A stretch of DNA of 64,000 nt. It comes from Arenimonas sp. SCN 70-307 (GTDB lineage Bacteria > Pseudomonadota > Gammaproteobacteria > Xanthomonadales > Xanthomonadaceae). The DNA lies in contig NZ_MEDO01000014.1 of NCBI RefSeq assembly GCF_001724815.1, forward strand, positions 310,001 through 374,000, written 5' to 3'. The notes beneath the pieces are model-generated. The model had not been told where the DNA came from, searched no databases, and was given only the letters and a program-made list of their open reading frames with translations. Shown here one piece after another: positions 1-64,000 of the stretch. Numbering within the stretch: the stretch's first letter is position 1; the number at the start of each line of letters is the position of its first letter. Position numbers and translations under genes: made by a program.

Positions 1-600
1 GGCGCGCTGCCGGCGCGCGTGGCGGGCGTGTTTTCCGACAAGCCGGCCTGCGGCGCCATCGCCATCGCCCGCGAACACGGCCTGCACCACGTGGCGCTGC
101 GGCCGCGCGACTTCGCCGACCGCGCCGCGCACGATGCAGCCCTGTTCAGCGCAGTGGCCGCCGTTCAGCCCGACCTCATCGTGTGTGCGGGATACCTTCG
201 CATCATCACCGAAGCCACGGTGAAGCGATTCGAGGACCGCATGATCAATCTCCATCCCTCCCTGCTGCCCCGCCACAAGGGCCTGGACACCCACGCCGCG
301 GCGCTCGCCGCCGGCGACCTTGAACACGGCGCCAGCGTGCATGCCGTGGTGCCGGCGCTCGACGCCGGCCCGGTGCTGGCCCAGGTGCGTATCCCGGTGC
401 TCGCCGGCGACACGCCCGACGCCCTGGCCGACCGCCTGCGCCCGCGCGAGCACGCGCTGCTGGTGGCCTGCGTCGGTGCCATCGCCCGCGGCCGCGCCGC
501 GCTGCGCGGCGGCCGCTGGCAGTTCGACGGCCGGGCGCTGGCCGCGCCGCTGTCGCTGCGCGCCGACGGCCAGCTGCAGCTGGAGGCCGCCCATGCGTAA
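1..600 (+). CDS. purN: Phosphoribosylglycinamide formyltransferase PurN, 5' end outside the window
   Basis: Transfers a formyl group from 10-formyl-THF to GAR in cytoplasmic purine synthesis. The reading frame is open from base 1, so the first residues (including the usual start) lie upstream. The family triad is visible: Asn at 247-249 and His at 253-255 in an INLHPSLLP motif, and Asp at 361-363 in DAGPV. The C-terminal half matches the GART fold in length. The stop overlaps the start of the DUF3108 gene by 8 bases, an arrangement implying co-transcription; purM would be expected just upstream but cannot be seen. An internal GTG at 19 is possible but would cut conserved sequence, so I treat the gene as 5'-partial. 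Confidence 0.93.
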   Translation, partial: GALPARVAGVFSDKPACGAIAIAREHGLHHVALRPRDFADRAAHDAALFSAVAAVQPDLIVCAGYLRIITEATVKRFEDRMINLHPSLLPRHKGLDTHAAALAAGDLEHGASVHAVVPALDAGPVLAQVRIPVLAGDTPDALADRLRPREHALLVACVGAIARGRAALRGGRWQFDGRALAAPLSLRADGQLQLEAAHA

Positions 601-1309
601 GTTCCTGCGCGCCGCGCTCGCGGCCAGCCTGTTCGCCCTGCCCCTGCTCGCGGTCGCCGCCGCGCCGCCCAAGCCCTTCAGCGCCGAGTACGAACTGCGC
701 CGCAACGACCAGGTGCTGGGCGTGGGCCAGATCACGCTGCGCGCCCTGCCTGGCGGCCAGTTCGAGCTAGTCACCCGCAGCCGCGGCACCCAGGGCCTGG
801 CCGCGATGGCGGGCCTGGACCGCCAGGAGCGCTCGCTGTTGCGCTGGACCGGCAGCCACCTGGAGGTGGTGGAGGCGTCCATGCGCCAGAAGGCCGCCTT
901 CAAGACCCGCGAGGAATCGCTGCGACTCGACCCGGCCAGCCGGACCATCACCAGCCGCTACAGGGGCGGCGAATCACGCTACCCGGCGGCGCCGGGCGTG
1001 ATCGACGGCCACGGCCTGACGGCCGCGCTGATGGTGGCCCTGGCCGACGGCCAGCGCGGCACCCTGCGCTTCAACGCGGCCGAGCGCCGCGAGGTGGAGC
1101 CGCAGTCCTACCGCGTGGCCGCGCCGGTGCGCCTGCGCACCGCCATCGGCACCGAGCGCGCCCTGCGCGTCGAGCGCATCCGCACCGACGGCAGCGGCCG
1201 CGTCACCAAGCTCTGGTTCGCCCGCGAACGCGGCTGGCTGCCGCTGCGCATCAAGCAGTACGAGCGCGACGGCGAAACCATCGACATGCGCATCACCGCC
1301 ATCCGCTGA
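593..1309 (+). CDS. DUF3108 domain secreted protein
   Basis: 238 residues. A signal peptide (MRK, a run of Ala/Leu, likely cleavage after AVAAA) points to the periplasm. The rest resembles DUF3108 proteins, which sit beside purN in many Xanthomonadales: an FSAEYELRRNDQVLG opening, alternating beta-strand sequence and a closing VTKLWFARERGWLPLRIKQYE segment. The molecular function of DUF3108 is unknown; the beta-rich repeat pattern is like lipoprotein- or LPS-binding scaffolds, but that is inference only. ATG chosen because it begins the signal peptide and overlaps the purN stop (translational coupling). A longer in-frame start far upstream would run through purN in another frame and is not credible. 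Confidence 0.8.
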   Translation: MRKFLRAALAASLFALPLLAVAAAPPKPFSAEYELRRNDQVLGVGQITLRALPGGQFELVTRSRGTQGLAAMAGLDRQERSLLRWTGSHLEVVEASMRQKAAFKTREESLRLDPASRTITSRYRGGESRYPAAPGVIDGHGLTAALMVALADGQRGTLRFNAAERREVEPQSYRVAAPVRLRTAIGTERALRVERIRTDGSGRVTKLWFARERGWLPLRIKQYERDGETIDMRITAIR

Positions 1310-1310
1310 A

Positions 1311-1343
1311 CGTGCCCACGTAGAGATCGTCGATTACCACTGG
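1311..1343 (+). pseudogene. higB toxin C-terminal scar
   Basis: Read in the frame of base 1320, this stretch gives AHVEIVDYH followed by Trp. HigB/RelE-type killer proteins commonly end in a VEIVDYH tail and stop directly before higA. Here only the last nine or so codons remain, and the position where the stop should be (1341-1343) is TGG rather than TGA. It abuts the DUF3108 stop (1307-1309), so the rest of the toxin gene is gone. The identification rests on a short but characteristic tail plus its position right before a higA remnant. Confidence 0.6.
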
Positions 1344-1353
1344 GGCAAGCCCC

Positions 1354-1518
1354 ATGGCCCGCAAACTCAACTCTATCCATCCGGGCGAGATCCTGCGCGA
1401 GGAGTTCATGGCTCAGTTCTGGATGAGCCTGCAGGCCAATTACGACCTGCAGTGCGCCGAAGATGCGGCGGGCAAGGACATCGCCGCCATCCGTCCGGCT
1501 CCGGGCCTGGCTGTCTGA
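1354..1518 (+). pseudogene. higA antitoxin with internal in-frame deletion
   Basis: A 54-codon open frame starting ATGGCCCGC. Its first 19-20 residues (MARKLNSIHPGEILREEFM) match the start of HigA antitoxins and its end (AQFWMSLQANYDL...AED...IRP) matches the HigA C-terminus. The roughly 45 residues that normally lie between, carrying the helix-turn-helix DNA-binding domain, are missing with the frame kept. Together with the higB tail just upstream this is a decayed higBA module. A 54-residue product could still be made but would lack the DNA-binding region, and no toxin remains to neutralise. Confidence 0.75.
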
Positions 1519-1560
1519 CGCACAGGATTACGCCGGGACATCAACCCGGAAACTTGATGG

Positions 1561-1588
1561 ATCTTGATGTATCATGATTCATCAAGAT
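1561..1588. promoter_or_regulatory. 28-bp palindromic operator before the RHH-Doc module
   Basis: The two halves (ATCTTGATGTATCA and its near-complement) form an inverted repeat with one mismatched pair position, centred on ATCATGAT. A further copy of the CTTGATG half-site lies at 1553-1559. It sits 24 bases before the antitoxin ATG and is AT-richer than its surroundings. Ribbon-helix-helix antitoxins typically bind such palindromes to repress their own operon; binding here is inferred. Confidence 0.65.
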
Positions 1589-1611
1589 ACGATCCCAGGG
1601 AGGTTGCCGCC

Positions 1612-1842
1612 ATGAAAACGCCGGCCCGCGAGAAGTTTTCTTCCCAGGCTTCGCCGGAGGTGCTCGCCAGCCTGCGGGCGATTGCCGATTCCCAGGGGCG
1701 GCAGTTCCAGGCGGTCCTGGATGAGGCGCTCCGGGACTACATCGATCGGCAACAGAAGCAGCAGCCGCGCCGCCACGCCATGGCGGCCTTCGCCTCGAGC
1801 CTCGAGGAGTTCGACAGCCTCTATCGGGAACTGGCGAAGTAA
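1612..1842 (+). CDS. Ribbon-helix-helix type antitoxin (partner of Doc)
   Basis: 76 residues. ATG at 1612 is chosen because an AGGGAGG ribosome site lies 9-15 bases upstream; an ATG at 1564 would sit inside the palindromic operator. The N-terminal half (KFSSQASPEVLASLRAIAD, then an amphipathic helix VLDEALRDYIDRQ) looks like a CopG/Arc-like ribbon-helix-helix DNA-binding fold, and the charged C-terminal part is the likely toxin-binding tail. It ends 3 bases before the doc start, so the two are one operon. Locally lower GC than the flanking genes suggests acquisition by transfer. Family assignment is from pattern, not a profile search. Confidence 0.7.
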   Translation: MKTPAREKFSSQASPEVLASLRAIADSQGRQFQAVLDEALRDYIDRQQKQQPRRHAMAAFASSLEEFDSLYRELAK

Positions 1843-1845
1843 GGC

Positions 1846-2223
1846 GTGGGGCGAGACTACCCCACCGTCGCGGACGTACTCGCGATGCATACCGTACTGA
1901 TGCGCCGATACGGCGGCGCCTTAAGTCTTCGCGATCCAGGCGCGCTGGAGGCCGCGCTATTCAGGCCGCAAACCGGCTACTACCAGGACATCGTGGCCGA
2001 AGCCGCGGCGCTGATGGAGAGCTTGGCCAAGAACCACCCCTTCATCGACGGAAACAAGCGGATCGCATTTGCCACGGCAGACGTGTTCCTGCGGATCAAC
2101 GGCTGGCAGCTTCGGCGCGAACCGATGCAGGTCCACGCCGAGATGATGGCCCTGTTTGACCGGGGCGAATTCGACATCGCCCACTTGACGCCGTGGTTGC
2201 GCGGCTTCGCCCGGGAGGGATGA
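1846..2223 (+). CDS. doc: Doc family (Fic fold) death-on-curing toxin
   Basis: 125 residues, GTG start 3 bases after the antitoxin stop. The Fic/Doc signature HPFIDGNKR is present (His64, Asp68, Asn70, Lys71, Arg72), preceded by the [15 protein letters not shown] segment typical of death-on-curing proteins. Doc toxins phosphorylate EF-Tu and stop translation; Fic relatives AMPylate targets. The motif keeps Gly69 where classical P1 Doc has Ala, a common variant in chromosomal copies, so the exact reaction is not certain. The stop is 1 base from the converging murA stop. Neutralised presumably by the upstream antitoxin. Confidence 0.85.
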
Positions 2224-2224
2224 C

Positions 2225-3487
<1,263 letters not shown>

Positions 3488-3721
3488 TCAGCGGTTCGCT
3501 TCTTCGGGAGTGAGGGTGCGCAGGGCCAGGGCGTGGATCTCGCCACCCATGCGCTCGCCCAGGGTGGCGTAGACCATGCGGTGGCGGGCCAGCGGCAGCT
3601 TGCCGGCGAAGCCGTCGAACACCACGGTGGCCTCGAAATGCACGCCGTCGTCACCCGTCACGCGGGCGGTGGCGCCGGGCAGGCCGGTTTCGATCAGTTC
3701 TCGGATGATGTCGGGATTCAT
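3488..3721 (-). CDS. ibaG: BolA-family protein IbaG
   Basis: 77 residues starting MNPDIIRELIE. Carries the BolA fold with the conserved ARHRMVYATLGERM segment, whose His contributes to [2Fe-2S] binding in complexes with monothiol glutaredoxins. Location directly upstream of murA matches E. coli ibaG (yrbA), linked to acid stress and iron-sulfur handling. A longer frame upstream to 3811 would run through the kdsD promoter and start and is rejected. Divergent from kdsD with 68 bases between. Confidence 0.9.
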   Translation of the reverse strand: MNPDIIRELIETGLPGATARVTGDDGVHFEATVVFDGFAGKLPLARHRMVYATLGERMGGEIHALALRTLTPEEANR

Positions 3722-3753
3722 GGGCGAGCGGGGCGCGGCGGGCGCGCAGGCCT

Positions 3754-3775
3754 TACAATGCGGCCCCGCATCATA
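3754..3775. promoter_or_regulatory. Divergent promoter region ibaG-murA / kdsD operon
   Basis: The 68-base gap holds a TACAAT (3754-3759, plus strand, 30 bases before the kdsD start) and a TATGAT on the minus strand (3775-3770, 48 bases before the ibaG start). Both fit the -10 consensus; neither has a good -35 at normal spacing, as is common in GC-rich gammaproteobacteria. Confidence 0.35.
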
Positions 3776-3789
3776 CTCCCTGCGACCGC

Positions 3790-4791
3790 ATGAATGCCCC
3801 CGACCATGCATTGAAGGTGACCGACGAGGCCCTGGTGGCCAGCGGCCGGCAGGTGCTCGAGATCGAGGCCCAGGCCCTTGCGGCCGTGCGCGAGGCCCTG
3901 GGGGCCGACTTCGCCGCCGCCTGCCGCAAGCTGCTGGCCTGCGAGGGCCGGGTGGTCTGCACCGGCATGGGCAAGTCCGGCCACATCGCCACCAAGATCG
4001 CCGCCACCCTGGCCTCCACCGGCACCCCGGCGTTCTTCATGCACCCCGGCGAGGCCAGCCACGGCGACCTGGGCATGGTGACCGACGCCGACGTGGTGCT
4101 GGCCCTGTCGAACTCCGGCGAGAGCGAGGAGATCCTGGCCATCGTCCCGGCCCTGCGCCGCCAGGGCAACGTGCTCATCTCCATGACCGGCCGGCCCGAA
4201 TCGAGCCTGGCCCGCCTGGCCGACGTGCACCTCGACGCCCGCGTGCCGGCCGAAGCCTGCCCGCTGGGCCTGGCCCCCACCTCCTCCACCACCGCGGCCC
4301 TGGCCCTGGGCGACGCCCTGGCCGTGGCCCTGCTCGAGGCCCGCGGCTTCACCGCCGAAGACTTCGCCCGCTCGCACCCGGCCGGGGCCCTGGGCCGCCG
4401 CCTGCTGCTGCGCATCCGCGACGTGATGCACGCCGGCGACGACGTGCCGGTGGTGCGCGACGACGCCACCGTTTCCACCGCCCTGCTCGAGATGAGCCGC
4501 AAGCGCCTGGGCATGACCGCCGTGGTGGACGCCGACGGCGTGCTGCGCGGCGTGTTCACCGACGGCGACCTGCGCCGCTGCCTCGACGACGAGGACACCG
4601 ACCTCAAGGCCACCCCCGTCAGCGCCCTGATGGGCCGCTCGCCCAAGACCATCGGCGCCGAAGCGCTGGCGGTCGAGGCCGCGCACCTGATGGAGGAGCA
4701 CAAGATCAGCGCCCTGGTGGTGGTCGATGCCGACCGCCGCGTGGTGGGCGCCCTTAACATCCACGACCTGCTGCGCGCACGCGTCGTCTGA
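3790..4791 (+). CDS. kdsD: Arabinose-5-phosphate isomerase KdsD
   Basis: Converts ribulose-5-P to arabinose-5-P, the precursor of Kdo for LPS inner core. 333 residues: an N-terminal SIS domain (GMGKSGHIATKIAATLASTG, then SNSGESEEI) and two C-terminal CBS motifs (about residues 210-330; DVMHAGDDVP and ALMGRSPKTI). Length and layout equal E. coli KdsD. First gene of a tightly packed envelope operon, 13 bases before kdsC. Confidence 0.96.
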   Translation: MNAPDHALKVTDEALVASGRQVLEIEAQALAAVREALGADFAAACRKLLACEGRVVCTGMGKSGHIATKIAATLASTGTPAFFMHPGEASHGDLGMVTDADVVLALSNSGESEEILAIVPALRRQGNVLISMTGRPESSLARLADVHLDARVPAEACPLGLAPTSSTTAALALGDALAVALLEARGFTAEDFARSHPAGALGRRLLLRIRDVMHAGDDVPVVRDDATVSTALLEMSRKRLGMTAVVDADGVLRGVFTDGDLRRCLDDEDTDLKATPVSALMGRSPKTIGAEALAVEAAHLMEEHKISALVVVDADRRVVGALNIHDLLRARVV

Positions 4792-4804
4792 GCCCGAAGA
4801 ACGA

Positions 4805-5344
4805 ATGACCACGACCCCCGAAGAACTCAACCAGCGCGCCGCGCGCATCCGCCTGCTCTGCCTCGACGTGGACGGCACGCTCACCGACGGCCGCCTGGTC
4901 TACGATGGCGAAGGCCGCGAGACCAAGGCCTTCCACGTGCTCGACGGCCTGGGCATGCAGCTGCTCGAGGAGCACGGCGTGGCCGTGGCCCTGGTCACCG
5001 CCCGCCGCAGTGCCGCCGTGCAGGCCCGCGCCCGCGACCTGGGCCTGCAGCACGTGCACACCGGCGTGAAGGACAAGGCCGCCACCCTGCGCCTGCTCTG
5101 CGCCAGCCTCGGCGTGGCCGCCAACGAAGTGGCGCACATGGGCGACGACCTGCCCGACCTGCCGGCCCTGCTGCTGGCCGGCCTGGCCGCCGCCCCGGCC
5201 AACGCCCACCCCTGGGTGGCCGAGCGCGTGCACGTGCAGACCCGCGCCCGCGGCGGCGAAGGCGCCGTGCGCGAGCTGTGCGACCTGATCCTGGTGGCCC
5301 AGGGCCACCGGGCGGCCGTGCTGGAGCGCTTCGGCGCCGCATGA
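4805..5344 (+). CDS. kdsC: 3-deoxy-manno-octulosonate-8-phosphatase KdsC
   Basis: Removes phosphate from Kdo-8-P. 179 residues of HAD fold: DVDGTLTDG with nucleophile Asp21 and acid/base Asp23, Thr/Lys loops LVTAR and GVKDKA, and the Mg-binding MGDDLPDLP. The start MTTTPEELN follows the kdsD stop by 13 bases. Its stop overlaps the lptC start as ATGA. Kdo made by KdsD/KdsC goes to LPS that the following Lpt genes export. Confidence 0.95.
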   Translation: MTTTPEELNQRAARIRLLCLDVDGTLTDGRLVYDGEGRETKAFHVLDGLGMQLLEEHGVAVALVTARRSAAVQARARDLGLQHVHTGVKDKAATLRLLCASLGVAANEVAHMGDDLPDLPALLLAGLAAAPANAHPWVAERVHVQTRARGGEGAVRELCDLILVAQGHRAAVLERFGAA

Positions 5345-5898
5345 GCCGGCGCGCGCTCAATGCCTGGCTGCTGGTGCTGGCCATTGGCCTGGGCACCTAC
5401 ACGGCCTGGCAATGGCAGCGCAGCCGGGTGCCGCCGGCCGAGCCGTCGCAGCGCTCGGACTACATCCTGCGCGAATTCGAGCTCACCGCCCTGGGCGACG
5501 ACGGCAAGGAATCGTTCACCGTCACCGCGCCCCTGCTCGAGCGCGACCCGGCCGGCGAAAGCCTCACCCTGCAGCAGCCCCGCTTCGCCTTCCCGGGCCG
5601 CGACGGCCGCTGGAACGCCCGCGCAGACCGCGCCTGGGTCAGCAAGGATGCCGACGAAGTGAGGCTCATCGCCGGCGTCAGCCTGGTCGGCCCGGTCGAG
5701 CCTTCGGGCCTGCGAACCCGCTTCGACACCGCGCAGCTGTCGGTTTTCCCCGAGGCCGGCATCGCCACCAGCGACGAGCGGGTTACCATCAGCCACGGTG
5801 ACTCGAACTTCGCCGGCACCGGCCTGCGGGTGGAAATGGAAACCAAGCGCTACCAGCTGTTCAACGAGGTCAAGGGACTTTATGCGCCACGCCAGTAA
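5341..5898 (+). CDS. lptC: LPS export bitopic membrane protein LptC
   Basis: 185 residues: one N-terminal transmembrane segment (LNAWLLVLAIGLGTYTAW, residues about 6-23) and a periplasmic beta-jellyroll with the LptC pattern SDYILREFELTALGDDG and a closing VTISHGDSNFAGTGLRVEM. Connects the LptB2FG ABC transporter to LptA in the trans-envelope LPS bridge. 4-base overlap with kdsC and 17-base overlap with lptA mark a coupled operon. Confidence 0.9.
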   Translation: MSRRALNAWLLVLAIGLGTYTAWQWQRSRVPPAEPSQRSDYILREFELTALGDDGKESFTVTAPLLERDPAGESLTLQQPRFAFPGRDGRWNARADRAWVSKDADEVRLIAGVSLVGPVEPSGLRTRFDTAQLSVFPEAGIATSDERVTISHGDSNFAGTGLRVEMETKRYQLFNEVKGLYAPRQ

Positions 5899-6376
5899 GT
5901 TGCTGCTCCTCGCCGCGCTGCTCGCGGCCGCGCCGGTGCTGGCCAAGTCCAGCGACCGCAACCAGCCCATGGACATCAGCGCCGACCGCACCGACGCCCA
6001 GCTCGGCGACGACAGCGTGTCCGTGCTCGAGGGCAACGTGCGCATCCGCCAGGGCACGCTGGAGGTGGACGCCCAGCGCGCCGAGGTGCACCGCGCCGCC
6101 GGCGACACCAACCGCATCGTGCTCACCGGCGCGCCGGCCGTGCTGCGCCAGGTGTCCGACGCCGGCGAGCCGATGGAAGCCAACGCCAACCGCATCGTCT
6201 ACATGCTGGCCGACGAGACGATGATGCTCACCGGCAACGTCGTCATCACCCAGCCTCGCGGCACCCTGCGCGGCGAGACGGTGAAGTACGACATCAACAC
6301 CGGCCGCCTCGACGGCGGCGGCGACGGCGCGCGCGTGCAGATGCGCATCCTGCCCAAGACGGCGCCGGCCAACTGA
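5882..6376 (+). CDS. lptA: Periplasmic LPS bridge protein LptA
   Basis: 164 residues. Signal peptide ([19 protein letters not shown]) and OstA/LptA domain beginning [18 protein letters not shown] and including the [19 protein letters not shown] repeat. LptA oligomers carry LPS from LptC to LptD. ATG inside the 3' end of lptC is chosen because it starts the signal peptide. Followed by lptB with a 1-base overlap. Confidence 0.93.
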
Positions 6377-7095
6377 TGCTGACCGCGACGGGCCTGGCCA
6401 AGAGCTACCGCTCGCGCCCGGTGGTGCGGGACGTGGCCATGCAGGTCGAGCCGGGCAAGGTGGTGGGCCTGCTGGGCCCGAACGGCGCCGGCAAGACCAC
6501 CTGTTTCTACATGATCGTCGGCCTGGTCGGCGCCGACGCCGGCCGCATCGCCCTCGACGGCCGCGACATCACGGCCCTGCCCATGCACGAACGCGCCCGC
6601 CTGGGCGTGGGCTACCTGCCGCAGGAAGCCTCGGTGTTCCGCCAGCTCACGGTGTCGGAGAACATCGAAGCCGTGCTCGAGCTGCGCGACGACCTCGACG
6701 CCGCCGGCCGCGCCGACGCCCTGGCCGGGCTGATGGAGGAACTGCAGGTCAGCCACGTCGCCGGCCAGATGGGCGCCAGCCTGTCGGGCGGCGAGCGCCG
6801 CCGGGTCGAGATCGCCCGCGCCCTGGCCGCCAACCCGCGCTTCATGCTGCTCGACGAGCCCTTCGCCGGCGTCGACCCGATTTCGGTGGGCGAGATCCAG
6901 AAAATCGTCCGCCACCTCAAGGCCCGCGGCATCGGCGTGCTGATCACGGACCACAATGTCCGCGAGACCTTGGGCATTTGCGACCACGCGGTTATCCTCA
7001 ACGCTGGCACGGTCCTTGCCCGGGGCACCCCCGAGCAGGTGCTGGCCAACCCTGACGTGCGTCGCGTCTACCTGGGCGAGTCCTTCCGCCTGTAG
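6376..7095 (+). CDS. lptB: LPS export ABC ATPase LptB
   Basis: 239 residues. Walker A GPNGAGKT (34-41), signature LSGGE (136-140), Walker B FMLLDEP (about 156-162), switch His in LITDHNVRE. Powers LPS extraction from the inner membrane with LptF/LptG, which are not in this window (usually elsewhere in the genome). Start overlaps the lptA stop by 1 base. Confidence 0.96.
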
Positions 7096-7124
7096 CCCCG
7101 GCGCCGCCGCCCCCGCGGACCGCC

Positions 7125-8546
7125 ATGAAGCCGAGCCTCCAGACCCGCCTAGGCCAGCAGCTCACCCTGACGCCCCAGCTGCGCCAGGCGATCCGCCTGC
7201 TGCAGCTGTCGGCCTTGGAACTGGAGGCCGAGCTCAACGAGGCCCTGGAATCGAACCCCCTGCTCGAGCGCGGCGACGAGCCCGAGGCCAGCTTCGGCGA
7301 GACCGCCGGCAGCGCCGAGGCCGCGCCGGCCGGCGACGAGTCCGGCGGCGACCCGGCCGAGGCCGAATACGAGCCCGCCGAGGCCAGCGAGTGGCAGGAG
7401 GCCTCCACCAGCGAGCGCCGCCACGACCGCGACGACGGCGAGGATTCGGCCACCGCCGCCCCGGTCGACCTGCACGCCCACCTGCTCTGGCAGCTGCACC
7501 TGAGCCACCTCAGCCCGCGCGACCTGGCCATCGGCCAGGCCCTGGTGGAGGCCATCAACGACGATGGCTACCTCGAGGGCCCGCTGGCCGACATCCAGGC
7601 CGCGCTGGCCCCCGAAATCCACGCCGGCGAGGACGAGATCGAGTGCGTGCTGCGCACCATCCATCAGCTAGACCCGGTGGGCGTCGGCGCCCGCAACCTG
7701 TCCGAATGCCTGTGCGTGCAGATGGCCCTGCTCAGCCCCGACACGCCGGGCCTGGCCCTGGCCCGGGAGCTGGCCCGTGGCCACCTCGACGCCCTGGCCC
7801 GCCTCGGCCCGCTGCGCCTGGGCGTGCAGCTGGGCCGCAACGAGGCCGACATGCTCCAGGCCGTGGCCCTGCTGCGCTCGCTCGATCCGCGCCCCGGCGC
7901 CCAGGTCGGCGGCGGCGAGGCCGAGTACATCGCCCCCGACGCCGTGGCCTACCGCCACGCCGGCGTCTGGAAGGTGGTGCTGGCGGCGGGCAGCCAGCCG
8001 CGCCTGGCCATCAACCGCCACTACGAAGGCCTGATCGGCAAGGCCAGCCGCGAGGACGACAGCTACCTGCGCGGCCAGCTGCAGGAGGCGCGCTGGCTGA
8101 TCAAGAGCCTCGAGACCCGCGCCGACACCCTGCTGCGGGTGGCCCGGGCCATCGTGCGCCAGCAAAGCGGCTTCCTCGACCACGGCAACGAGGCCATGCG
8201 GCCGCTGACCCTGCGCGAGGTGGCCGAGGAGCTGGGCCTGCACGAATCCACCATCTCCCGCGCCACCACCCGCAAGTACCTGCGCACGCCGCGCGGCACC
8301 TTCGAATTCAAGTATTTCTTCAGCTCCGGCATCGCCACCGAACACGGCGGCGCCGCCTCGGCCACGGCCATCCAGGCCATGATGCGCAAGCTGGTGGACG
8401 CCGAGGACCCGCGCGCCCCGCTTTCCGACCAGAAACTGGCCGAAGTGCTCAAATCCGAGGGCATCCCCGTGGCCCGCCGCACCGTGGCAAAATACCGGGA
8501 AGCGATGAACATCCCCGCCTCGAACGAAAGGCAGCGACTGGGCTGA
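7125..8546 (+). CDS. rpoN: RNA polymerase sigma-54 factor RpoN
   Basis: 473 residues. Region I (MKPSLQTRLGQQLTLTPQLRQAIRLLQLS) is the glutamine-rich activator-contact domain; an acidic region II (Glu/Asp-rich, about 45-110) follows; the core-binding domain is in the middle; and the C-terminal RpoN box ARRTVAKYRE, which reads the -24 element, is intact near the end. 29 bases after lptB. Clustering of rpoN with hpf and ptsN is nearly universal in proteobacteria. Confidence 0.97.
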   Translation: MKPSLQTRLGQQLTLTPQLRQAIRLLQLSALELEAELNEALESNPLLERGDEPEASFGETAGSAEAAPAGDESGGDPAEAEYEPAEASEWQEASTSERRHDRDDGEDSATAAPVDLHAHLLWQLHLSHLSPRDLAIGQALVEAINDDGYLEGPLADIQAALAPEIHAGEDEIECVLRTIHQLDPVGVGARNLSECLCVQMALLSPDTPGLALARELARGHLDALARLGPLRLGVQLGRNEADMLQAVALLRSLDPRPGAQVGGGEAEYIAPDAVAYRHAGVWKVVLAAGSQPRLAINRHYEGLIGKASREDDSYLRGQLQEARWLIKSLETRADTLLRVARAIVRQQSGFLDHGNEAMRPLTLREVAEELGLHESTISRATTRKYLRTPRGTFEFKYFFSSGIATEHGGAASATAIQAMMRKLVDAEDPRAPLSDQKLAEVLKSEGIPVARRTVAKYREAMNIPASNERQRLG

Positions 8547-8642
8547 TGCCCGCGAATTCTCTCCCGCTTTTGACGCTGGTCACGCCTTGTTAGCAAGCGG
8601 CGTGGTTAGCTTGTGCTGCAACCAACCAGGAGGATCGTGACC

Positions 8643-8969
8643 ATGCGGATCGACATCAACGGCCACCAGATGGACGTCACCCCGGCCCTGCGCGATTACG
8701 TCAACGATAAGTTCGCCCGCGTCGCCCGTCACTACGACCACCACGCCGAGGCCCGCGTCCTGCTCTCGGTGGACAAGCTCGAGCAGAAGGCCGAGGCCAC
8801 CATCGCCACCGCCGGCAAGACCCTGCACGCCGACGCCATCGCCCCCGACATGTACGCCGCCATCGACCTGCTTGCCGACAAGCTCGACCGCCTGCTGATC
8901 AAGCAGAAGGAAAAGATGACCGACCACCACCGCGGCGAGTCGGCCGCGCGCTCGGACAATTTTGGCTGA
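8643..8969 (+). CDS. hpf: Short ribosome hibernation promoting factor Hpf
   Basis: 108 residues starting MRIDINGHQMDVTPALRDYV, the S30AE fold that binds the 30S decoding site and promotes 100S dimers in stationary phase. AGGAGG at 8628-8633 supports ATG 8643 over an earlier in-frame start. No long C-terminal extension, so this is the short gammaproteobacterial type. The 96-base gap after rpoN shows no convincing promoter by eye. Confidence 0.94.
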   Translation: MRIDINGHQMDVTPALRDYVNDKFARVARHYDHHAEARVLLSVDKLEQKAEATIATAGKTLHADAIAPDMYAAIDLLADKLDRLLIKQKEKMTDHHRGESAARSDNFG

Positions 8970-8974
8970 CACGC

Positions 8975-9442
8975 GTGCACCTGCTCGATCTGCTCAGCCC
9001 GGGCCGCGTGGTCGTGCCCGGGCCCATCCCCGGAAAGAAGCGGCTGCTCGAAAGGGCGGCCGCGCTGCTGGCCGGCGGCAGCGCCGAACTCGAGCGCGCG
9101 GTGTTCGACGCCCTGGTCGGGCGCGAGCGCATGGGCAGCACCGGCCTGGGCCATGGCGTGGCCATCCCGCACGGCCGCAGCACCCAGGTCGCCACCGCCA
9201 CGGGCTGCTTCCTGCGCCTGCCCGACCCGGTCGATTTCGGCTCGCCCGACGGCCAGCCGGTGGACCTGGTGTTCGCCCTGGTCGTGCCCGAGCACTTCAC
9301 CTCGCAGCACCTCGTGCTGCTCTCGCAGCTGGCCGAGATGTTCGGCGACGCCGCCTTCCGCGACCAGCTGCGCGCCGCGCCCGACGGCGGCGCCCTGTAT
9401 TCCCTGCTTTCGGGCTGGCAGCCCGCGGCCACCGAGGCCTGA
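8975..9442 (+). CDS. ptsN: Nitrogen-regulatory PTS EIIA component PtsN
   Basis: 155 residues, GTG start 5 bases after hpf. EIIA-Ntr/fructose-type fold with phospho-acceptor His66 in GVAIPHGR. In proteobacteria PtsN is a phosphorylation-state signal for potassium and nitrogen balance. Its usual donor chain is EI-Ntr/NPr; in this window the only EI and HPr are the standard-looking ptsI and ptsH 2 kb downstream, which are probably the donors. Confidence 0.92.
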   Translation: MHLLDLLSPGRVVVPGPIPGKKRLLERAAALLAGGSAELERAVFDALVGRERMGSTGLGHGVAIPHGRSTQVATATGCFLRLPDPVDFGSPDGQPVDLVFALVVPEHFTSQHLVLLSQLAEMFGDAAFRDQLRAAPDGGALYSLLSGWQPAATEA

Positions 9443-9445
9443 GCC

Positions 9446-10396
9446 ATGGCCGACCGCCTGCGCGCCCACGAACTCTTCGATGAACTGGGCGAGCGCCTCG
9501 AGCTGCGCTGGCTCGGCGGCCAGCGCGGCGGGCACCGGGTCATCGAACGCGGCGAACACCTCTCGCGCCGGCCTTCGCTGGCCGGCTACCTCAACGTCAT
9601 CCACCCCAACAAGGTGCAGATCATCGGCTCGGCCGAGCTGGCCTGGCTCGACGGCCTGGACGCGCGCACGCGCTGGGAAGTGCTGCTCAAGGTGATGGAA
9701 TCGCGCCCGCTGGCGCTGGTGATCACCCAGAACCAGAGCTGCCCGGCCGACCTGCGCGACGCCGCCGAGGAGAGCGAGACGCCGCTGTGGGTCTCGCCCC
9801 GGCGCGGCTTCGAGCTGCTCAACCTGCTGCAGTACCACCTGGCGCGCGCGCTGGCGCCGCGGGTCACGCTGCACGGCGTGTTCATGGAAATCTATTCGAT
9901 CGGCGTGCTGGTCACCGGCGACTCGGGCGCCGGCAAGAGCGAGCTGGCGCTCGAGCTGATTTCCCGCGGCCACCGCCTGGTGGCCGACGACGCGCCCGAG
10001 TTCACCCAGATCGCCCCCGACGTGCTCGACGGCACCTGCCCCGCCCTGCTGCAGGACCTGCTCGAGGTGCGCGGCCTGGGCGTGCTCAACATCCGCGAGA
10101 TGTTCGGCGATACGGCCGTGAAGCGGAACAAGTACCTGCGCCTGATCGTGCACCTCGAGCAGACGCCCGAGCCCAGCAACGAGGCCATGGCGCGCATCAC
10201 CGGCGAGTCGGGCAGCCGCAAGGTGCTCGACCTGGACGTGCCGGTGGTCGAGCTGCCCGTGGCCGCCGGCCGCAACCTGGCCGTGCTCACCGAGGCCGCC
10301 GTGCGCCTGCACCTGCTGCGCAGCAAGGGCATGGACCCGGCCGCGGCCTTCCTGGCGCGCCACAGCGCCTTCCTGCAACAAGGGGACCTGCCATGA
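9446..10396 (+). CDS. hprK: HPr(Ser) kinase/phosphorylase HprK
   Basis: 316 residues. N-terminal domain with the family motif [13 protein letters not shown]-terminal kinase domain with P-loop GDSGAGKS (158-165), DDAPEF, and the second signature [13 protein letters not shown]. Phosphorylates and dephosphorylates a serine on HPr; the HPr encoded 1.3 kb downstream does carry Ser46. In proteobacteria HprK is linked to regulation rather than classic catabolite repression. 4-base overlap with rapZ. Confidence 0.96.
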
Positions 10397-11268
10397 GCGA
10401 AGCCAGCGAGCGCCCGCTGCTCTACGTCATCACCGGCATGTCCGGCTCGGGCAAGTCGGTGGCGCTCAAGACGCTCGAGGACCTCGACGTCTATTGCACC
10501 GACAACCTGCCGGTGGAGCTGCTGCCGCAGTTCGTGCGCGCGGTGGCCGGCGAGGGCGTCGATGCGCAGCGCCTGGCGGTGGGCATCGACGTGCGCAACG
10601 CCTCCGAGCTCGACCGCATCCCGCAGTGGCTCTCGACCCTCGGCGAGATGGGCATCGACCACCAGCTGGTGTTCTTCGAGACCCGCGACGAGGTGCTGCT
10701 CAAGCGCTACTCCGACACCCGCCGCAAGCACCCGCTGAGCCACGACGGCCTGGCCCTGGGCGACGCGATCGAACTCGAGCGCCTGCGGCTCAAGCCGCTG
10801 CGCGCCATCGCCGACCTGGTGATGGACACCTCCGAGATGAACGTGCACCAGATGCGCCGCGAGGTGATCACGGCGCTGGGCGTGGGCGCCACCCAGGGCC
10901 TGTCGCTGCTGTTCGAGTCCTTCGCCTACAAGAAGGGCCTGCCGGCCGACGCCGACTTCGTGTTCGACGCCCGCGCCCTGCCCAACCCGCACTGGGACGC
11001 CCGCCTGCGGCCGCTCTCGGGCCGCGACGTGGCCGTGCGCGACTACCTCGAGCAGGACCCGGCGGTGCTGGACTTCGTCGAGGCGGTCGAGCAGTTCCTG
11101 GAGAACTGGGTGCCGCGCTTCGAAGCCGGCACCCGCAGCTACCTCACCGTGGCCTTCGGCTGCACCGGCGGCCGCCACCGCTCGGTCTACCTGGCCGAGC
11201 GCCTGGCCCGCCACTTCCGCGACCGCGGCCGCGACGGCGTGCTCACCTTCCACCGCGAGCTCGAGTAG
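10393..11268 (+). CDS. rapZ: RNase adapter / nucleotide-binding protein RapZ
   Basis: 291 residues. Walker A GMSGSGKS at residues 15-22 and the C-terminal domain with [19 protein letters not shown]. RapZ guides RNase E to the GlmZ sRNA in enterics and senses glucosamine-6-P, linking to peptidoglycan precursor supply; whether GlmZ exists here is unknown. Starts inside the hprK stop (ATGA). Confidence 0.95.
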
Positions 11269-11304
11269 CTGTCGCCACTCCAGCCTCGGTGCTAAGGTTT
11301 CGCC

Positions 11305-11697
11305 ATGCCCGTCGGAATCCTCCTGCTGAGCCACCCCGGCATCGGTCCGGCCGTCCTCGCCGCCGCGCGGCGGGCGCTGGGCGAGTTGCCGCTGGCCGCG
11401 GGCGCCTTCGAGGTGCCCTGGGAGGCCGACCCCGACGCCCTGCTGGCCGAGGCCAGCGCCGCGATGCGCAAGGTCGACGGCGGCGAGGGCGTGCTGCTGC
11501 TGACCGACCTCTACGGCGCCAGCCCGGCCCGCCTGGCCGGCAAACTGGTGCACCTGGGCACGCCGGCGCGGCGGGCCAGCGGCCTGTCCTTGCCGATGCT
11601 GCTGCGGGTGATGAACTATCCGGAACAAGCCCTGGACGAACTGGCGCGCACGGCCGCCGCCGGCGCCCGCAATGGAGTGGTGGTGGACGATGCTTGA
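11305..11697 (+). CDS. PTS EIIA component, mannose family
   Basis: 130 residues. EIIA-Man fold opening VGILLLSHPGIG with phospho-acceptor His10, then LLLTDLYGASPARLA. No EIIB, EIIC or EIID gene is nearby, so it appears to be an orphan phospho-relay protein rather than part of a sugar transporter, as in other Xanthomonadales and many beta/gammaproteobacteria. Overlaps ptsH by 8 bases. Confidence 0.9.
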   Translation: MPVGILLLSHPGIGPAVLAAARRALGELPLAAGAFEVPWEADPDALLAEASAAMRKVDGGEGVLLLTDLYGASPARLAGKLVHLGTPARRASGLSLPMLLRVMNYPEQALDELARTAAAGARNGVVVDDA

Positions 11698-11959
11698 GCG
11701 CGAACTGCGGGTGACCAACAAGCTCGGCCTGCACGCGCGTGCGGCCGCGAAGCTGGTGCAGCTGCTGTCGGGCTTCAAGGCGCAGGCCACCCTGCTCGGC
11801 CGCGGCCGCGAGGTGAACGCCAAGTCCATCATGGGCGTGCTGCTGCTGGCCGCGCCGCCGGGCGCCACCCTGGTGATGCGGGTGGACGGCGACGACGAGG
11901 CCGAGGCCCTGGCCGCCGCCGCCGCGCTGTTCGAGCGCGGCTTCGACGAGGACGGCTGA
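11690..11959 (+). CDS. ptsH: Phosphocarrier protein HPr
   Basis: 89 residues. His15 in NKLGLHARAAAKLV is the EI-dependent phosphorylation site, and Ser46 in AKSIMGVLLL is the HprK target, so both regulatory inputs are preserved. ATG 11690 is used: residues before it in the same frame overlap the preceding gene. Shares 1 base with ptsI. Confidence 0.95.
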   Translation: MLERELRVTNKLGLHARAAAKLVQLLSGFKAQATLLGRGREVNAKSIMGVLLLAAPPGATLVMRVDGDDEAEALAAAAALFERGFDEDG

Positions 11960-13674
11960 TGCGCCGCGCCCTGCGCGGCGTGAGCGCCTCGCGCGGGATC
12001 GCGCTGGGGCGCGCACGCGTGCTGCAGCCCAGGGCGCTGTCCGTGGAGGAAACCCGGATCGAGGCCGGGGACGTGCCGGCCGAGCTGGCGCGCCTGCACG
12101 CCGCGCTGGACGCCACCCGCGCCGAGCTCAACGCGCTGCGCGAGCGGCTGCACGGGGCGCTGGCCCAGGAGGTGGGCGAGTTCATCGACCTGCACGCGAT
12201 GATCCTCGACGACCCCGAGCTGCTCCAGGGCCTGGACGACCTGGTGCGCACCGGCCGCTACGGCGCCGACTACGCGCTCAAGCTCCAGCGCGACCGCCTG
12301 GCCTCGGTGTTCGAGGGCATGGACGACGACTACTTCCGCAGCCGCCTCGAGGACCTCGACCACGTGGTGGGCCGCGTGCACGCCGCCCTGCACCGCCGCG
12401 GCGACGACGCCATCGAGGGCCTGGCCGGCGAGATCCTGGTCTGCGAGACGGTGGCGCCGGCCGAGCTGGCCGCCTGGCAGGCGCGCGGCGTGGTCGGCGT
12501 GGCCACCAGCACCGGCAGCCCGCTTTCGCACAGCGCCATCCTGGCGCGCAGCCTGCACCTGCCGCTGCTGGTGAACGTGGCCGAGCTGCTGGCCCATGCC
12601 AACGACGGCGACGCCCTGATGCTCGACGCCAGCCACGGCGAGCTCGTGCTCGAGCCCGGCCCCGACGACCTGCAGCGCTACCACGCCCGCCGCGAGCAGC
12701 TCGGCCGCGAGCGCGCCGAGCTGGCCCGGCTGCGCCGCGAGCCCACCCGCACCCGCGACGGCGTCGACATCCGCCTCTACGCCAACGCCGAGTCGCGCGA
12801 GGACGTGGCCGAGGCCCACGGCCTGGGCGCCGATGGCGTGGGCCTTTACCGCACCGAATTCCTGTTCCTGCAGCGCGCCGAACTGCCCACCGAGGACGAG
12901 CAGTTCCTCGCCTACCGCGACCTGGTGCTGGGTTTGGCCGGGCGCGTGGCCACCATCCGCACGCTCGACCTGGGGGCCGACAAGGCCGACCGCACCGGCC
13001 TGGCCCTGCGCAGCGAACCCAACCCGGCCCTGGGCCTGCGCGGCGTGCGCCTGTCGCTGGCGCACCCGGCGCTGTTCCTCACCCAGCTGCGGGCCATCCT
13101 GCGCGCCAGCGCCTACGGGCCGGTGCGCATCCTGGTGCCGATGGTCAGCGGCCGGGAGGAGATGCTCCGGGTCTGCGCCCTGCTCGAGACGGCGCGCGCG
13201 CAGCTGCGCGAGGAAGGCCTGCAGGTCGGCCCGGTGGCGGAACTCGGGGCGATGATCGAGGTTCCGGCGGCGGCGCTGGGCCTGGGCGACATCGTCGACC
13301 TGGTGGACTTCGTTTCGGTGGGCACCAACGACCTGGTGCAGTACCTGCTGGCCACCGACCGCAACCACGAGGCGCTGGCCGAGCTCTACACGCCCCGGCA
13401 CCCGGCGGTGCTGCGCCTGCTGGCCGAGATCTTCGCCTTCGGCCGCCGCAACGGCATCCCGGTGGCGGTCTGCGGCGAGATGGCCGGCGAGGCCGCCAAC
13501 GCGCCGCTGCTGCTGGCGCTGGGCCTGCGCGACTTCAGCCTGCACCCGTCGACGCTGCTGGAAGTGCGCAAGGCGATCCGCGAGCTCGACCTGGGCAGCC
13601 TGCGTCGCCGCGCCGCCACCCTGCTGCGTTGCCACGACCGCGCCGCCATCGAACGCTGGCTCGAGCGCTGCTGA
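11959..13674 (+). CDS. ptsI: PTS enzyme I (phosphoenolpyruvate-protein phosphotransferase)
   Basis: 571 residues, the standard EI length with no N-terminal GAF domain, so not the nitrogen-type PtsP. Phosphohistidine His191 in SPLSHSAILAR; PEP-binding barrel with GVGLYRTEFLFL, RTLDLGADK, and the C-terminal active-site segment PVAVCGEMAGEA. Passes phosphate from PEP to HPr and from there to the EIIA proteins encoded upstream. Confidence 0.96.
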   Translation: MRRALRGVSASRGIALGRARVLQPRALSVEETRIEAGDVPAELARLHAALDATRAELNALRERLHGALAQEVGEFIDLHAMILDDPELLQGLDDLVRTGRYGADYALKLQRDRLASVFEGMDDDYFRSRLEDLDHVVGRVHAALHRRGDDAIEGLAGEILVCETVAPAELAAWQARGVVGVATSTGSPLSHSAILARSLHLPLLVNVAELLAHANDGDALMLDASHGELVLEPGPDDLQRYHARREQLGRERAELARLRREPTRTRDGVDIRLYANAESREDVAEAHGLGADGVGLYRTEFLFLQRAELPTEDEQFLAYRDLVLGLAGRVATIRTLDLGADKADRTGLALRSEPNPALGLRGVRLSLAHPALFLTQLRAILRASAYGPVRILVPMVSGREEMLRVCALLETARAQLREEGLQVGPVAELGAMIEVPAAALGLGDIVDLVDFVSVGTNDLVQYLLATDRNHEALAELYTPRHPAVLRLLAEIFAFGRRNGIPVAVCGEMAGEAANAPLLLALGLRDFSLHPSTLLEVRKAIRELDLGSLRRRAATLLRCHDRAAIERWLERC

Positions 13675-13712
13675 GCCAGCCATAATACGCGGGCCCCGAC
13701 CGGAGCCCGCCG

Positions 13713-15074
13713 ATGGCCGACGCCGTCCACCACGACAAGACCGCCCGGCAGCTCCGACTCCTCTCGGACGCGCTCGATTCCGGCCGCCTGGGCCCGGTGC
13801 GGCGGCTGGTGAACACGCTCGCGCCGGCCGAGATCGGCAACCTGCTCGAGTCGCTGCCGCCGGCCAAGCGCAACATCGTCTGGGGACTGGTCGATCCCGA
13901 GGACGACGGCGAGGTGCTGGTGCACGTCGGCGACGACGTGCGCGAGAGCCTGCTGGCGGAGATGGACCACGACGAGATCATCGCCGCGGTCGAGGACCTC
14001 GACATCGACGACCTGGCCGAGCTGGCCGAGGACCTGCCCGACACCGTCATCGACGAAGTGCTCAAGTCGATGGACCGGGAGAACCGCGAGCGCCTCGAGC
14101 AGGTGCTCAGCTACGACGAGGACACGGCCGGGCGCCTGATGAACCCGGACGTGATCACGGTGCGCACCGACGTCACCGTGGACGTGGTGCTGCGCTACCT
14201 GCGCCTGCGCGGCGAGATCCCCGAGCACACCGACCACCTGTTCGTGGTCAGCCGCCGGCACCAGTACCTGGGCCGCGTCTCGATCGCCTCGCTGCTAACC
14301 CACGACGCCAGCACGCCGATCAACGAGCTCTTCGACGGCGAGCACCCGGCCATCCCGGTCGAGACGCCCTCGAACGTGGTGGCCAGCATGTTCTCCGACC
14401 ACGACTGGATCTCGGCGCCGGTGGTGGACGAGAACAACATCCTGCTCGGCCGCATCACCATCGACGACGTGGTGGACATCATCCGCGAGCAGGCCGAGCA
14501 CCAGGCGCTCGGCGCCGCCGGCCTGGACGAGGACGAAGACATGTTCAGCCCGGTGGCGCGCGCGGCGCGCCGCCGCGTGCTGTGGCTGGGCATCAACCTG
14601 TGCACGGCCTTCCTGGCCGCCAGCGTGGTGGGTCGCTTCGAGGCCACCATCGAGAAGATCGTCGCGCTGGCCGTGCTGATGCCCATCGTCGCCGGCATGG
14701 GCGGCAACGCCGGCACCCAGGTGCTGGCGCTGATGGTGCGCGGCCTGGCCCTGGGCCAGGTCAGCCGCGCCAACGCCAACCTGCTGCTGTGGAAGGAAGT
14801 GCGGGTGGCCCTGCTCAACGGCCTGGCCCTGGGCGCGGTGCTGGCCGGCGCGGTGTGGCTGTGGTTCGGCGACTGGCAGCTGTCGGCGGTCATCTTCGCC
14901 GCGCTGTGCGCCAACCTGCTGTTCGCGTCCATGGCCGGGGTGATGGTGCCGCTGACGCTCAAGCGCCTGGGTTTCGACCCGGCCCTGGCCAGCGCCATCT
15001 TCCTCACCACCGTCACCGACGTGATGGGTTTCTTCTGCTTCCTGGGCCTGGCCACCCTGGTCCTGCTGCCCTGA
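13713..15074 (+). CDS. mgtE: Magnesium transporter MgtE
   Basis: 453 residues: acidic N domain (about 1-130), two CBS motifs (about 140-265) acting as Mg sensor, then five hydrophobic helices with the pore motif GGNAGTQ (330-336). Imports Mg2+ and closes when cytosolic Mg is high. A TAATAC (13683-13688) upstream suits a -10, and a 6-bp GC stem (13689-13694 / 13705-13710) in the leader encloses the GGAG ribosome site, which might modulate initiation; this is weak. 38 bases after ptsI. Confidence 0.94.
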   Translation: MADAVHHDKTARQLRLLSDALDSGRLGPVRRLVNTLAPAEIGNLLESLPPAKRNIVWGLVDPEDDGEVLVHVGDDVRESLLAEMDHDEIIAAVEDLDIDDLAELAEDLPDTVIDEVLKSMDRENRERLEQVLSYDEDTAGRLMNPDVITVRTDVTVDVVLRYLRLRGEIPEHTDHLFVVSRRHQYLGRVSIASLLTHDASTPINELFDGEHPAIPVETPSNVVASMFSDHDWISAPVVDENNILLGRITIDDVVDIIREQAEHQALGAAGLDEDEDMFSPVARAARRRVLWLGINLCTAFLAASVVGRFEATIEKIVALAVLMPIVAGMGGNAGTQVLALMVRGLALGQVSRANANLLLWKEVRVALLNGLALGAVLAGAVWLWFGDWQLSAVIFAALCANLLFASMAGVMVPLTLKRLGFDPALASAIFLTTVTDVMGFFCFLGLATLVLLP

Positions 15075-15182
15075 ATCGAGGAACTGGCCTGGGTCGACCC
15101 GGCCGCCCCCGGCGACCTGGCCGTCGCCCCGCTCTCCCGCCACCAGATCCTGCCCGCCGTCGCCTCGCTTTCCCGAGCCTGA
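15075..15182 (+). pseudogene. C-terminal remnant resembling a NUDIX hydrolase
   Basis: Directly after the mgtE stop the same frame stays open for 35 codons, reading IEELAWVDPAAPGDL, then APLSRHQILPAVA, and ending at TGA 15180-15182. The pattern (a Trp-Val-Asp-Pro segment followed by APL[ST]R..ILP) is like the C-terminal end of NUDIX proteins. No start codon, ribosome site or NUDIX box is present, so this looks like the leftover of a deleted gene. Confidence 0.45.
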
Positions 15183-15224
15183 ATCAGGCAATTCGCCGAC
15201 TTGCCGTGGCAGTCGGACCATGTA

Positions 15225-15242
15225 GACTAAGTCCACTTAGTC
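15225..15242. promoter_or_regulatory. Perfect palindrome over a putative promoter of the Phd-PIN module
   Basis: Arms GACTAAGT and ACTTAGTC around CC form a perfect inverted repeat 18 bases before the antitoxin ATG. TAGACT (15223-15228) with TTGCCG (15201-15206) at 16-base spacing would be a promoter whose -10 lies in the palindrome. Phd-type antitoxins repress by binding such sites; this is inference. Confidence 0.6.
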
Positions 15243-15260
15243 CATCCTGCCGGGGCCGCT

Positions 15261-15509
15261 ATGGAAAAGGTCATAAATATCCACGCCGCCAAGACCCAGT
15301 TCTCCCAGCTGGTCGAGCGTGCTGCCCGGGGGGAGTCGGTCACCATCGCCCGGGCTGGCAAGCCGGTGGTGCGCCTGGTCGCGATCGACGCCCCGGCAAA
15401 TGCCCCCCGGACAGGCTTTCTGAAGGGGCACGGCAAGGTGCCTTCGGCAGAGACCTTCAATCGCATGGGCGAAGGCGATGTCGAGTCGCTGTTCGAAGCT
15501 TCGCCGTGA
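15261..15509 (+). CDS. Phd/YefM family antitoxin
   Basis: 82 residues. The N-terminal Phd/YefM DNA-binding fold is clear: INIHAAKTQFSQLVERAARGESVTIARAGKPVVRLV. The C-terminal tail (from about residue 50) should wrap the toxin. Overlaps the PIN gene by 4 bases (GTGA), so translation is coupled. Likely autoregulates through the palindrome just upstream. Base composition is lower in GC than neighbours, consistent with a mobile module between mgtE and the aminopeptidase gene. Confidence 0.88.
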   Translation: MEKVINIHAAKTQFSQLVERAARGESVTIARAGKPVVRLVAIDAPANAPRTGFLKGHGKVPSAETFNRMGEGDVESLFEASP

Positions 15510-15889
15510 AGCTCCTGCTCGACACCCATCTGCTGCTCTGGGCGGCCACGGGCCAGCTTCCCAGGCAGGCGGCGAAGCTTCTGGAGGCACCTTCGCACGA
15601 GCTTTTTTTCAGTGCCGCCAGCCTGTGGGAAGTCGCGATCAAGAGCGGACTTGGCCGGAAGGACTTCGAGTTCGATGTCCAACTCCTGCGGCGGGGCCTG
15701 GTGGATGCCGGCTACACCGAGGTCGCGGTGACGGCAGGCCACGCGGCGGCACTCGCGGGCCTGCCCGCCATCCACAGGGATCCGTTCGACCGAATGTTGC
15801 TGGCGCAGGCCGCCTATGAAGGCCTTGAACTGGTGACCAACGACGATGTGCTCGGAAAGTACGACGGATATCCCGTCCGGGTGATCTGA
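15506..15889 (+). CDS. PIN domain toxin (VapC-like ribonuclease)
   Basis: 127 residues, GTG start inside the antitoxin stop. Acidic active-site residues of the PIN fold are present: Asp6 (LLLDTHLLLW), Glu42 (SLWEVAIK), Asp92/Asp95 (DPFDRMLLAQA) and Asp113/114 (TNDD). PIN toxins cut tRNA or rRNA. The DTHLLLW/DPFDRML pattern belongs to the PIN subgroup usually paired with Phd-type antitoxins. Target unknown. Confidence 0.88.
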   Translation: MKLLLDTHLLLWAATGQLPRQAAKLLEAPSHELFFSAASLWEVAIKSGLGRKDFEFDVQLLRRGLVDAGYTEVAVTAGHAAALAGLPAIHRDPFDRMLLAQAAYEGLELVTNDDVLGKYDGYPVRVI

Positions 15890-15975
15890 GCCCCACGGCG
15901 TCTTCACGCCGCGTCGGCAGACGGGCGGCGGGCTTCGACTATGCTCGGGGGCTGCCCCATGCCGAGGACACCCCG

Positions 15976-17514
15976 ATGCTGCAACGCCTGACCCTGCCCC
16001 TGCTGGCCCTGGTGGCCGCGCTCGCCGCGCCGCCGGCGCTGGCCCAGCGCGCCCTGTCGGTCGCCCCCTACGCCCTGCCCGAAGACGGCGCGGTGGCGGT
16101 GGCCGTGCGCAAGGGCCTGCCCGACGAGGGCGTGTTCGCCGAGCTCGACGCCCGCGCCGGTGGCGCGCTGCGCCGCGCCGCCACCGCCGCCGGCTTTACC
16201 GGCGACCGCGGCGTGGTGCTGAACCTGCCCGGCGCCGGCCCCTTCGAGCAGGTGGTGCTCGTGGGCATCGGCGAAGACGCCACCAGCCCGCGCCTGCTCG
16301 AGGACGTGGGCGGCCTGGTCGGCCAGGCCGGCGTGCTCAGCGCCGCCCCGCGCATCGCGCTGCTGTGGCCCGAGGCGGGCGCCGAGCACCTGCTGCTGGG
16401 CGCCGACCTGGGCCAGTACACCTTCCGCCAGTACCGCAACGTCGATCCGGCCGCGCCGGTGCTGGGCCGCGGCGAGCTCGTGGTGCTCACCCGCGATCCG
16501 GACGCCGCCCGTCGCGCCTGGCAGTCGCGCTGGCAGCCGCTGGCCGAGGCCGTGCGTTTCAGCCGCGACCTGGTCACCGAGCCGGCGAACGTGATCTACC
16601 CCGAGAGCTTCGTAGAGCGCACCCGCAAGGCCTTCGAAGGCGTGCCCAAGGTGCGCATCGAGGTCATCGACGACCGGCAGATGCGCGAAATGGGCATGAA
16701 CTCGCTGCTGGCCGTGGGCCAGGGCAGCAAGCGCCCGCCGCGCCTGATGATGGTGATCTACGAAGGCGGCCCGCGCGGCCAGGCGCCGCTGGTGTTCGCC
16801 GGCAAGGGCATCACCTTCGACACCGGCGGCATCTCCATCAAGCCGGGCGAAGACCTGTGGCGCATGAAGTACGACATGAGCGGCGCCGCCGTGGTCACCG
16901 GCAGCGTGCTGTCGCTGGCCCGCCGCGGCGCGCCGGTGAACGCCGTGGCCGTGGCCGCGCTGGCCGAGAACATGCCCGACGGCGGCGCTTCGCGCCCGGG
17001 TGACGTGGTGCGCACGCTTTCGGGCAAGACCTACGAAATCATCAGCACCGACGCCGAGGGCCGCATGGTGCTGGTGGACGCCATCCACTACGCCAACGAG
17101 CGCTTCAAGCCGCGCCTGATCGTCGACGTGGCCACGCTCACCGGTTCGGTGGTGACGGCGCTGGGCGACGAGTACGCGGGCCTGTTCACCCGCGACGACG
17201 CGCTGGCCGGCCGCCTGGTCGCGGTGGGCGCCGAGTCGGGCGAGGAGCTGTGGCGCCTGCCGCTGCACCCGAGCTACCTGCGCGACATGGCCTCGCCCAT
17301 CGCCGACCTGCGCAACGGCGGCGGCCGCCGCGCCGGCGCCGGCGTGGGCGCGGCCTTCATCGGCGCCTGGGTGCCGGAGGACGTGGCCTGGGCGCACCTG
17401 GACATCGCCGGCATGGCCTGGCGCGACGACCTGCCGCTGCCGACGGTGCCGCTGGGCGCCTCGGCCTTCGGCGTGCGCCTGCTCGACCGGCTCGCGGAAA
17501 CGCCCGCGGAATAA
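15976..17514 (+). CDS. Secreted M17 leucyl aminopeptidase
   Basis: 512 residues. N-terminal signal peptide (TLPLLALVAALAAPPALA) indicates export, unlike cytoplasmic PepA. The catalytic domain carries the M17 metal/catalytic signature: Lys277, Asp282 in GKGITFDTGG, MKYDMSGAA, and STDAEGR (357-363), where most family members have NTDAEGR; the metal ligands Asp359 and Glu361 are kept. Releases N-terminal residues from peptides. Own 86-base upstream gap with a GAGGA ribosome site; convergent with tsaB. Confidence 0.88.
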   Translation: MLQRLTLPLLALVAALAAPPALAQRALSVAPYALPEDGAVAVAVRKGLPDEGVFAELDARAGGALRRAATAAGFTGDRGVVLNLPGAGPFEQVVLVGIGEDATSPRLLEDVGGLVGQAGVLSAAPRIALLWPEAGAEHLLLGADLGQYTFRQYRNVDPAAPVLGRGELVVLTRDPDAARRAWQSRWQPLAEAVRFSRDLVTEPANVIYPESFVERTRKAFEGVPKVRIEVIDDRQMREMGMNSLLAVGQGSKRPPRLMMVIYEGGPRGQAPLVFAGKGITFDTGGISIKPGEDLWRMKYDMSGAAVVTGSVLSLARRGAPVNAVAVAALAENMPDGGASRPGDVVRTLSGKTYEIISTDAEGRMVLVDAIHYANERFKPRLIVDVATLTGSVVTALGDEYAGLFTRDDALAGRLVAVGAESGEELWRLPLHPSYLRDMASPIADLRNGGGRRAGAGVGAAFIGAWVPEDVAWAHLDIAGMAWRDDLPLPTVPLGASAFGVRLLDRLAETPAE

Positions 17515-17523
17515 GCCGCGGCC

Positions 17524-18213
17524 TCAGGCCGGGCGGGGCTTGCCCTGCTCGGCCAGGGTCAGCGCGACCTTGTCGCGCAGGTAGGCCGGCTCGACGGCGT
17601 CGGGCGCCACGGCCTCGCCACGCTGGAAAGCGCGCACGGCCAGGCGCGCCAGGTCGTCGGCGCGCGGCAGCGCGCTGGCGTCGAAGCCCTTGAGCGACTC
17701 GCCCAGGCGCGCCACGAGGGCGCCGTTTTCGGCCGAGAACCCCGTGCCCACGCCATGCACCGCGGCTGGCGGCAACGGCGCCCCGGCTGGCGGGCAAAGC
17801 ATTTCATCCCCCGCCGGGCTGACCAGGCCGTCGGCCTCGCGCACGAAACGACCGACATAGACCTCGCCCATGCGCGCGTCGATGGCGGCGAAGATCGCGT
17901 CGCCCTCGCCCTGCATCGCCAGCGCGGCCAGGGTGGAGACCGGCAGCACCGGGCGATCAAGCGCCAGCGCCAGGCCCTGGGCGATGGCGATGCCCAGGCG
18001 CACGCCGGTGAACGCGCCGGGGCCGCGGCCCACGGCGATGGCATCGAGCTGCGACTTGCGCAGGCCTGCGCCGGCCAGCAGCTCTTCGGCCCAGGGCAAC
18101 ACCAGCTGGGTGTGCCGGCGCGGCGCGAGCTCGTGGCGCAGCGCGAGCGCGCCGTCGTCGTAGAGCGCGACCGAGCAGGCTTCGGTGCTGGTTTCGATGG
18201 CCAACAGCTTCAC
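17524..18213 (-). CDS. tsaB: tRNA threonylcarbamoyladenosine biosynthesis protein TsaB
   Basis: 229 residues, GTG start. ASKHA-type fold with LLAIETSTEACSVAL, RHTQLVLPW and GRGPGAFTGVRLGIAIAQGLA. Partner of TsaD in making t6A37 on ANN-decoding tRNAs, essential in most bacteria. The GTG overlaps the yoaA stop (GTGA). The yoaA-tsaB pair is the same as in E. coli. Confidence 0.94.
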   Translation of the reverse strand: MKLLAIETSTEACSVALYDDGALALRHELAPRRHTQLVLPWAEELLAGAGLRKSQLDAIAVGRGPGAFTGVRLGIAIAQGLALALDRPVLPVSTLAALAMQGEGDAIFAAIDARMGEVYVGRFVREADGLVSPAGDEMLCPPAGAPLPPAAVHGVGTGFSAENGALVARLGESLKGFDASALPRADDLARLAVRAFQRGEAVAPDAVEPAYLRDKVALTLAEQGKPRPA

Positions 18214-20282
18214 GATGCTTCCCCGGCTTGCGACGGCGTCTCGTCGCCGGGCGATTGTGCGGCAAAGAAGGCCTGCACGTCCGCGACCTCGCGGGTGCGC
18301 GGGAACGGCGGCAGGCTGGCCAGGAAGCTGCGGCCATAAGGTTTGGACACCAGGCGCGGGTCGCACAGCACCAGCACGCCGCGATCGGCGTCGCTGCGGA
18401 TCAGGCGGCCCACGCCCTGCTTGAGCGCGATCACGGCCTGCGGCAGCTGCTCGTCGCGGAAGGGGTTGCCGCCGCGGCGGCGCACGGCTTCGAGCCGCGC
18501 CTCGAGCACCGGGTCGTCGGGCGCGGCGAAGGGCAGGCGGTCGATGACCACCACGCTCAGGGCCTCGCCGGCGACGTCCACGCCCTCCCAGAAACTGGCC
18601 GCGCCCAGCAGCACGCCGTTTCCCGATTCGCGGAAGCGCTCGAGCAGGGTGTTGCGCGGCGCGGTGCCCTGCACGAACAGCGGCCAGGGCGAATCGGCCA
18701 GGGCCTCGGCGGCCTGGCGCAGCGCGCGGTGCGAGGTGAACAGCAGGAAGGCGCGCCCGCCCGAAGCCTCGAGCACGGGCCACGCCGCATCGAGCACGGC
18801 GTCCACGTAGTCGCGGCTGTTGGGCTCGGGCATGTGCCGCGGCAGGTAGCACAGCGCCTGGCGGGCCCAGTCGAAGGGGCTGGGCTGGAGCAGCTCGCGC
18901 GGCTCGTCCAGGCCCAGGCGGCGCGAGAGGTGCTCGAAATGCCCGTCGACCGCCATCGTCGCCGAGGTGAAGATCCAGGCCGCGCGGCTCTGCTCGCGAT
19001 AGCGCCGCAGCGGCCCCGACACATCCAGCGGCGTGCGCTGCAGCATGAAGCCACGCTGCGTCAGCTCGTACCACGCCACGTCAAAAGAAACGGGGTCAGG
19101 TTCACTTCCCGGGGAAGAAAGGGGGTCAGGTTCACTTTCGCGGGCAGCCACGTCGGGATGCCCGTCACCCTCGTCCGAAAGTGAACCTGACCCCCTTTCT
19201 TCGCTTTCATCGCCGAGCCATTTGGCGAGGCGACGGCGCAGTTCGGCGGTGCGGTCGCCCAGGGTGGCGAAACCGGGCGAGGCGTCGGAGAGCGGGCCGA
19301 GCACGCGCTGCAGGTCGGCGAGGGTTCTCGCGAGGTGCTGCAGCGCCGGCAGGGTTTTCTCCTGCGCCAGCAGGCGGGCGCGCGGGCCGCGCTGGGGCAG
19401 GCCTTCGAAGGCCAGGCGCGCATCGCGCATGGCCTGCTCGAGCGCGCGCGCCGGTCCCATCACGCTGGCCAGCGAGGCGGTGACGTTCTTGCACTCGGCC
19501 AGCGCGTCGCGGGCCAGGTCGAGCAACTGGCGCGCGCCCAGGCCCTCGCCGAAGAACTGCGAGGCCAGCTCGGGCAGCTGGTGCGCTTCGTCGAGCACGA
19601 AGGCCGAGGCGCCGGGCAGGATTTCGCCGAAACCTTCCTGCTTGATCGCCAGGTCGGCCAGCAGCAGGTGGTGGTTGACCACCACCAGGTCCGCCGCCTG
19701 GGCCTGCTGGCGCGCCTTCGCGACGAAGCACTCGTCCCAGAACGGGCATTCGCTGCCCAGGCAGTTGTCGCTGGTGGAGGTGACCTGCGGCCACAGCGGC
19801 GAGTCCTCGGCGATGTCGGCCAGCTCGGACAGATCGCCGCGCATCGTGCGGCCCGACCAGGCCACCACGCGCTGGAACTGCGCCACGACTTCGCGCGACT
19901 GGAACTTCTCGCCCTTGGCCTGCTCAAGCCGGTACAGGCAGAGGTAATTCGCGCGCCCCTTGAGCAGCGCCGTCTTGAGCCCCGCGCCCAGCGCCTCGCG
20001 CACGCGCGGCAGGTCGCGGTGGTAGAGCTGGTCCTGGAGCGCGCGGGTGCCCGTTGAAATGATCACGCGCTGGCCGGAAAGCAGCGCCGGCACCAGGTAG
20101 GCATAGGTCTTGCCGGTGCCGGTGCCGGCCTCGGCCACGAGCGTGGCGCGGTCCTGCATGGCCTGCGCGACCTCGCGCGCCAGGTGCTGCTGCGCCTCGC
20201 GCGGCGCGTAGCCGCCCAGCCCCGTCGCCAGCGGGCCGTCGGCGGCCAGCGCGGCCTGGGTGCGTCCGGCGAGGTCGTCCAC
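18210..20282 (-). CDS. yoaA: ATP-dependent DNA helicase YoaA (DinG/XPD family) with in-frame repeat insertion
   Basis: 690 residues against about 636 in E. coli. Superfamily 2 iron-sulfur helicase: Walker A GTGTGKT (53-59), four cluster cysteines Cys115, Cys174, Cys179, Cys185, DEAH at 231-234, late motif GVGRLIRSDADRG. YoaA works with the replisome chi subunit in repair of stalled forks. Residues about 362-399 are not helicase sequence: they are the translation of an inverted repeat (19087-19199) inserted in the linker before VAWYELT, reading RGSGSLS...SEPDPLS...SEPDPVS. GTG start adjacent to the upstream lipoprotein stop. Confidence 0.93.
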   Translation of the reverse strand: MDDLAGRTQAALAADGPLATGLGGYAPREAQQHLAREVAQAMQDRATLVAEAGTGTGKTYAYLVPALLSGQRVIISTGTRALQDQLYHRDLPRVREALGAGLKTALLKGRANYLCLYRLEQAKGEKFQSREVVAQFQRVVAWSGRTMRGDLSELADIAEDSPLWPQVTSTSDNCLGSECPFWDECFVAKARQQAQAADLVVVNHHLLLADLAIKQEGFGEILPGASAFVLDEAHQLPELASQFFGEGLGARQLLDLARDALAECKNVTASLASVMGPARALEQAMRDARLAFEGLPQRGPRARLLAQEKTLPALQHLARTLADLQRVLGPLSDASPGFATLGDRTAELRRRLAKWLGDESEERGSGSLSDEGDGHPDVAARESEPDPLSSPGSEPDPVSFDVAWYELTQRGFMLQRTPLDVSGPLRRYREQSRAAWIFTSATMAVDGHFEHLSRRLGLDEPRELLQPSPFDWARQALCYLPRHMPEPNSRDYVDAVLDAAWPVLEASGGRAFLLFTSHRALRQAAEALADSPWPLFVQGTAPRNTLLERFRESGNGVLLGAASFWEGVDVAGEALSVVVIDRLPFAAPDDPVLEARLEAVRRRGGNPFRDEQLPQAVIALKQGVGRLIRSDADRGVLVLCDPRLVSKPYGRSFLASLPPFPRTREVADVQAFFAAQSPGDETPSQAGEAS
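19087..19199. repeat. In-frame inverted repeat (GGGGTCAGGTTCACTT family) inside yoaA, with an extra half unit
   Basis: A 24-bp arm at 19117-19140 and its exact complement at 19176-19199 flank a 35-nt spacer that itself holds CGGGCA/TGCCCG. A third copy of the core, in direct orientation to the first arm, lies at 19087-19107 with no perfect mate nearby; it could pair with the right arm with one mismatch. The whole block keeps the yoaA frame. Confidence 0.95.
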
Positions 20283-20798
20283 TTACATGCGGACCGGCGG
20301 CGCCACCGTGCAGGATTCGCCCTGGCGCATCGCCACGTCCGAGGCTTCGCCGATGCCGCGCTGGGCGCGGGCCAGGCCGATCGTGGCCCAGTTGCGCCGG
20401 CACAGCGCACCCAGCTTGGGGCCACGTTCGAAGGACTCGATCGCCAGCGCTTCGGCCTGCTGCCAGGCGCGGCGGTAGAGGGCCAATTCGGCCTTCCACT
20501 GCAGCAGGTCCGGGTCGCCGGGCGTGATGGCGAGCGCCTGCTCGAGCACCTCGCCGGCCGCCTTGAACTTGCGCTGCGCTTCCAGCGCCTCGGCCTGGTG
20601 GCGCAGGTCCTCGACCTGCGGATCGCGCAGCGGCTGCACCACCAGCTCCGTGCCCGCCTCGCCGGCGGCACGCACCTGTGCCACCAGGGCATCGGTATCG
20701 GCGCGCTCGCGGGCGGCCGGCGCACCGGAGGGTTCCGGGGTGGTGCCACAGGCCGAAAGCAGCAGGGCCGCGGCCACGAGGGTGGTTCTCAGCTTCAC
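20283..20798 (-). CDS. TPR-like lipoprotein
   Basis: 171 residues, GTG start. Lipoprotein signal with lipobox LLSAC (Cys17), so anchored in the envelope. After a Ala/Pro-rich linker come helical repeats of TPR type (LRHQAEALEAQRKFKAAGEVLEQALAITPGDPDLLQWKAELALYRRAWQQAEALA). Two bases downstream of mrcB on the same strand, so co-transcribed with PBP1B; a role assisting the synthase, like that of other outer-membrane lipoprotein partners, is possible but only inferred from position. Confidence 0.75.
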   Translation of the reverse strand: MKLRTTLVAAALLLSACGTTPEPSGAPAARERADTDALVAQVRAAGEAGTELVVQPLRDPQVEDLRHQAEALEAQRKFKAAGEVLEQALAITPGDPDLLQWKAELALYRRAWQQAEALAIESFERGPKLGALCRRNWATIGLARAQRGIGEASDVAMRQGESCTVAPPVRM

Positions 20799-20800
20799 GT

Positions 20801-23140
20801 TCAGTCTTCCCGTTGTTCGTCCCGGTCGCGGCGGTCGCCGCCGAACCGGAACCAGTCCAGCCAGCTGTTTCGCTGGCAGCTCACGTGCTCGGGCGGCAGG
20901 TAGCCGGCCACGAAAGCATAGCGGCGCGCGCCCTCGCATTCCTCCTCGGTGGTGGCGTACGCCTCGCGGTCGACCCAGCCCCACTCCAGGCCCTGCATGC
21001 CCACGTCGAGCGGGGCGCTGGGCAGCTTGGTGAAGAGCGCCGACCACACCCGCATCGCGCCGGTGGAGCCGTACAGGCCCGTGGCCTCGTTGCGGTCGTT
21101 GCCCACCCACACCACGGCCAGGTGGTCGCCGGTGTAGCCCGCGAACCAGCTGTCGCGGCTGTCGTTGCTGGTGCCGGTCTTGCCGGCCGGGCGCAGCGCG
21201 CCCAGGCCGTCGGCCAGCAGCTGGCGGCCGGTGCCGCGCTGCACGGCGTCCTGCAGCGCCAGCGTGACCAGCCGCGAGGCGATCGCGTCGCCTTCCTGCG
21301 CCGGCGGCGAGCTGTGGTCGTAGCGGTTGAGCGCCTTGCCCTTCGCGTCGACCACGCCGCGCACGGCGCGAAGCGGCTGGATCTGCCCGCCCGCCGCGAG
21401 GAACTGGTAGACCTGCGCCATCGCGAACGGGCTGAGGTCCACCGAACCGAGGATGAGCGAGGGATTGGGCTGCGCGCGCAGGCCCGCCAGCACCTTGAGC
21501 AGCTCCGCCAGGCGCGCCGGCCCGACGTCCATGCCCACGCGCACCGTGGCCTGGTTGTAGGAGAACGCCAGCGCGTCGGCCAGGCTGACGCGGCCATGGC
21601 TGCGGCCATCGGAATTGTCGGGATTCCAGCGCTTGCCATTGGGCAGCACGATGTCCACCGGCGCGTCGTCCACCGGCGTGGCCAGCGACCAGCGGTCGGG
21701 CTGGGCCAGCGCCAGCAGGTAGACCAGCGGCTTGAGCAGGGAGCCGACCGGGCGCTGCGCCTCGAGCGCGCGGTTGAAGCCGGGCTGCGCGGTGTCGCGG
21801 TTGCCGACCATCGCCAGCACTTCGCCGCTGCGGGTGTCGGTGAGCACCAGGCCGGCCTGCAGCGCCGGGCCGTCCTTGCGCTGCACCTTGTCGAGGGTGC
21901 CGACCACGGCGCGCTCGCTGAGCACCTGGCCCGAGGGCGAGAGCGTGGTGAGCACCGACAGGCCGGCGCCGCGCAGCGCGTCGGCCGGGTAGTCGCGCGC
22001 CAGCTGGCGGCGCACCAGGTCCATGAAGGCCGGATGGCGGTTCGAAGCCACGCCCGGGCGCGCGCTGACGCCCAGGCCCGAGGCCATCGCCTGCTTCGCC
22101 TCATCGGCGCTGATCAGTCCGGTATCGCGCCACATCGCCAGCACCAGGTCGCGGCGCTTCTTCGCGGCGTCGGGGCGGCGGCGCGGGTCGTACAGCGACG
22201 GGCCCTGGATCATGCCCACCAGCAGGGCCATGTCCTGGGTGCGCAGCGTGGCCATGTCGCGGCCGAACCAGAACTCCGAGGCCGCGGCGATGCCGTGGAT
22301 GGACTGGTTGCCGTGCTGGCCGAGGTAGACCTCGTTGAAATAGGCCTCGAGGATGCGCTGCTTGTCGTAGCGTGCCTCGATGATGATCGAGTACGCGGCT
22401 TCCTTGAGCTTGCGGCTCCAGGCCACTTCGCGGCTCAGGAACAGGTTGCGCACCAGCTGCTGGGTGAGCGTGCTCGCGCCCTGCTCGATCTCGCCCTCGC
22501 GGGCGTTCACCCAGGCCGCGCGCAGGATGCCCCAGGGGTCGATGCCGTGGTGGTGCTTGAAGTTGCGGTCCTCCACGGCCTGCAGGCCCGTGACCAGCAG
22601 CGAGGGTACGTCCTTGAGCTGCACAAGCCGGCGCTCTTCGGTGGCGTCGCCGTAGAGCGTGGCGATGCGCGCCGGGTCGATTCGCGCCGATTCCAGGCGC
22701 TTGCCGGCGCGGCGGTCGCTGACCGAGGCGAGCTTTCCACCCGACAGCACCACCTCGAGCCGCATGCCCGGCACCGGCCCGTCGAGGTCGGTGAAGTCGC
22801 GCGTGCCGATGCGGAAGGTGTTGCCCTCGCGCGACCAGGTGCCCGGCAGCTCGCCGCCGTCTTCGCGATAGCCGGCGGCGCCGAGCTCGAGCAGCAGCGT
22901 GTCGGCGTCCAGGCGCATGCCGGGCACCAGGGCCAGCGGCCGTGCGTACACGCGCGTGGGCACCTGCCAGACCAGGGCGTCGAACTCGGCCTGCACCCGC
23001 TTGTCGAGCACGTAGAACACCGGCACGCCCACGCCCACGGCCAGGCCGAGCACGAGCAGCAGGAACCGGAACAACCAGGTGCGCCAGCGGGGGCGGGCGT
23101 GGGCAGGCTCGGATTTTTTCGGGGAGGCGTTGCGCGGCAC
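20801..23140 (-). CDS. mrcB: Bifunctional penicillin-binding protein 1B
   Basis: 779 residues, GTG start. Short cytoplasmic tail, one transmembrane helix (about 23-45), UB2H-like region (about 60-140), GT51 glycosyltransferase with catalytic Glu190 in EDRNFKHHHGID, and transpeptidase with nucleophile Ser467 (GSLLK), SYN at 527-529 and KTGT at 654-657. Polymerises and crosslinks peptidoglycan at the inner membrane. The UB2H region suggests regulation by an outer-membrane lipoprotein (LpoB type), which makes the downstream lipoprotein gene of interest. Divergent from the glycosyltransferase gene, 79 bases apart. Confidence 0.95.
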   Translation of the reverse strand: MPRNASPKKSEPAHARPRWRTWLFRFLLLVLGLAVGVGVPVFYVLDKRVQAEFDALVWQVPTRVYARPLALVPGMRLDADTLLLELGAAGYREDGGELPGTWSREGNTFRIGTRDFTDLDGPVPGMRLEVVLSGGKLASVSDRRAGKRLESARIDPARIATLYGDATEERRLVQLKDVPSLLVTGLQAVEDRNFKHHHGIDPWGILRAAWVNAREGEIEQGASTLTQQLVRNLFLSREVAWSRKLKEAAYSIIIEARYDKQRILEAYFNEVYLGQHGNQSIHGIAAASEFWFGRDMATLRTQDMALLVGMIQGPSLYDPRRRPDAAKKRRDLVLAMWRDTGLISADEAKQAMASGLGVSARPGVASNRHPAFMDLVRRQLARDYPADALRGAGLSVLTTLSPSGQVLSERAVVGTLDKVQRKDGPALQAGLVLTDTRSGEVLAMVGNRDTAQPGFNRALEAQRPVGSLLKPLVYLLALAQPDRWSLATPVDDAPVDIVLPNGKRWNPDNSDGRSHGRVSLADALAFSYNQATVRVGMDVGPARLAELLKVLAGLRAQPNPSLILGSVDLSPFAMAQVYQFLAAGGQIQPLRAVRGVVDAKGKALNRYDHSSPPAQEGDAIASRLVTLALQDAVQRGTGRQLLADGLGALRPAGKTGTSNDSRDSWFAGYTGDHLAVVWVGNDRNEATGLYGSTGAMRVWSALFTKLPSAPLDVGMQGLEWGWVDREAYATTEEECEGARRYAFVAGYLPPEHVSCQRNSWLDWFRFGGDRRDRDEQRED

Positions 23141-23219
23141 GGACGTGGATAATCCAAGGGTGCGGCGAGTCTAGCAGCCCGCCCTCGCCCTGCCCCAACC
23201 CGAGACTGAATACCGCCGC

Positions 23220-25370
23220 ATGGATGCCTCTCCCCCCAAGGCCCCGGCCCGCAAACCTGCCTCGCCGGCGAGACTTTGGCTCGAGGCGCTGGACTGGCGC
23301 CGTCGCCGCTGGATCTCGCTGCTTCGGCGCGGCTGGGCGAGCCTGCGCGTGCGCGGCCTGGCCGGCACGCTGGCGCGACTGAGGCCACCGCCGCCGCCCG
23401 CGCCGCTGCGCCCGGTGCCGGCGCAGGCGGCCGTGCAGCCCGGCTCGCTGCGCCTGCCCTGCCCCGACGCCCCGCGTGCCTCCATCGTGGTGCCGGTGCA
23501 CGGCCAGATCGCGCTCACCCTGGCCTGCCTGCAGTCGCTGGCCGCCAGCGGCGATGCCGCGTCCTTCGAGGTGATCGTCGTCGACGACGCCTCGCCGGAC
23601 GACAGCGCCGCGCAGCTGGCCCGGGTCGAAGGCCTGCGCCTGCACCGCAATGGGCGCAACCTCGGCTTCATCGGCAGCGTCAACGCCGGCGCGGCGCTGG
23701 CGCGCGGCGAGTGCCTGGTGCTGCTCAACAACGACACCACCGTCGCGCCCGGCTGGCTCGACGCGCTGCTGCGCACCTTCGACGAGCACCCCGACACCGG
23801 CATCGCCGGCAGCCAGCTGGTGTACCCCGACGGGCGACTGCAGGAAGCCGGGGCAATCATCTTCCGCGACGGCCTGTGCTGGAACCACGGCCGCTTCGAA
23901 CATCCCGACGATCCGCGCTTCCGGTTCGTGCGCGAAGTGGACTACGTCTCGGGCGCGGCGCTGGCCATCCCGCGGGCGCTGTTCGAACGGCTCGGTGGCC
24001 TCGACGCGCACTTCGCGCCGGCCTACTACGAAGACGCCGACCTGGGCATGCGCGTGCGCCGCGAAGGCCTGCGCGTGCGCTACCAGCCGGCCTCGGTGGT
24101 GGTGCACCACGAAGGCGCGAGCGCCGGCACCGACCCCACGGCGGGCATGAAGGCGCACCAGGCCATCAACCGCGAACGCTTCGTGGCGCGCTGGCGCGAG
24201 GTGCTCGAGCGCGAGCACCTGCCGCCCGGCGCCGGCGCCGACGCCGCCAGCGAACGCGGCCGCCGGCACCGCGTGCTGGTGCTCGACGCCTGCACGCCCA
24301 CCCCCGAGCGCGACTCGGGCTCGGTGCGCATGCGCGCACTGCTGCAACTGCTGCGCGAGGAAGGCTGCCACGTGGCCTTCTTCAACGAGACCGGCAGCCA
24401 CGACGGCGAGGCGACGCACGCGCTGCAGCAGCTGGGCGTGGAGTGCTGGCACGGCCCATGGCTGGGCGACGTGCCGCGCTGGCTGGCGCGCCACGGCGCC
24501 GCGCTCGACCTGGTCATCGCCAGCCGCCACACCATGCTCGAACCGCTGCTGCCGCTGCTGCGCTCGCGCGCGCCGAAGGCCACCCTGGTGTTCGACACGG
24601 TGGACCTGCACTTCCTGCGCGAACAGCGCGCGGCCGAACTGGCCGGCGACCGCGCCGGCCTGCGCGCCGCGGAACGCACGCGCCGGACGGAGCTGGCGCT
24701 GGTGCGGGCCAGCGACCGCACCTGGGTGGTGAGCGAGGCCGAGCGCGCGCTGCTGGCGACGCTGGCGCCTGGTGCGCACGTCGAGGTGGTGTCGAACATC
24801 CACGAACCGGCGGCGCCGGGCCCGGGTTTCGAAGCACGATCGGGCCTGCTGTTCGTCGGCGGCTTCCGGCATCCGCCGAACGTCGATGCGGTGCGCTGGC
24901 TGGCCGACGAGATCCTGCCGCGCGTGCGCGCCGCCGACCCGTCGATCGCGCTGCACGTGGTGGGCGGCGATGCACCGGCGGACATCACCGCGCTCGGCAG
25001 GCGCGACGGCATCACCGTCCACGGCCACGTGCCCGATCTCGGACCCCTGCTGCAGGCCTGCCGCGTCTCGGTGGCACCGCTGCGCTACGGCGCCGGCGTC
25101 AAGGGCAAGGTGAACCAGGCGCTGGCGCACGGCCTGCCGGTGGTGGCCACCGCCTGCGCCGTCGAGGGCATGCACCTGCGCGAGGGCGAGGACGTGCTGG
25201 TGGCCGACGACGCCGCGGCCTTCGCCAGGGCCGTGCTGCGCGCGCACGGGGATGCGGCGCTGTGGGCAAGACTGTCGGAGGGCGGTCTGGCGAACACGCG
25301 CCGGCACTTCTCGCCCGACGTGGTGCGGCCGGTGCTGCGCGCCCTCCTGGGTTCGCTGCCGCCGCGCTGA
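23220..25370 (+). CDS. Two-domain glycosyltransferase (GT2 + GT4-like)
   Basis: 716 residues. A basic, Trp/Arg-rich head (1-75) precedes a GT-A domain (about 85-330) with IVVPVHGQ, VVDDAS, the metal-binding LNNDTTVAPGW and YYEDADLGMRVRREG of family 2. A second GT-B like domain (about 350-716) has GLLFVGGFRHPPNVDAVRWL and EGMHLREGEDVLVADD of family 4. Fusions like this build surface polysaccharides or glycosylate proteins; substrate unknown. No other polysaccharide gene is adjacent, so it is an orphan enzyme. No signal peptide; presumed cytoplasmic or membrane-associated. Stop adjoins the converging repeat-protein gene. Confidence 0.85.
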   Translation: MDASPPKAPARKPASPARLWLEALDWRRRRWISLLRRGWASLRVRGLAGTLARLRPPPPPAPLRPVPAQAAVQPGSLRLPCPDAPRASIVVPVHGQIALTLACLQSLAASGDAASFEVIVVDDASPDDSAAQLARVEGLRLHRNGRNLGFIGSVNAGAALARGECLVLLNNDTTVAPGWLDALLRTFDEHPDTGIAGSQLVYPDGRLQEAGAIIFRDGLCWNHGRFEHPDDPRFRFVREVDYVSGAALAIPRALFERLGGLDAHFAPAYYEDADLGMRVRREGLRVRYQPASVVVHHEGASAGTDPTAGMKAHQAINRERFVARWREVLEREHLPPGAGADAASERGRRHRVLVLDACTPTPERDSGSVRMRALLQLLREEGCHVAFFNETGSHDGEATHALQQLGVECWHGPWLGDVPRWLARHGAALDLVIASRHTMLEPLLPLLRSRAPKATLVFDTVDLHFLREQRAAELAGDRAGLRAAERTRRTELALVRASDRTWVVSEAERALLATLAPGAHVEVVSNIHEPAAPGPGFEARSGLLFVGGFRHPPNVDAVRWLADEILPRVRAADPSIALHVVGGDAPADITALGRRDGITVHGHVPDLGPLLQACRVSVAPLRYGAGVKGKVNQALAHGLPVVATACAVEGMHLREGEDVLVADDAAAFARAVLRAHGDAALWARLSEGGLANTRRHFSPDVVRPVLRALLGSLPPR

Positions 25371-26975
25371 TCAGCCGCCGGCGCTGCGCAGGCGCTCGGC
25401 GAAGGCTTCCAGCCGCGGATTGGCCGGGTCCACGCTGCGCGCGGCTTCCAGCGCACGCCGCGCCAGCGCGAATTCGCTGGCACCCAGGCGCTCTTCGGCG
25501 AAGGCCAGCCAGCGGTCGGCCAGGCGCCGGCGCTGCTCGGCCAGCGAGGCGCCGCCGCGCTCGCGCACGGCCATCGCGTCCAGGCAGGCCTGGGCCGCGC
25601 CAAGCCGGTTGCCGGCCAGTTCGTCCTCGAAGCAGGCGCGCGCGCGGCGGTCGTATTCGGCCTGGGCCTCGCGCAGCTGCGGGTGGTCGGGTGCGATGGC
25701 GGCGGCGCGGCGCAGGTGGTCCCAGGCGCTGGCGCCGGGCGGGTCGATCAGGTCGCCCGCGCGCATCGCCGCGCGCGCCTGCGCGATCGCGTCGTCGAAG
25801 GCGGCCGGGTCGGACGGCGTTTCGGGCAGGGCCGCGCGCGTGGCGTGGGCGCGCTCGAGCCGGCGCTCGGCGGCCTGCACCGCCGGCAGGTCCGGCGCCA
25901 GCGCGCGCGCGCGCGCCAGCGAGGCCTCGGAGGCCTCGAAGTCGAAATCGGCGGCCTCGCGGCTGGCGCGCAGGGCCAGCGCGGTGGCCGCATCCTCCAG
26001 CCCGCGGCGGGCCTCGGCGTCATCCGGGGACGCCGCCAGCAGGGCCTGGAAGGCCGTCGCCGCCGCTTCCGGGCGGCCATCGCGCAGGTCGGCCAGCGCG
26101 GCCTGCAGCGTGCGCTCGCGCGCCTGTTCGACGCCGGCGCGGACCTCGCCCAGGCGCGCCTGCACGGCCGGCAGGCCCAGGTGGCTGGGGTCGGCATCGA
26201 CCACGCGGGCCACCAGCGCGATGGCCGCGGCGCTGTCGCCGGCATCGAGCGCGGCCTCGGCCTGCGCGAGCAGGCCGGCCAGGATGCTGCGCCGGCCCTC
26301 GAGCGCGATGGCGTTGTCGGGCTGGATGCGCAGTACCTCGAGATACAGCGCCAGCGCGCCACCGGGCACCTGTTCGATGCGACCGGCGGCCTGCGCGGTG
26401 CGGGCCTGCTGCAGGCGGCTGGCGATGTCGGCTTCCGCGCCCTGGCGCAGTGCGAGCTCGGCTTCGATCGGCTGCAGGTCCGACAGCGGCGCGGCCATCG
26501 AGCGCGCCAGCGCGACGCGCTCGCGCGCGCTGGCCAGGTCGCCGGCCTCGACCGCGGCGCGTGCCTGCACCAGCGCCGCCTCGCGCACGGCGACCAGGCC
26601 CGAACGCGCCGCCGGATGGTCGGGGTCGCGGGCGATCACCGACTGGAAGCGCTCGCGTGCGCCGCTGCCGTCGGCGTTGCTCAGCTCGCCGCGGGCCAGG
26701 GCCAGCTGGGCGGCCTCGATCTCGCGGTTGAGTTCGGAGTCGGGGATCAGGGCCTGGCTGATGGGCTCGCGCCACTGCAGCAGCACCAGCGCGGCGCCCG
26801 CCAGCAGCCCGAGCGCGAGGCCGGCGGCGAGCCAGCCCAGCCAGCCACGGCGGGGCGGCGGCGGCTCGGGCGCGCGCGGCGGCGGCGGGGCGCGCCGGGC
26901 GTCGCCGAGCTCGAGTTGGTCCATCGCGCCCAGAGACGGCGTCGCTTCCGCGCCGTTGTCACGCCTGCCGTTCAT
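25371..26975 (-). CDS. Single-pass membrane protein with TPR-like helical repeats
   Basis: 534 residues. A cytoplasmic, Pro-rich N-terminus (APPPPRAPEPPPPRRG, about 29-43), one transmembrane helix (WLGWLAAGLALGLLAGAALVLL, about 45-66), then a long alanine-rich array of helix pairs with recurring D-x-x-x-A-x-x-A-L-x-x-D-P spacing, as in TPR/Sel1 solenoids. Likely a periplasmic scaffold. I recognise no catalytic motif. Transcribed leftward, 51 bases after relA, so it may share the relA transcript. Function unknown. Confidence 0.65.
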   Translation of the reverse strand: MNGRRDNGAEATPSLGAMDQLELGDARRAPPPPRAPEPPPPRRGWLGWLAAGLALGLLAGAALVLLQWREPISQALIPDSELNREIEAAQLALARGELSNADGSGARERFQSVIARDPDHPAARSGLVAVREAALVQARAAVEAGDLASARERVALARSMAAPLSDLQPIEAELALRQGAEADIASRLQQARTAQAAGRIEQVPGGALALYLEVLRIQPDNAIALEGRRSILAGLLAQAEAALDAGDSAAAIALVARVVDADPSHLGLPAVQARLGEVRAGVEQARERTLQAALADLRDGRPEAAATAFQALLAASPDDAEARRGLEDAATALALRASREAADFDFEASEASLARARALAPDLPAVQAAERRLERAHATRAALPETPSDPAAFDDAIAQARAAMRAGDLIDPPGASAWDHLRRAAAIAPDHPQLREAQAEYDRRARACFEDELAGNRLGAAQACLDAMAVRERGGASLAEQRRRLADRWLAFAEERLGASEFALARRALEAARSVDPANPRLEAFAERLRSAGG

Positions 26976-27026
26976 TGGCTGCCCTCATGCATGGCCAACA
27001 GCATACGCAGGAAGAATGAACCGCGT

Positions 27027-29177
27027 TCAGCCGAGGCGATGGGCCTCCTGCACGCCGGGGATGGCGTTGAGGCGGCCGAGCAGGTCGCTGAGCTGGCCGA
27101 AGTCGGCCACCCGCACCGCCAGCCGCAGCTCGGCCAGGGCGCGGTCGGGGTCCACCCGCGACTGCAGTCCCAGGATGTTCACGCCCAGCTGGGCGATGGC
27201 GTTGGTGAGGTCCTTGAGCAGCCACTTGCGGTCGAAGGCGCGCACCAGGATGTCGACCTCGTAATTGCCCGCCGGCCCGCCGCCCCATTCCACCGGCAGC
27301 ATGCGGTCGGGCTGGCGCAGCAGCAGGCGCTGCAGGGCCGGGCAGCCGGCGCGATGGATGCTCACGCCGCGGCCGCGCGTGAGGTAGCCAACGATCGGGT
27401 CGCCCGGCACCGGCTGGCAGCAGCGGGCGATCTGGCTGAGCAGGTTGCCCACGCCCTCCACTTCGAATGGCGTCTTCCCGGGACGCGATGGCCGGCGGGC
27501 CACGAAGCCGGGCTCGGCCTCCGCGGCCGGCGCCTTCGCGGCCTGGGCGTGGTCGTGCAGGGCGCGGCTGACCTGGCTGGGGCCGAGGTCGCCCAGGGCC
27601 AGCGCCAGGTGCAGGTCGTCCACGGTGTCGAGCCGGAACTTCGCCAGCACCGGCGCCAGGTCGGCCTGCATCATCGCGACGCGGCGCAGTTCCTTTTCCA
27701 GCAGTTCCTTGCCGGCCTGCAGGTTGCGGGCGCGGTCGATCTTGTGGAACCAGGCACGCACCTTGTCGCGGGCGCGGCCGGTGGCCAGGAAGCCGTTGGC
27801 CGCCAGCAGCCAGTCGCGGCGCGGCTCGGCGGCCTTGGCGGTGAGGATCTCGACCTGGTCGCCGGTGGCCGGGCGGTGGTCGAGCGGCACGATGCGGCCG
27901 TTGACCTTGGCACCGCGGCAGCGGTGGCCCACCTCGGTGTGCACGGCGTAGGCGAAGTCGAGCACGGTGGCGCCGCGCGGCAGGTCCACCACCTCGCCGC
28001 GCGGCGTAAGCGCGTACACGCGGTCCTCCACCAGCTCGGTCGAGAAACCCTCGACCAGCGAGTCCTCGCGCTCCTCGCGGGCCTCGAGCAGCTGGCGCAT
28101 CCAGGCCACCTTGCGCTCGAAGCTGGCGTCGGCGCCGCCGCCTTCCTTGTAGCGCCAGTGCGCGGCCACGCCGAGCTCGGCGTGCTCGTGCATCTCGCGG
28201 GTGCGGATCTGCACCTCCAGCGTGCGCCCGCCCGGCCCCACCACCGCGGTGTGCAGCGAGCGGTAGTCGTTGCCCTTGGGGTGGGCGATGTAGTCGTCGA
28301 ACTCGCTGGGGATGGAGGGCCAGAGCTGGTGCACCACGCCCAGCACGGCGTAACAGGTGGGGATGTCGTCCACCAGCACGCGGATGGCGCGGATGTCGTA
28401 GAGCTCGCTGAAGGGCAGGCCCTTGCGCTGCATCTTCTTCCAGATGCTGTAGATGTGCTTGGGCCGGCCGGCCACGTCGGCGCCGCGGATGCCGGCCTCG
28501 GCCAGCGCGGCGCGGATGCGCGCCATGGCCTCGTCGATGAAACGCTCGCGGTCGCCGCGCTTTTCGTCGAGCAGGCGGGCGATGCGTTGGTAGGTGTCGA
28601 ACTCCAGCCAGCGGAAGGCCAGGTCCTCGAGCTCCCACTTGAGCTGCCAGATGCCCAGGCGGTTGGCCAGCGGCGCGTGGATGTCGCGCGCCAGTTCGGC
28701 CAGGGCGCGACGCTCGTCGGCGGGCAGCTGCCCCGCGTCGCGCAGGCGCACGAGCTGGATGGCCAGCAACACCAGCACCGCGCGCAGGTCGCGCACCAGG
28801 GCCAGCAGCAGGCGGCGCAGGCCCTCGGCGCTGCCCTGGCGCTGGCGCTGGTGGTGAAGGTCGTCGACCTGGCCGGCGGCGGCCAGGCCCTCGAGCAGGC
28901 GCCCCACCCGGGGCGCGGCGGCCAGCGCCTGCGCCGGCAGGGCCTCGCGCAGGGCCGGCCACAGGTGCAGGGCCGCGGCGGCCTGCACTTCCGGGTCGGC
29001 GCGCAGCGGGCGCAGGGTTTCGAGCACCTTGCAGGCCATCGCCTCGCCGGGGCCGGCCGGCAGCGACCCGGCGGCGGTGGCCAGCGTTGCCAGCAGCGGC
29101 GCACCGGGTTCGTGGCCGGTCCCGGGGCGGGCCAGCAGCGGGGCCAGCCGTGCGGGAGGGGAGATGGGGGTGTTCAA
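27027..29177 (-). CDS. relA: GTP pyrophosphokinase RelA (ppGpp synthetase I)
   Basis: 716 residues. N-terminal HD-like domain lacks the His-Asp metal motif (LARDIHAPLANRLGIWQLKWELED region remains), so no hydrolase activity is expected. The synthetase domain has GRPKHIYSIWKKM and EFDDY, the EXDD form typical of monofunctional RelA rather than RXKD of SpoT. TGS (RGEVVDLPRGATVLDFAYAVHTEVGHRC) and ACT-type C-terminus follow. The start codon appears to be TTG (29175-29177); the next in-frame Met is at residue 47 and would trim the family's N-terminal region. Responds to uncharged tRNA at stalled ribosomes. Confidence 0.95.
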   Translation of the reverse strand: MNTPISPPARLAPLLARPGTGHEPGAPLLATLATAAGSLPAGPGEAMACKVLETLRPLRADPEVQAAAALHLWPALREALPAQALAAAPRVGRLLEGLAAAGQVDDLHHQRQRQGSAEGLRRLLLALVRDLRAVLVLLAIQLVRLRDAGQLPADERRALAELARDIHAPLANRLGIWQLKWELEDLAFRWLEFDTYQRIARLLDEKRGDRERFIDEAMARIRAALAEAGIRGADVAGRPKHIYSIWKKMQRKGLPFSELYDIRAIRVLVDDIPTCYAVLGVVHQLWPSIPSEFDDYIAHPKGNDYRSLHTAVVGPGGRTLEVQIRTREMHEHAELGVAAHWRYKEGGGADASFERKVAWMRQLLEAREEREDSLVEGFSTELVEDRVYALTPRGEVVDLPRGATVLDFAYAVHTEVGHRCRGAKVNGRIVPLDHRPATGDQVEILTAKAAEPRRDWLLAANGFLATGRARDKVRAWFHKIDRARNLQAGKELLEKELRRVAMMQADLAPVLAKFRLDTVDDLHLALALGDLGPSQVSRALHDHAQAAKAPAAEAEPGFVARRPSRPGKTPFEVEGVGNLLSQIARCCQPVPGDPIVGYLTRGRGVSIHRAGCPALQRLLLRQPDRMLPVEWGGGPAGNYEVDILVRAFDRKWLLKDLTNAIAQLGVNILGLQSRVDPDRALAELRLAVRVADFGQLSDLLGRLNAIPGVQEAHRLG

Positions 29178-29249
29178 GTGGCGCCTGCGTTGGCCGGGGA
29201 GTTAGACTGCCCCGCGATGGCTGGCAGTTCAACCAGTACGGACAAGACA

Positions 29250-29744
29250 ATGCGCCAAAAGAAGTTCCTTCTCTCCTTCGCCCTCGCCGCCCTGGTGGCG
29301 GGTGCCGCCTCCGCCCAGCAGTTCTCTTCGCTCGAGGAGCGCATGACCGAGGCCGAGTTCAAGGCCGCGGGCCTGGACAAGCTCTCGCCGGAGGAACTGG
29401 CGCGCCTGAACGCCTTCGTCGCCGGCCAGAACGCCCAGGCCGCGCAGTCGGCCGGCGTGGTGCCGGGCGCGACCCCGGCGGCCGACACCCGCGGCTTCTA
29501 CCAGCGCAGCGGCCCGCAGGGCGAGATCATCACCTCGATCACCGGCGAGTTCCGCGGCTGGTCCGGCGCCGGCACCCGCTTCGAGCTCGACAACGGCCAG
29601 ATCTGGGAGACCACCGACTCCTCGACCCGCCTGGCGGTGAAGCTGACCAACCCCGAGGTCATCATCGAGCCGGGCGTTCTCGACTCGTGGTACCTGCGCG
29701 TGGCCGGCTACAACACCCGCGCCAAGGTCCGCCGCATCAAGTAA
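29250..29744 (+). CDS. Small secreted protein of unknown function
   Basis: 164 residues. Signal peptide MRQKKFLLSFALAALVAGAASA, then SLEERMTEAEFKAAGLDKLSPEELARLNAFVAG, a helical segment seen in a number of Xanthomonadales hypothetical proteins, and a C-terminal beta-rich part (ITGEFRGWSGAGTRFELDNGQIWE). I do not recognise a named domain with confidence. ATG 29250 is preferred over ATG 29218 because it opens the signal peptide, although neither has a good ribosome site; TAGACT at 29203-29208 is a plausible -10. Divergent from relA; overlaps the hrpA stop by 8 bases. Confidence 0.75.
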   Translation: MRQKKFLLSFALAALVAGAASAQQFSSLEERMTEAEFKAAGLDKLSPEELARLNAFVAGQNAQAAQSAGVVPGATPAADTRGFYQRSGPQGEIITSITGEFRGWSGAGTRFELDNGQIWETTDSSTRLAVKLTNPEVIIEPGVLDSWYLRVAGYNTRAKVRRIK

Positions 29745-32700
29745 GCGACTGCAGCTGGCGCGCCAGCCGCTTGGCCGAAACCTGGCGGCGGGTGCCCAGT
29801 TCCTGCGCGAACAGCGACACGCGCAGTTCCTCCAGGTCCCAGCGCAGCGATTGCCAGGCCGGTTCGCCGGCCCGGCCGTCCTTGCGCGCCTGCACCAGCG
29901 CGTCGCTGAAGGGCTTGAGCTCGAGCATGCGCGCCTGGTCGCGCACCGGGTCGCGCAGGGCGCGTTCGGCGCGCAGCTGCAGCGCCTTCAGGTAACGCGG
30001 GTATTCGGCCAGCGCCTCGGGCGGCGTGGCGCGCAGGAAGCCCGGCGGCACCAGGCCCGCCAGCTGCGCCTGCAGGTCGTCGAGATTGCCGCGGGCCCAG
30101 CCCAGCAGCGGTGATTCGAGCCGCGGCTTGATCTCCGCCACCAGCCCCAGGATCTGCTCGGCCAGCTGCAGGCGCTGCATGGCCTCGGGGAACAGCCTCT
30201 TGCCCGCGTCCTGCACGCGCGCCTCGAACGCCGCCGGCGTGCGGACGTGGCCCAGCTCGCCTTCGGTGACCGCCGACAGCGCGGCCTCGGCCAGGTCGGC
30301 GCGCAGGTGTTCGTGCGCCGGGCCCTGCCCCGGCTGCTGCTGGAAACCTTCGATGGCGGCGTACAGCAGCGCCAGCTTGGGCGACACCGGCAGCTGCTTG
30401 CGGGCCTGGCGCAGCTTGTCGGCCAGGGCGATGTGCAGCAGGCGGCGCACGCCGGCCGCGTGCTCGCGCGCGGCCTCGGCGCGGTCGGCGAACACGCTCA
30501 GCGCCACCGACTCGCCCTGGTCGACCAGGGCCGGGAAGGCCGGCACGCCGGCGGCGCCCGGCACCTGTTCGGGAATGGCTGCGTCGGGGAAGCGCAGCAG
30601 GCCGTCGCGCGCCAGCTGTTCGCCGGCGCGTTCGGCGAAGGCGGCTTCGGCGCGCTCGCCGAAACGCGCGCGCAGGGCGGCGAGGTCGCGGCCCATCGCC
30701 AGCACGCGGCCATCGCGTTCGGCCAGGCGCAGGTTCATGCGCAGGTGCGGCTCGAGCGCGGCCTCGTCGAAGTCGAGCGCGGTCACGGGCACGCCGGTGG
30801 TCTTGCCCAGGAAGCGCGCCAGCGAACCGGGCAGTGCGTCGGCCTCCGGGCGCGGATGCGCCTCGACGAAGGCGCGGGCGAAGTCGGGCGCGGGCACGTA
30901 GTTGCGGCGCAGGGCCTTGGGCAGGCCGCGGATGAGCGCGGTGGCCTTCTCCTCCACCAGGCCGGGCACCAGCCAGCCCAGGCGCGAAGCGTCGAGCGCC
31001 ATCAGCAGGTGCAGCGGCACGTCGAGGGTGACGCCGTCCTCGGCGTGGCCGGGCTCGAAGCGGTATTGCAGCGCCAGGCGCGCGTCGCCCAGGGCGAAGT
31101 ACTTGGGGAAGCGCTCGGCCTCGCTGCCCTCGCCCGGCAGCAGCTCGGCCAGCGGCCATTCCATCGACTTCTTCTGCTCGGGCGCCAGCTTGCCGTACCA
31201 GCTGTCGAGGCCGGCGACGGAGTTGAGGTCGGGCGGCAGGCGGTCGAGGTACCAGCGCGCCTGCCAGTCCTCGTCGGCGACCAGGCCGGCGCGGCGCAGC
31301 TTGGCTTCTTCTTCGCGCGCCTTGTCGAGCGTGGCGAGGTTGCGCTTGAGGAAGGTGGCGCGGCAGTCCACTTCGCCCGGCACCAGGCCCTGTCGAACGA
31401 ACAGCTCGCGCGCCTCGGCGGGGTACAGGCCGCCGTAGTGCACGGGTTTCTTGGGCGCCAGCACCAGGCCGAACAGGCTGATCAGCTCGCTGCCGATCAC
31501 GCGGCCCTGGCTGCGCGACCAGTGCGGGTCGAAGTGCTTGCGCGCCAGCAGGTGCGGCAGCTCGGCGACGACCCAGTCGGGTTCTATCTTCGCGGCCATC
31601 AGGCCCCAGACCTTCTGGGTGTCGAGCAGCGTGGCCACCAGCACCCAGGGCGGCGGCTGTTTGGCCAGCGCGCTGCCGGGGAAAAGCTGGAACCTGCGCT
31701 GGCGCGGCGCGTCGTACAGGCCCTTCTCGGTGCGGTGGCCGATCTGCGTGGGCAGGCCCGCGATCAGCGCCCGGTGCAGGCTCCGGTACCGCGCAAGAAG
31801 GGGGTCAGGTTCACTTCTCCTGCCCGCGGGCCGGTCTTGCCGGGGATCGGACCACGAGAAGTGAACCTGACCCCCTTCTTGCCCGCCCCAGCCCATTTCC
31901 TCGCAGGCCAGCAGCAGCTGGCGGTGCAGCTCGCGCCACTCGCGCATGCGCAGGAAGGACAGGAAGCGCTTCTCGCACCAGGTGCGCAACTTGGACTGGG
32001 TCAGGTCCTCGTGGGCGACGCGGTAGGCCTCCCAGAGCTTGAGGATGCCGACGAACTCCGACTGCGGATCGGCGAACTCGGCGTGGGCGTTGTCGGCCTT
32101 CTCGCGCGCGTCGGAGGGACGCTCGCGCGGGTCCTGGATACCGAGGAAGCTGGCGACCACCAGCACTTCGGCCAGCACGCCGTGGCCGCGGGCGGCCACC
32201 AGCATGCGCGAGAGCTTGGGGTCCACCGGCAGGCGCGCCATCTCCCGGCCGATGGGCGTGAGGCGACGCTCGGCGTCCACCGCGCCGAGCTCGCCCAGGG
32301 TCTGCCAGCCGTCGGCGACGGCGCGCGGGTCGGGCGGGTCGATGAAGGGGAAGTCCTCGACGCGGCCCAGGCCGAGCGAGAGCATGCGCAGTATCACGCC
32401 GGCCAGCGAGGCGCGAAGGATTTCCGGGTCGGTGTAACGCGGCCGCGCGGCGAAGTCGTCCTCGCCGTAGAGGCGATAGCACACGCCGGCGGCGATTCGT
32501 CCGCAGCGGCCCTTGCGCTGGTCGGCGCTGGCCTGGCTGATGGGCTCGATGTGCAGGCGGTCGAGCTTGCCGCGCGGGCTGTAGCGCTTCACGCGCGCCA
32601 GGCCCGGGTCGATGACGTAGCGGATGCGCGGCACCGTGAGCGAAGTTTCCGCCACGTTGGTGGCCAGCACGATGCGCCGGCCCGGTCCGGGGTTGAACAC

Positions 32701-33774
32701 CTTGTCCTGGTCGCGCACCGACAGCCGCGCGTACAGCGGGATCACCTCGGTGGCGCGGTACTTGCGGCGGTTGAGCGCCGCGTGCGCGTCGCGGATCTCG
32801 CGCTCGCCGGGCAGGAACACCAGGATGTCGCCCTGCGGGGCGAGGCGGGTGATCTCGTCGGCCGCGGCGACGATGGCTTCCGCCAGCGGCAGCTCTTCAG
32901 AAACGGGGTCAGGTTCACTTCTCCGGTGCGGTTGGCTGGTCCCCGAGGAATCAGGCCCGGATAAGTGAACCTGACCCCGTTTCTCCTCCCGCTGTCCCCG
33001 TCCAGGGGTGAAGTAGCGGACTTCGACGGGAAAGCCGCGGCCCTCGACGTTCACCACGGGGGCGTTGCCGAAGTGCTTCGCGAAGCGCTCGGTGTCGATG
33101 GTGGCCGAGGTGATGACCAGCTTGAGGTCGGGCCGGCGCGCCACCAGCTGCTTGAGATAGCCGAGCAGGAAGTCGATGTTGAGGCTGCGCTCGTGCGCTT
33201 CGTCGACGATGATCGTGTCGTACTTCGACAGCCAGCGGTCGGACTGGATTTCGGCCAGCAGGATGCCGTCGGTCATGAACTTGATGGCGGTGTCGTCGCC
33301 GACGTTCTCGGTGAAGCGCACCTGGTAGCCCACCGCGCCGCCCAGCGGCACCTGCAGCTCCTCGGCCACGCGCCGCGCCACCGCTCTCGCGGCGATGCGG
33401 CGCGGCTGGGTGCAGCCGATCAGGCCGGCCGCGCCGCGACCGGCGGCCAGGCACAGCTTGGGCAGCTGGGTGGTCTTGCCCGAACCGGTCTCGCCGGCCA
33501 CGACCACCACCGGATGCTTGCGGATGAGCTCGACAAGCGTGTCGGCCTCGCGTGCCACCGGCAGTGCGTCGTCGAAGCTCGGCGTGGGCAGGCGCGCGGC
33601 GCGGGCCTCGCGGGCGGCTATCGACGCGGCCAGCGCGGTTTCGTAGGCCTCGCGCTTGCCTACGTGCCCCGGCGCCTTGCGAACGGCGTCGAGCAGCCGC
33701 AGCAGCCGCCCACGGTCGCGGCTGAGCACGGCGTCGGCGGGAAACGGGGTCGGGCGGGCCGTTGGATCGGACAT
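29737..33774 (-). CDS. hrpA: ATP-dependent RNA helicase HrpA with two in-frame repeat insertions
   Basis: 1345 residues against about 1300 in E. coli. DEAH-box helicase: Walker A GETGSGKT (94-101), DEAH in IIVDEAHERSLN, SATIDTERF, and QRKGRCGRIAAG (motif VI), followed by winged-helix, ratchet and OB regions and the long HrpA-specific C-terminal part. It rescues stalled ribosomes on mRNA. Two segments are foreign: residues about 264-292 (GQVHLSGPD...SEPDPVS, from 32899-32984) and about 632-661 (GQVHFSWSD...SEPDPLL, from 31794-31881). Both lie in variable linkers, and catalytic motifs are intact. Start MSDPTARP chosen over an upstream frame extension that would reach into the dps promoter. Confidence 0.95.
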   Translation of the reverse strand: MSDPTARPTPFPADAVLSRDRGRLLRLLDAVRKAPGHVGKREAYETALAASIAAREARAARLPTPSFDDALPVAREADTLVELIRKHPVVVVAGETGSGKTTQLPKLCLAAGRGAAGLIGCTQPRRIAARAVARRVAEELQVPLGGAVGYQVRFTENVGDDTAIKFMTDGILLAEIQSDRWLSKYDTIIVDEAHERSLNIDFLLGYLKQLVARRPDLKLVITSATIDTERFAKHFGNAPVVNVEGRGFPVEVRYFTPGRGQREEKRGQVHLSGPDSSGTSQPHRRSEPDPVSEELPLAEAIVAAADEITRLAPQGDILVFLPGEREIRDAHAALNRRKYRATEVIPLYARLSVRDQDKVFNPGPGRRIVLATNVAETSLTVPRIRYVIDPGLARVKRYSPRGKLDRLHIEPISQASADQRKGRCGRIAAGVCYRLYGEDDFAARPRYTDPEILRASLAGVILRMLSLGLGRVEDFPFIDPPDPRAVADGWQTLGELGAVDAERRLTPIGREMARLPVDPKLSRMLVAARGHGVLAEVLVVASFLGIQDPRERPSDAREKADNAHAEFADPQSEFVGILKLWEAYRVAHEDLTQSKLRTWCEKRFLSFLRMREWRELHRQLLLACEEMGWGGQEGGQVHFSWSDPRQDRPAGRRSEPDPLLARYRSLHRALIAGLPTQIGHRTEKGLYDAPRQRRFQLFPGSALAKQPPPWVLVATLLDTQKVWGLMAAKIEPDWVVAELPHLLARKHFDPHWSRSQGRVIGSELISLFGLVLAPKKPVHYGGLYPAEARELFVRQGLVPGEVDCRATFLKRNLATLDKAREEEAKLRRAGLVADEDWQARWYLDRLPPDLNSVAGLDSWYGKLAPEQKKSMEWPLAELLPGEGSEAERFPKYFALGDARLALQYRFEPGHAEDGVTLDVPLHLLMALDASRLGWLVPGLVEEKATALIRGLPKALRRNYVPAPDFARAFVEAHPRPEADALPGSLARFLGKTTGVPVTALDFDEAALEPHLRMNLRLAERDGRVLAMGRDLAALRARFGERAEAAFAERAGEQLARDGLLRFPDAAIPEQVPGAAGVPAFPALVDQGESVALSVFADRAEAAREHAAGVRRLLHIALADKLRQARKQLPVSPKLALLYAAIEGFQQQPGQGPAHEHLRADLAEAALSAVTEGELGHVRTPAAFEARVQDAGKRLFPEAMQRLQLAEQILGLVAEIKPRLESPLLGWARGNLDDLQAQLAGLVPPGFLRATPPEALAEYPRYLKALQLRAERALRDPVRDQARMLELKPFSDALVQARKDGRAGEPAWQSLRWDLEELRVSLFAQELGTRRQVSAKRLARQLQSLT
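31794..31881. repeat. In-frame inverted repeat inside hrpA (downstream copy)
   Basis: Perfect 26-bp arms (31794-31819 and 31856-31881) with the GGGGTCAGGTTCACTT core, around a 36-nt spacer unlike the spacers of the other copies. Arm ends read CAAGAAG before the core and CTC after it, both matched in the partner arm. Confidence 0.96.
32899..32984. repeat. In-frame inverted repeat inside hrpA (upstream copy)
   Basis: Perfect 22-bp arms (32899-32920 and 32963-32984), core preceded by AGAAAC, around a 42-nt spacer. In the other hrpA copy the corresponding bases are AGAAGG; here the C is matched by a G in the partner arm, i.e. the pairing is conserved although the base differs. Confidence 0.96.
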
Positions 33775-33862
33775 ATAACGCCATTCTAACGTCGGGGCGT
33801 ATTCATCCGATGACTGCGGCCGCTGTTGTAGGATGGGAAACACAGTCAACGAGGAGTCCGAA

Positions 33863-34381
33863 ATGGCATCGAAGACCAAGAAGCCCGCCCCCAAGGCCGA
33901 CGGCGCCCCCAAGATCGACATCGGCATCTCCGACAAGGACCGCCGCAAGGTGGCCGACGAGCTTTCCGCCTTCCTGGCCGACAGCTACACGCTCTACCTC
34001 AAGACCCACCAGTTCCACTGGAACGTGACCGGGCCGATGTTCAACACCCTGCACAACATGTTCATGACCCAGTACACCGAGGAGTGGACGGCGCTGGACG
34101 AGATCGCCGAGCGCATCCGCGCCATCGGTTTCCTGGCGCCCGGCTCCTACGCCGAGTTCGTGCGGCTCTCGTCGATCAGGGAAGAGCAGTCGCCCGACGC
34201 GCTGGACTGGCGCGGCATGGTGCGCCAGCTGGTGACCGGCAACGAGGCCGTGTGCCGCACCGCGCGCAAGGTGATCAAGGTGGCGAACGCGGCCGGCGAC
34301 GACCCTAGCGTCGACCTCGCCACCCAGCGCCTGCAGGTGCACGAGAAGAACGCCTGGATGCTGCGCTCGCTGCTCGAGTGA
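33863..34381 (+). CDS. dps: Dps family ferritin-like DNA-protection protein
   Basis: 172 residues. A Lys-rich tail (MASKTKKPAPKADG), which in Dps helps DNA binding, is followed by the four-helix core with the ferroxidase motif THQFHWNVTGPMFNTLHNMF...EEWTALDEIAERIRAIG. Dps shells store iron, consume H2O2 and compact DNA under starvation or oxidative stress. GAGGAG at 33850-33855 supports ATG 33863. Divergent from hrpA; 88 bases of intergenic sequence with no clear OxyR site by eye. Confidence 0.93.
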   Translation: MASKTKKPAPKADGAPKIDIGISDKDRRKVADELSAFLADSYTLYLKTHQFHWNVTGPMFNTLHNMFMTQYTEEWTALDEIAERIRAIGFLAPGSYAEFVRLSSIREEQSPDALDWRGMVRQLVTGNEAVCRTARKVIKVANAAGDDPSVDLATQRLQVHEKNAWMLRSLLE

Positions 34382-34384
34382 GCC

Positions 34385-35032
34385 TCAATTCGCGGCGAGC
34401 CGGTGTTCCAGCACCGGTTCGACCCGCGCGCTCAGCCGCAGGTCGTCCACGCTGATGATGGCGCGGCTGCCGAAATAGCTGCGCGGCCGGGCGATGTCCT
34501 CGCCGGTGGCCGCCAGCACCAGGGCCTGCACCCACTCGGTGCAGTACATCGCCCGCCCCTCGTCATCGAGGCGGAAGGCGGAATCGAAGGGAATGGAGCG
34601 CCATTGCGGCTGCGCCGACAGCCGCACGGCCTCGGCCGCCTGGGCCGGGCTGAGCCGCGGGCGCACCACGGCCACGCCGTGGGCACCCACCAGGAAATCC
34701 TCCAGCCGGTCCGAGCGCACGCCGCCGACGCCGGTGCGCTCGTCGGCCTCGGTGTGCACCACATGCCAGCCGTCGGCCTCGCGCACCAGGACGCCGACGT
34801 GGCTGAAGAAGCCTTCGCCGCCGGAAGCGCCGGCGAAGTAGCCGCTCCAGCGACCATCGCCGCGGCGGAACACCAGGTCGGCCTCGCGCAACTGCGGGAC
34901 CATGCGCGCCAGCGGCATCGCCTCGAGCAAGGCCAGCGGCGAAAGCACGGCAGGCGCTGGCGCGCGCGAGGCCGCCGGGCCGGCGACGAGCGTCACCAGC
35001 AAGGCGGCCGCGGCGAGCCCCGACAGGCGCAT
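34385..35032 (-). CDS. YiiX-like permuted NlpC/P60 cysteine hydrolase, secreted
   Basis: 215 residues. Signal peptide (LAAAALLVTLVAGPAAS). The fold pattern is that of YiiX/YebB permuted papain-like enzymes: ADLVFRRG, then FFSHVGVLV with His78, and the nucleophile later at Cys164 in MYCTEWV. Such proteins are thought to cut amide bonds in the envelope or on lipids; substrate unknown. Convergent with dps (3-base gap) and 4 bases after the small lipoprotein gene upstream, with which it is probably co-transcribed. Confidence 0.8.
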   Translation of the reverse strand: MRLSGLAAAALLVTLVAGPAASRAPAPAVLSPLALLEAMPLARMVPQLREADLVFRRGDGRWSGYFAGASGGEGFFSHVGVLVREADGWHVVHTEADERTGVGGVRSDRLEDFLVGAHGVAVVRPRLSPAQAAEAVRLSAQPQWRSIPFDSAFRLDDEGRAMYCTEWVQALVLAATGEDIARPRSYFGSRAIISVDDLRLSARVEPVLEHRLAAN

Positions 35033-35036
35033 GGGC

Positions 35037-35426
35037 TTACTTGTTGAGGTTGAAGTCCAGCTTCCACTCGCCGTCTTCGAGGATGAGCGTGTCGGTCTCT
35101 TCCTTGCCTTCCGGGTTGGTGTAGCGGACGGTGGCGCGGTCGCCGTCGATCTTGGTCTCGAGGATCTCGATCGGCTTGGCGTTTTCGCACTCGGCCTTGA
35201 TCTGGGTCTTCATCTGCTCGGCCTTCTCGGGCTCGGCCATGATGGCGGAGATCATGCCGACGGCCGGCTGCGACTTGGCGCTGACGTACTTGGACATCAC
35301 CGACGGATCGCCCGTCTCGCAGACCTCGGCCTGCATCTTGATGATGGTGTCGCCCGGCTGCTTGCCGGAGCAGGCGGCCAGCGCCAGCACGGCGGCCGCG
35401 ACCAGGGGGATACGGAGCTTGTTCAT
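35037..35426 (-). CDS. Small DUF4878-like lipoprotein (copy A)
   Basis: 129 residues. Lipobox LAAC with Cys19 followed by SGK. Mature part is a small cystatin/NTF2-like fold: CETGDP, a Lys/Glu-rich helix, GDRATVRYTNPEGKEE and a closing EDGEWKLDFN, as in DUF4878/lumazine-like lipoproteins. Function unknown. ATG 35426 begins the signal peptide. A paralog lies 111 bases upstream on the same strand. Confidence 0.8.
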   Translation of the reverse strand: MNKLRIPLVAAAVLALAACSGKQPGDTIIKMQAEVCETGDPSVMSKYVSAKSQPAVGMISAIMAEPEKAEQMKTQIKAECENAKPIEILETKIDGDRATVRYTNPEGKEETDTLILEDGEWKLDFNLNK

Positions 35427-35537
35427 GTCGGTCCTTTCTCGTTGTGGACGGGGCGGGCTCGCAACCCCGGCTGCGAGTGTAACCAACGTGAAGACCGGCG
35501 TCCCGCGGCCCCGCCCGGCAGGCAGGCAGGGCGTGGC

Positions 35538-35930
35538 TCACATGACGACGACCAGCTTCCACTTGCCGTCGCGCCGGACCAGTTCATCCTCGCCCTCTTC
35601 GCCATTGGCCTGGAGGAATCGAACGGTGGCCTTGTCGCCCTGGATGTCGACGCTCCGGAACTCGACAGCACGGCTCGCGGCGCAGTCGGCGCGCGCGTCG
35701 GCCTTGATCTGCTCCCACTGGTCCGGATCCACCTCGATGAGAATCGCGACGTTCGAGTCGAACTCGTCAAACAACGCCGGATCGGCCATGTAGGGGCGCG
35801 CGTCCCGCGGGTCGCCGGATTCGCAGAGCGCGGCGAACGCCACCTGGACCGTCTCCTCCGGTGTCTTCCCCGACCACCCCGCAAGCAGCAGCACCATGGG
35901 CAGGATCAGCACCAGCTTGAGCGTCTTCAT
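35538..35930 (-). CDS. Small DUF4878-like secreted protein (copy B), lipobox Cys replaced by Trp
   Basis: 130 residues, paralog of the neighbouring lipoprotein: both share CE[ST]GDP, GD[KR]ATVR, and DG[KE]WKL. Its signal sequence reads LLLAGWSGK where copy A has LALAACSGK, so residue 19, the lipidated Cys, is Trp (codon TGG at 35876-35874, minus strand). It therefore cannot be lipidated at that site and may stay as a signal-anchored or soluble periplasmic form, or be non-functional. No frameshift or stop is present. Confidence 0.78.
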   Translation of the reverse strand: MKTLKLVLILPMVLLLAGWSGKTPEETVQVAFAALCESGDPRDARPYMADPALFDEFDSNVAILIEVDPDQWEQIKADARADCAASRAVEFRSVDIQGDKATVRFLQANGEEGEDELVRRDGKWKLVVVM

Positions 35931-36075
35931 AGGCAACCTCTTGGCAGGATGATCGGGCCCGGACCCGCCCGAAGCCCCGCGCCCGAGTCTAGCGCGATCC
36001 CATGGCCGCAGGCCGGGAGGATTTCCCACTCCATCCGGGGTGGACATCCCTGCCCCCGGACCCGCCTGGCGCCGG

Positions 36076-36081
36076 TAAAAT
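36076..36081 (+). promoter_or_regulatory. Putative recQ -10 element (near-leaderless)
   Basis: TAAAAT ends 6 bases before the recQ ATG, so transcription would begin at or next to the A of the start codon. No ribosome site precedes the ATG, which agrees with a leaderless message. No clear -35. Confidence 0.4.
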
Positions 36082-36087
36082 GCGCCG

Positions 36088-37926
36088 ATGAGCTCCCCCG
36101 CCCTCGACCTCCTGCGCCGCGTCTTCGGCCATGCCGACTTCCGCGGCGAGCAGGCCGCCGTGGTCGAGCAACTGGTGGCCGGCGGCGACTGCCTGGTGCT
36201 GATGCCCACCGGCGCCGGCAAGTCGCTGTGTTACCAGGTGCCGGCGCTGCTGCGCGAGGGCACCGGCATCGTCATCTCGCCGCTGATCGCGCTGATGCAG
36301 GACCAGGTCGAAGCCCTGCGCCAGCTGGGCGTGCGCGCGGCCTGCCTGAACTCGGCGCTGGCCGGCGACGAAGCCGCGCGGGTGGAGGCCCAGCTGCTGG
36401 CCGGCGAACTCGACCTGCTCTACGTGGCGCCCGAGCGCCTGCTCACCGACCGGTTCCTGTCGCTGCTCGACCGCATCCACGTGGCCCTGTTCGCCATCGA
36501 CGAGGCGCACTGCGTCTCGCAGTGGGGCCACGATTTCCGCCCGGAGTACCGCCAGCTCGACGTGCTGCACGCGCGCTGGCCGGCGGTGCCGCGCATCGCC
36601 CTCACCGCCACCGCCGACCACCCCACGCGCCGCGAGATCGCCGAGCGCCTGGGCCTGCAGGACGCGCCCTGGTTCGTCACCTCCTTCGACCGCCCCAACA
36701 TCCGCTATCGGGTGGTGCTCAAGGACGATGCGCGCCGCCAGCTGCTCGATTTCCTCGAGGACCACCGCGGCCAGGCCGGCATCGTCTACTGCCTTTCGCG
36801 CCGCAAGGTCGAGGAAACCGCCGAATTCCTCGCCTCGCGCGGCATCGAGGCCCTGCCCTACCACGCCGGCCTTGACGCGGCCACGCGCGCGGCCAACCAG
36901 CGCCGCTTCATCCGCGGCGAAGGCGTGGTGATGTGCGCCACCATCGCTTTCGGCATGGGCATCGACAAGCCCGACGTGCGCTTCGTGGCGCACCTGGACC
37001 TGCCCAAGTCGGTCGAGGGCTACTACCAGGAAACCGGCCGCGCCGGCCGCGACGGCGACCCGGCCGAGGCCTGGCTCTGCTACGGCCTGGGCGACGTGGT
37101 GACCCTGGGCCAGATGATCGCCCAGTCGGGCGCGGGCGAAGAGCGCCAGTGGCTGGAGCGGCGCAAGCTCGACGCGCTGCTGGGCTACTGCGAGTCGACC
37201 CGCTGCCGGCGCCAGCTGCTGCTGGGCGCCTTCGGCGAGCAGCACCCGGGCGGCTGCGGCAACTGCGACAACTGCCTCGACCCGCCGCGCACCTGGGACG
37301 GCACCGTGGCGGCGCAGAAGGCGCTCAGCTGCGTTTACCGCACCGGCCAGCGCTTCGGCGTCACCCACCTGGTGGACGTGCTGCGTGGCGCCGACACCGA
37401 CCGCATCCGCCAGCTGGGCCACGACCAGCTGAGCACCTACGGCATCGGCACCGAACTCGACGCGCGCCAGTGGAAGGGCGTGTTCCGACAGCTGGTGGCG
37501 ATGGGCCTGCTGGAAGTGGACCTCGAGGGCCACGGCAGCCTGCGCCTGACCGCCGACAGCCGGGCGGTGCTGCGCGGCGAAAAGCCCGTGGCCCTGCGCG
37601 AGGAGGTGGTGCGCCGGCGCGAACGCGGCCGCGGCCGCGGCGCGGCGCCGGGCAGTGGCGCCAGTACGGCACCGACGCCCGCCGTGCCCCTGTCGGCCGA
37701 CGACCTGCCGGTGTTCGAAGCCCTGCGCCAGCTGCGCTCCGAGCTGGCGCGCGAACTCTCGCTGCCGCCTTACATGATCTTCCATGACGCCACCCTGCGC
37801 GCCATCGCCGAGCAGCGCCCGGCCAGCCTCGACGCCCTCGCCCGCGTCGGCGGCGTCGGCGCGGCCAAGCTCGAGCGCTACGGCGAGCAGGTGCTGGCCG
37901 TGCTCCGCGACGTCGAGACGGCCTGA
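36088..37926 (+). CDS. recQ: ATP-dependent DNA helicase RecQ
   Basis: 612 residues. Walker A PTGAGKS (40-46), DEAH (138-141), motif [12 protein letters not shown], a four-Cys zinc site ([11 protein letters not shown]...CGNCDNC), winged-helix RQC domain and C-terminal HRDC (about 530-612). Unwinds DNA in RecF-pathway recombination. Same length and domain set as E. coli RecQ. Followed after 11 bases by a palindromic repeat. Confidence 0.96.
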
Positions 37927-37937
37927 ACGGCCAGTCC

Positions 37938-37978
37938 GGGGACAGGTGCAATTTCCGCAGGAAATTGCACCTGTCCCC
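37938..37978. repeat. Short-loop palindrome (GGGGACAGGTGCAATTTCC) after recQ
   Basis: Perfect 19-bp arms around GCA. Related to the repeats inside yoaA and hrpA (15 of 18 core positions shared). Not followed by a T-run on either strand, so not a standard terminator. TAAACT (37979-37984), a possible -10 for the lpxR-like gene, begins right at its edge. Confidence 0.95.
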
Positions 37979-38013
37979 TAAACTATGGCCCTCCCACACC
38001 AGCCAGCCTCCCC

Positions 38014-39024
38014 ATGCCCCGCCACGCCCTGCTCGCCGCCACCCTGCTGGCCCTCGCGCCCTTCGCCCACGCCGGCTGCGGCGACGACGACCGCCTCCTG
38101 CTGCGCTCGGACAACGACGTCTACGGCCAGGCCGGCCAGGACGAGAATTATTCGGCCGGCGCCTACATCGCCTGGGTGTCGCCCACCGTGGTGGGCGACG
38201 GCGAGTGCCTGCCGGGTGGCGTGGCCTGGCTCGACCGCGCCACCCGCTGGTTGCGCTGGGGCAGCGGCAGCGAGCGCAACCTGCTGCTCGACTACCACCA
38301 TTCCATCTACACCCCGCGCGATGGCCAGCGCGTCGACATCGACCCGGACGACCGCCCGTACGCCGCGACCATGCTCTTCGGCGTGGGCCAGCAGGTGCGC
38401 GACGGCGACCGCCTGGCGGTGACGCGCCTGCAGCTGGGCCTGATCGGCCCCTCGGCCCAGGGCGAGATGGCGCAGGACGCGCTGCACCACCTGTTCGGCC
38501 GCGAGCGCTTCAAGGGCTGGGACAACCAGATCGATGACCTGCCCCTGGTGCAGCTCTCGCACGACCGGCTCTGGCGCCGGGCGGCGCGGGCCAGCGTGCT
38601 AGGCCTGGAGTCGGACCGCATCCATTACCTCGGCGCCAGCGCGGGCAATGCCCGCGTGGACGCACGCGCCGGCGTGGAGTGGCGCTGGGGCATCGACCTG
38701 GCCGACGATTTCGGCTCCAACCCGATGCGCGCGGCCGGCGACGGCCTGGCCCCGGGCGCGGAGGCAGACGCCGACGAAGAGTGGGACTGGCATGTGTTCG
38801 CCAGCCTCGAGGCCCGCGGCGTCGCGCACGACATCACGCTCGACGGCCATGGCGACAGCCATTCGGTGCAGCGCAAGGAATTCGTCGCGGAAGCCGGCCT
38901 CGGCGTGGTGCTCACCCACGGCCCCTGGCGCCTGGCCTACGGCCACTACCGCCGCAGCCGCGAGTTCGACGGCCAGCCCGCGGCGCCGGTGTACGGCAGC
39001 TTCACCGTCTCGCTCGATCTGTAA
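38014..39024 (+). CDS. LpxR-like lipid A 3'-O-deacylase (DUF2219)
   Basis: 336 residues. Signal peptide (LLAATLLALAPFAHA), then the LpxR pattern of an outer-membrane beta-barrel: SDNDVYGQ (Asn34, Asp35), DENYSAG (Ser47), and a later ALHHLFGRERFKGWDNQ (His159/160), matching the Asn-Asp/Ser/His active site described for LpxR. Such enzymes remove the 3'-acyloxyacyl chain of lipid A at the cell surface. C-terminus ends in an aromatic-rich strand (YGSFTVSLDL). Flanked on both sides by related palindromes. It sits in the same window as Lpt and Kdo genes but is not in their operon. Confidence 0.85.
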   Translation: MPRHALLAATLLALAPFAHAGCGDDDRLLLRSDNDVYGQAGQDENYSAGAYIAWVSPTVVGDGECLPGGVAWLDRATRWLRWGSGSERNLLLDYHHSIYTPRDGQRVDIDPDDRPYAATMLFGVGQQVRDGDRLAVTRLQLGLIGPSAQGEMAQDALHHLFGRERFKGWDNQIDDLPLVQLSHDRLWRRAARASVLGLESDRIHYLGASAGNARVDARAGVEWRWGIDLADDFGSNPMRAAGDGLAPGAEADADEEWDWHVFASLEARGVAHDITLDGHGDSHSVQRKEFVAEAGLGVVLTHGPWRLAYGHYRRSREFDGQPAAPVYGSFTVSLDL

Positions 39025-39030
39025 CGAAAA

Positions 39031-39069
39031 GGGGCAGGTGCCATTTCCTTCGGAAATGGCACCTGCCCC
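39031..39069 (-). terminator. Palindrome (GGGGCAGGTGCCATTTCC) acting as likely terminator for tRNA-Lys
   Basis: Perfect 18-bp arms (39031-39048, 39052-39069) around a 3-nt loop. On the minus strand the stem is followed directly by TTTT, which makes a classic intrinsic terminator 10 bases past the tRNA-Lys 3' end. On the plus strand it follows the lpxR-like stop without a T-run. It belongs to the same family as the palindrome after recQ. Confidence 0.75.
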
Positions 39070-39079
39070 CGCGTCGGGT

Positions 39080-39155
39080 TGGTGGGCCGTGTTGGATTCG
39101 AACCAACGACCAACTAGTTAAAAGCCAGCTGCTCTACCGACTGAGCTAACGGCCC
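39080..39155 (-). tRNA. tRNA-Lys (anticodon UUU)
   Basis: 76 nt including an encoded CCA. Acceptor GGGCCG pairs with CGGCCC; D-arm AGCTCAGTCGGTAGAGC; anticodon loop CTTTTAA; T-arm GTTGGTTCGAATCCAAC. The anticodon stem has two G-U pairs, which is acceptable. Lies 31 bases downstream of queC on the same strand, as in pseudomonads, so it is probably processed from the long upstream transcript or has its own promoter inside queC. Confidence 0.97.
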
Positions 39156-39186
39156 ACCTGAAAACCAAGGGCACAAGTTTAACGCA

Positions 39187-39858
39187 TCAACCGCGCGGCG
39201 CGTAGCGCGTGGGGTCGGGCAGCCCGGCGGCAGCGAAACCCTCGGCGCGCAGGCGGCAGGCGTCGCAGCGCCCGCAGGCGCGGCCCTGCCCGTCGGCCTG
39301 GTAGCACGAAACGGTGCGCGCGAAATCCACGCCCAGGCGCGCGCCTTCGCGGGCGATGTCGGCCTTGGACATGCGCAGCAGCGGCGCATGCACCTTCAGG
39401 CCGTGGCCTTCCACGCCGGCCTTGGTGGCGACGTTGGCCAGGCGCTCGAAGGCTTCGATGAATTCGGGGCGGCAATCGGGATAGCCGCTGTAGTCCACGG
39501 CATTGACGCCGCAGAACAGGTCGTCGGCGCCCAGCACCTCGGCCCAGCCCAGCGCGATCGACAGCATGATGGTGTTGCGCGCCGGCACGTAGGTGACCGG
39601 GATGCCCTCGCCGCCCGCCTCCGGCACGTCGATGTCGGCGGTCAGCGCCGAGCCACCGATGCTGCGCAGGTCCACGTTGACGACCTTGTGCACCGCGCCG
39701 ACGGACTGGGCCAGCTCGGCCGCCGCGGCCAGCTCGGACGTATGCCGCTGGCCGTAGGCCACGCTCAGCGCGTGGCAGTCAAAGCCCTGCTCGCGGGCAA
39801 TGGCCAACACCACCGCCGAGTCCATCCCCCCGGAAACAAGCACCACTGCCTTCTTCAT
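39187..39858 (-). CDS. queC: 7-cyano-7-deazaguanine synthase QueC
   Basis: 223 residues. PP-loop SGGMDS (9-14) and C-terminal zinc site [19 protein letters not shown]. Makes preQ0 from carboxy-deazaguanine on the queuosine pathway. ATG 39858 is the standard start ([11 protein letters not shown]); the frame continues upstream only as overlap with queE. 11 bases after queE. Confidence 0.96.
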
Positions 39859-39869
39859 CGACGCATCCC

Positions 39870-40526
39870 TCAGCGGCCCGGCTGGTCGCCCCAGAGCACT
39901 TTGTGGAGTTGGAGCTGGAAGCGCACGGGCAGTCTGTCGGCGAGCAGCCATTCGGCCAGTTGGGCGGGCGACTGCTGGCCCTGGCTGGGCGAGAACAGCA
40001 CCTCGCAGCGCGAGTCCAGCGCGTGTTCGGCCACCATCGACTTCGCCCACTCGTAGTCGGCGCGGTCGCAGATGACGAACTTCACCTGGTCGCGCGGCGT
40101 GAGCAGTGCGATGTTCCCGAGCCGGTTGCGGTGCATCTCCTTCGAGCCCGGCGTCTTGAGGTCGACCACGCGGCTCACGCGCGGATCGACGCCGGCGATA
40201 TCGAGTGCGCCGGAGGTTTCCAGCGACACCTCGTAACCGGCGTCACAAAGCTTCTCGAGCAGGGCCAGGCAACGCTTCTGCGCCAGCGGCTCGCCGCCGG
40301 TGACGCAGACGTGGCGGGCGCCGTGTTTGCCGACCTCGGCCAGGATGGCATCGAGGTCCCACCACTCGCCGCCGTGGAAGGCGTAGGCGGTGTCGCAGTA
40401 CTGGCAGCGCAGCGGGCAGCCAGTGAGGCGCACGAACACAGTCGGCCAGCCGACCGAGCGCGACTCGCCCTGCACGGACAGGAAGATTTCGGTCAGGCGC
40501 AGGCGCTCGGCGGCCGGGGTGTCCAT
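39870..40526 (-). CDS. queE: 7-carboxy-7-deazaguanine synthase QueE
   Basis: 218 residues. Radical SAM CxxxCxxC with Cys37, Cys41, Cys44 (CPLRCQYC), preceded by [25 protein letters not shown], and SAM-binding VTGGEPL. Ring contraction of carboxy-tetrahydropterin for queuosine. 26 bases after cpoB. Confidence 0.95.
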
Positions 40527-40552
40527 GGCGGGGTTCCGGCACGCGGCCGGGA

Positions 40553-41374
40553 TCAGCGGTTTTCGAGCGCGAGCGTGCGCAGGCGGGCTTCGGCCTTGGC
40601 GGCCGAGTCGGTGCCCGGGAAGCGCACCGGCACTTCGCGCAGGCTGGCCTCGCCAGCGGCACGCTGGCCCAGGGCGAGCTGGCAGTAGCCAAGCTTGAGC
40701 AGGGCGTCGCCTTCCTTGCGCGAACCCGGGTGCTGGGCCAGCAGGGCCTGGAAGGCCTCGACGGCGAGCTCGTAGTTCTGGGTGACGTAGTAGCTCTCGC
40801 CCAGCCAGTACCAGGCATTGGGCACCAGGCTGCTCTGCGGGTAGTCGCGGATGAAGTCCTGGAACAGGCGGGCCGAGCGGTCGGCCTCGAAGTCGTTGAT
40901 CAGCAGGTCCAGCGCCGCCTGGTAGGCGGCCTGTTCACCGGCCGGATCGGCCGTTGCCGCGGCGGTGGCCGGGGCCGGCGGGTTCGCGGCGGCGGCGGCG
41001 GGAGCCGGCGCGGCAGCAGGGGATTGGGAAGCAGCCGGAGCGGACGGGGCCGAGGCCACGGGCTCGCCGCCCTCGAGGCGGGCGAGTCGGCCGTCGATGT
41101 CCACGTACTGGTCGCGGTTGCGCTGGCGGAGCTGCTCGAGCTCGTAGGTCAGGGTTTCGACCTGGTTGCGCAGCGACTGCACTTCGGACTGCAGCTGGGT
41201 GACGCGGTTTTGCATCTCGAGGTTGGCCTGCCCCGCCGACTGGTTGTCGACGTTGGCCTTGTTCTCGAGCAGGGTGACGCGCTCGGCCAGGCTCAGGCGC
41301 TGGCCAAAAGCCGGGGTGGCCGCCACGAGGGCGGCCACCACGGTCACAACGCAAAGGATGCGCTGACGTCCCAT
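40553..41374 (-). CDS. cpoB: Cell division coordinator CpoB (YbgF)
   Basis: 273 residues. Signal peptide, coiled-coil trimerisation region (LAERVTLLENKAN...LQSEVQSLRNQVETLTYELEQLRQRNR), an Ala/Pro-rich linker (about 95-140) and C-terminal TPR repeats (AYQAALDLLINDF...). Periplasmic partner of TolA that coordinates PBP1B with outer-membrane constriction; mrcB itself is elsewhere in this window. 6 bases after pal. Confidence 0.93.
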   Translation of the reverse strand: MGRQRILCVVTVVAALVAATPAFGQRLSLAERVTLLENKANVDNQSAGQANLEMQNRVTQLQSEVQSLRNQVETLTYELEQLRQRNRDQYVDIDGRLARLEGGEPVASAPSAPAASQSPAAAPAPAAAAANPPAPATAAATADPAGEQAAYQAALDLLINDFEADRSARLFQDFIRDYPQSSLVPNAWYWLGESYYVTQNYELAVEAFQALLAQHPGSRKEGDALLKLGYCQLALGQRAAGEASLREVPVRFPGTDSAAKAEARLRTLALENR

Positions 41375-41380
41375 CGCCGA

Positions 41381-41884
41381 TTACTTGGCGGTGTAGACGA
41401 TTTCGACGCGGCGGTTGCGCTGCCAGCACGACTCGGCCGAGTCGGTGCAGACCGGACGCTCTTCGCCGTAGGACACGACGGTGATCTGGCCAGCCGAACC
41501 ACCCGCACCCTGCAGGGCGCCGGAGACGGCGTTGCCGCGGCGCTCGCCGAGGCCCAGGTTGTACTCACGGGTACCGCGCTCGTCGGCATTGCCCTCGAGG
41601 GTCATGCGCGACTCCGGACGGTCCGACAGGTACTTGGCGTGGCAGGCCATGATGGCCTGGAACTCCGGACGCAGGGTGTCCTGGTCGAAGTCGAAGTACA
41701 CGGTGCGCTGGCGCAGGCACGCGTCGGTGTCCAGGTCGGCCGGGGTGTAACGGCCGTCGGAGGCCGGGGCCGTGGTGACCGGGGCGGTGGTGACGGTGTC
41801 GACCTCTTCCTTCACCTTCTTCGAGCAGGCGGCGAGGGCGACGACGATGGAAGCGGCGAGCAGCACGCGGGTGGTGGTGTTCAT
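41381..41884 (-). CDS. pal: Peptidoglycan-associated lipoprotein Pal
   Basis: 167 residues. Lipobox LAAC (Cys20). OmpA-like domain: VYFDFDQDTL, then GNADERGTREYNLGLGERR that binds diaminopimelate. Extra cysteines (DTDAC, MACHAK, VCTDSAESC) suggest disulfides. The 73-base gap to tolB holds an AT-rich CAAAATAATCAG stretch (minus strand) that could be a separate promoter, consistent with the high Pal level usual in cells. Confidence 0.95.
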   Translation of the reverse strand: MNTTTRVLLAASIVVALAACSKKVKEEVDTVTTAPVTTAPASDGRYTPADLDTDACLRQRTVYFDFDQDTLRPEFQAIMACHAKYLSDRPESRMTLEGNADERGTREYNLGLGERRGNAVSGALQGAGGSAGQITVVSYGEERPVCTDSAESCWQRNRRVEIVYTAK

Positions 41885-41957
41885 GGCTTGAGCCTCTTTT
41901 GGGGTTTTCGGATGCAGTGGTGTTGCTGATTATTTTGGCTAACGGCCCGTCCTGCGG

Positions 41958-43271
41958 TTACCTCTGCCTGTAAGGTGACCAGGCGGGCTCCCGGACGTCA
42001 CCATCGGCCAAAACCAAACGCTGTCTCACGCGGCCATCCGCCGACACGGCGTACAGCACGCCACGGGAACCTTCCTTGGTGGCGTACAGCAGCATGCTGG
42101 CGTTGGGGGCAAAGCTAGGCGACTCGTCGAGGTTGCCCGGCGACAGCGTCTGCCAGCGCCCCGCCCCGCCAAAGCTGCGGTCAAGAACGGCAATACGATA
42201 AACGTTTCCATTGCCCTGCGCCATAGCTATCTTCTTGCCGTCAAAGGAAATACTGGCCTTTGCGTTGGAATCGCCCTGGAAGCTCAGGCGGGTCGCCTCG
42301 CCCCCGGCGGCCGGCACCTGGTAGAGCTGGGGCTTGCCGGCCCGGTCGGAGGTGAAGACCAGGGTCTGGCCGTCGGCGCTCCAGACCGCCTCGGTGTCGA
42401 TGCCCCAGTGGCGGGTGATCTGGGTCAGCTGCTTGCTGGCCAGGTCCATCACGTAGATCTCGGGGTTGCCCGACTTGGACAGGGTCAGGGCCAGCCGGCG
42501 GCCGTCCGGCGAGAAGGCCGGGGCGCCATTGATGCCCCGGAAACTGGCCACGACCTCGCGGGCGCCGGTGGCGATTTCCTGGATGTAGATGGTCGAGTTG
42601 CCGCGCTCGAAGCTGACGTAGGCCAGCTTGCGGCCGTCCGGACTCCAGGCCGGCGACAGCAGCGGCTCGGGCGAGCGCACCACGGTCTGCGGGTTGAAGC
42701 CGTCGGAGTCGGCGATCATCAGGGTGTACTGGATGTTGCCGCCGACGCCGTTGGCGGTCACGTAGGCGATGCGGGTCCAGAAGGCGCCGCGCACGCCGAG
42801 GATCTTCTCGTAGATCTGGTCGGCGATCTGGTGCGCCACGTCGCGCATGCCGCGGGCGCGGCCGCCGACCGCCAGGCCCAGCAGGCGCTCCTGCTTGGCC
42901 ACGTCCCACAGCTCGTACTCGACGCGGTAACCGCCGTCCGGGTTGTCGAGCACGCGGCCGACCACCACGAAGTCCTGGCGCAGCACGCGCCAGGTGGGGA
43001 ACTTGATCTCGCTGCCGCGGATGGGCTTCTCGATCACATCCTGCTCGGCCAGGGCGCGGAACTGGCCCGAGCGGTTGAGGTCGGCGCGGATGACCGCGGC
43101 GATGTCGGTGTCGGGTGCCACCGAGGTGCCCAGGTAGGGCATGGGCACCACGGCGATGGGCAGGGCGCCCTCGGTGCCGGTCACCACGCCGATGTCCAAG
43201 GCCTGCTGGGCGCGGGCCTGGCCGAAGGGGAGCAACAGCGCGAGCGCCAGGAAGGTAAGGATACGACTCAT
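41958..43271 (-). CDS. tolB: Tol-Pal system protein TolB
   Basis: 437 residues. Signal peptide (LTFLALALLLPFGQARA), N-terminal domain, and a six-bladed propeller with repeated SPAWSPDGRKLAYVS, APAFSPDGRRLALTL, EAVWSADGQTLVFTS blades. Periplasmic; shuttles between Pal and TolA during outer-membrane constriction. 4-base overlap with tolA. Confidence 0.96.
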   Translation of the reverse strand: MSRILTFLALALLLPFGQARAQQALDIGVVTGTEGALPIAVVPMPYLGTSVAPDTDIAAVIRADLNRSGQFRALAEQDVIEKPIRGSEIKFPTWRVLRQDFVVVGRVLDNPDGGYRVEYELWDVAKQERLLGLAVGGRARGMRDVAHQIADQIYEKILGVRGAFWTRIAYVTANGVGGNIQYTLMIADSDGFNPQTVVRSPEPLLSPAWSPDGRKLAYVSFERGNSTIYIQEIATGAREVVASFRGINGAPAFSPDGRRLALTLSKSGNPEIYVMDLASKQLTQITRHWGIDTEAVWSADGQTLVFTSDRAGKPQLYQVPAAGGEATRLSFQGDSNAKASISFDGKKIAMAQGNGNVYRIAVLDRSFGGAGRWQTLSPGNLDESPSFAPNASMLLYATKEGSRGVLYAVSADGRVRQRLVLADGDVREPAWSPYRQR

Positions 43272-44207
43272 CGGCAGGCCTCTTCGGGGTAGCAGAACGT
43301 CAGCTGGACTTTGCGGCGGAACACGGACTTGAACTCTTCGTAGGGCATCGGCGTGCGGCGCAGCGCGCGCTCGACCGATTCGCGGCCCTGGGCGTCGAAC
43401 GGGCAGGCAAGGAACGCAACATCAATAACCTCCCCGCCCGGGATTTGCGTGAACTCAACCTGACAGCGGGTGCGCTCGGGCGCCAGCACGCGGTTCCAGT
43501 TGTTCTGGGCGGTCTGCAGCATGGCCAGGGCGTAGCGGGCGGCCAGGTCGGTGTCCGTGCCGTTGTTGCCGCCGGAAACCTGGGCCGGGGCCTGCGTCGG
43601 CTGGGCCGCCGGGGCCGGGGTGGCCTGGCGGTCGGCCAGCTGGCGCAGGCGCGCTTCCTCCAGCTTGGCGCGGCGCTCGGCGGCTTCGCGTTCGGCGCGC
43701 AGGGCCTCGAGCTCCTGGCGGCGCAGGCGCTGGCGCTCCTCGACCTCTTCCTGGCGCTTGCGCTCGGTCAGGTCGATCTGTTCCTGGCGCTTGCGGGCTT
43801 CCTGCTCCTCGCGCTCGCGGGCCTGCTCCTGCTCGAGCGCCAGCCGGGCGGCGGCCTCGAGCTCGCGGGTGTCGGGCTTGGGGATCGGTGCCTGCGGGGC
43901 CGGCTGGGCCTCGCGCGGGGCGTCCTGCGGGCGCGGGGCCGGCATCGGCTGCGGCGGCGGCGCGGCCTCGATTTCGGCGCGGCGGGCCGGCTGCGGCGCG
44001 GCCTCGGCGGTCTGCTCGGCGGCGGCGATGTCGGAGGCCGACACCACCAGCATCGCATCGAGCACCGGGCCGGCCACGGAGATCTGCTTGGGCGGGGGCT
44101 GCAGCCAGCCGGCGACCAACAGCAACAGCGCGATGCCCAGGTGCAGGGCCAGCGCCATCAGCACCGGCCCGCCCAGGTCCTCCTCCGCTCCGTGCTGGCG
44201 GATGGCC

Positions 44208-44218
<11 letters not shown>
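43268..44218 (-). CDS. tolA: Tol-Pal system protein TolA
   Basis: 316 residues. One transmembrane helix near the N-terminus (VLMALALHLGIALLLLVAGWL), a Pro/Ala region (80-115), a long charged helix (about 118-200, rich in REEQEARKRQEQ) and a C-terminal domain (about 225-316) with paired cysteines in TRCQVEF and AFLACPF and again in LTFCYPEEAC. Transmits the TolQR proton-driven force to TolB/Pal. Confidence 0.94.
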
Positions 44219-44645
<427 letters not shown>

Positions 44646-44691
44646 GGCGTCTGCTCTCAACGTCGGGTCGGGGGGAACGGGGTTGGCCCGC

Positions 44692-45462
44692 TCACTCCTC
44701 GACGTGGGACTGGCGCTGCAGGATCGAGGAGAACTCCTCGGCGAAGGTTTCGTAGCGCACGCTCAGCCGCTCGACCCGGGTGGCGAAGCGGTTGTAGGCC
44801 CACACCGCCGGGATGGCCACGAACAGGCCGATGGCGGTGGCGAACAGCGCCTCGGAGATGCCCGGGGCGACGGCGGCGATGCTGGCGCTTTCCGTGGTGG
44901 ACAGGCCGTGCATGGTCACCATGATGCCGAACACGGTGCCCACCAGGCCCACGTAGGGCGCGGTGGAGCCGATGTTGGCCAGCAGCTCGAGGTTGTGCTC
45001 GAGGCGGTCGACCTCGCGGGCGTAGGTGGCGCGCATGGCGCGCTGGGCGCCCTCGAGCTGGGTGCGGCCGTCCACGCCCTTCTTCTGGCGCAGGCGGGCG
45101 TACTCTCGGAAGCCGGCCTCGAAGATGGCCTCCAGGCCCGAGACCACGCGATTGCGGTCGGTGGCGGCGCGGTAGAGCTGGGTCAGGTCGGCGCCGGACC
45201 AGAAGCGGTCCTCGAACTCGTCGGCCTCCTGATTGGCCTGCGAGAACACGCGGTTCTTGCGGAAGATGATCACCCAGCTCAGCAGCGAGCCGGCCAGCAT
45301 GAGCAGGACGATCAGCTGCACCGGCAGGCTGGCGTGCAGCATCAGCTGCAGGTAGTTGAGCTCCCCGCCGCTGGCGGCGGCCTCGACGGCGGCCACGGCC
45401 GTTTCCGGCGGCAGCTCGGTCACCGGGGCGGCGGCGAGGATCAGGGCAAGGGCGGAAGGCAT
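44692..45462 (-). CDS. tolQ: Tol-Pal system channel subunit TolQ
   Basis: 256 residues, three transmembrane helices (about 38-60, 150-175, 190-215), with the ExbB/TolQ signature GSTAPYVGLVGTVFGIM and ALFATAIGLFVAIPAVWAYN. Forms the proton-powered pentamer around TolR. An N-terminal stretch (SALALILAAAPVTELPPETAVAAVEA) is longer than in E. coli, though the helix order is standard. Shares 1 base with the ybgC stop. Confidence 0.95.
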   Translation of the reverse strand: MPSALALILAAAPVTELPPETAVAAVEAAASGGELNYLQLMLHASLPVQLIVLLMLAGSLLSWVIIFRKNRVFSQANQEADEFEDRFWSGADLTQLYRAATDRNRVVSGLEAIFEAGFREYARLRQKKGVDGRTQLEGAQRAMRATYAREVDRLEHNLELLANIGSTAPYVGLVGTVFGIMVTMHGLSTTESASIAAVAPGISEALFATAIGLFVAIPAVWAYNRFATRVERLSVRYETFAEEFSSILQRQSHVEE

Positions 45463-45871
45463 CAGGGGGACTCCGGTGAAGTGTGGTCCGCGAACAGCCA
45501 CCCGGGCAGCGCTCGCGGTTTGAAGCTCGAGGCGACCAGGCAGGCGGCGCGAACCTTCGCGTCCACCAGCACCTCGTCGCCCCGCGTGATTTGCTGCGCG
45601 AACTGCAGGCTGGCGCGCCTGCGTTCGAGCAGGGTGACGCTGGCCTGCAGTTCATCGTCCAGCCGCGCCGGCCGGTGGAACTCCAGGGCCATGCCGCGAA
45701 CCACCAGGACGATGTCGTCGCGCTCCCGCAGTTCCTGCTGCCCGGCCCCGAGGGCGCGGAGCCATTCGGTGCGGGCACGTTCCAGGAAGCGCAGGTAGCT
45801 GGCGTGGTAGACCACCCCGCCGGCATCGGTATCCTCCCAATAGACCCTTATCGGGAAGCTGAACGCGGGCT

Positions 45872-45875
<4 letters not shown>
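45462..45875 (-). CDS. ybgC: Acyl-CoA thioesterase YbgC
   Basis: 137 residues, hot-dog fold with active-site motif [27 protein letters not shown] (Asp17, His24). Hydrolyses acyl-CoA and is linked to phospholipid metabolism; first gene of the tol cluster in most gammaproteobacteria. ATG overlaps the ruvB stop by 4 bases. Confidence 0.94.
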
Positions 45876-46909
<1,034 letters not shown>

Positions 46910-46933
46910 GCCCGCGATTATGGCAGGGTTCGG

Positions 46934-47530
46934 TCAGCCCTTGAGGACCGAGCGCAGGGCCTTGCGGATGATGTCCTCGGCGCTGTCGCCGGGGGCGGCC
47001 TGCCTGAGCATCTTCTGGACTTCGGCGGGCTTGTAGCCCAGTTGCTGCAGGGCCACCGAGGCCTCGGCGGCCGGGTCGGCGGGCACGCCGGCGCCCGGGC
47101 CGGCCAGCACGGCGGCGCCGCCGGCGAAATCGGCGGCACGGTCGCGCAGTTCCACCACCATGCGCTCGGCGGTCTTCTTGCCGATGCCGGGGATGCGGCA
47201 CAGCGCGGTCACGTCGCCCGACTGCACCAGGCGCGCGAACTCGTCCACGCTGGCGCCCGAGAGCACCGCCAGGGCGATCTTGGCGCCCACGCCGGTCACC
47301 TTCTGCACCTCGCGGAACAGCCGGCGCTCGGCCTCGGTGAGGAAGCCGTACAGCGCCACGCCGTCTTCCTTCACCGCGTAGTGCGTGCTCAGCACCACCT
47401 CGCGGCCCACCTCGGGCAGGTCGTAGAAGGTGCTCATCGGGGCCGAGAGCTCGTAGCCGACGCCGCCCACGTCCACCATCAGCTGCGGCGGCGACTTGTA
47501 GACCAGGATTCCCTTCAGGCGGCCGATCAT
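46934..47530 (-). CDS. ruvA: Holliday junction DNA-binding protein RuvA
   Basis: 198 residues: OB domain ([28 protein letters not shown]), helix-hairpin-helix motifs ([33 protein letters not shown]) and, after a Gly/Ala/Pro linker, a C-terminal RuvB-binding three-helix domain ([20 protein letters not shown]). 4-base overlap with ruvC. Confidence 0.96.
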
Positions 47531-48054
47531 CGGCGTCTCCTCAGCAAGGCGGTGGCCAGGCCGGTGCGGCCGGCGGTGGCGCTCATGTGCGCGTGGGTCA
47601 GGGCCACGGCCAGCGCATCGGCGGCGTCGGCCTGCAGCTTCTGCTCGCCCAGGTTCAGCAGCAGGCGCACCATGTGCTGCACCTGGGCCTTGTCGGCGGC
47701 GCCGCCGCCGACCAGCGACTGCTTGATCAGGCGCGGCGCGTATTCATGCACCTGCAGTCCGTGCCGCACCACGGTGGCGATGGCGGCGCCGCGGGCGTGC
47801 CCGAGCTTGAGCGCCGAGGTGGCGGACTTGTCCATGAACACCGACTCGATCGCCACCACCGACGGCTTCCACTCCGACAGCACGTCCTCGAGGTCGAACA
47901 CCAGCTTGCCCAGCCGCGCCGGGAAGTCGTCGGTGTCCTGCAGCAGGTTGATCGCCTGGCAATGCACGTAGCGGCATTTGCCGGCCGCGTCCACGTCCAC
48001 CAGGCCGATGCCGGTGCGCTGCGAGCCGGGGTCGATGCCGAGGATGCGGGTCAC
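47527..48054 (-). CDS. ruvC: Holliday junction resolvase RuvC
   Basis: 175 residues, GTG start. RNase H fold with catalytic acids in [13 protein letters not shown] (Asp7), VAIESVFM (Glu) and the C-terminal [14 protein letters not shown] (Asp). GTG overlaps the yebC stop by 4 bases. Confidence 0.95.
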
Positions 48055-48782
48055 GCGTAGGCCGCGTCGCCCAGGTCGGCGTTGTGGTAGACGTCCTGCA
48101 CGTCGTCGAGGTCCTCGAGCATGTCGAGCATCTTGCGCACCTGCAGCGCCGTGTCACCCTCGACCCGGATGTCGTTGTCGGCGCGCATGGTCACCTCGGC
48201 CTGGATCGGCTGGTGGCCGGCCGCGACCATCGCCGCCTTGACCGCCTCGAAGGCCTCGGGCGAGGTCAGCACCTCGATGACGCCGTCCTCGGGATAACTG
48301 GCCACGTCGTCGGCGCCGGCCTCGATGGCCGCCTCGGTGAGCGCGTCCTCGCTGCTGCCCGGGCCGAAGCTGAGCACGCCGAGCTTGCGGAACATGAAGG
48401 CCACCGAGCCGTCGGTGCCCAGGTTGCCGCCGCACTTGTTGAAGGCGTGGCGCACGTCGGCCACGGTGCGCACCTTGTTGTCGGTGAGGCATTCGACGAT
48501 GACGGCGACGCCGCCGGGCGCGTAGCCCTCGTAGCGGATTTCCTCGTAGCTCACGCCCTCGAGCTCGCCGGTGGCCTTCTTGATGGCGCGCTCGATCACG
48601 TCGCGCGACATGTTCACCGCCAGGCCCTTGTCCACCGCCAGGCGCAGGCGCGGGTTGGCCTTGGGGTCGCCGCCGCCGAGCCGCGCCGCGGTGGAAATCT
48701 CGCGGATGATCTTGGTGAAGACCTTGCCGCGCTTGGCATCCTGGGCGTTCTTGCGCCCTTCGATGGCCATCAATCTGCCCAT
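48051..48782 (-). CDS. yebC: YebC/PmpR/TACO1 family protein
   Basis: 243 residues, starting [29 protein letters not shown], the EGRKNAxDAKRGK variant of the N-terminus. Family members act as transcription regulators or, as shown more recently, assist translation of proline stretches. First gene after a good -10 in the yebC-ruvCAB-ybgC-tol train. Confidence 0.93.
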
Positions 48783-48817
48783 GGGGAACCCGTCATCGTG
48801 CGTTTGTCGAAGCGATG

Positions 48818-48823
48818 ATTATA
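48818..48823 (-). promoter_or_regulatory. Putative -10 of the yebC-ruv-tol transcript
   Basis: A perfect TATAAT on the minus strand ends 35 bases before the yebC ATG, in an otherwise GC-rich gap. No good -35 is visible at 16-18 bases. It sits next to the stop of the hydrolase gene, so it could provide independent expression of the DNA repair/Tol block. Confidence 0.5.
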
Positions 48824-48846
48824 CGGGGCGCCGGTGCCCCGCCCGC

Positions 48847-49476
48847 TCAGGCCGGGAAGCGGCCGTCGCGCAGGAAGCCGGCGGCCAGGTCGGCGGTGCG
48901 GCGGTCGAGCAGCAGGCCGGTGTGGCTGGCCGGCACCACGCGGTGGTCGGCCAGGCCCGGCAGACGGGTTTCCCACACTGCCACGGTGCCGTCGTTGAGG
49001 CCGTCGAAGCCGCCGAACAGCCGGCCCAGGCCGACGCCGTGGCTGCCGGCGATCACGCCCACCTCGCGCCCCGGCGGCAGCGCGTGCAGCCCGGCCTTGA
49101 GCAGCGTGGCGCTGCGGCCGAGCCAGAAGCCCAGGTGGCGCTGCGCCAGCCCGCGCGCCGCGCCCGACCCGGCCAGCGGCGAACCCAGGCACAGCACCCG
49201 GCCCGGCGGCAGGCCGGCGTAACTCGCCACCGTTTCCAGGGCCACCAGGCCCCCCAAGCTGTGCCCGACCAGGTGCACCGGGCCGTCGCCGCTCGCCATC
49301 AGCCGCGCCGCGAGGCGGTCGACGCTGGGCGCGGGGCCGTGCCAGAGGCTGGCGTAGTCGAAGACTTCGGCCCGGTAGCCGAATCCGCGCAGGCGCCGGG
49401 CCAGCGGCCACAGCGTCAGGCCGCGCATCCACACACCGTGCAGCAGGATGACGCGGGGACCGGAGGGCGTGGGCAT
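48847..49476 (-). CDS. Alpha/beta hydrolase (lipase/esterase-like)
   Basis: 209 residues. VILLHGVWMRGLTLWPLARRL oxyanion region, nucleophile elbow GHSLGG (Ser73), Asp162 in FDGLNDGTV and His185 in ASHTGLL complete a triad. No signal peptide. Looks like PGAP1-like or triacylglycerol lipase-type small hydrolases; substrate unknown. Start MPTPSGPRV; 10 bases after the GNAT gene on the same strand. Confidence 0.82.
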   Translation of the reverse strand: MPTPSGPRVILLHGVWMRGLTLWPLARRLRGFGYRAEVFDYASLWHGPAPSVDRLAARLMASGDGPVHLVGHSLGGLVALETVASYAGLPPGRVLCLGSPLAGSGAARGLAQRHLGFWLGRSATLLKAGLHALPPGREVGVIAGSHGVGLGRLFGGFDGLNDGTVAVWETRLPGLADHRVVPASHTGLLLDRRTADLAAGFLRDGRFPA

Positions 49477-49486
49477 GCGCCTCAGT

Positions 49487-50011
49487 CTAGGCCAGCGCGG
49501 GCCCGCGCCGCAGGGTGAATTCGCGGTCGATGACCCGGCCCACCGGGAAAGTGTGCTCGCCCACCTGCACGTAGCCTCGACGGGCGTAGACGCGCTGGGC
49601 GCCGTGGTTGCCCGACCACACGCCAATCCAGATCGCCGGCGCGCCGCCCGCGAGCAGCCACTGCTCGGCAAGGTCCATCAGCCGGCCGCCCCAGCCGCCG
49701 GACTGGTGCGAGGCCAGCACGTACATGCGCTTGACCTCGCCGTCGGCCGGCGCCACCGCCGGGTTGGGCAGGCCGCAGGGGCCGGCGTGGACGTAGCCCA
49801 CGGCCGCACCGTCGTCCTCGAGCAGCCACACGGCTTCGTCGGGCGATCCAAGCACCTCGCGCTGGCGTTCGACGGTGTAGGCCCCGCGCAGGAAGGCCTC
49901 GAGGTCTTCCGGCGGATACAGGTGGCCGAAGGCCTCCACGAAGCTGGCCTCGGCCAGCGCCGCCAGCGCCCCGGCATCCGCCGGCGTGGCTCGACGGATG
50001 CGCGGCGCCAT
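49487..50011 (-). CDS. GNAT family N-acetyltransferase
   Basis: 174 residues. Acetyl-CoA fold: opening IRRATPADAGALAAL, core strand VGYVHAGP, VKRMYVLASHQSGGWGGRLMDLAEQWLL (pyrophosphate loop Q-x-G-G-W-G-G) and VWSGNHGAQRVYARRGYVQVGE. Closest in pattern to amino-acid or protein N-acetyltransferases. ATG 3 bases after the aspS stop, so in one operon. Substrate unknown. Confidence 0.85.
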   Translation of the reverse strand: MAPRIRRATPADAGALAALAEASFVEAFGHLYPPEDLEAFLRGAYTVERQREVLGSPDEAVWLLEDDGAAVGYVHAGPCGLPNPAVAPADGEVKRMYVLASHQSGGWGGRLMDLAEQWLLAGGAPAIWIGVWSGNHGAQRVYARRGYVQVGEHTFPVGRVIDREFTLRRGPALA

Positions 50012-50014
50012 GGC

Positions 50015-51784
50015 TCAGGCCTTGTCGGGCCTGGGGCGCACCGAGACGTGCACCTCGGCCAGCTGCGCGTCCGGCACCGGCGAGGGCGCACCGGTCATCG
50101 GGCACTGGGCCGTGGTGGTCTTGGGGAAGGCGATGACGTCGCGGATGGACTCGGTGCCGGCCATCAGCGCCGCGATGCGGTCGATGCCGAAGGCGATGCC
50201 GCCATGCGGCGGCGCGCCGTAGCGCAGCGCGTCGAGCAGGAAGCCGAACTTGGCCTCGGCCTCCTCGGCGCCGATGCCCAGTAGTTCGAACACCGCGCTC
50301 TGCATGTCGGGGCGATGGATGCGGATGGAGCCACCGCCGATCTCGTTGCCGTTGAGCACCATGTCGTAACCGCGCGAGACGGCGATGCGGGCGTTGGCCT
50401 TGAGGTCGGCGATGTCGTCCACGGCCGGCGCGGTGAACGGGTGGTGCAGCGCGACGTAGCGCTGCTCTTCCTCGTCCCACTCGAACATCGGGAAGTCGGT
50501 GACCCACAGCGGCTTCCAGCCATCGGCCACCAGGTGGAAGTCCTTGCCGGCCTTCAGGCGCACGGCGCCCATGAAGTCGCTGACCTTGTTCCAGGCGCCG
50601 GCGCCGAAGAACACCATGTCGCCCTTGCCGGCGCCGACGTGGGCCAGCAGCGCCGCGAAGGCGTCTTCGGAAAAGAACTTCGACACCGGCGAATTGACCA
50701 CGCCGGCCTCGTCGATCTTGGCGTAGGCCAGGCCCTTGGCGCCGAACTTGGCCGCGTGGGCGGCGTACTCGTCGATCTGCTTGCGCGAGAGCGAGGCGCC
50801 GCCCGGGATGCGCAGCGCGGCGACGCGGCCGAAGGCGTCGTTGGCGGCGTCGGCGAACACCTTGAATTCGCAGCCCTTCACCAGTTCGGCGACGTCCACC
50901 AGCTCGAGCGGGTTGCGCAGGTCGGGCTTGTCCGAACCGTAGCGGCGCATGGCCTCTTCGTAGGTCATGCGCGGGAACGGATCGGCCAGTTCGACGCCGA
51001 TCACTTCCTTGAACACCTCGCGGATCATGCCCTCGACGGCGTCCTGCACGTCTCGCTCGCGCACCCAGGCGAACTCCATGTCGAGCTGGGTGAACTCGAG
51101 CTGGCGGTCGGCGCGCAGGGCCTCGTCGCGGAAGCAGCGGGCGATCTGGTAGTAGCGGTCGAAGCCGGCCACCATCAGGATCTGCTTGAACAGCTGCGGC
51201 GACTGCGGCAGCGCGTAGAACTCGCCCGGATGCATGCGCGCCGGGACCAGGAAGTCGCGCGCGCCCTCGGGCGTGGCCTTGGTGAGGATGGGCGTCTCGA
51301 TGTCCTGGAAGCCGCGCGCGTCCAGCCAGCGGCGCAGCGCCTGCACGAGCTTGATGCGCGTGCGCATCATCTTCTGCATCTCGGGGCGGCGCAGGTCGAG
51401 GTAGCGGTACTTGAGGCGGATGTCCTCGCCGGCGTTCTCGTGCGCGTGGAAGGGCAGCGGCTCGGCCTTGTTGAGCACCTCGATGGCCGTGGCCACCACT
51501 TCCACCTGGCCGGTGCGGATGCGCTCGTTCACCGAATGGCGCTTGCGCACCACGCCGGTGATGCGCAGGCAGTCCTCGTAGCCGACCGCGGCGGCGGCCT
51601 TGACCACGGCGGCATTGCCTTCGGCGTCGGACGGCTCGGCCACCACCTGGACGATGCCCTCGTGGTCGCGCAGGTCGATGAAGCACACGCCGCCCAGGTC
51701 GCGGGCGACGTCGGCCCAGCCGCAAAGGGTGACGGTCTGGCCAATCATGGACTGGTCCACGAGGCCGCAGAAATGGCTGCGCAT
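50015..51784 (-). CDS. aspS: Aspartyl-tRNA synthetase AspS
   Basis: 589 residues, bacterial type with the GAD insertion: OB anticodon-binding domain, class II motif 2 ([21 protein letters not shown]) and motif 3 ([13 protein letters not shown]). Start [10 protein letters not shown]; a longer frame upstream lacks conservation. Charges tRNA-Asp (whether also tRNA-Asn is not decidable here). Preceded by a small hairpin with a T-run. Confidence 0.96.
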
Positions 51785-51803
51785 GGGGGCTCCGGAATTC
51801 GCG

Positions 51804-51827
51804 AAAAAGCCCGTAATGGTAGGGCTT
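51804..51827 (-). promoter_or_regulatory. Terminator-like hairpin in the aspS leader
   Basis: On the minus strand AAGCCC-N9-GGGCTT is followed by a short T-run and ends about 20 bases before the aspS ATG. It has the shape of an intrinsic terminator or attenuator, but a 6-bp stem is weak, and no leader peptide or T-box is visible. Confidence 0.3.
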
Positions 51828-51931
51828 GGCGGGCATGGCCAGCAAATCGGCGCCGGCCGGGGCGGCTTCACCCCGGCGGCCGCGCCCGGGCATATAGTCG
51901 GCGCACCGGACCCAAGCCCCGGAGGGGAGCC

Positions 51932-52660
51932 ATGCATCGACTAGTGCTGATGTTCTGCCTTGCGGCAGCCGCCGCCTTCACCCTGCCCGCCGCGCCCGCC
52001 CAGGCGCAGGCGGGCGCCCGCGCCTACGCCCCGGAGGACCTGCGCCAGCTGCGCGTGTCCGAGCGGATCCGGGTGCTGGAGAAGGAGTACGCCGAGCAGT
52101 CCGGTGGCCGCCGCCTGCCCGACGACCAGCTCGAGTTCTACCTCGACCAGATCGAGTCGGGCTGGACCTTCAGCCGCATCAAGGCCGACATGGCCCGCTC
52201 GCTGGGCCACGGCCAGGGCGGCAACCGCCCGCCGGGCGGCGGCTGGGGGCGCCCGCCGGACTGGCAGCAGAGTTCGGTCATCTGCTCGAGCATCAAGGAC
52301 CGCTACGCCGAGTGCAGCAAGCCCTTCCGCGGCCAGGCGCGGCTGGTCGAAAACATCTCCAAGACCCGCTGCATCGAGAACCAGAACTGGGGCAACCGCC
52401 GCGGCGTGATCTGGGTGAACAAGGGCTGCCGAGGCCGCTTCGCCGAGGACCAGCGCTGGGGCAACCCGAGCGGCTACACGGTCACCTGTTCGAGCATCGG
52501 CGACCGCTACACCACCTGCGCCTGGAACGCCCGCGAGGGCCGGCCGCAGCTGATCGAGCGCCTCTCGAAGTCCTCGTGCAGCGAAGGCCGCGACTGGGGC
52601 TACCGCACCGGCCAGATCTGGGTCGACAACGGCTGCCGCGCCCGCTTCGGGCGCCGCTGA
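51932..52660 (+). CDS. Secreted protein with two DUF3011 repeats
   Basis: 242 residues. Signal peptide ([21 protein letters not shown]). A helical N-terminal segment ([16 protein letters not shown]...[11 protein letters not shown]) precedes two DUF3011 units (about 115-170 and 182-240), each with four cysteines and the pattern CSS-x-x-x-RY-x-x-C...W-G-x-x-x-G-x-IWV-x-x-GCR-x-x-F. DUF3011 repeats are lectin-like beta structures of unknown role, frequent in Xanthomonadales. GGAGGGG ribosome site and a TATAGT (51893-51898) give good expression signals. Convergent with the next lipoprotein gene. Confidence 0.85.
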
Positions 52661-52666
52661 GCCGGC

Positions 52667-53350
52667 TCAGGGCGTCTCGTCCCCGCTGCCCCAGGGCGGC
52701 GGGGGCGCATCCACCGGCGCCGTGAGGTCGAACTCGACCTGGAAGAGGCGGCCGCCGGGCCGCGAGAGTTCATAGAGGAAACGCTTGCCGGGCTCGATTT
52801 CCATGGCCCAGGTGTTGGTGACCGAGGCCGGCAGGCCCTCGCGCTCGAACATCGCGATCGATTCGGCGTCCACCGGGAACTCCTGGCGCAGGGCCGTGCC
52901 GGCGCTGGCGGTGTCGCCGCCGTACATCGTCACCGGGTCGTCGCTGCCGTCGGCGTGGCGGTGGTCGTGCTTCAGGCGCAGGCCACCGGCGGTGCGGGTG
53001 AGCACCCAGGTGCGCGAGCGGTCTTCGCCGACGTGGAAGGGGATGCGGATTTCCGCCGTGCCGCACTCGCGCACGTGCATCACCAGGGCCTGGCCGGCGA
53101 AGGCGTTGTTGTCGGGCTGGGCGGGCTCGTCCACCAGCACCCGGCCGGCGAAAGCCTGGCCGCAGTGGCTGTCGATGGCGGCCAGAAAAGCATCGGCCGG
53201 GGCAACCTGGTCGGCTCCAGCCGCGGGCTCGGCCACGGTGGCCGGCGCCTCGGGGGCGACCGGAGCCGCAGGTGCGGACGGGGCCTGCGGGGCCGAGCAG
53301 GCGGCCAGCAGCAGGGACGAGGCGATCAGGCTCAGGGTGGGTGTCTTCAT
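52667..53350 (-). CDS. Conserved lipoprotein of unknown function
   Basis: 227 residues. Lipobox LLAAC (Cys18), then an Ala/Pro linker to about residue 48 and a globular domain starting ADAFLAAIDSHCGQAFAGRVL, with HVRECGTAEIRIPFHVGEDRSRTW, LRLKHDHRHADGSDD and EFPVDAE. I recognise this as a conserved proteobacterial lipoprotein type but know no function. Upstream gap of 58 bases to fmdB on the same strand. Confidence 0.75.
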   Translation of the reverse strand: MKTPTLSLIASSLLLAACSAPQAPSAPAAPVAPEAPATVAEPAAGADQVAPADAFLAAIDSHCGQAFAGRVLVDEPAQPDNNAFAGQALVMHVRECGTAEIRIPFHVGEDRSRTWVLTRTAGGLRLKHDHRHADGSDDPVTMYGGDTASAGTALRQEFPVDAESIAMFEREGLPASVTNTWAMEIEPGKRFLYELSRPGGRLFQVEFDLTAPVDAPPPPWGSGDETP

Positions 53351-53408
53351 GGCCCCACCCTAGTCGCGGGCAACCGGCCGGGCAAGGCCCGGCCCCGCCG
53401 GACCGGAC

Positions 53409-53696
53409 TCAGCCCGCGCTCTTGGTCTCGGCCGGCTTGGCCGCCGGCGCCGCGGGGGCGTCGGCCTTGGGCTTGTCGCCGCCGCCATCGGCCAGGTTCT
53501 TCTTCTTGTCGCCATCCTTCTTGAAGTCGGTCTCGTACCAGCCGCCGCCGGCGAGGCGGAAGCTGGGCGCGGTCACCTGGCGGCGCACCTGCGGCTGGCC
53601 GCAGGCGGGGCAGTCGGTGGGGTCGGCGTCGGACAGCTTCTGGAGCCGGTCGAAGGCGTGGCCGCAGGCGGTGCACTCGAAGGCGTAGATGGGCAT
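53409..53696 (-). CDS. FmdB family zinc ribbon protein
   Basis: 95 residues. Zinc ribbon with Cys8/Cys11 and Cys29/Cys32 (CTAC...CPAC) in MPIYAFECTACGHAF, then a charged, low-complexity C-terminal tail (KKDGDKKKNLADGGGDKPKAD...). FmdB proteins are putative regulators; in many beta/gammaproteobacteria they lie directly upstream of aspS, here separated from it by the DUF3011 and lipoprotein genes. Confidence 0.9.
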   Translation of the reverse strand: MPIYAFECTACGHAFDRLQKLSDADPTDCPACGQPQVRRQVTAPSFRLAGGGWYETDFKKDGDKKKNLADGGGDKPKADAPAAPAAKPAETKSAG

Positions 53697-53755
53697 GGCG
53701 GAGTTCCGGGTGGTGCGGTGGGACCGGGCCGACGTGGGGCCGCCCGGCGGGTTGT

Positions 53756-55630
<1,875 letters not shown>

Positions 55631-55687
55631 GACGGGCGTTTCAGGAAAGGTCGGTTAGTCTATCAGCCTGCCCCCCGAGGACCCCGC

Positions 55688-57376
55688 ATGCCCCATGACA
55701 CCCCGCTGATCGCCCTGCTGGCCGTGGGCCTCGTGCTCGCCTTCGTGTTCGGCACGGTGGCGCAGAGGCTGCGGCTGTCCCCGATCGTGGGTTACCTGGT
55801 GGCCGGCATCCTGGTGGGGCCGTTCACGCCGGGCTTCGTGGCCGACATGGAACTGGCCATGGAGCTGTCGGAGATCGGCGTGATCCTGCTGATGTTCGGC
55901 GTCGGCCTGCACTTCTCGGTCGAGGACCTGCTCGACGTCAAATCCATCGCCATCCCCGGCGCCATCGTCCAGATCACCGTGGCCACCGTGCTGGGCTGGG
56001 GCCTGGCCTGGTTCCTGGGCTGGCCGACGATGCAGGGCATCGTCTTCGGCCTGGCGCTGTCGGTGGCCAGCACCGTGGTGCTGCTGCGGGCGATGGAGGA
56101 CCGGCGCCTGCTCGACACGCGCCGCGGCAAGATCGCGGTGGGCTGGCTGATCGTCGAGGACCTGGTGATGGTGGTGGCCCTGGTGCTGCTGCCGGCGCTG
56201 GCCGAGGCGCTGGGTGGCCGCAGCGAGGGACAGGGCGCGGGCCCGGTGCTGGCCTCGCTGGGCATCACCTTGCTCAAGGTGTCGGCCTTCGTGGCGGTGA
56301 TGCTGCTCGTGGGCAAGCGCGTGATCCCGTGGATGCTCGAGCGCGTGGCGGGCCTGGGCTCGCGCGAGCTGTTCACGCTGTCGGTGCTGGCGATCGCGCT
56401 GGGCGTGGCCTTCGGCTCGGCCAAGCTCTTTGGCGTGTCGTTCGCGCTGGGCGCCTTCTTCGCCGGCATGCTGCTCAGCGGCGACCTGAGCCACAAGGCG
56501 GCGAGCGATTCGCTGCCGCTGCGCGACGCCTTCGCGGTGCTGTTCTTCGTGTCGGTGGGCATGCTGTTCGACCCGATGATCGTCGTCGAGCAGCCCCTGC
56601 CGGTGCTGGCGACCTTCCTGATCATCGTGCTGGGCAAGTCGGTGGCGGCTTACCTGATCGTGCGCGCCTTCGGGCATCCGAACGAGACGGCGCTGACGAT
56701 CTCCGCCAGCCTGGCGCAGATCGGCGAGTTCTCCTTCATCCTGGCCGGGCTGGGCGTGTCGCTGGCGATCCTGCCGCCCGAGGGCCGCGACCTGGTGCTG
56801 GCCGGTGCGCTGCTGTCGATCATGGCCAACCCGCTGATCTTCGGCTGGCTCGACGCCTGGCAGGCGCGCCGGCTTGCGCGCGCCGAGGCCCAGGGCGAGG
56901 CGGTGGCGCAGGAGCCGCCGGCCTGGGTCGGCCCGCCGCTGCCCGAGGGCGAGCACGCCATCCTGGTGGGCTTCGGCCGCGTGGGCAGCGAAATCGCCCG
57001 CCTGCTGCGCGAACGCGCCGTGCCGCTGGTGGTGATCGACGACGACATCGACCTGGTGCAGCGCGCCCGCGACGAAGGCTTCGCGGCCATCCGCGGCAAC
57101 GCCGCCAATGCCCGCGTGCTCGAGGAGGCCGCGCCGGACCGGGCCAGCCTGCTGGTGCTGGCCATCCCGCAGGCGCTGGAAGCCGGCGAAGTCATCGCCC
57201 GCCTGCGCGAGCGCCGGCCGGAAATGACCATCCTGGCGCGCGCGCACAGCGACGTCGAAGTGCGGCACCTGCTCAAGAACGGCGCCGACGGCGCGGTGCT
57301 GGCCGAGAAGGAGCTGGCCCACTCGATGGCCGAGATGGCCCTCTCCGCCCCACCCTTCCGCCACCGCCCCGCCTGA
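55688..57376 (+). CDS. ybaL: YbaL-type cation/proton antiporter (CPA2) with TrkA-N domain
   Basis: 562 residues. About 12 transmembrane segments (LIALLAVGLVLAFVFGT onward, to about 390) with the CPA2 motifs LLMFGVGLHFSVEDL and SVASTVVLLRAMED, then a cytoplasmic Rossmann TrkA-N domain (VGFGRVGSEIARLL, about 420-545). Matches YbaL more closely than KefB/KefC: opening HDTPLIALLAVGLVLAF and VADMELAMELSEIG. Exports K+ or Na+ against protons, with nucleotide control. No KefF/KefG partner is adjacent. ATG 55688. Confidence 0.9.
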   Translation: MPHDTPLIALLAVGLVLAFVFGTVAQRLRLSPIVGYLVAGILVGPFTPGFVADMELAMELSEIGVILLMFGVGLHFSVEDLLDVKSIAIPGAIVQITVATVLGWGLAWFLGWPTMQGIVFGLALSVASTVVLLRAMEDRRLLDTRRGKIAVGWLIVEDLVMVVALVLLPALAEALGGRSEGQGAGPVLASLGITLLKVSAFVAVMLLVGKRVIPWMLERVAGLGSRELFTLSVLAIALGVAFGSAKLFGVSFALGAFFAGMLLSGDLSHKAASDSLPLRDAFAVLFFVSVGMLFDPMIVVEQPLPVLATFLIIVLGKSVAAYLIVRAFGHPNETALTISASLAQIGEFSFILAGLGVSLAILPPEGRDLVLAGALLSIMANPLIFGWLDAWQARRLARAEAQGEAVAQEPPAWVGPPLPEGEHAILVGFGRVGSEIARLLRERAVPLVVIDDDIDLVQRARDEGFAAIRGNAANARVLEEAAPDRASLLVLAIPQALEAGEVIARLRERRPEMTILARAHSDVEVRHLLKNGADGAVLAEKELAHSMAEMALSAPPFRHRPA

Positions 57377-58906
57377 TCAGAACAGTTCGCCCTGGCCGGT
57401 GGCGGGGGCGACGGGCGCGGCGGGCGCGTTGTTGCGGCGCTTTCGGTTGGGCTGGCGCGCGCGGCTGCCGTGCTTGACGAAGACGCGGCGGCTTTCCTCG
57501 CGCTCGACGTAGGCGCGCTTCCAGGCGGTGAGCTTGGCGCGGGCCTCGCGTGCGGCCTGTTCGTGGTCGCGCACCGGCAGCGGGTAGGTCTCGCCCAGGC
57601 GCAGGCCGGCGGCGCGCTGCCGGGCGCCGCCCATCAGCCACGGGGTGTGGATCCAGTCGTCGGGCACGCCCTCGAGCTCGGGCAGCCAGCGGCGGATGAA
57701 CTCGCCGCGCGGATCCTGGTCCTGGCTCTGCTTGACCGGGTTGTACATGCGCGGGATGTTGATGCCGGTGACGCCCGCCTGCATCTGCACCTGCGGGTAG
57801 TGGATGCCCGGCTCGTAGTCGGTGAACCAGCGCGCGAGCTGCTGCGCCGGCCCGGGCCAGTGCAGCCACAGGTGGTAGCTGGCGATCGAAACCAGCATCG
57901 CCCGCATGCGGAAGTTGATCCAGCCGTTGGCCTGCAGCGCGCGCAGGCAGGCGTCGACGAAGGGCCAGCCGGTGCGGGCCTGCCGCCAGGCCTCGAACCA
58001 CTCGCGGTTGAACTGGTCTTCGCGCAGACCGTCGAAGCCGCGGTGGACGTTGCGGAACTCGATCTGCGGCTCGCTTTCGAGCTTCTGGATGAAATGGCAG
58101 TGCCAGTGCAGGCGCTTCTCCAGCGAGGCCAGGTCGCGCGCCGGCACCGGGCCGGCCGCCTCGCGAGCCGCGCGCACCGCGTGCACCACCTCGCGCAGCG
58201 ACAGCGTTCCGGTCGCCAGCGCGACCGAGAAGCGCGAACAGCGGGTTTCCGCCGATAGCGGGCTGCTCATGCCGCGCAGGTAGCCGGTGCCGCGGCCGCC
58301 GAGGAAGGTCTGCAGCGCACGTTCGCCGCGGCGTCGGCCGCCGCGCTGGCGACCGGGGCAGGGGTCGTCGGGAATGCCCAGGTCGGTGGAGGTGGGAATG
58401 GCGCCCGGCTCGACGCCGGTCAAGGGCGCCAGCGCAGGCGGATCGAGCGACGCCGGCGCCATCCGCGCTTCCCACTGCGTCGCCCAGCGATCGCGGCTGC
58501 GCAGTCGGCGCACGACGCCGCCGCTGGGCGTTTCGCGCCATTCGATGCCGTGGCCGCGGGCCCAGGCGGCCACGCGACGGTCGCGGTCGTAAGTCCAGCC
58601 GTTGCCGGTTTCCTCGTGCGACCACAGGCCGGCGATGCCGTGGCGCTTTCGAAGCTGCTCCAGCACCTGCACCACGTCGCCCGTGCGCATCACCAGCGGC
58701 TGGCCCAGGCGCGCCAGGTCCTCGCGCAACTCACGCAGGCCGTCGGCGATGGCCTCCCACTGCCGGCCGCTGGTATCGGGCAGTCGCCAGTACGCCGGCT
58801 CGGCCACGTACAGCGGAAGCACCGACCCGCGCGCCGCCGCTTCGACCAACGGGGCATGGTCGACCACGCGAAGGTCCCGTTTGAACCACACGACCTGCAG
58901 AGACAT
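57377..58906 (-). CDS. Deoxyribodipyrimidine photolyase / cryptochrome family flavoprotein
   Basis: 509 residues. N-terminal antenna domain (VVWFKRDLRVVDHAPL) and C-terminal FAD domain with TGWPFVDACLRALQANGWINFRMRAMLVSIASYHLWLHW and YEPGIHYPQVQMQAGVTG, the latter replacing the NxGGWQW of classical CPD photolyases. The helical FLGGRGTGYL and WHCHFIQKLESEP stretches are those of a photolyase/cryptochrome subfamily common in gammaproteobacteria. Light-driven pyrimidine dimer repair is likely; a sensory role cannot be excluded. Very basic C-terminus. Convergent with ybaL (adjacent stops). Confidence 0.85.
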   Translation of the reverse strand: MSLQVVWFKRDLRVVDHAPLVEAAARGSVLPLYVAEPAYWRLPDTSGRQWEAIADGLRELREDLARLGQPLVMRTGDVVQVLEQLRKRHGIAGLWSHEETGNGWTYDRDRRVAAWARGHGIEWRETPSGGVVRRLRSRDRWATQWEARMAPASLDPPALAPLTGVEPGAIPTSTDLGIPDDPCPGRQRGGRRRGERALQTFLGGRGTGYLRGMSSPLSAETRCSRFSVALATGTLSLREVVHAVRAAREAAGPVPARDLASLEKRLHWHCHFIQKLESEPQIEFRNVHRGFDGLREDQFNREWFEAWRQARTGWPFVDACLRALQANGWINFRMRAMLVSIASYHLWLHWPGPAQQLARWFTDYEPGIHYPQVQMQAGVTGINIPRMYNPVKQSQDQDPRGEFIRRWLPELEGVPDDWIHTPWLMGGARQRAAGLRLGETYPLPVRDHEQAAREARAKLTAWKRAYVEREESRRVFVKHGSRARQPNRKRRNNAPAAPVAPATGQGELF

Positions 58907-58920
58907 CGACCAAGGGTCGC

Positions 58921-58966
58921 GGTGCCTCCGTCCGGGCACCGTGAAGGCCGCCCCGGCCGCCTTCAC
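58921..58966. repeat. Two adjacent hairpins between photolyase and TonB receptor genes
   Basis: GGTGCC/GGCACC around 8 bases (58921-58940) and directly after it a 26-base near-perfect palindrome with arms GTGAAGGC/GCCTTCAC (58941-58966). They lie in the 150-base divergent gap, 15-60 bases before the photolyase ATG. No T-run. Could be operator or leader RNA structure; nothing more can be said. Confidence 0.5.
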
Positions 58967-59056
58967 ATGGCGCACGGGCATCGCCGGGCCGGGCGCTGGC
59001 ATCGGCGCGGCCGGCGTGGTAGTTACGAGGTTCAACCCACCTGCAGGAGATTCCGG

Positions 59057-61444
59057 ATGCGCCGCAACCCGCTTTCCCTCGCGCTGCTGGCCGCGCTCGC
59101 CACGGCCCCCGTACACGCCCAGTCCACCCCGCAGGAGGAAGGCGCAGAAACGAAGGTGCTCGACTCGATCATCGTCACCGGCACCCGCGTCGCCGACCGG
59201 ACCGCGGCCGAATCACTGGCGCCCATCGACATCCTGACCGTGGAAGCCCTGACGGCGACCGGTACGCCCGAGCTGGCCACGGCGCTCGCGCGCGCCCTGC
59301 CCTCGCTCAATTTCCCGCGCCCGGCGATCAACGACGGTACCGACGCCGTGCGCCCGGCCCAGCTGCGCGGCCTGTCGCCCGACCACGTCCTGGTGCTGGT
59401 GAACGGCAAGCGCTACCACAGCGGCTCGCTGGTGAACGTCAACGGCTCCCAGGGCCGCAGCTCCTCGCCGGTCGACCTCAACACCATCCCGATGTCGGCC
59501 ATCGAGCGCGTGGAAGTGCTGCGCGACGGCGCCTCGGCCCAGTACGGTTCGGATGCCATCGCAGGCGTCATCAACATCGTGCTCAAGGGCAGCCGCTCCG
59601 GCGGCAGCCTCAACGCGCGCCATGGCCAGTACAGCGCCGGCGACGGCGCGATCAGCCAGTTCGGCGCCGATGCCGGTTTCGCGATCGGCGAGGACGGGTT
59701 CATCCACTTCTCGGCCCAGGTCGGCGACCAGGAGCAAACCAACCGCGCCCGCCCCTTCATCGGCACGCCCTCGCCCACCACGCCGCCGCTGGGCGTGGTG
59801 GTCCAGCGCCAGGGTGACCCGGCCGTGGAGTTCGGCTCGTTCACCTACAACGGCGAGGTCGCGTTCAGCGACACCTTCTCGATCTACAGCACCGGCATCT
59901 ACACCGAGCGCGATTCGCTGTCGAACGGCTTCTTCCGCCCCGCCGGCGACGCCCGCAACATCCCGTCGATCTACCCCAACGGCTTCCTGCCGCAGATCAA
60001 CAACGTCTCCACCGACAAGCACCTGGGCGTCGGCGTGCGCGGCACGATGGCCAACGGCACCAGCGTGGACGTCAGCTACACCTACGGCAGCAACGAGCTG
60101 ACCTTCGACATCCTCAACACGCTCAACCGCAGCCTGGGCCCGACCTCGCCAACCGAGTTCTACGCCGGCCTGCTTGGCGTGGAGCAGGACGTCTTCAACG
60201 TGGACCTGAGCAACCAGCTCGACTGGGGCATGGCCTATCCGGTGACCCTGTCCTACGGTCTTGAGTGGCGCCAGGACGCCTTCAGGCAAGGCCCCGGCGA
60301 GCCGCTCTCCTACGCGCTTGGCACTTTCGCCAACCTGCCTGGCTCGCAGGTGTTCCCGGGCTTCAAGCCCTCGGACGGCGGCAACTTCGACCGCCAGAAC
60401 GTCTCGCTCTACGCCGGCCTCGAGGGCGACGTGACCGAGCAGCTCTCGCTGGGTGTCGCCGCCCGCTACGAGGACTACAGCGACTTCGGCACCACCTCGA
60501 ACTGGAAGCTCTCGTCGCGCTACGCGTTCAGCGAGACGGTTGCGCTGCGCGCGACGGTCTCCACCGGCTTCCGCGCGCCGTCGCTGCAGCAGCAGTTCTT
60601 CCAGTCCACCGCCACCAACTTCATCGGCGGCGTGCCCTTCGACATCGTCACCTTCCGCGTCACCAACCCGGCCGCGATCGCGCTGGGCGCCGAGCCGCTG
60701 CGCCCCGAGGAATCCACCAACATCAGCCTGGGCCTGGTGCTGCAGCCGGCCGACGGGCTGTACGTCACCATCGACGCCTACCAGATCGAGGTGGACGACC
60801 GCATCACGCTCTCGGAGAACCTCACCAGCACCGCCGTGCGCAACTTCCTCAATGCCAACGGCTTCCCGGGCGTCGGCGGCGGCCGCTACTTCACCAACGC
60901 CATCGACACCACCACCCGCGGCGTCGACGTGGTGGGCACCTATGCCTGGCAGCTCGAGAACAGCCAGCTCGACCTGACCCTGGGCTACAACTACAACAAG
61001 ACCGAGATCGACCGCATCGCCGCCAATCCGGCCGCGCTCAACGCCATCGACCCGACCGCCCTGCGGTTCGGCCGCGTCGAGCTGGGTCGCTTCGAAGTCG
61101 GTTCGCCGCGCGACAAGTTCCAGCTCGGGGGCGTGTACAACGTGGGCAACTGGAGCCTGGCGGCCAATGCCACGCGCTACGGCGAGTTCACGGTGCTGTT
61201 CGGCAACAACCCGGCCGACACCTCGCGCGACCAGACCTACGGCGCCGAGTGGACGCTGGACTTGTCGGGCACCTACAAGCTTGGCAGCTGGGCCTTCACC
61301 CTCGGCGCCGACAACGTGCTCGACAGCTATCCCGACGAGGTGCTCTTCGCCAACAGCACCAGTGGCCAGCTGCCCTACAGCGGCAGCTCGCCGTTCGGCT
61401 TCAACGGCGCCTACCTGTACGCCAACGCCAAGTACAGCTGGTAA
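59057..61444 (+). CDS. TonB-dependent outer-membrane receptor
   Basis: 795 residues. Signal peptide (NPLSLALLAALATAPVHA), TonB box region SIIVTGTR (about 37-44), plug domain (AESLAPIDILTVEALTATG...VEVLRDGASAQYGSDAIAGVINIVLK) and a 22-strand barrel ending in aromatic YLYANAKYSW. Belongs to the broad receptor type abundant in Xanthomonadales, many for carbohydrates or siderophores. No substrate-linked gene is adjacent (photolyase and ClpB flank it), so the ligand is unknown. ATG 59057 starts the signal peptide. Confidence 0.92.
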   Translation: MRRNPLSLALLAALATAPVHAQSTPQEEGAETKVLDSIIVTGTRVADRTAAESLAPIDILTVEALTATGTPELATALARALPSLNFPRPAINDGTDAVRPAQLRGLSPDHVLVLVNGKRYHSGSLVNVNGSQGRSSSPVDLNTIPMSAIERVEVLRDGASAQYGSDAIAGVINIVLKGSRSGGSLNARHGQYSAGDGAISQFGADAGFAIGEDGFIHFSAQVGDQEQTNRARPFIGTPSPTTPPLGVVVQRQGDPAVEFGSFTYNGEVAFSDTFSIYSTGIYTERDSLSNGFFRPAGDARNIPSIYPNGFLPQINNVSTDKHLGVGVRGTMANGTSVDVSYTYGSNELTFDILNTLNRSLGPTSPTEFYAGLLGVEQDVFNVDLSNQLDWGMAYPVTLSYGLEWRQDAFRQGPGEPLSYALGTFANLPGSQVFPGFKPSDGGNFDRQNVSLYAGLEGDVTEQLSLGVAARYEDYSDFGTTSNWKLSSRYAFSETVALRATVSTGFRAPSLQQQFFQSTATNFIGGVPFDIVTFRVTNPAAIALGAEPLRPEESTNISLGLVLQPADGLYVTIDAYQIEVDDRITLSENLTSTAVRNFLNANGFPGVGGGRYFTNAIDTTTRGVDVVGTYAWQLENSQLDLTLGYNYNKTEIDRIAANPAALNAIDPTALRFGRVELGRFEVGSPRDKFQLGGVYNVGNWSLAANATRYGEFTVLFGNNPADTSRDQTYGAEWTLDLSGTYKLGSWAFTLGADNVLDSYPDEVLFANSTSGQLPYSGSSPFGFNGAYLYANAKYSW

Positions 61445-61465
61445 AAGCGATCCGGCGCTGCGACT

Positions 61466-61493
61466 GGCGGGAGGGACTTCGGTCCCTCCCGCC
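61466..61493. terminator. Strong GC hairpin between convergent receptor gene and clpB
   Basis: Perfect 12-bp stem GGCGGGAGGGAC / GTCCCTCCCGCC around a stable TTCG tetraloop, 22 bases after the receptor stop and 12 bases past the clpB stop. No long T-run on either strand, but position and stability fit a bidirectional terminator. Confidence 0.7.
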
Positions 61494-61504
61494 CTTCCCG
61501 GGGC

Positions 61505-64000
<2,496 letters not shown>

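Follow-up and report, generated by a model that had tools for sequence, protein, structure and literature searches.

REPIN-like palindromes read in frame in yoaA, hrpA and icmF of Arenimonas, with arms that change in concert between species

The window, i.e., the whole stretch of 64,000 nt analysed, lies on contig C14 of the genome of Arenimonas sp. SCN 70-307 (G000; 2.93 Mb, 35 contigs); other G numbers denote further genomes of the genus (27 genus genomes). The gene yoaA, encoding a DNA repair helicase, occupies positions 18210–20282 of the minus strand. Its 690-aa ORF reaches 857 bits against NCBIfam NF053712 (cut-off 680) and contains the Pfam domain Helicase_C_2. Lysobacter, Xanthomonas and Stenotrophomonas are among the best matches in named genomes (62–65% identity), and the top match (69%) belongs to a MAG. 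Within the gene lies a palindrome at 19114–19202. Arm 1 (19114–19140, plus strand) contains the REP unit AAGAAAG-GGGGTCAGGTTCACTT, the interior spacer (19141–19175) is 35 nt long, and arm 2 (19176–19202, minus strand) is the exact complement of arm 1. The preliminary description had given the spacer length and the in-frame reading correctly, while its 24-bp arms were measured here as 27 nt of perfect pairing. The extra half unit reported beside the palindrome is also present, with the boundaries moved from 19087–19107 to 19085–19107: it is a single REP unit on the plus strand, a direct repeat of arm 1 at a distance of 30 nt, and its core spans 19092–19107. The coding strand runs through the palindrome with no stop and reads as ERGSGSLS-DEGDGHPDVAARE-SEPDPLSS-PG-SEPDPVS, abbreviated ERGSGSLS...RESEPDPLSSPGSEPDPVS. 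The RNA hairpin has a minimum free energy of -69.1 kcal/mol (z -6.8).

The interval between the DEAH and SAT motifs is occupied in DinG and XPD by the Arch domain. In YoaA, the palindrome-encoded segment sits between DEAH (residues 231–234) and SAT (440–442), both of which are invariant in the alignments. In a profile alignment of YoaA with DinG (6fwr), the linker segment stays unaligned.

Two more in-frame palindromes of the same kind are found in hrpA, the gene for an ATP-dependent RNA helicase (29737–33948, minus strand, ORF as listed; TIGR01967, 1406.6 bits for 29740–33849). The hrpA2 palindrome (31790–31885) has cores at 31801–31816 and 31859–31874, and the hrpA1 palindrome (32899–32984) has cores at 32905–32920 and 32963–32978; both were recognised by core matches and the gene test. 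Another palindrome, with 19-nt arms and a 3-nt loop, belongs to a second REP family (GGGGACAGGTGCAATTTCC) and lies at 37938–37978, 12 nt past the end of ORF 36088–37926, which we take to be recQ-like. In a comparison with named RNA families, the one hit in the window at or above the gathering score is a tRNA.

The preliminary description had suggested a count of the core through the complete genome. With at most one mismatch, G000 contains 105 copies of the core GGGGTCAGGTTCACTT (54 + 51) versus 0 of the reversed pattern; the window holds nine matches (seven exact, two with three mismatches) versus 0.23 expected. The DNA was read around 56 clusters, which hold 100 of the 105 cores, and the REP unit is AAGAAA-S-GGGGTCAGGTTCACTT, arranged chiefly in inverted pairs. 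Of 39 two-unit pairs, 37 have a symmetric S base; therefore, the two arms are not independent. The palindromes of G000 (n = 42) fall into 30 of 37–67 nt and 12 of 73–76 nt, with none of 68–72 nt. Within the size-locked class of 12, the interiors resemble one another slightly more than shuffled sequences do (0/300 shuffles as high), a point for whole-unit copying. A chance palindrome or an assembly error is ruled out by the copy number and by the recurrence in other genomes. Outside chromosomes, viral contigs gave no exact inverted-pair match when at most 30 nt were allowed to separate the cores, a pattern that covers only the shorter-spaced copies, and plasmids gave one weak 41-base match located outside the palindrome.

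The family is linked to a transposase. In G000, a gene of the IS200-like Y1 transposase family (C10:17220–18078) stands between inverted REPs, two on each side. Its product reaches 51.6 bits against PF01797 (cut-off 23), as a Y1 transposase should, and 65.5 bits (E 4.5e-18) against the NCBIfam RAYT equivalog NF047646, which is under the cut-off of 80; a search by sequence for relatives with solved structures returned none at E 0.01. G019 has one transposase gene (C40) with the same REP family as G000. G021 has two, each with its own REP family, GGGGACAGGTGCATTT at C16:12404 and GGGGTCAGGTTCACTT at C16:18924. No transposase was found to adjoin the arm family of G026, where two of the four transposase loci were examined, or that of G020, where two of three were.

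Three features of REPINs are thus present in the G000 family: over-represented inverted pairs of one short repeat (105 copies), a preferred distance between units with a variable spacer, and the same repeat beside a RAYT-type gene (G000 C10, G019 C40 and twice in G021 C16). Two features of classical REPs are absent. A single unit does not fold on itself as an imperfect palindrome (0 to -0.5 kcal/mol, no more stable than shuffled sequences), and the unit, AAGAAASGGGGTCAGGTTCACTT, carries neither GTAG nor CGTC at one end. The yoaA element is REPIN-like, consisting of two short repeats inverted around a spacer, and its repeat family is associated with an IS200-like (RAYT-type) transposase. The segment had been claimed to be a foreign element, and a repeated, transposase-linked palindrome standing in frame in a variable linker agrees with this.

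Bacterial genomes are mostly coding, yet, by a test of open frame and third-position G+C with set thresholds, just 4/56 clusters in G000 and 3/39 in G021 lie inside genes; hence, the REP clusters strongly avoid genes. The four sites in G000 are yoaA, hrpA (twice) and an icmF-like fused mutase/GTPase gene (C1:153881), whose fragment scores 715.9 bits against a cut-off of 1500 bits, the query being the fragment only. The icmF copy of G021 carries another core and was recognised separately. All four copies in G000 are in frame, belong to the 73–76 nt class and have the second arm read as SEPDP.

The gene yoaA was read in 20 of the 27 genus genomes. Two-armed palindromes of at least 21 nt are present in seven of them (G000, G021, G019, G026, G002, G020 and, with an N gap, G011), with the arm cores GGGGTCAGGTTCACTT in G000, G019 and G002, GGGGACAGGTGCATTT in G021, GGGGTCAGAGTCAATT in G011, TACCAGGTTCATTTTC in G026 and GGGGTCAGAGCCCGATTT in G020. 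The palindrome is decayed in G016, reduced to a single arm in G012 and cut by contig ends in G022 and G010; G004 and G013 have a longer linker with no palindrome. In G003, a 98-nt palindrome lies in a broken frame. This palindrome (L058) resembles the repeat flanking the transposase of the same genome (L083), and the linker length in the assembly is not a multiple of three. Linkers of 10–11 codons occur in 5/20 genomes, all outside the clade that holds the palindromes (G005, G008, G009, G018 and G025), and G006 has a palindrome-free linker of 22 codons.

The segment had been expected to be missing from most relatives, and, beyond a single clade, none of the yoaA homologues read carries it at the linker. 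Eleven homologues (G006 and ten from other genera) have linkers of 22–52 codons with no inverted repeat longer than 9 nt. Since palindrome-free linkers of this length stand at the same place in other genera, extra linker length alone should not be taken as proof of insertion, and, with long linkers common in the family and the order, the short yoaA linker need not be ancestral. When the stretch was scanned in 80 named relatives, an inverted repeat of at least 14 nt was found in three, by offset at motif III or at the 3′ end, outside the linker. In Duganella sacchari (L154), a palindrome with 37-nt arms starting with AATCCGGGGTCAG lies at an offset of about 1948 nt in the yoaA stretch, right after the yoaA stop codon, which suggests that GGGGTCAG repeats may extend beyond the family of the source organism.

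The other three sites show a similar, patchy distribution. In a tree of HrpA built without the insert columns, and without G020, G011 and G003, the rows with two-armed REP palindromes at these sites all fall into one clade of 12 (SH-aLRT 100). Occupancy inside the clade is patchy: two-armed palindromes are lacking in hrpA1 of G019, G022, G011, G016, G013 and G002 (one arm left in the last), in hrpA2 of G019, G011, G016, G004, G010, G013 and G002, and in icmF of G013, G016, G002 and G004. Outside the clade, the icmF linker has 8–11 codons in 7/22 genus genomes, of which one yielded no reading among the 22. A different in-frame palindrome with 18- and 17-nt arms and a 12-nt loop occupies the hrpA2 site in L281 (G005) and L273 (G017), and hrpA1 of G017 has one REP-like arm. 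The yoaA insert looks old rather than recent.

The arms of the in-gene palindromes were compared in sets chosen for a recognisable palindrome and hence biased to pairing, a bias that the cross-species and permutation controls offset only partly. In 27 palindromes, the arms are complementary at 382/405 positions, compared with 0.764 when arms are crossed between species at the same site, and 0/10,000 permutations reach the observed value. This count leaves out one-armed, out-of-frame or very short-loop copies and those cut by contig ends or N: yoaA and icmF of G011; yoaA, hrpA2 and icmF of G012; icmF of G004 and G019; yoaA of G022 and G010; hrpA1 of G002; G003; G017; and the different palindromes that G005 and G017 have at the hrpA2 site. 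Among the palindromes of exactly 74 nt picked by the script (n = 14), 13/20 pairs have changed on both sides; 0/500 shuffles do as well, and controls with slid arms collapse. CAG-to-CTG distances range over 61–67 nt, with 64 nt in 16 of the 27, and each site keeps to one length class modulo 3 (yoaA 63/66, hrpA1 61/64, hrpA2 64 and icmF 64/67 nt).

The arms also agree between genes of one species. In 31 rows (the 27 palindromes with G011 yoaA, G011 icmF, G012 hrpA2 and G019 icmF added), an identical 14-nt core is shared by 18/29 pairs from the same species and different genes versus 10/105 pairs from the same gene and different species (0/20,000 permutations). The core TACCAGGTTCATTT of G026 has 12 copies, eight of which belong to the four gene sites. 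G020 has 51 copies of its core TACCAGGTACATTT, and 9/19 of the listed inverted pairs have 49–50 nt between core starts, while the three hrpA-fragment pairs have 56 nt. The bases inside the core are TTTTTCCGG in hrpA versus TTTTCA in most other copies read. The outer REP core thus follows a family of the genome, and the inner stem and the spacing stay.

The interiors behave differently from site to site. Those of different genes within one species are not alike. Interiors at the same site are more alike than random ones (0/3000), owing to icmF (0/3000) and hrpA1 (60/3000); in icmF, the interior (GKGKK) is inherited while the arms change. The likeness at yoaA and hrpA2 is no more than chance (1237/3000 and 1417/3000), and because of this it cannot be told at these two sites whether the arms were overwritten or the element was lost and inserted again.

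Intergenic copies offer a parallel. Orthologous places in the DNA of G021, which was fetched in part, were paired with 24 of the 56 G000 clusters (32 unpaired): nine hold the same family, nine have a palindrome from a different family (the yoaA and hrpA sites account for three), one has a nested palindrome and five have none. At the level of species, orthologous places are thus occupied in one and empty in another. Some intergenic copies enclose terminator-like stems. One such stem, orthologous between G000 (C24:34316) and G021 (C9:99049), has AGGCCCGC and GCGGGCCT in both species, but the two species differ in the arms (GGGGTCAGGTTCACTT versus GGGGACGGGTGCATTT). At C1:336565 and C6:59170 of G021, family 2 arms enclose a decayed family 1 palindrome. 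In G000, a family 1 element adjoins a family 2 remnant at C14:600906 (16 nt, clear) and at C14:342905 (8 nt, weak). Different arms on a shared stem and the nested or adjacent palindromes are the reason for keeping a tentative reading, which we would not call likely, that REP arms may move without the spacer, the system writing its own ends, on both sides at once, onto standing hairpins or linkers.

For the in-gene copies, the best explanation, somewhat more likely than not, is that old in-frame REPINs in yoaA, hrpA and icmF had their ends later rewritten to the current REP family of the genome. It builds on what was directly observed: the repeat and its copy number, the transposase link, the in-frame position, the shared sites, the covariation of the arms and their concerted change across genes. 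Points against it are the patchy occupancy within the clade, the different palindrome at hrpA2 of G005 and G017 outside it, the yoaA and hrpA2 interiors, the long palindrome-free linkers of other genera, the loci of G026 and G020 at which no transposase adjoins the arm family, the likeness of the size-locked interiors in G000 and the RAYT score under the cut-off. A REPIN-like element would have landed in frame in the YoaA linker, which separates helicase motifs II and III. The landing was probably in the common ancestor of at least 12 species that form a clade and, as we infer, was a single insertion. Similar elements would have reached hrpA (two) and icmF. Both REP arms would then have been overwritten together by the current REP family of each genome, the spacer and the reading frame being left in place; the route may have been conversion at an extruded or single-stranded hairpin, or the transposase. 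The linker peptide is presumably made and tolerated, and the insertion site would be an interdomain linker. The hairpin may also have a function in the mRNA, which this explanation does not require.

The main alternative, less likely but still deserving attention, is that REPINs are lost precisely and that whole new REPINs of the current family re-insert at the same few sites, their target being a remnant palindrome or a permissive linker. Such a course would agree with the nested and remnant palindromes (G021 C1:336565 and C6:59170; G000 C14:600906 and C14:342905), with the patchy occupancy within the clade and with the yoaA and hrpA2 interiors, which are not inherited. However, the icmF interior is inherited despite the arm change, the length class modulo 3 is constant at each site, and the hrpA copies of G020, with their 56 nt against the commonest 49–50 nt, are not whole copies of the commonest form. 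Selection for mRNA or DNA structure, keeping the hairpin as a means of ribosome slowing or as a translation-coupled attenuator, for example, appears improbable: the hairpin is very stable, and some intergenic copies enclose terminator-like stems, but the palindrome is absent or decayed in members of the clade (yoaA of G004, G013 and G016), and structure alone leaves unexplained why unrelated genes of one species have the same arm sequence. The family-wide variability of the linker in length and sequence, with long palindrome-free linkers in other genera, might suggest an ordinary, fast-evolving disordered linker bearing a chance palindrome. The 105 copies of the core refute this, the arm covariation and concerted change speak against it, as does the location of all three inverted repeats in the 80 named relatives outside the linker, and we regard it as highly improbable.

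Several elements of this picture are known from other systems. In the part of PMC3116915 available to us, Pseudomonas REPINs are inverted REP pairs with preferred spacing and a less conserved spacer of conserved length; compensatory stem changes, a link to a tyrosine transposase (RAYT) and a mostly extragenic location are also described, and in SBW25, 14/1,067 of the most abundant 16-mers overlap genes. The elements studied here share with them the inverted pairs, preferred spacing, variable spacer, compensatory stem changes, tyrosine transposase and mostly extragenic location. Unlike the REPs described there, single units here lack an imperfectly palindromic structure and do not fold on themselves, and some copies are coding and common to orthologous genes of many species.

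Insertion into genes also has precedents. The preliminary description had pointed to Rickettsia palindromic elements, which, according to the accessible text of PMC10969869, are about 150 bp long, encode a conserved peptide and lie in frame in unrelated genes. The likeness of an in-frame palindrome in unrelated genes holds; here, however, the elements measure 73–76 nt from core to core, and the peptide varies with REP family and species. The closest precedent in the sources available is that of intragenic REPs in DNA repair and RNA helicase genes. Di Nocera 2013 (PMC3733652), in the portion available, reports GTAG/CGTC REPs within ORFs, with dimers encoding 20–30 residues. Many of these REPs occur in genes for DNA repair (UvrABCD, RecBCD) and some in genes for RNA helicases; in recB, two Xanthomonas species carry different REPs at nearly the same position. 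In contrast to these REPs, the unit here has no GTAG- or CGTC-tagged stem-loop; compared with what that text sets out, orthologous sites are tracked here through a clade, and the arms of three genes change in concert.

Different REP classes at the same place beside orthologous RAYTs of related strains are described in the accessible part of Nunvar 2013 (PMC3686654); that turnover lies beside the transposase gene, whereas the turnover seen here affects sites within host genes and involves both arms and several loci in step. In Nematomorpha mitochondria, perfect inverted repeats are kept in translated genes, and their arms encode conserved protein regions (PMC6649704, abstract); the abstract names no dispersed repeat family, while here a dispersed bacterial repeat lies in a linker. 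Intragenic REPs in repair and helicase genes, REP class change beside RAYTs and in-frame palindromes of Rickettsia are thus already in print, judging from these partial texts. Within published literature (preprints being outside the scope), and as far as abstracts and excerpts extend, no account was found of clade-wide concerted symmetric arms in genes, nor of this unit type, of four coding sites tracked through a clade or of an inherited icmF spacer.

These sites bear on how REPINs spread and on what the transposase does to the DNA. Orthologous coding sites serve as fixed witnesses: with position and length class fixed by the reading frame as the ends change, arm replacement becomes separable from insertion. 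If the tentative reading of arms written onto standing structures were true, the targets would be decayed REPINs, terminators or coding linkers, the elements would not be copied units but layers added to sites already present, and a genome-wide switch of REP family would rewrite the protein linkers of several genes in step. The sites suggest that a repeat population may keep editing the linkers of helicases and a mutase over species-level time.
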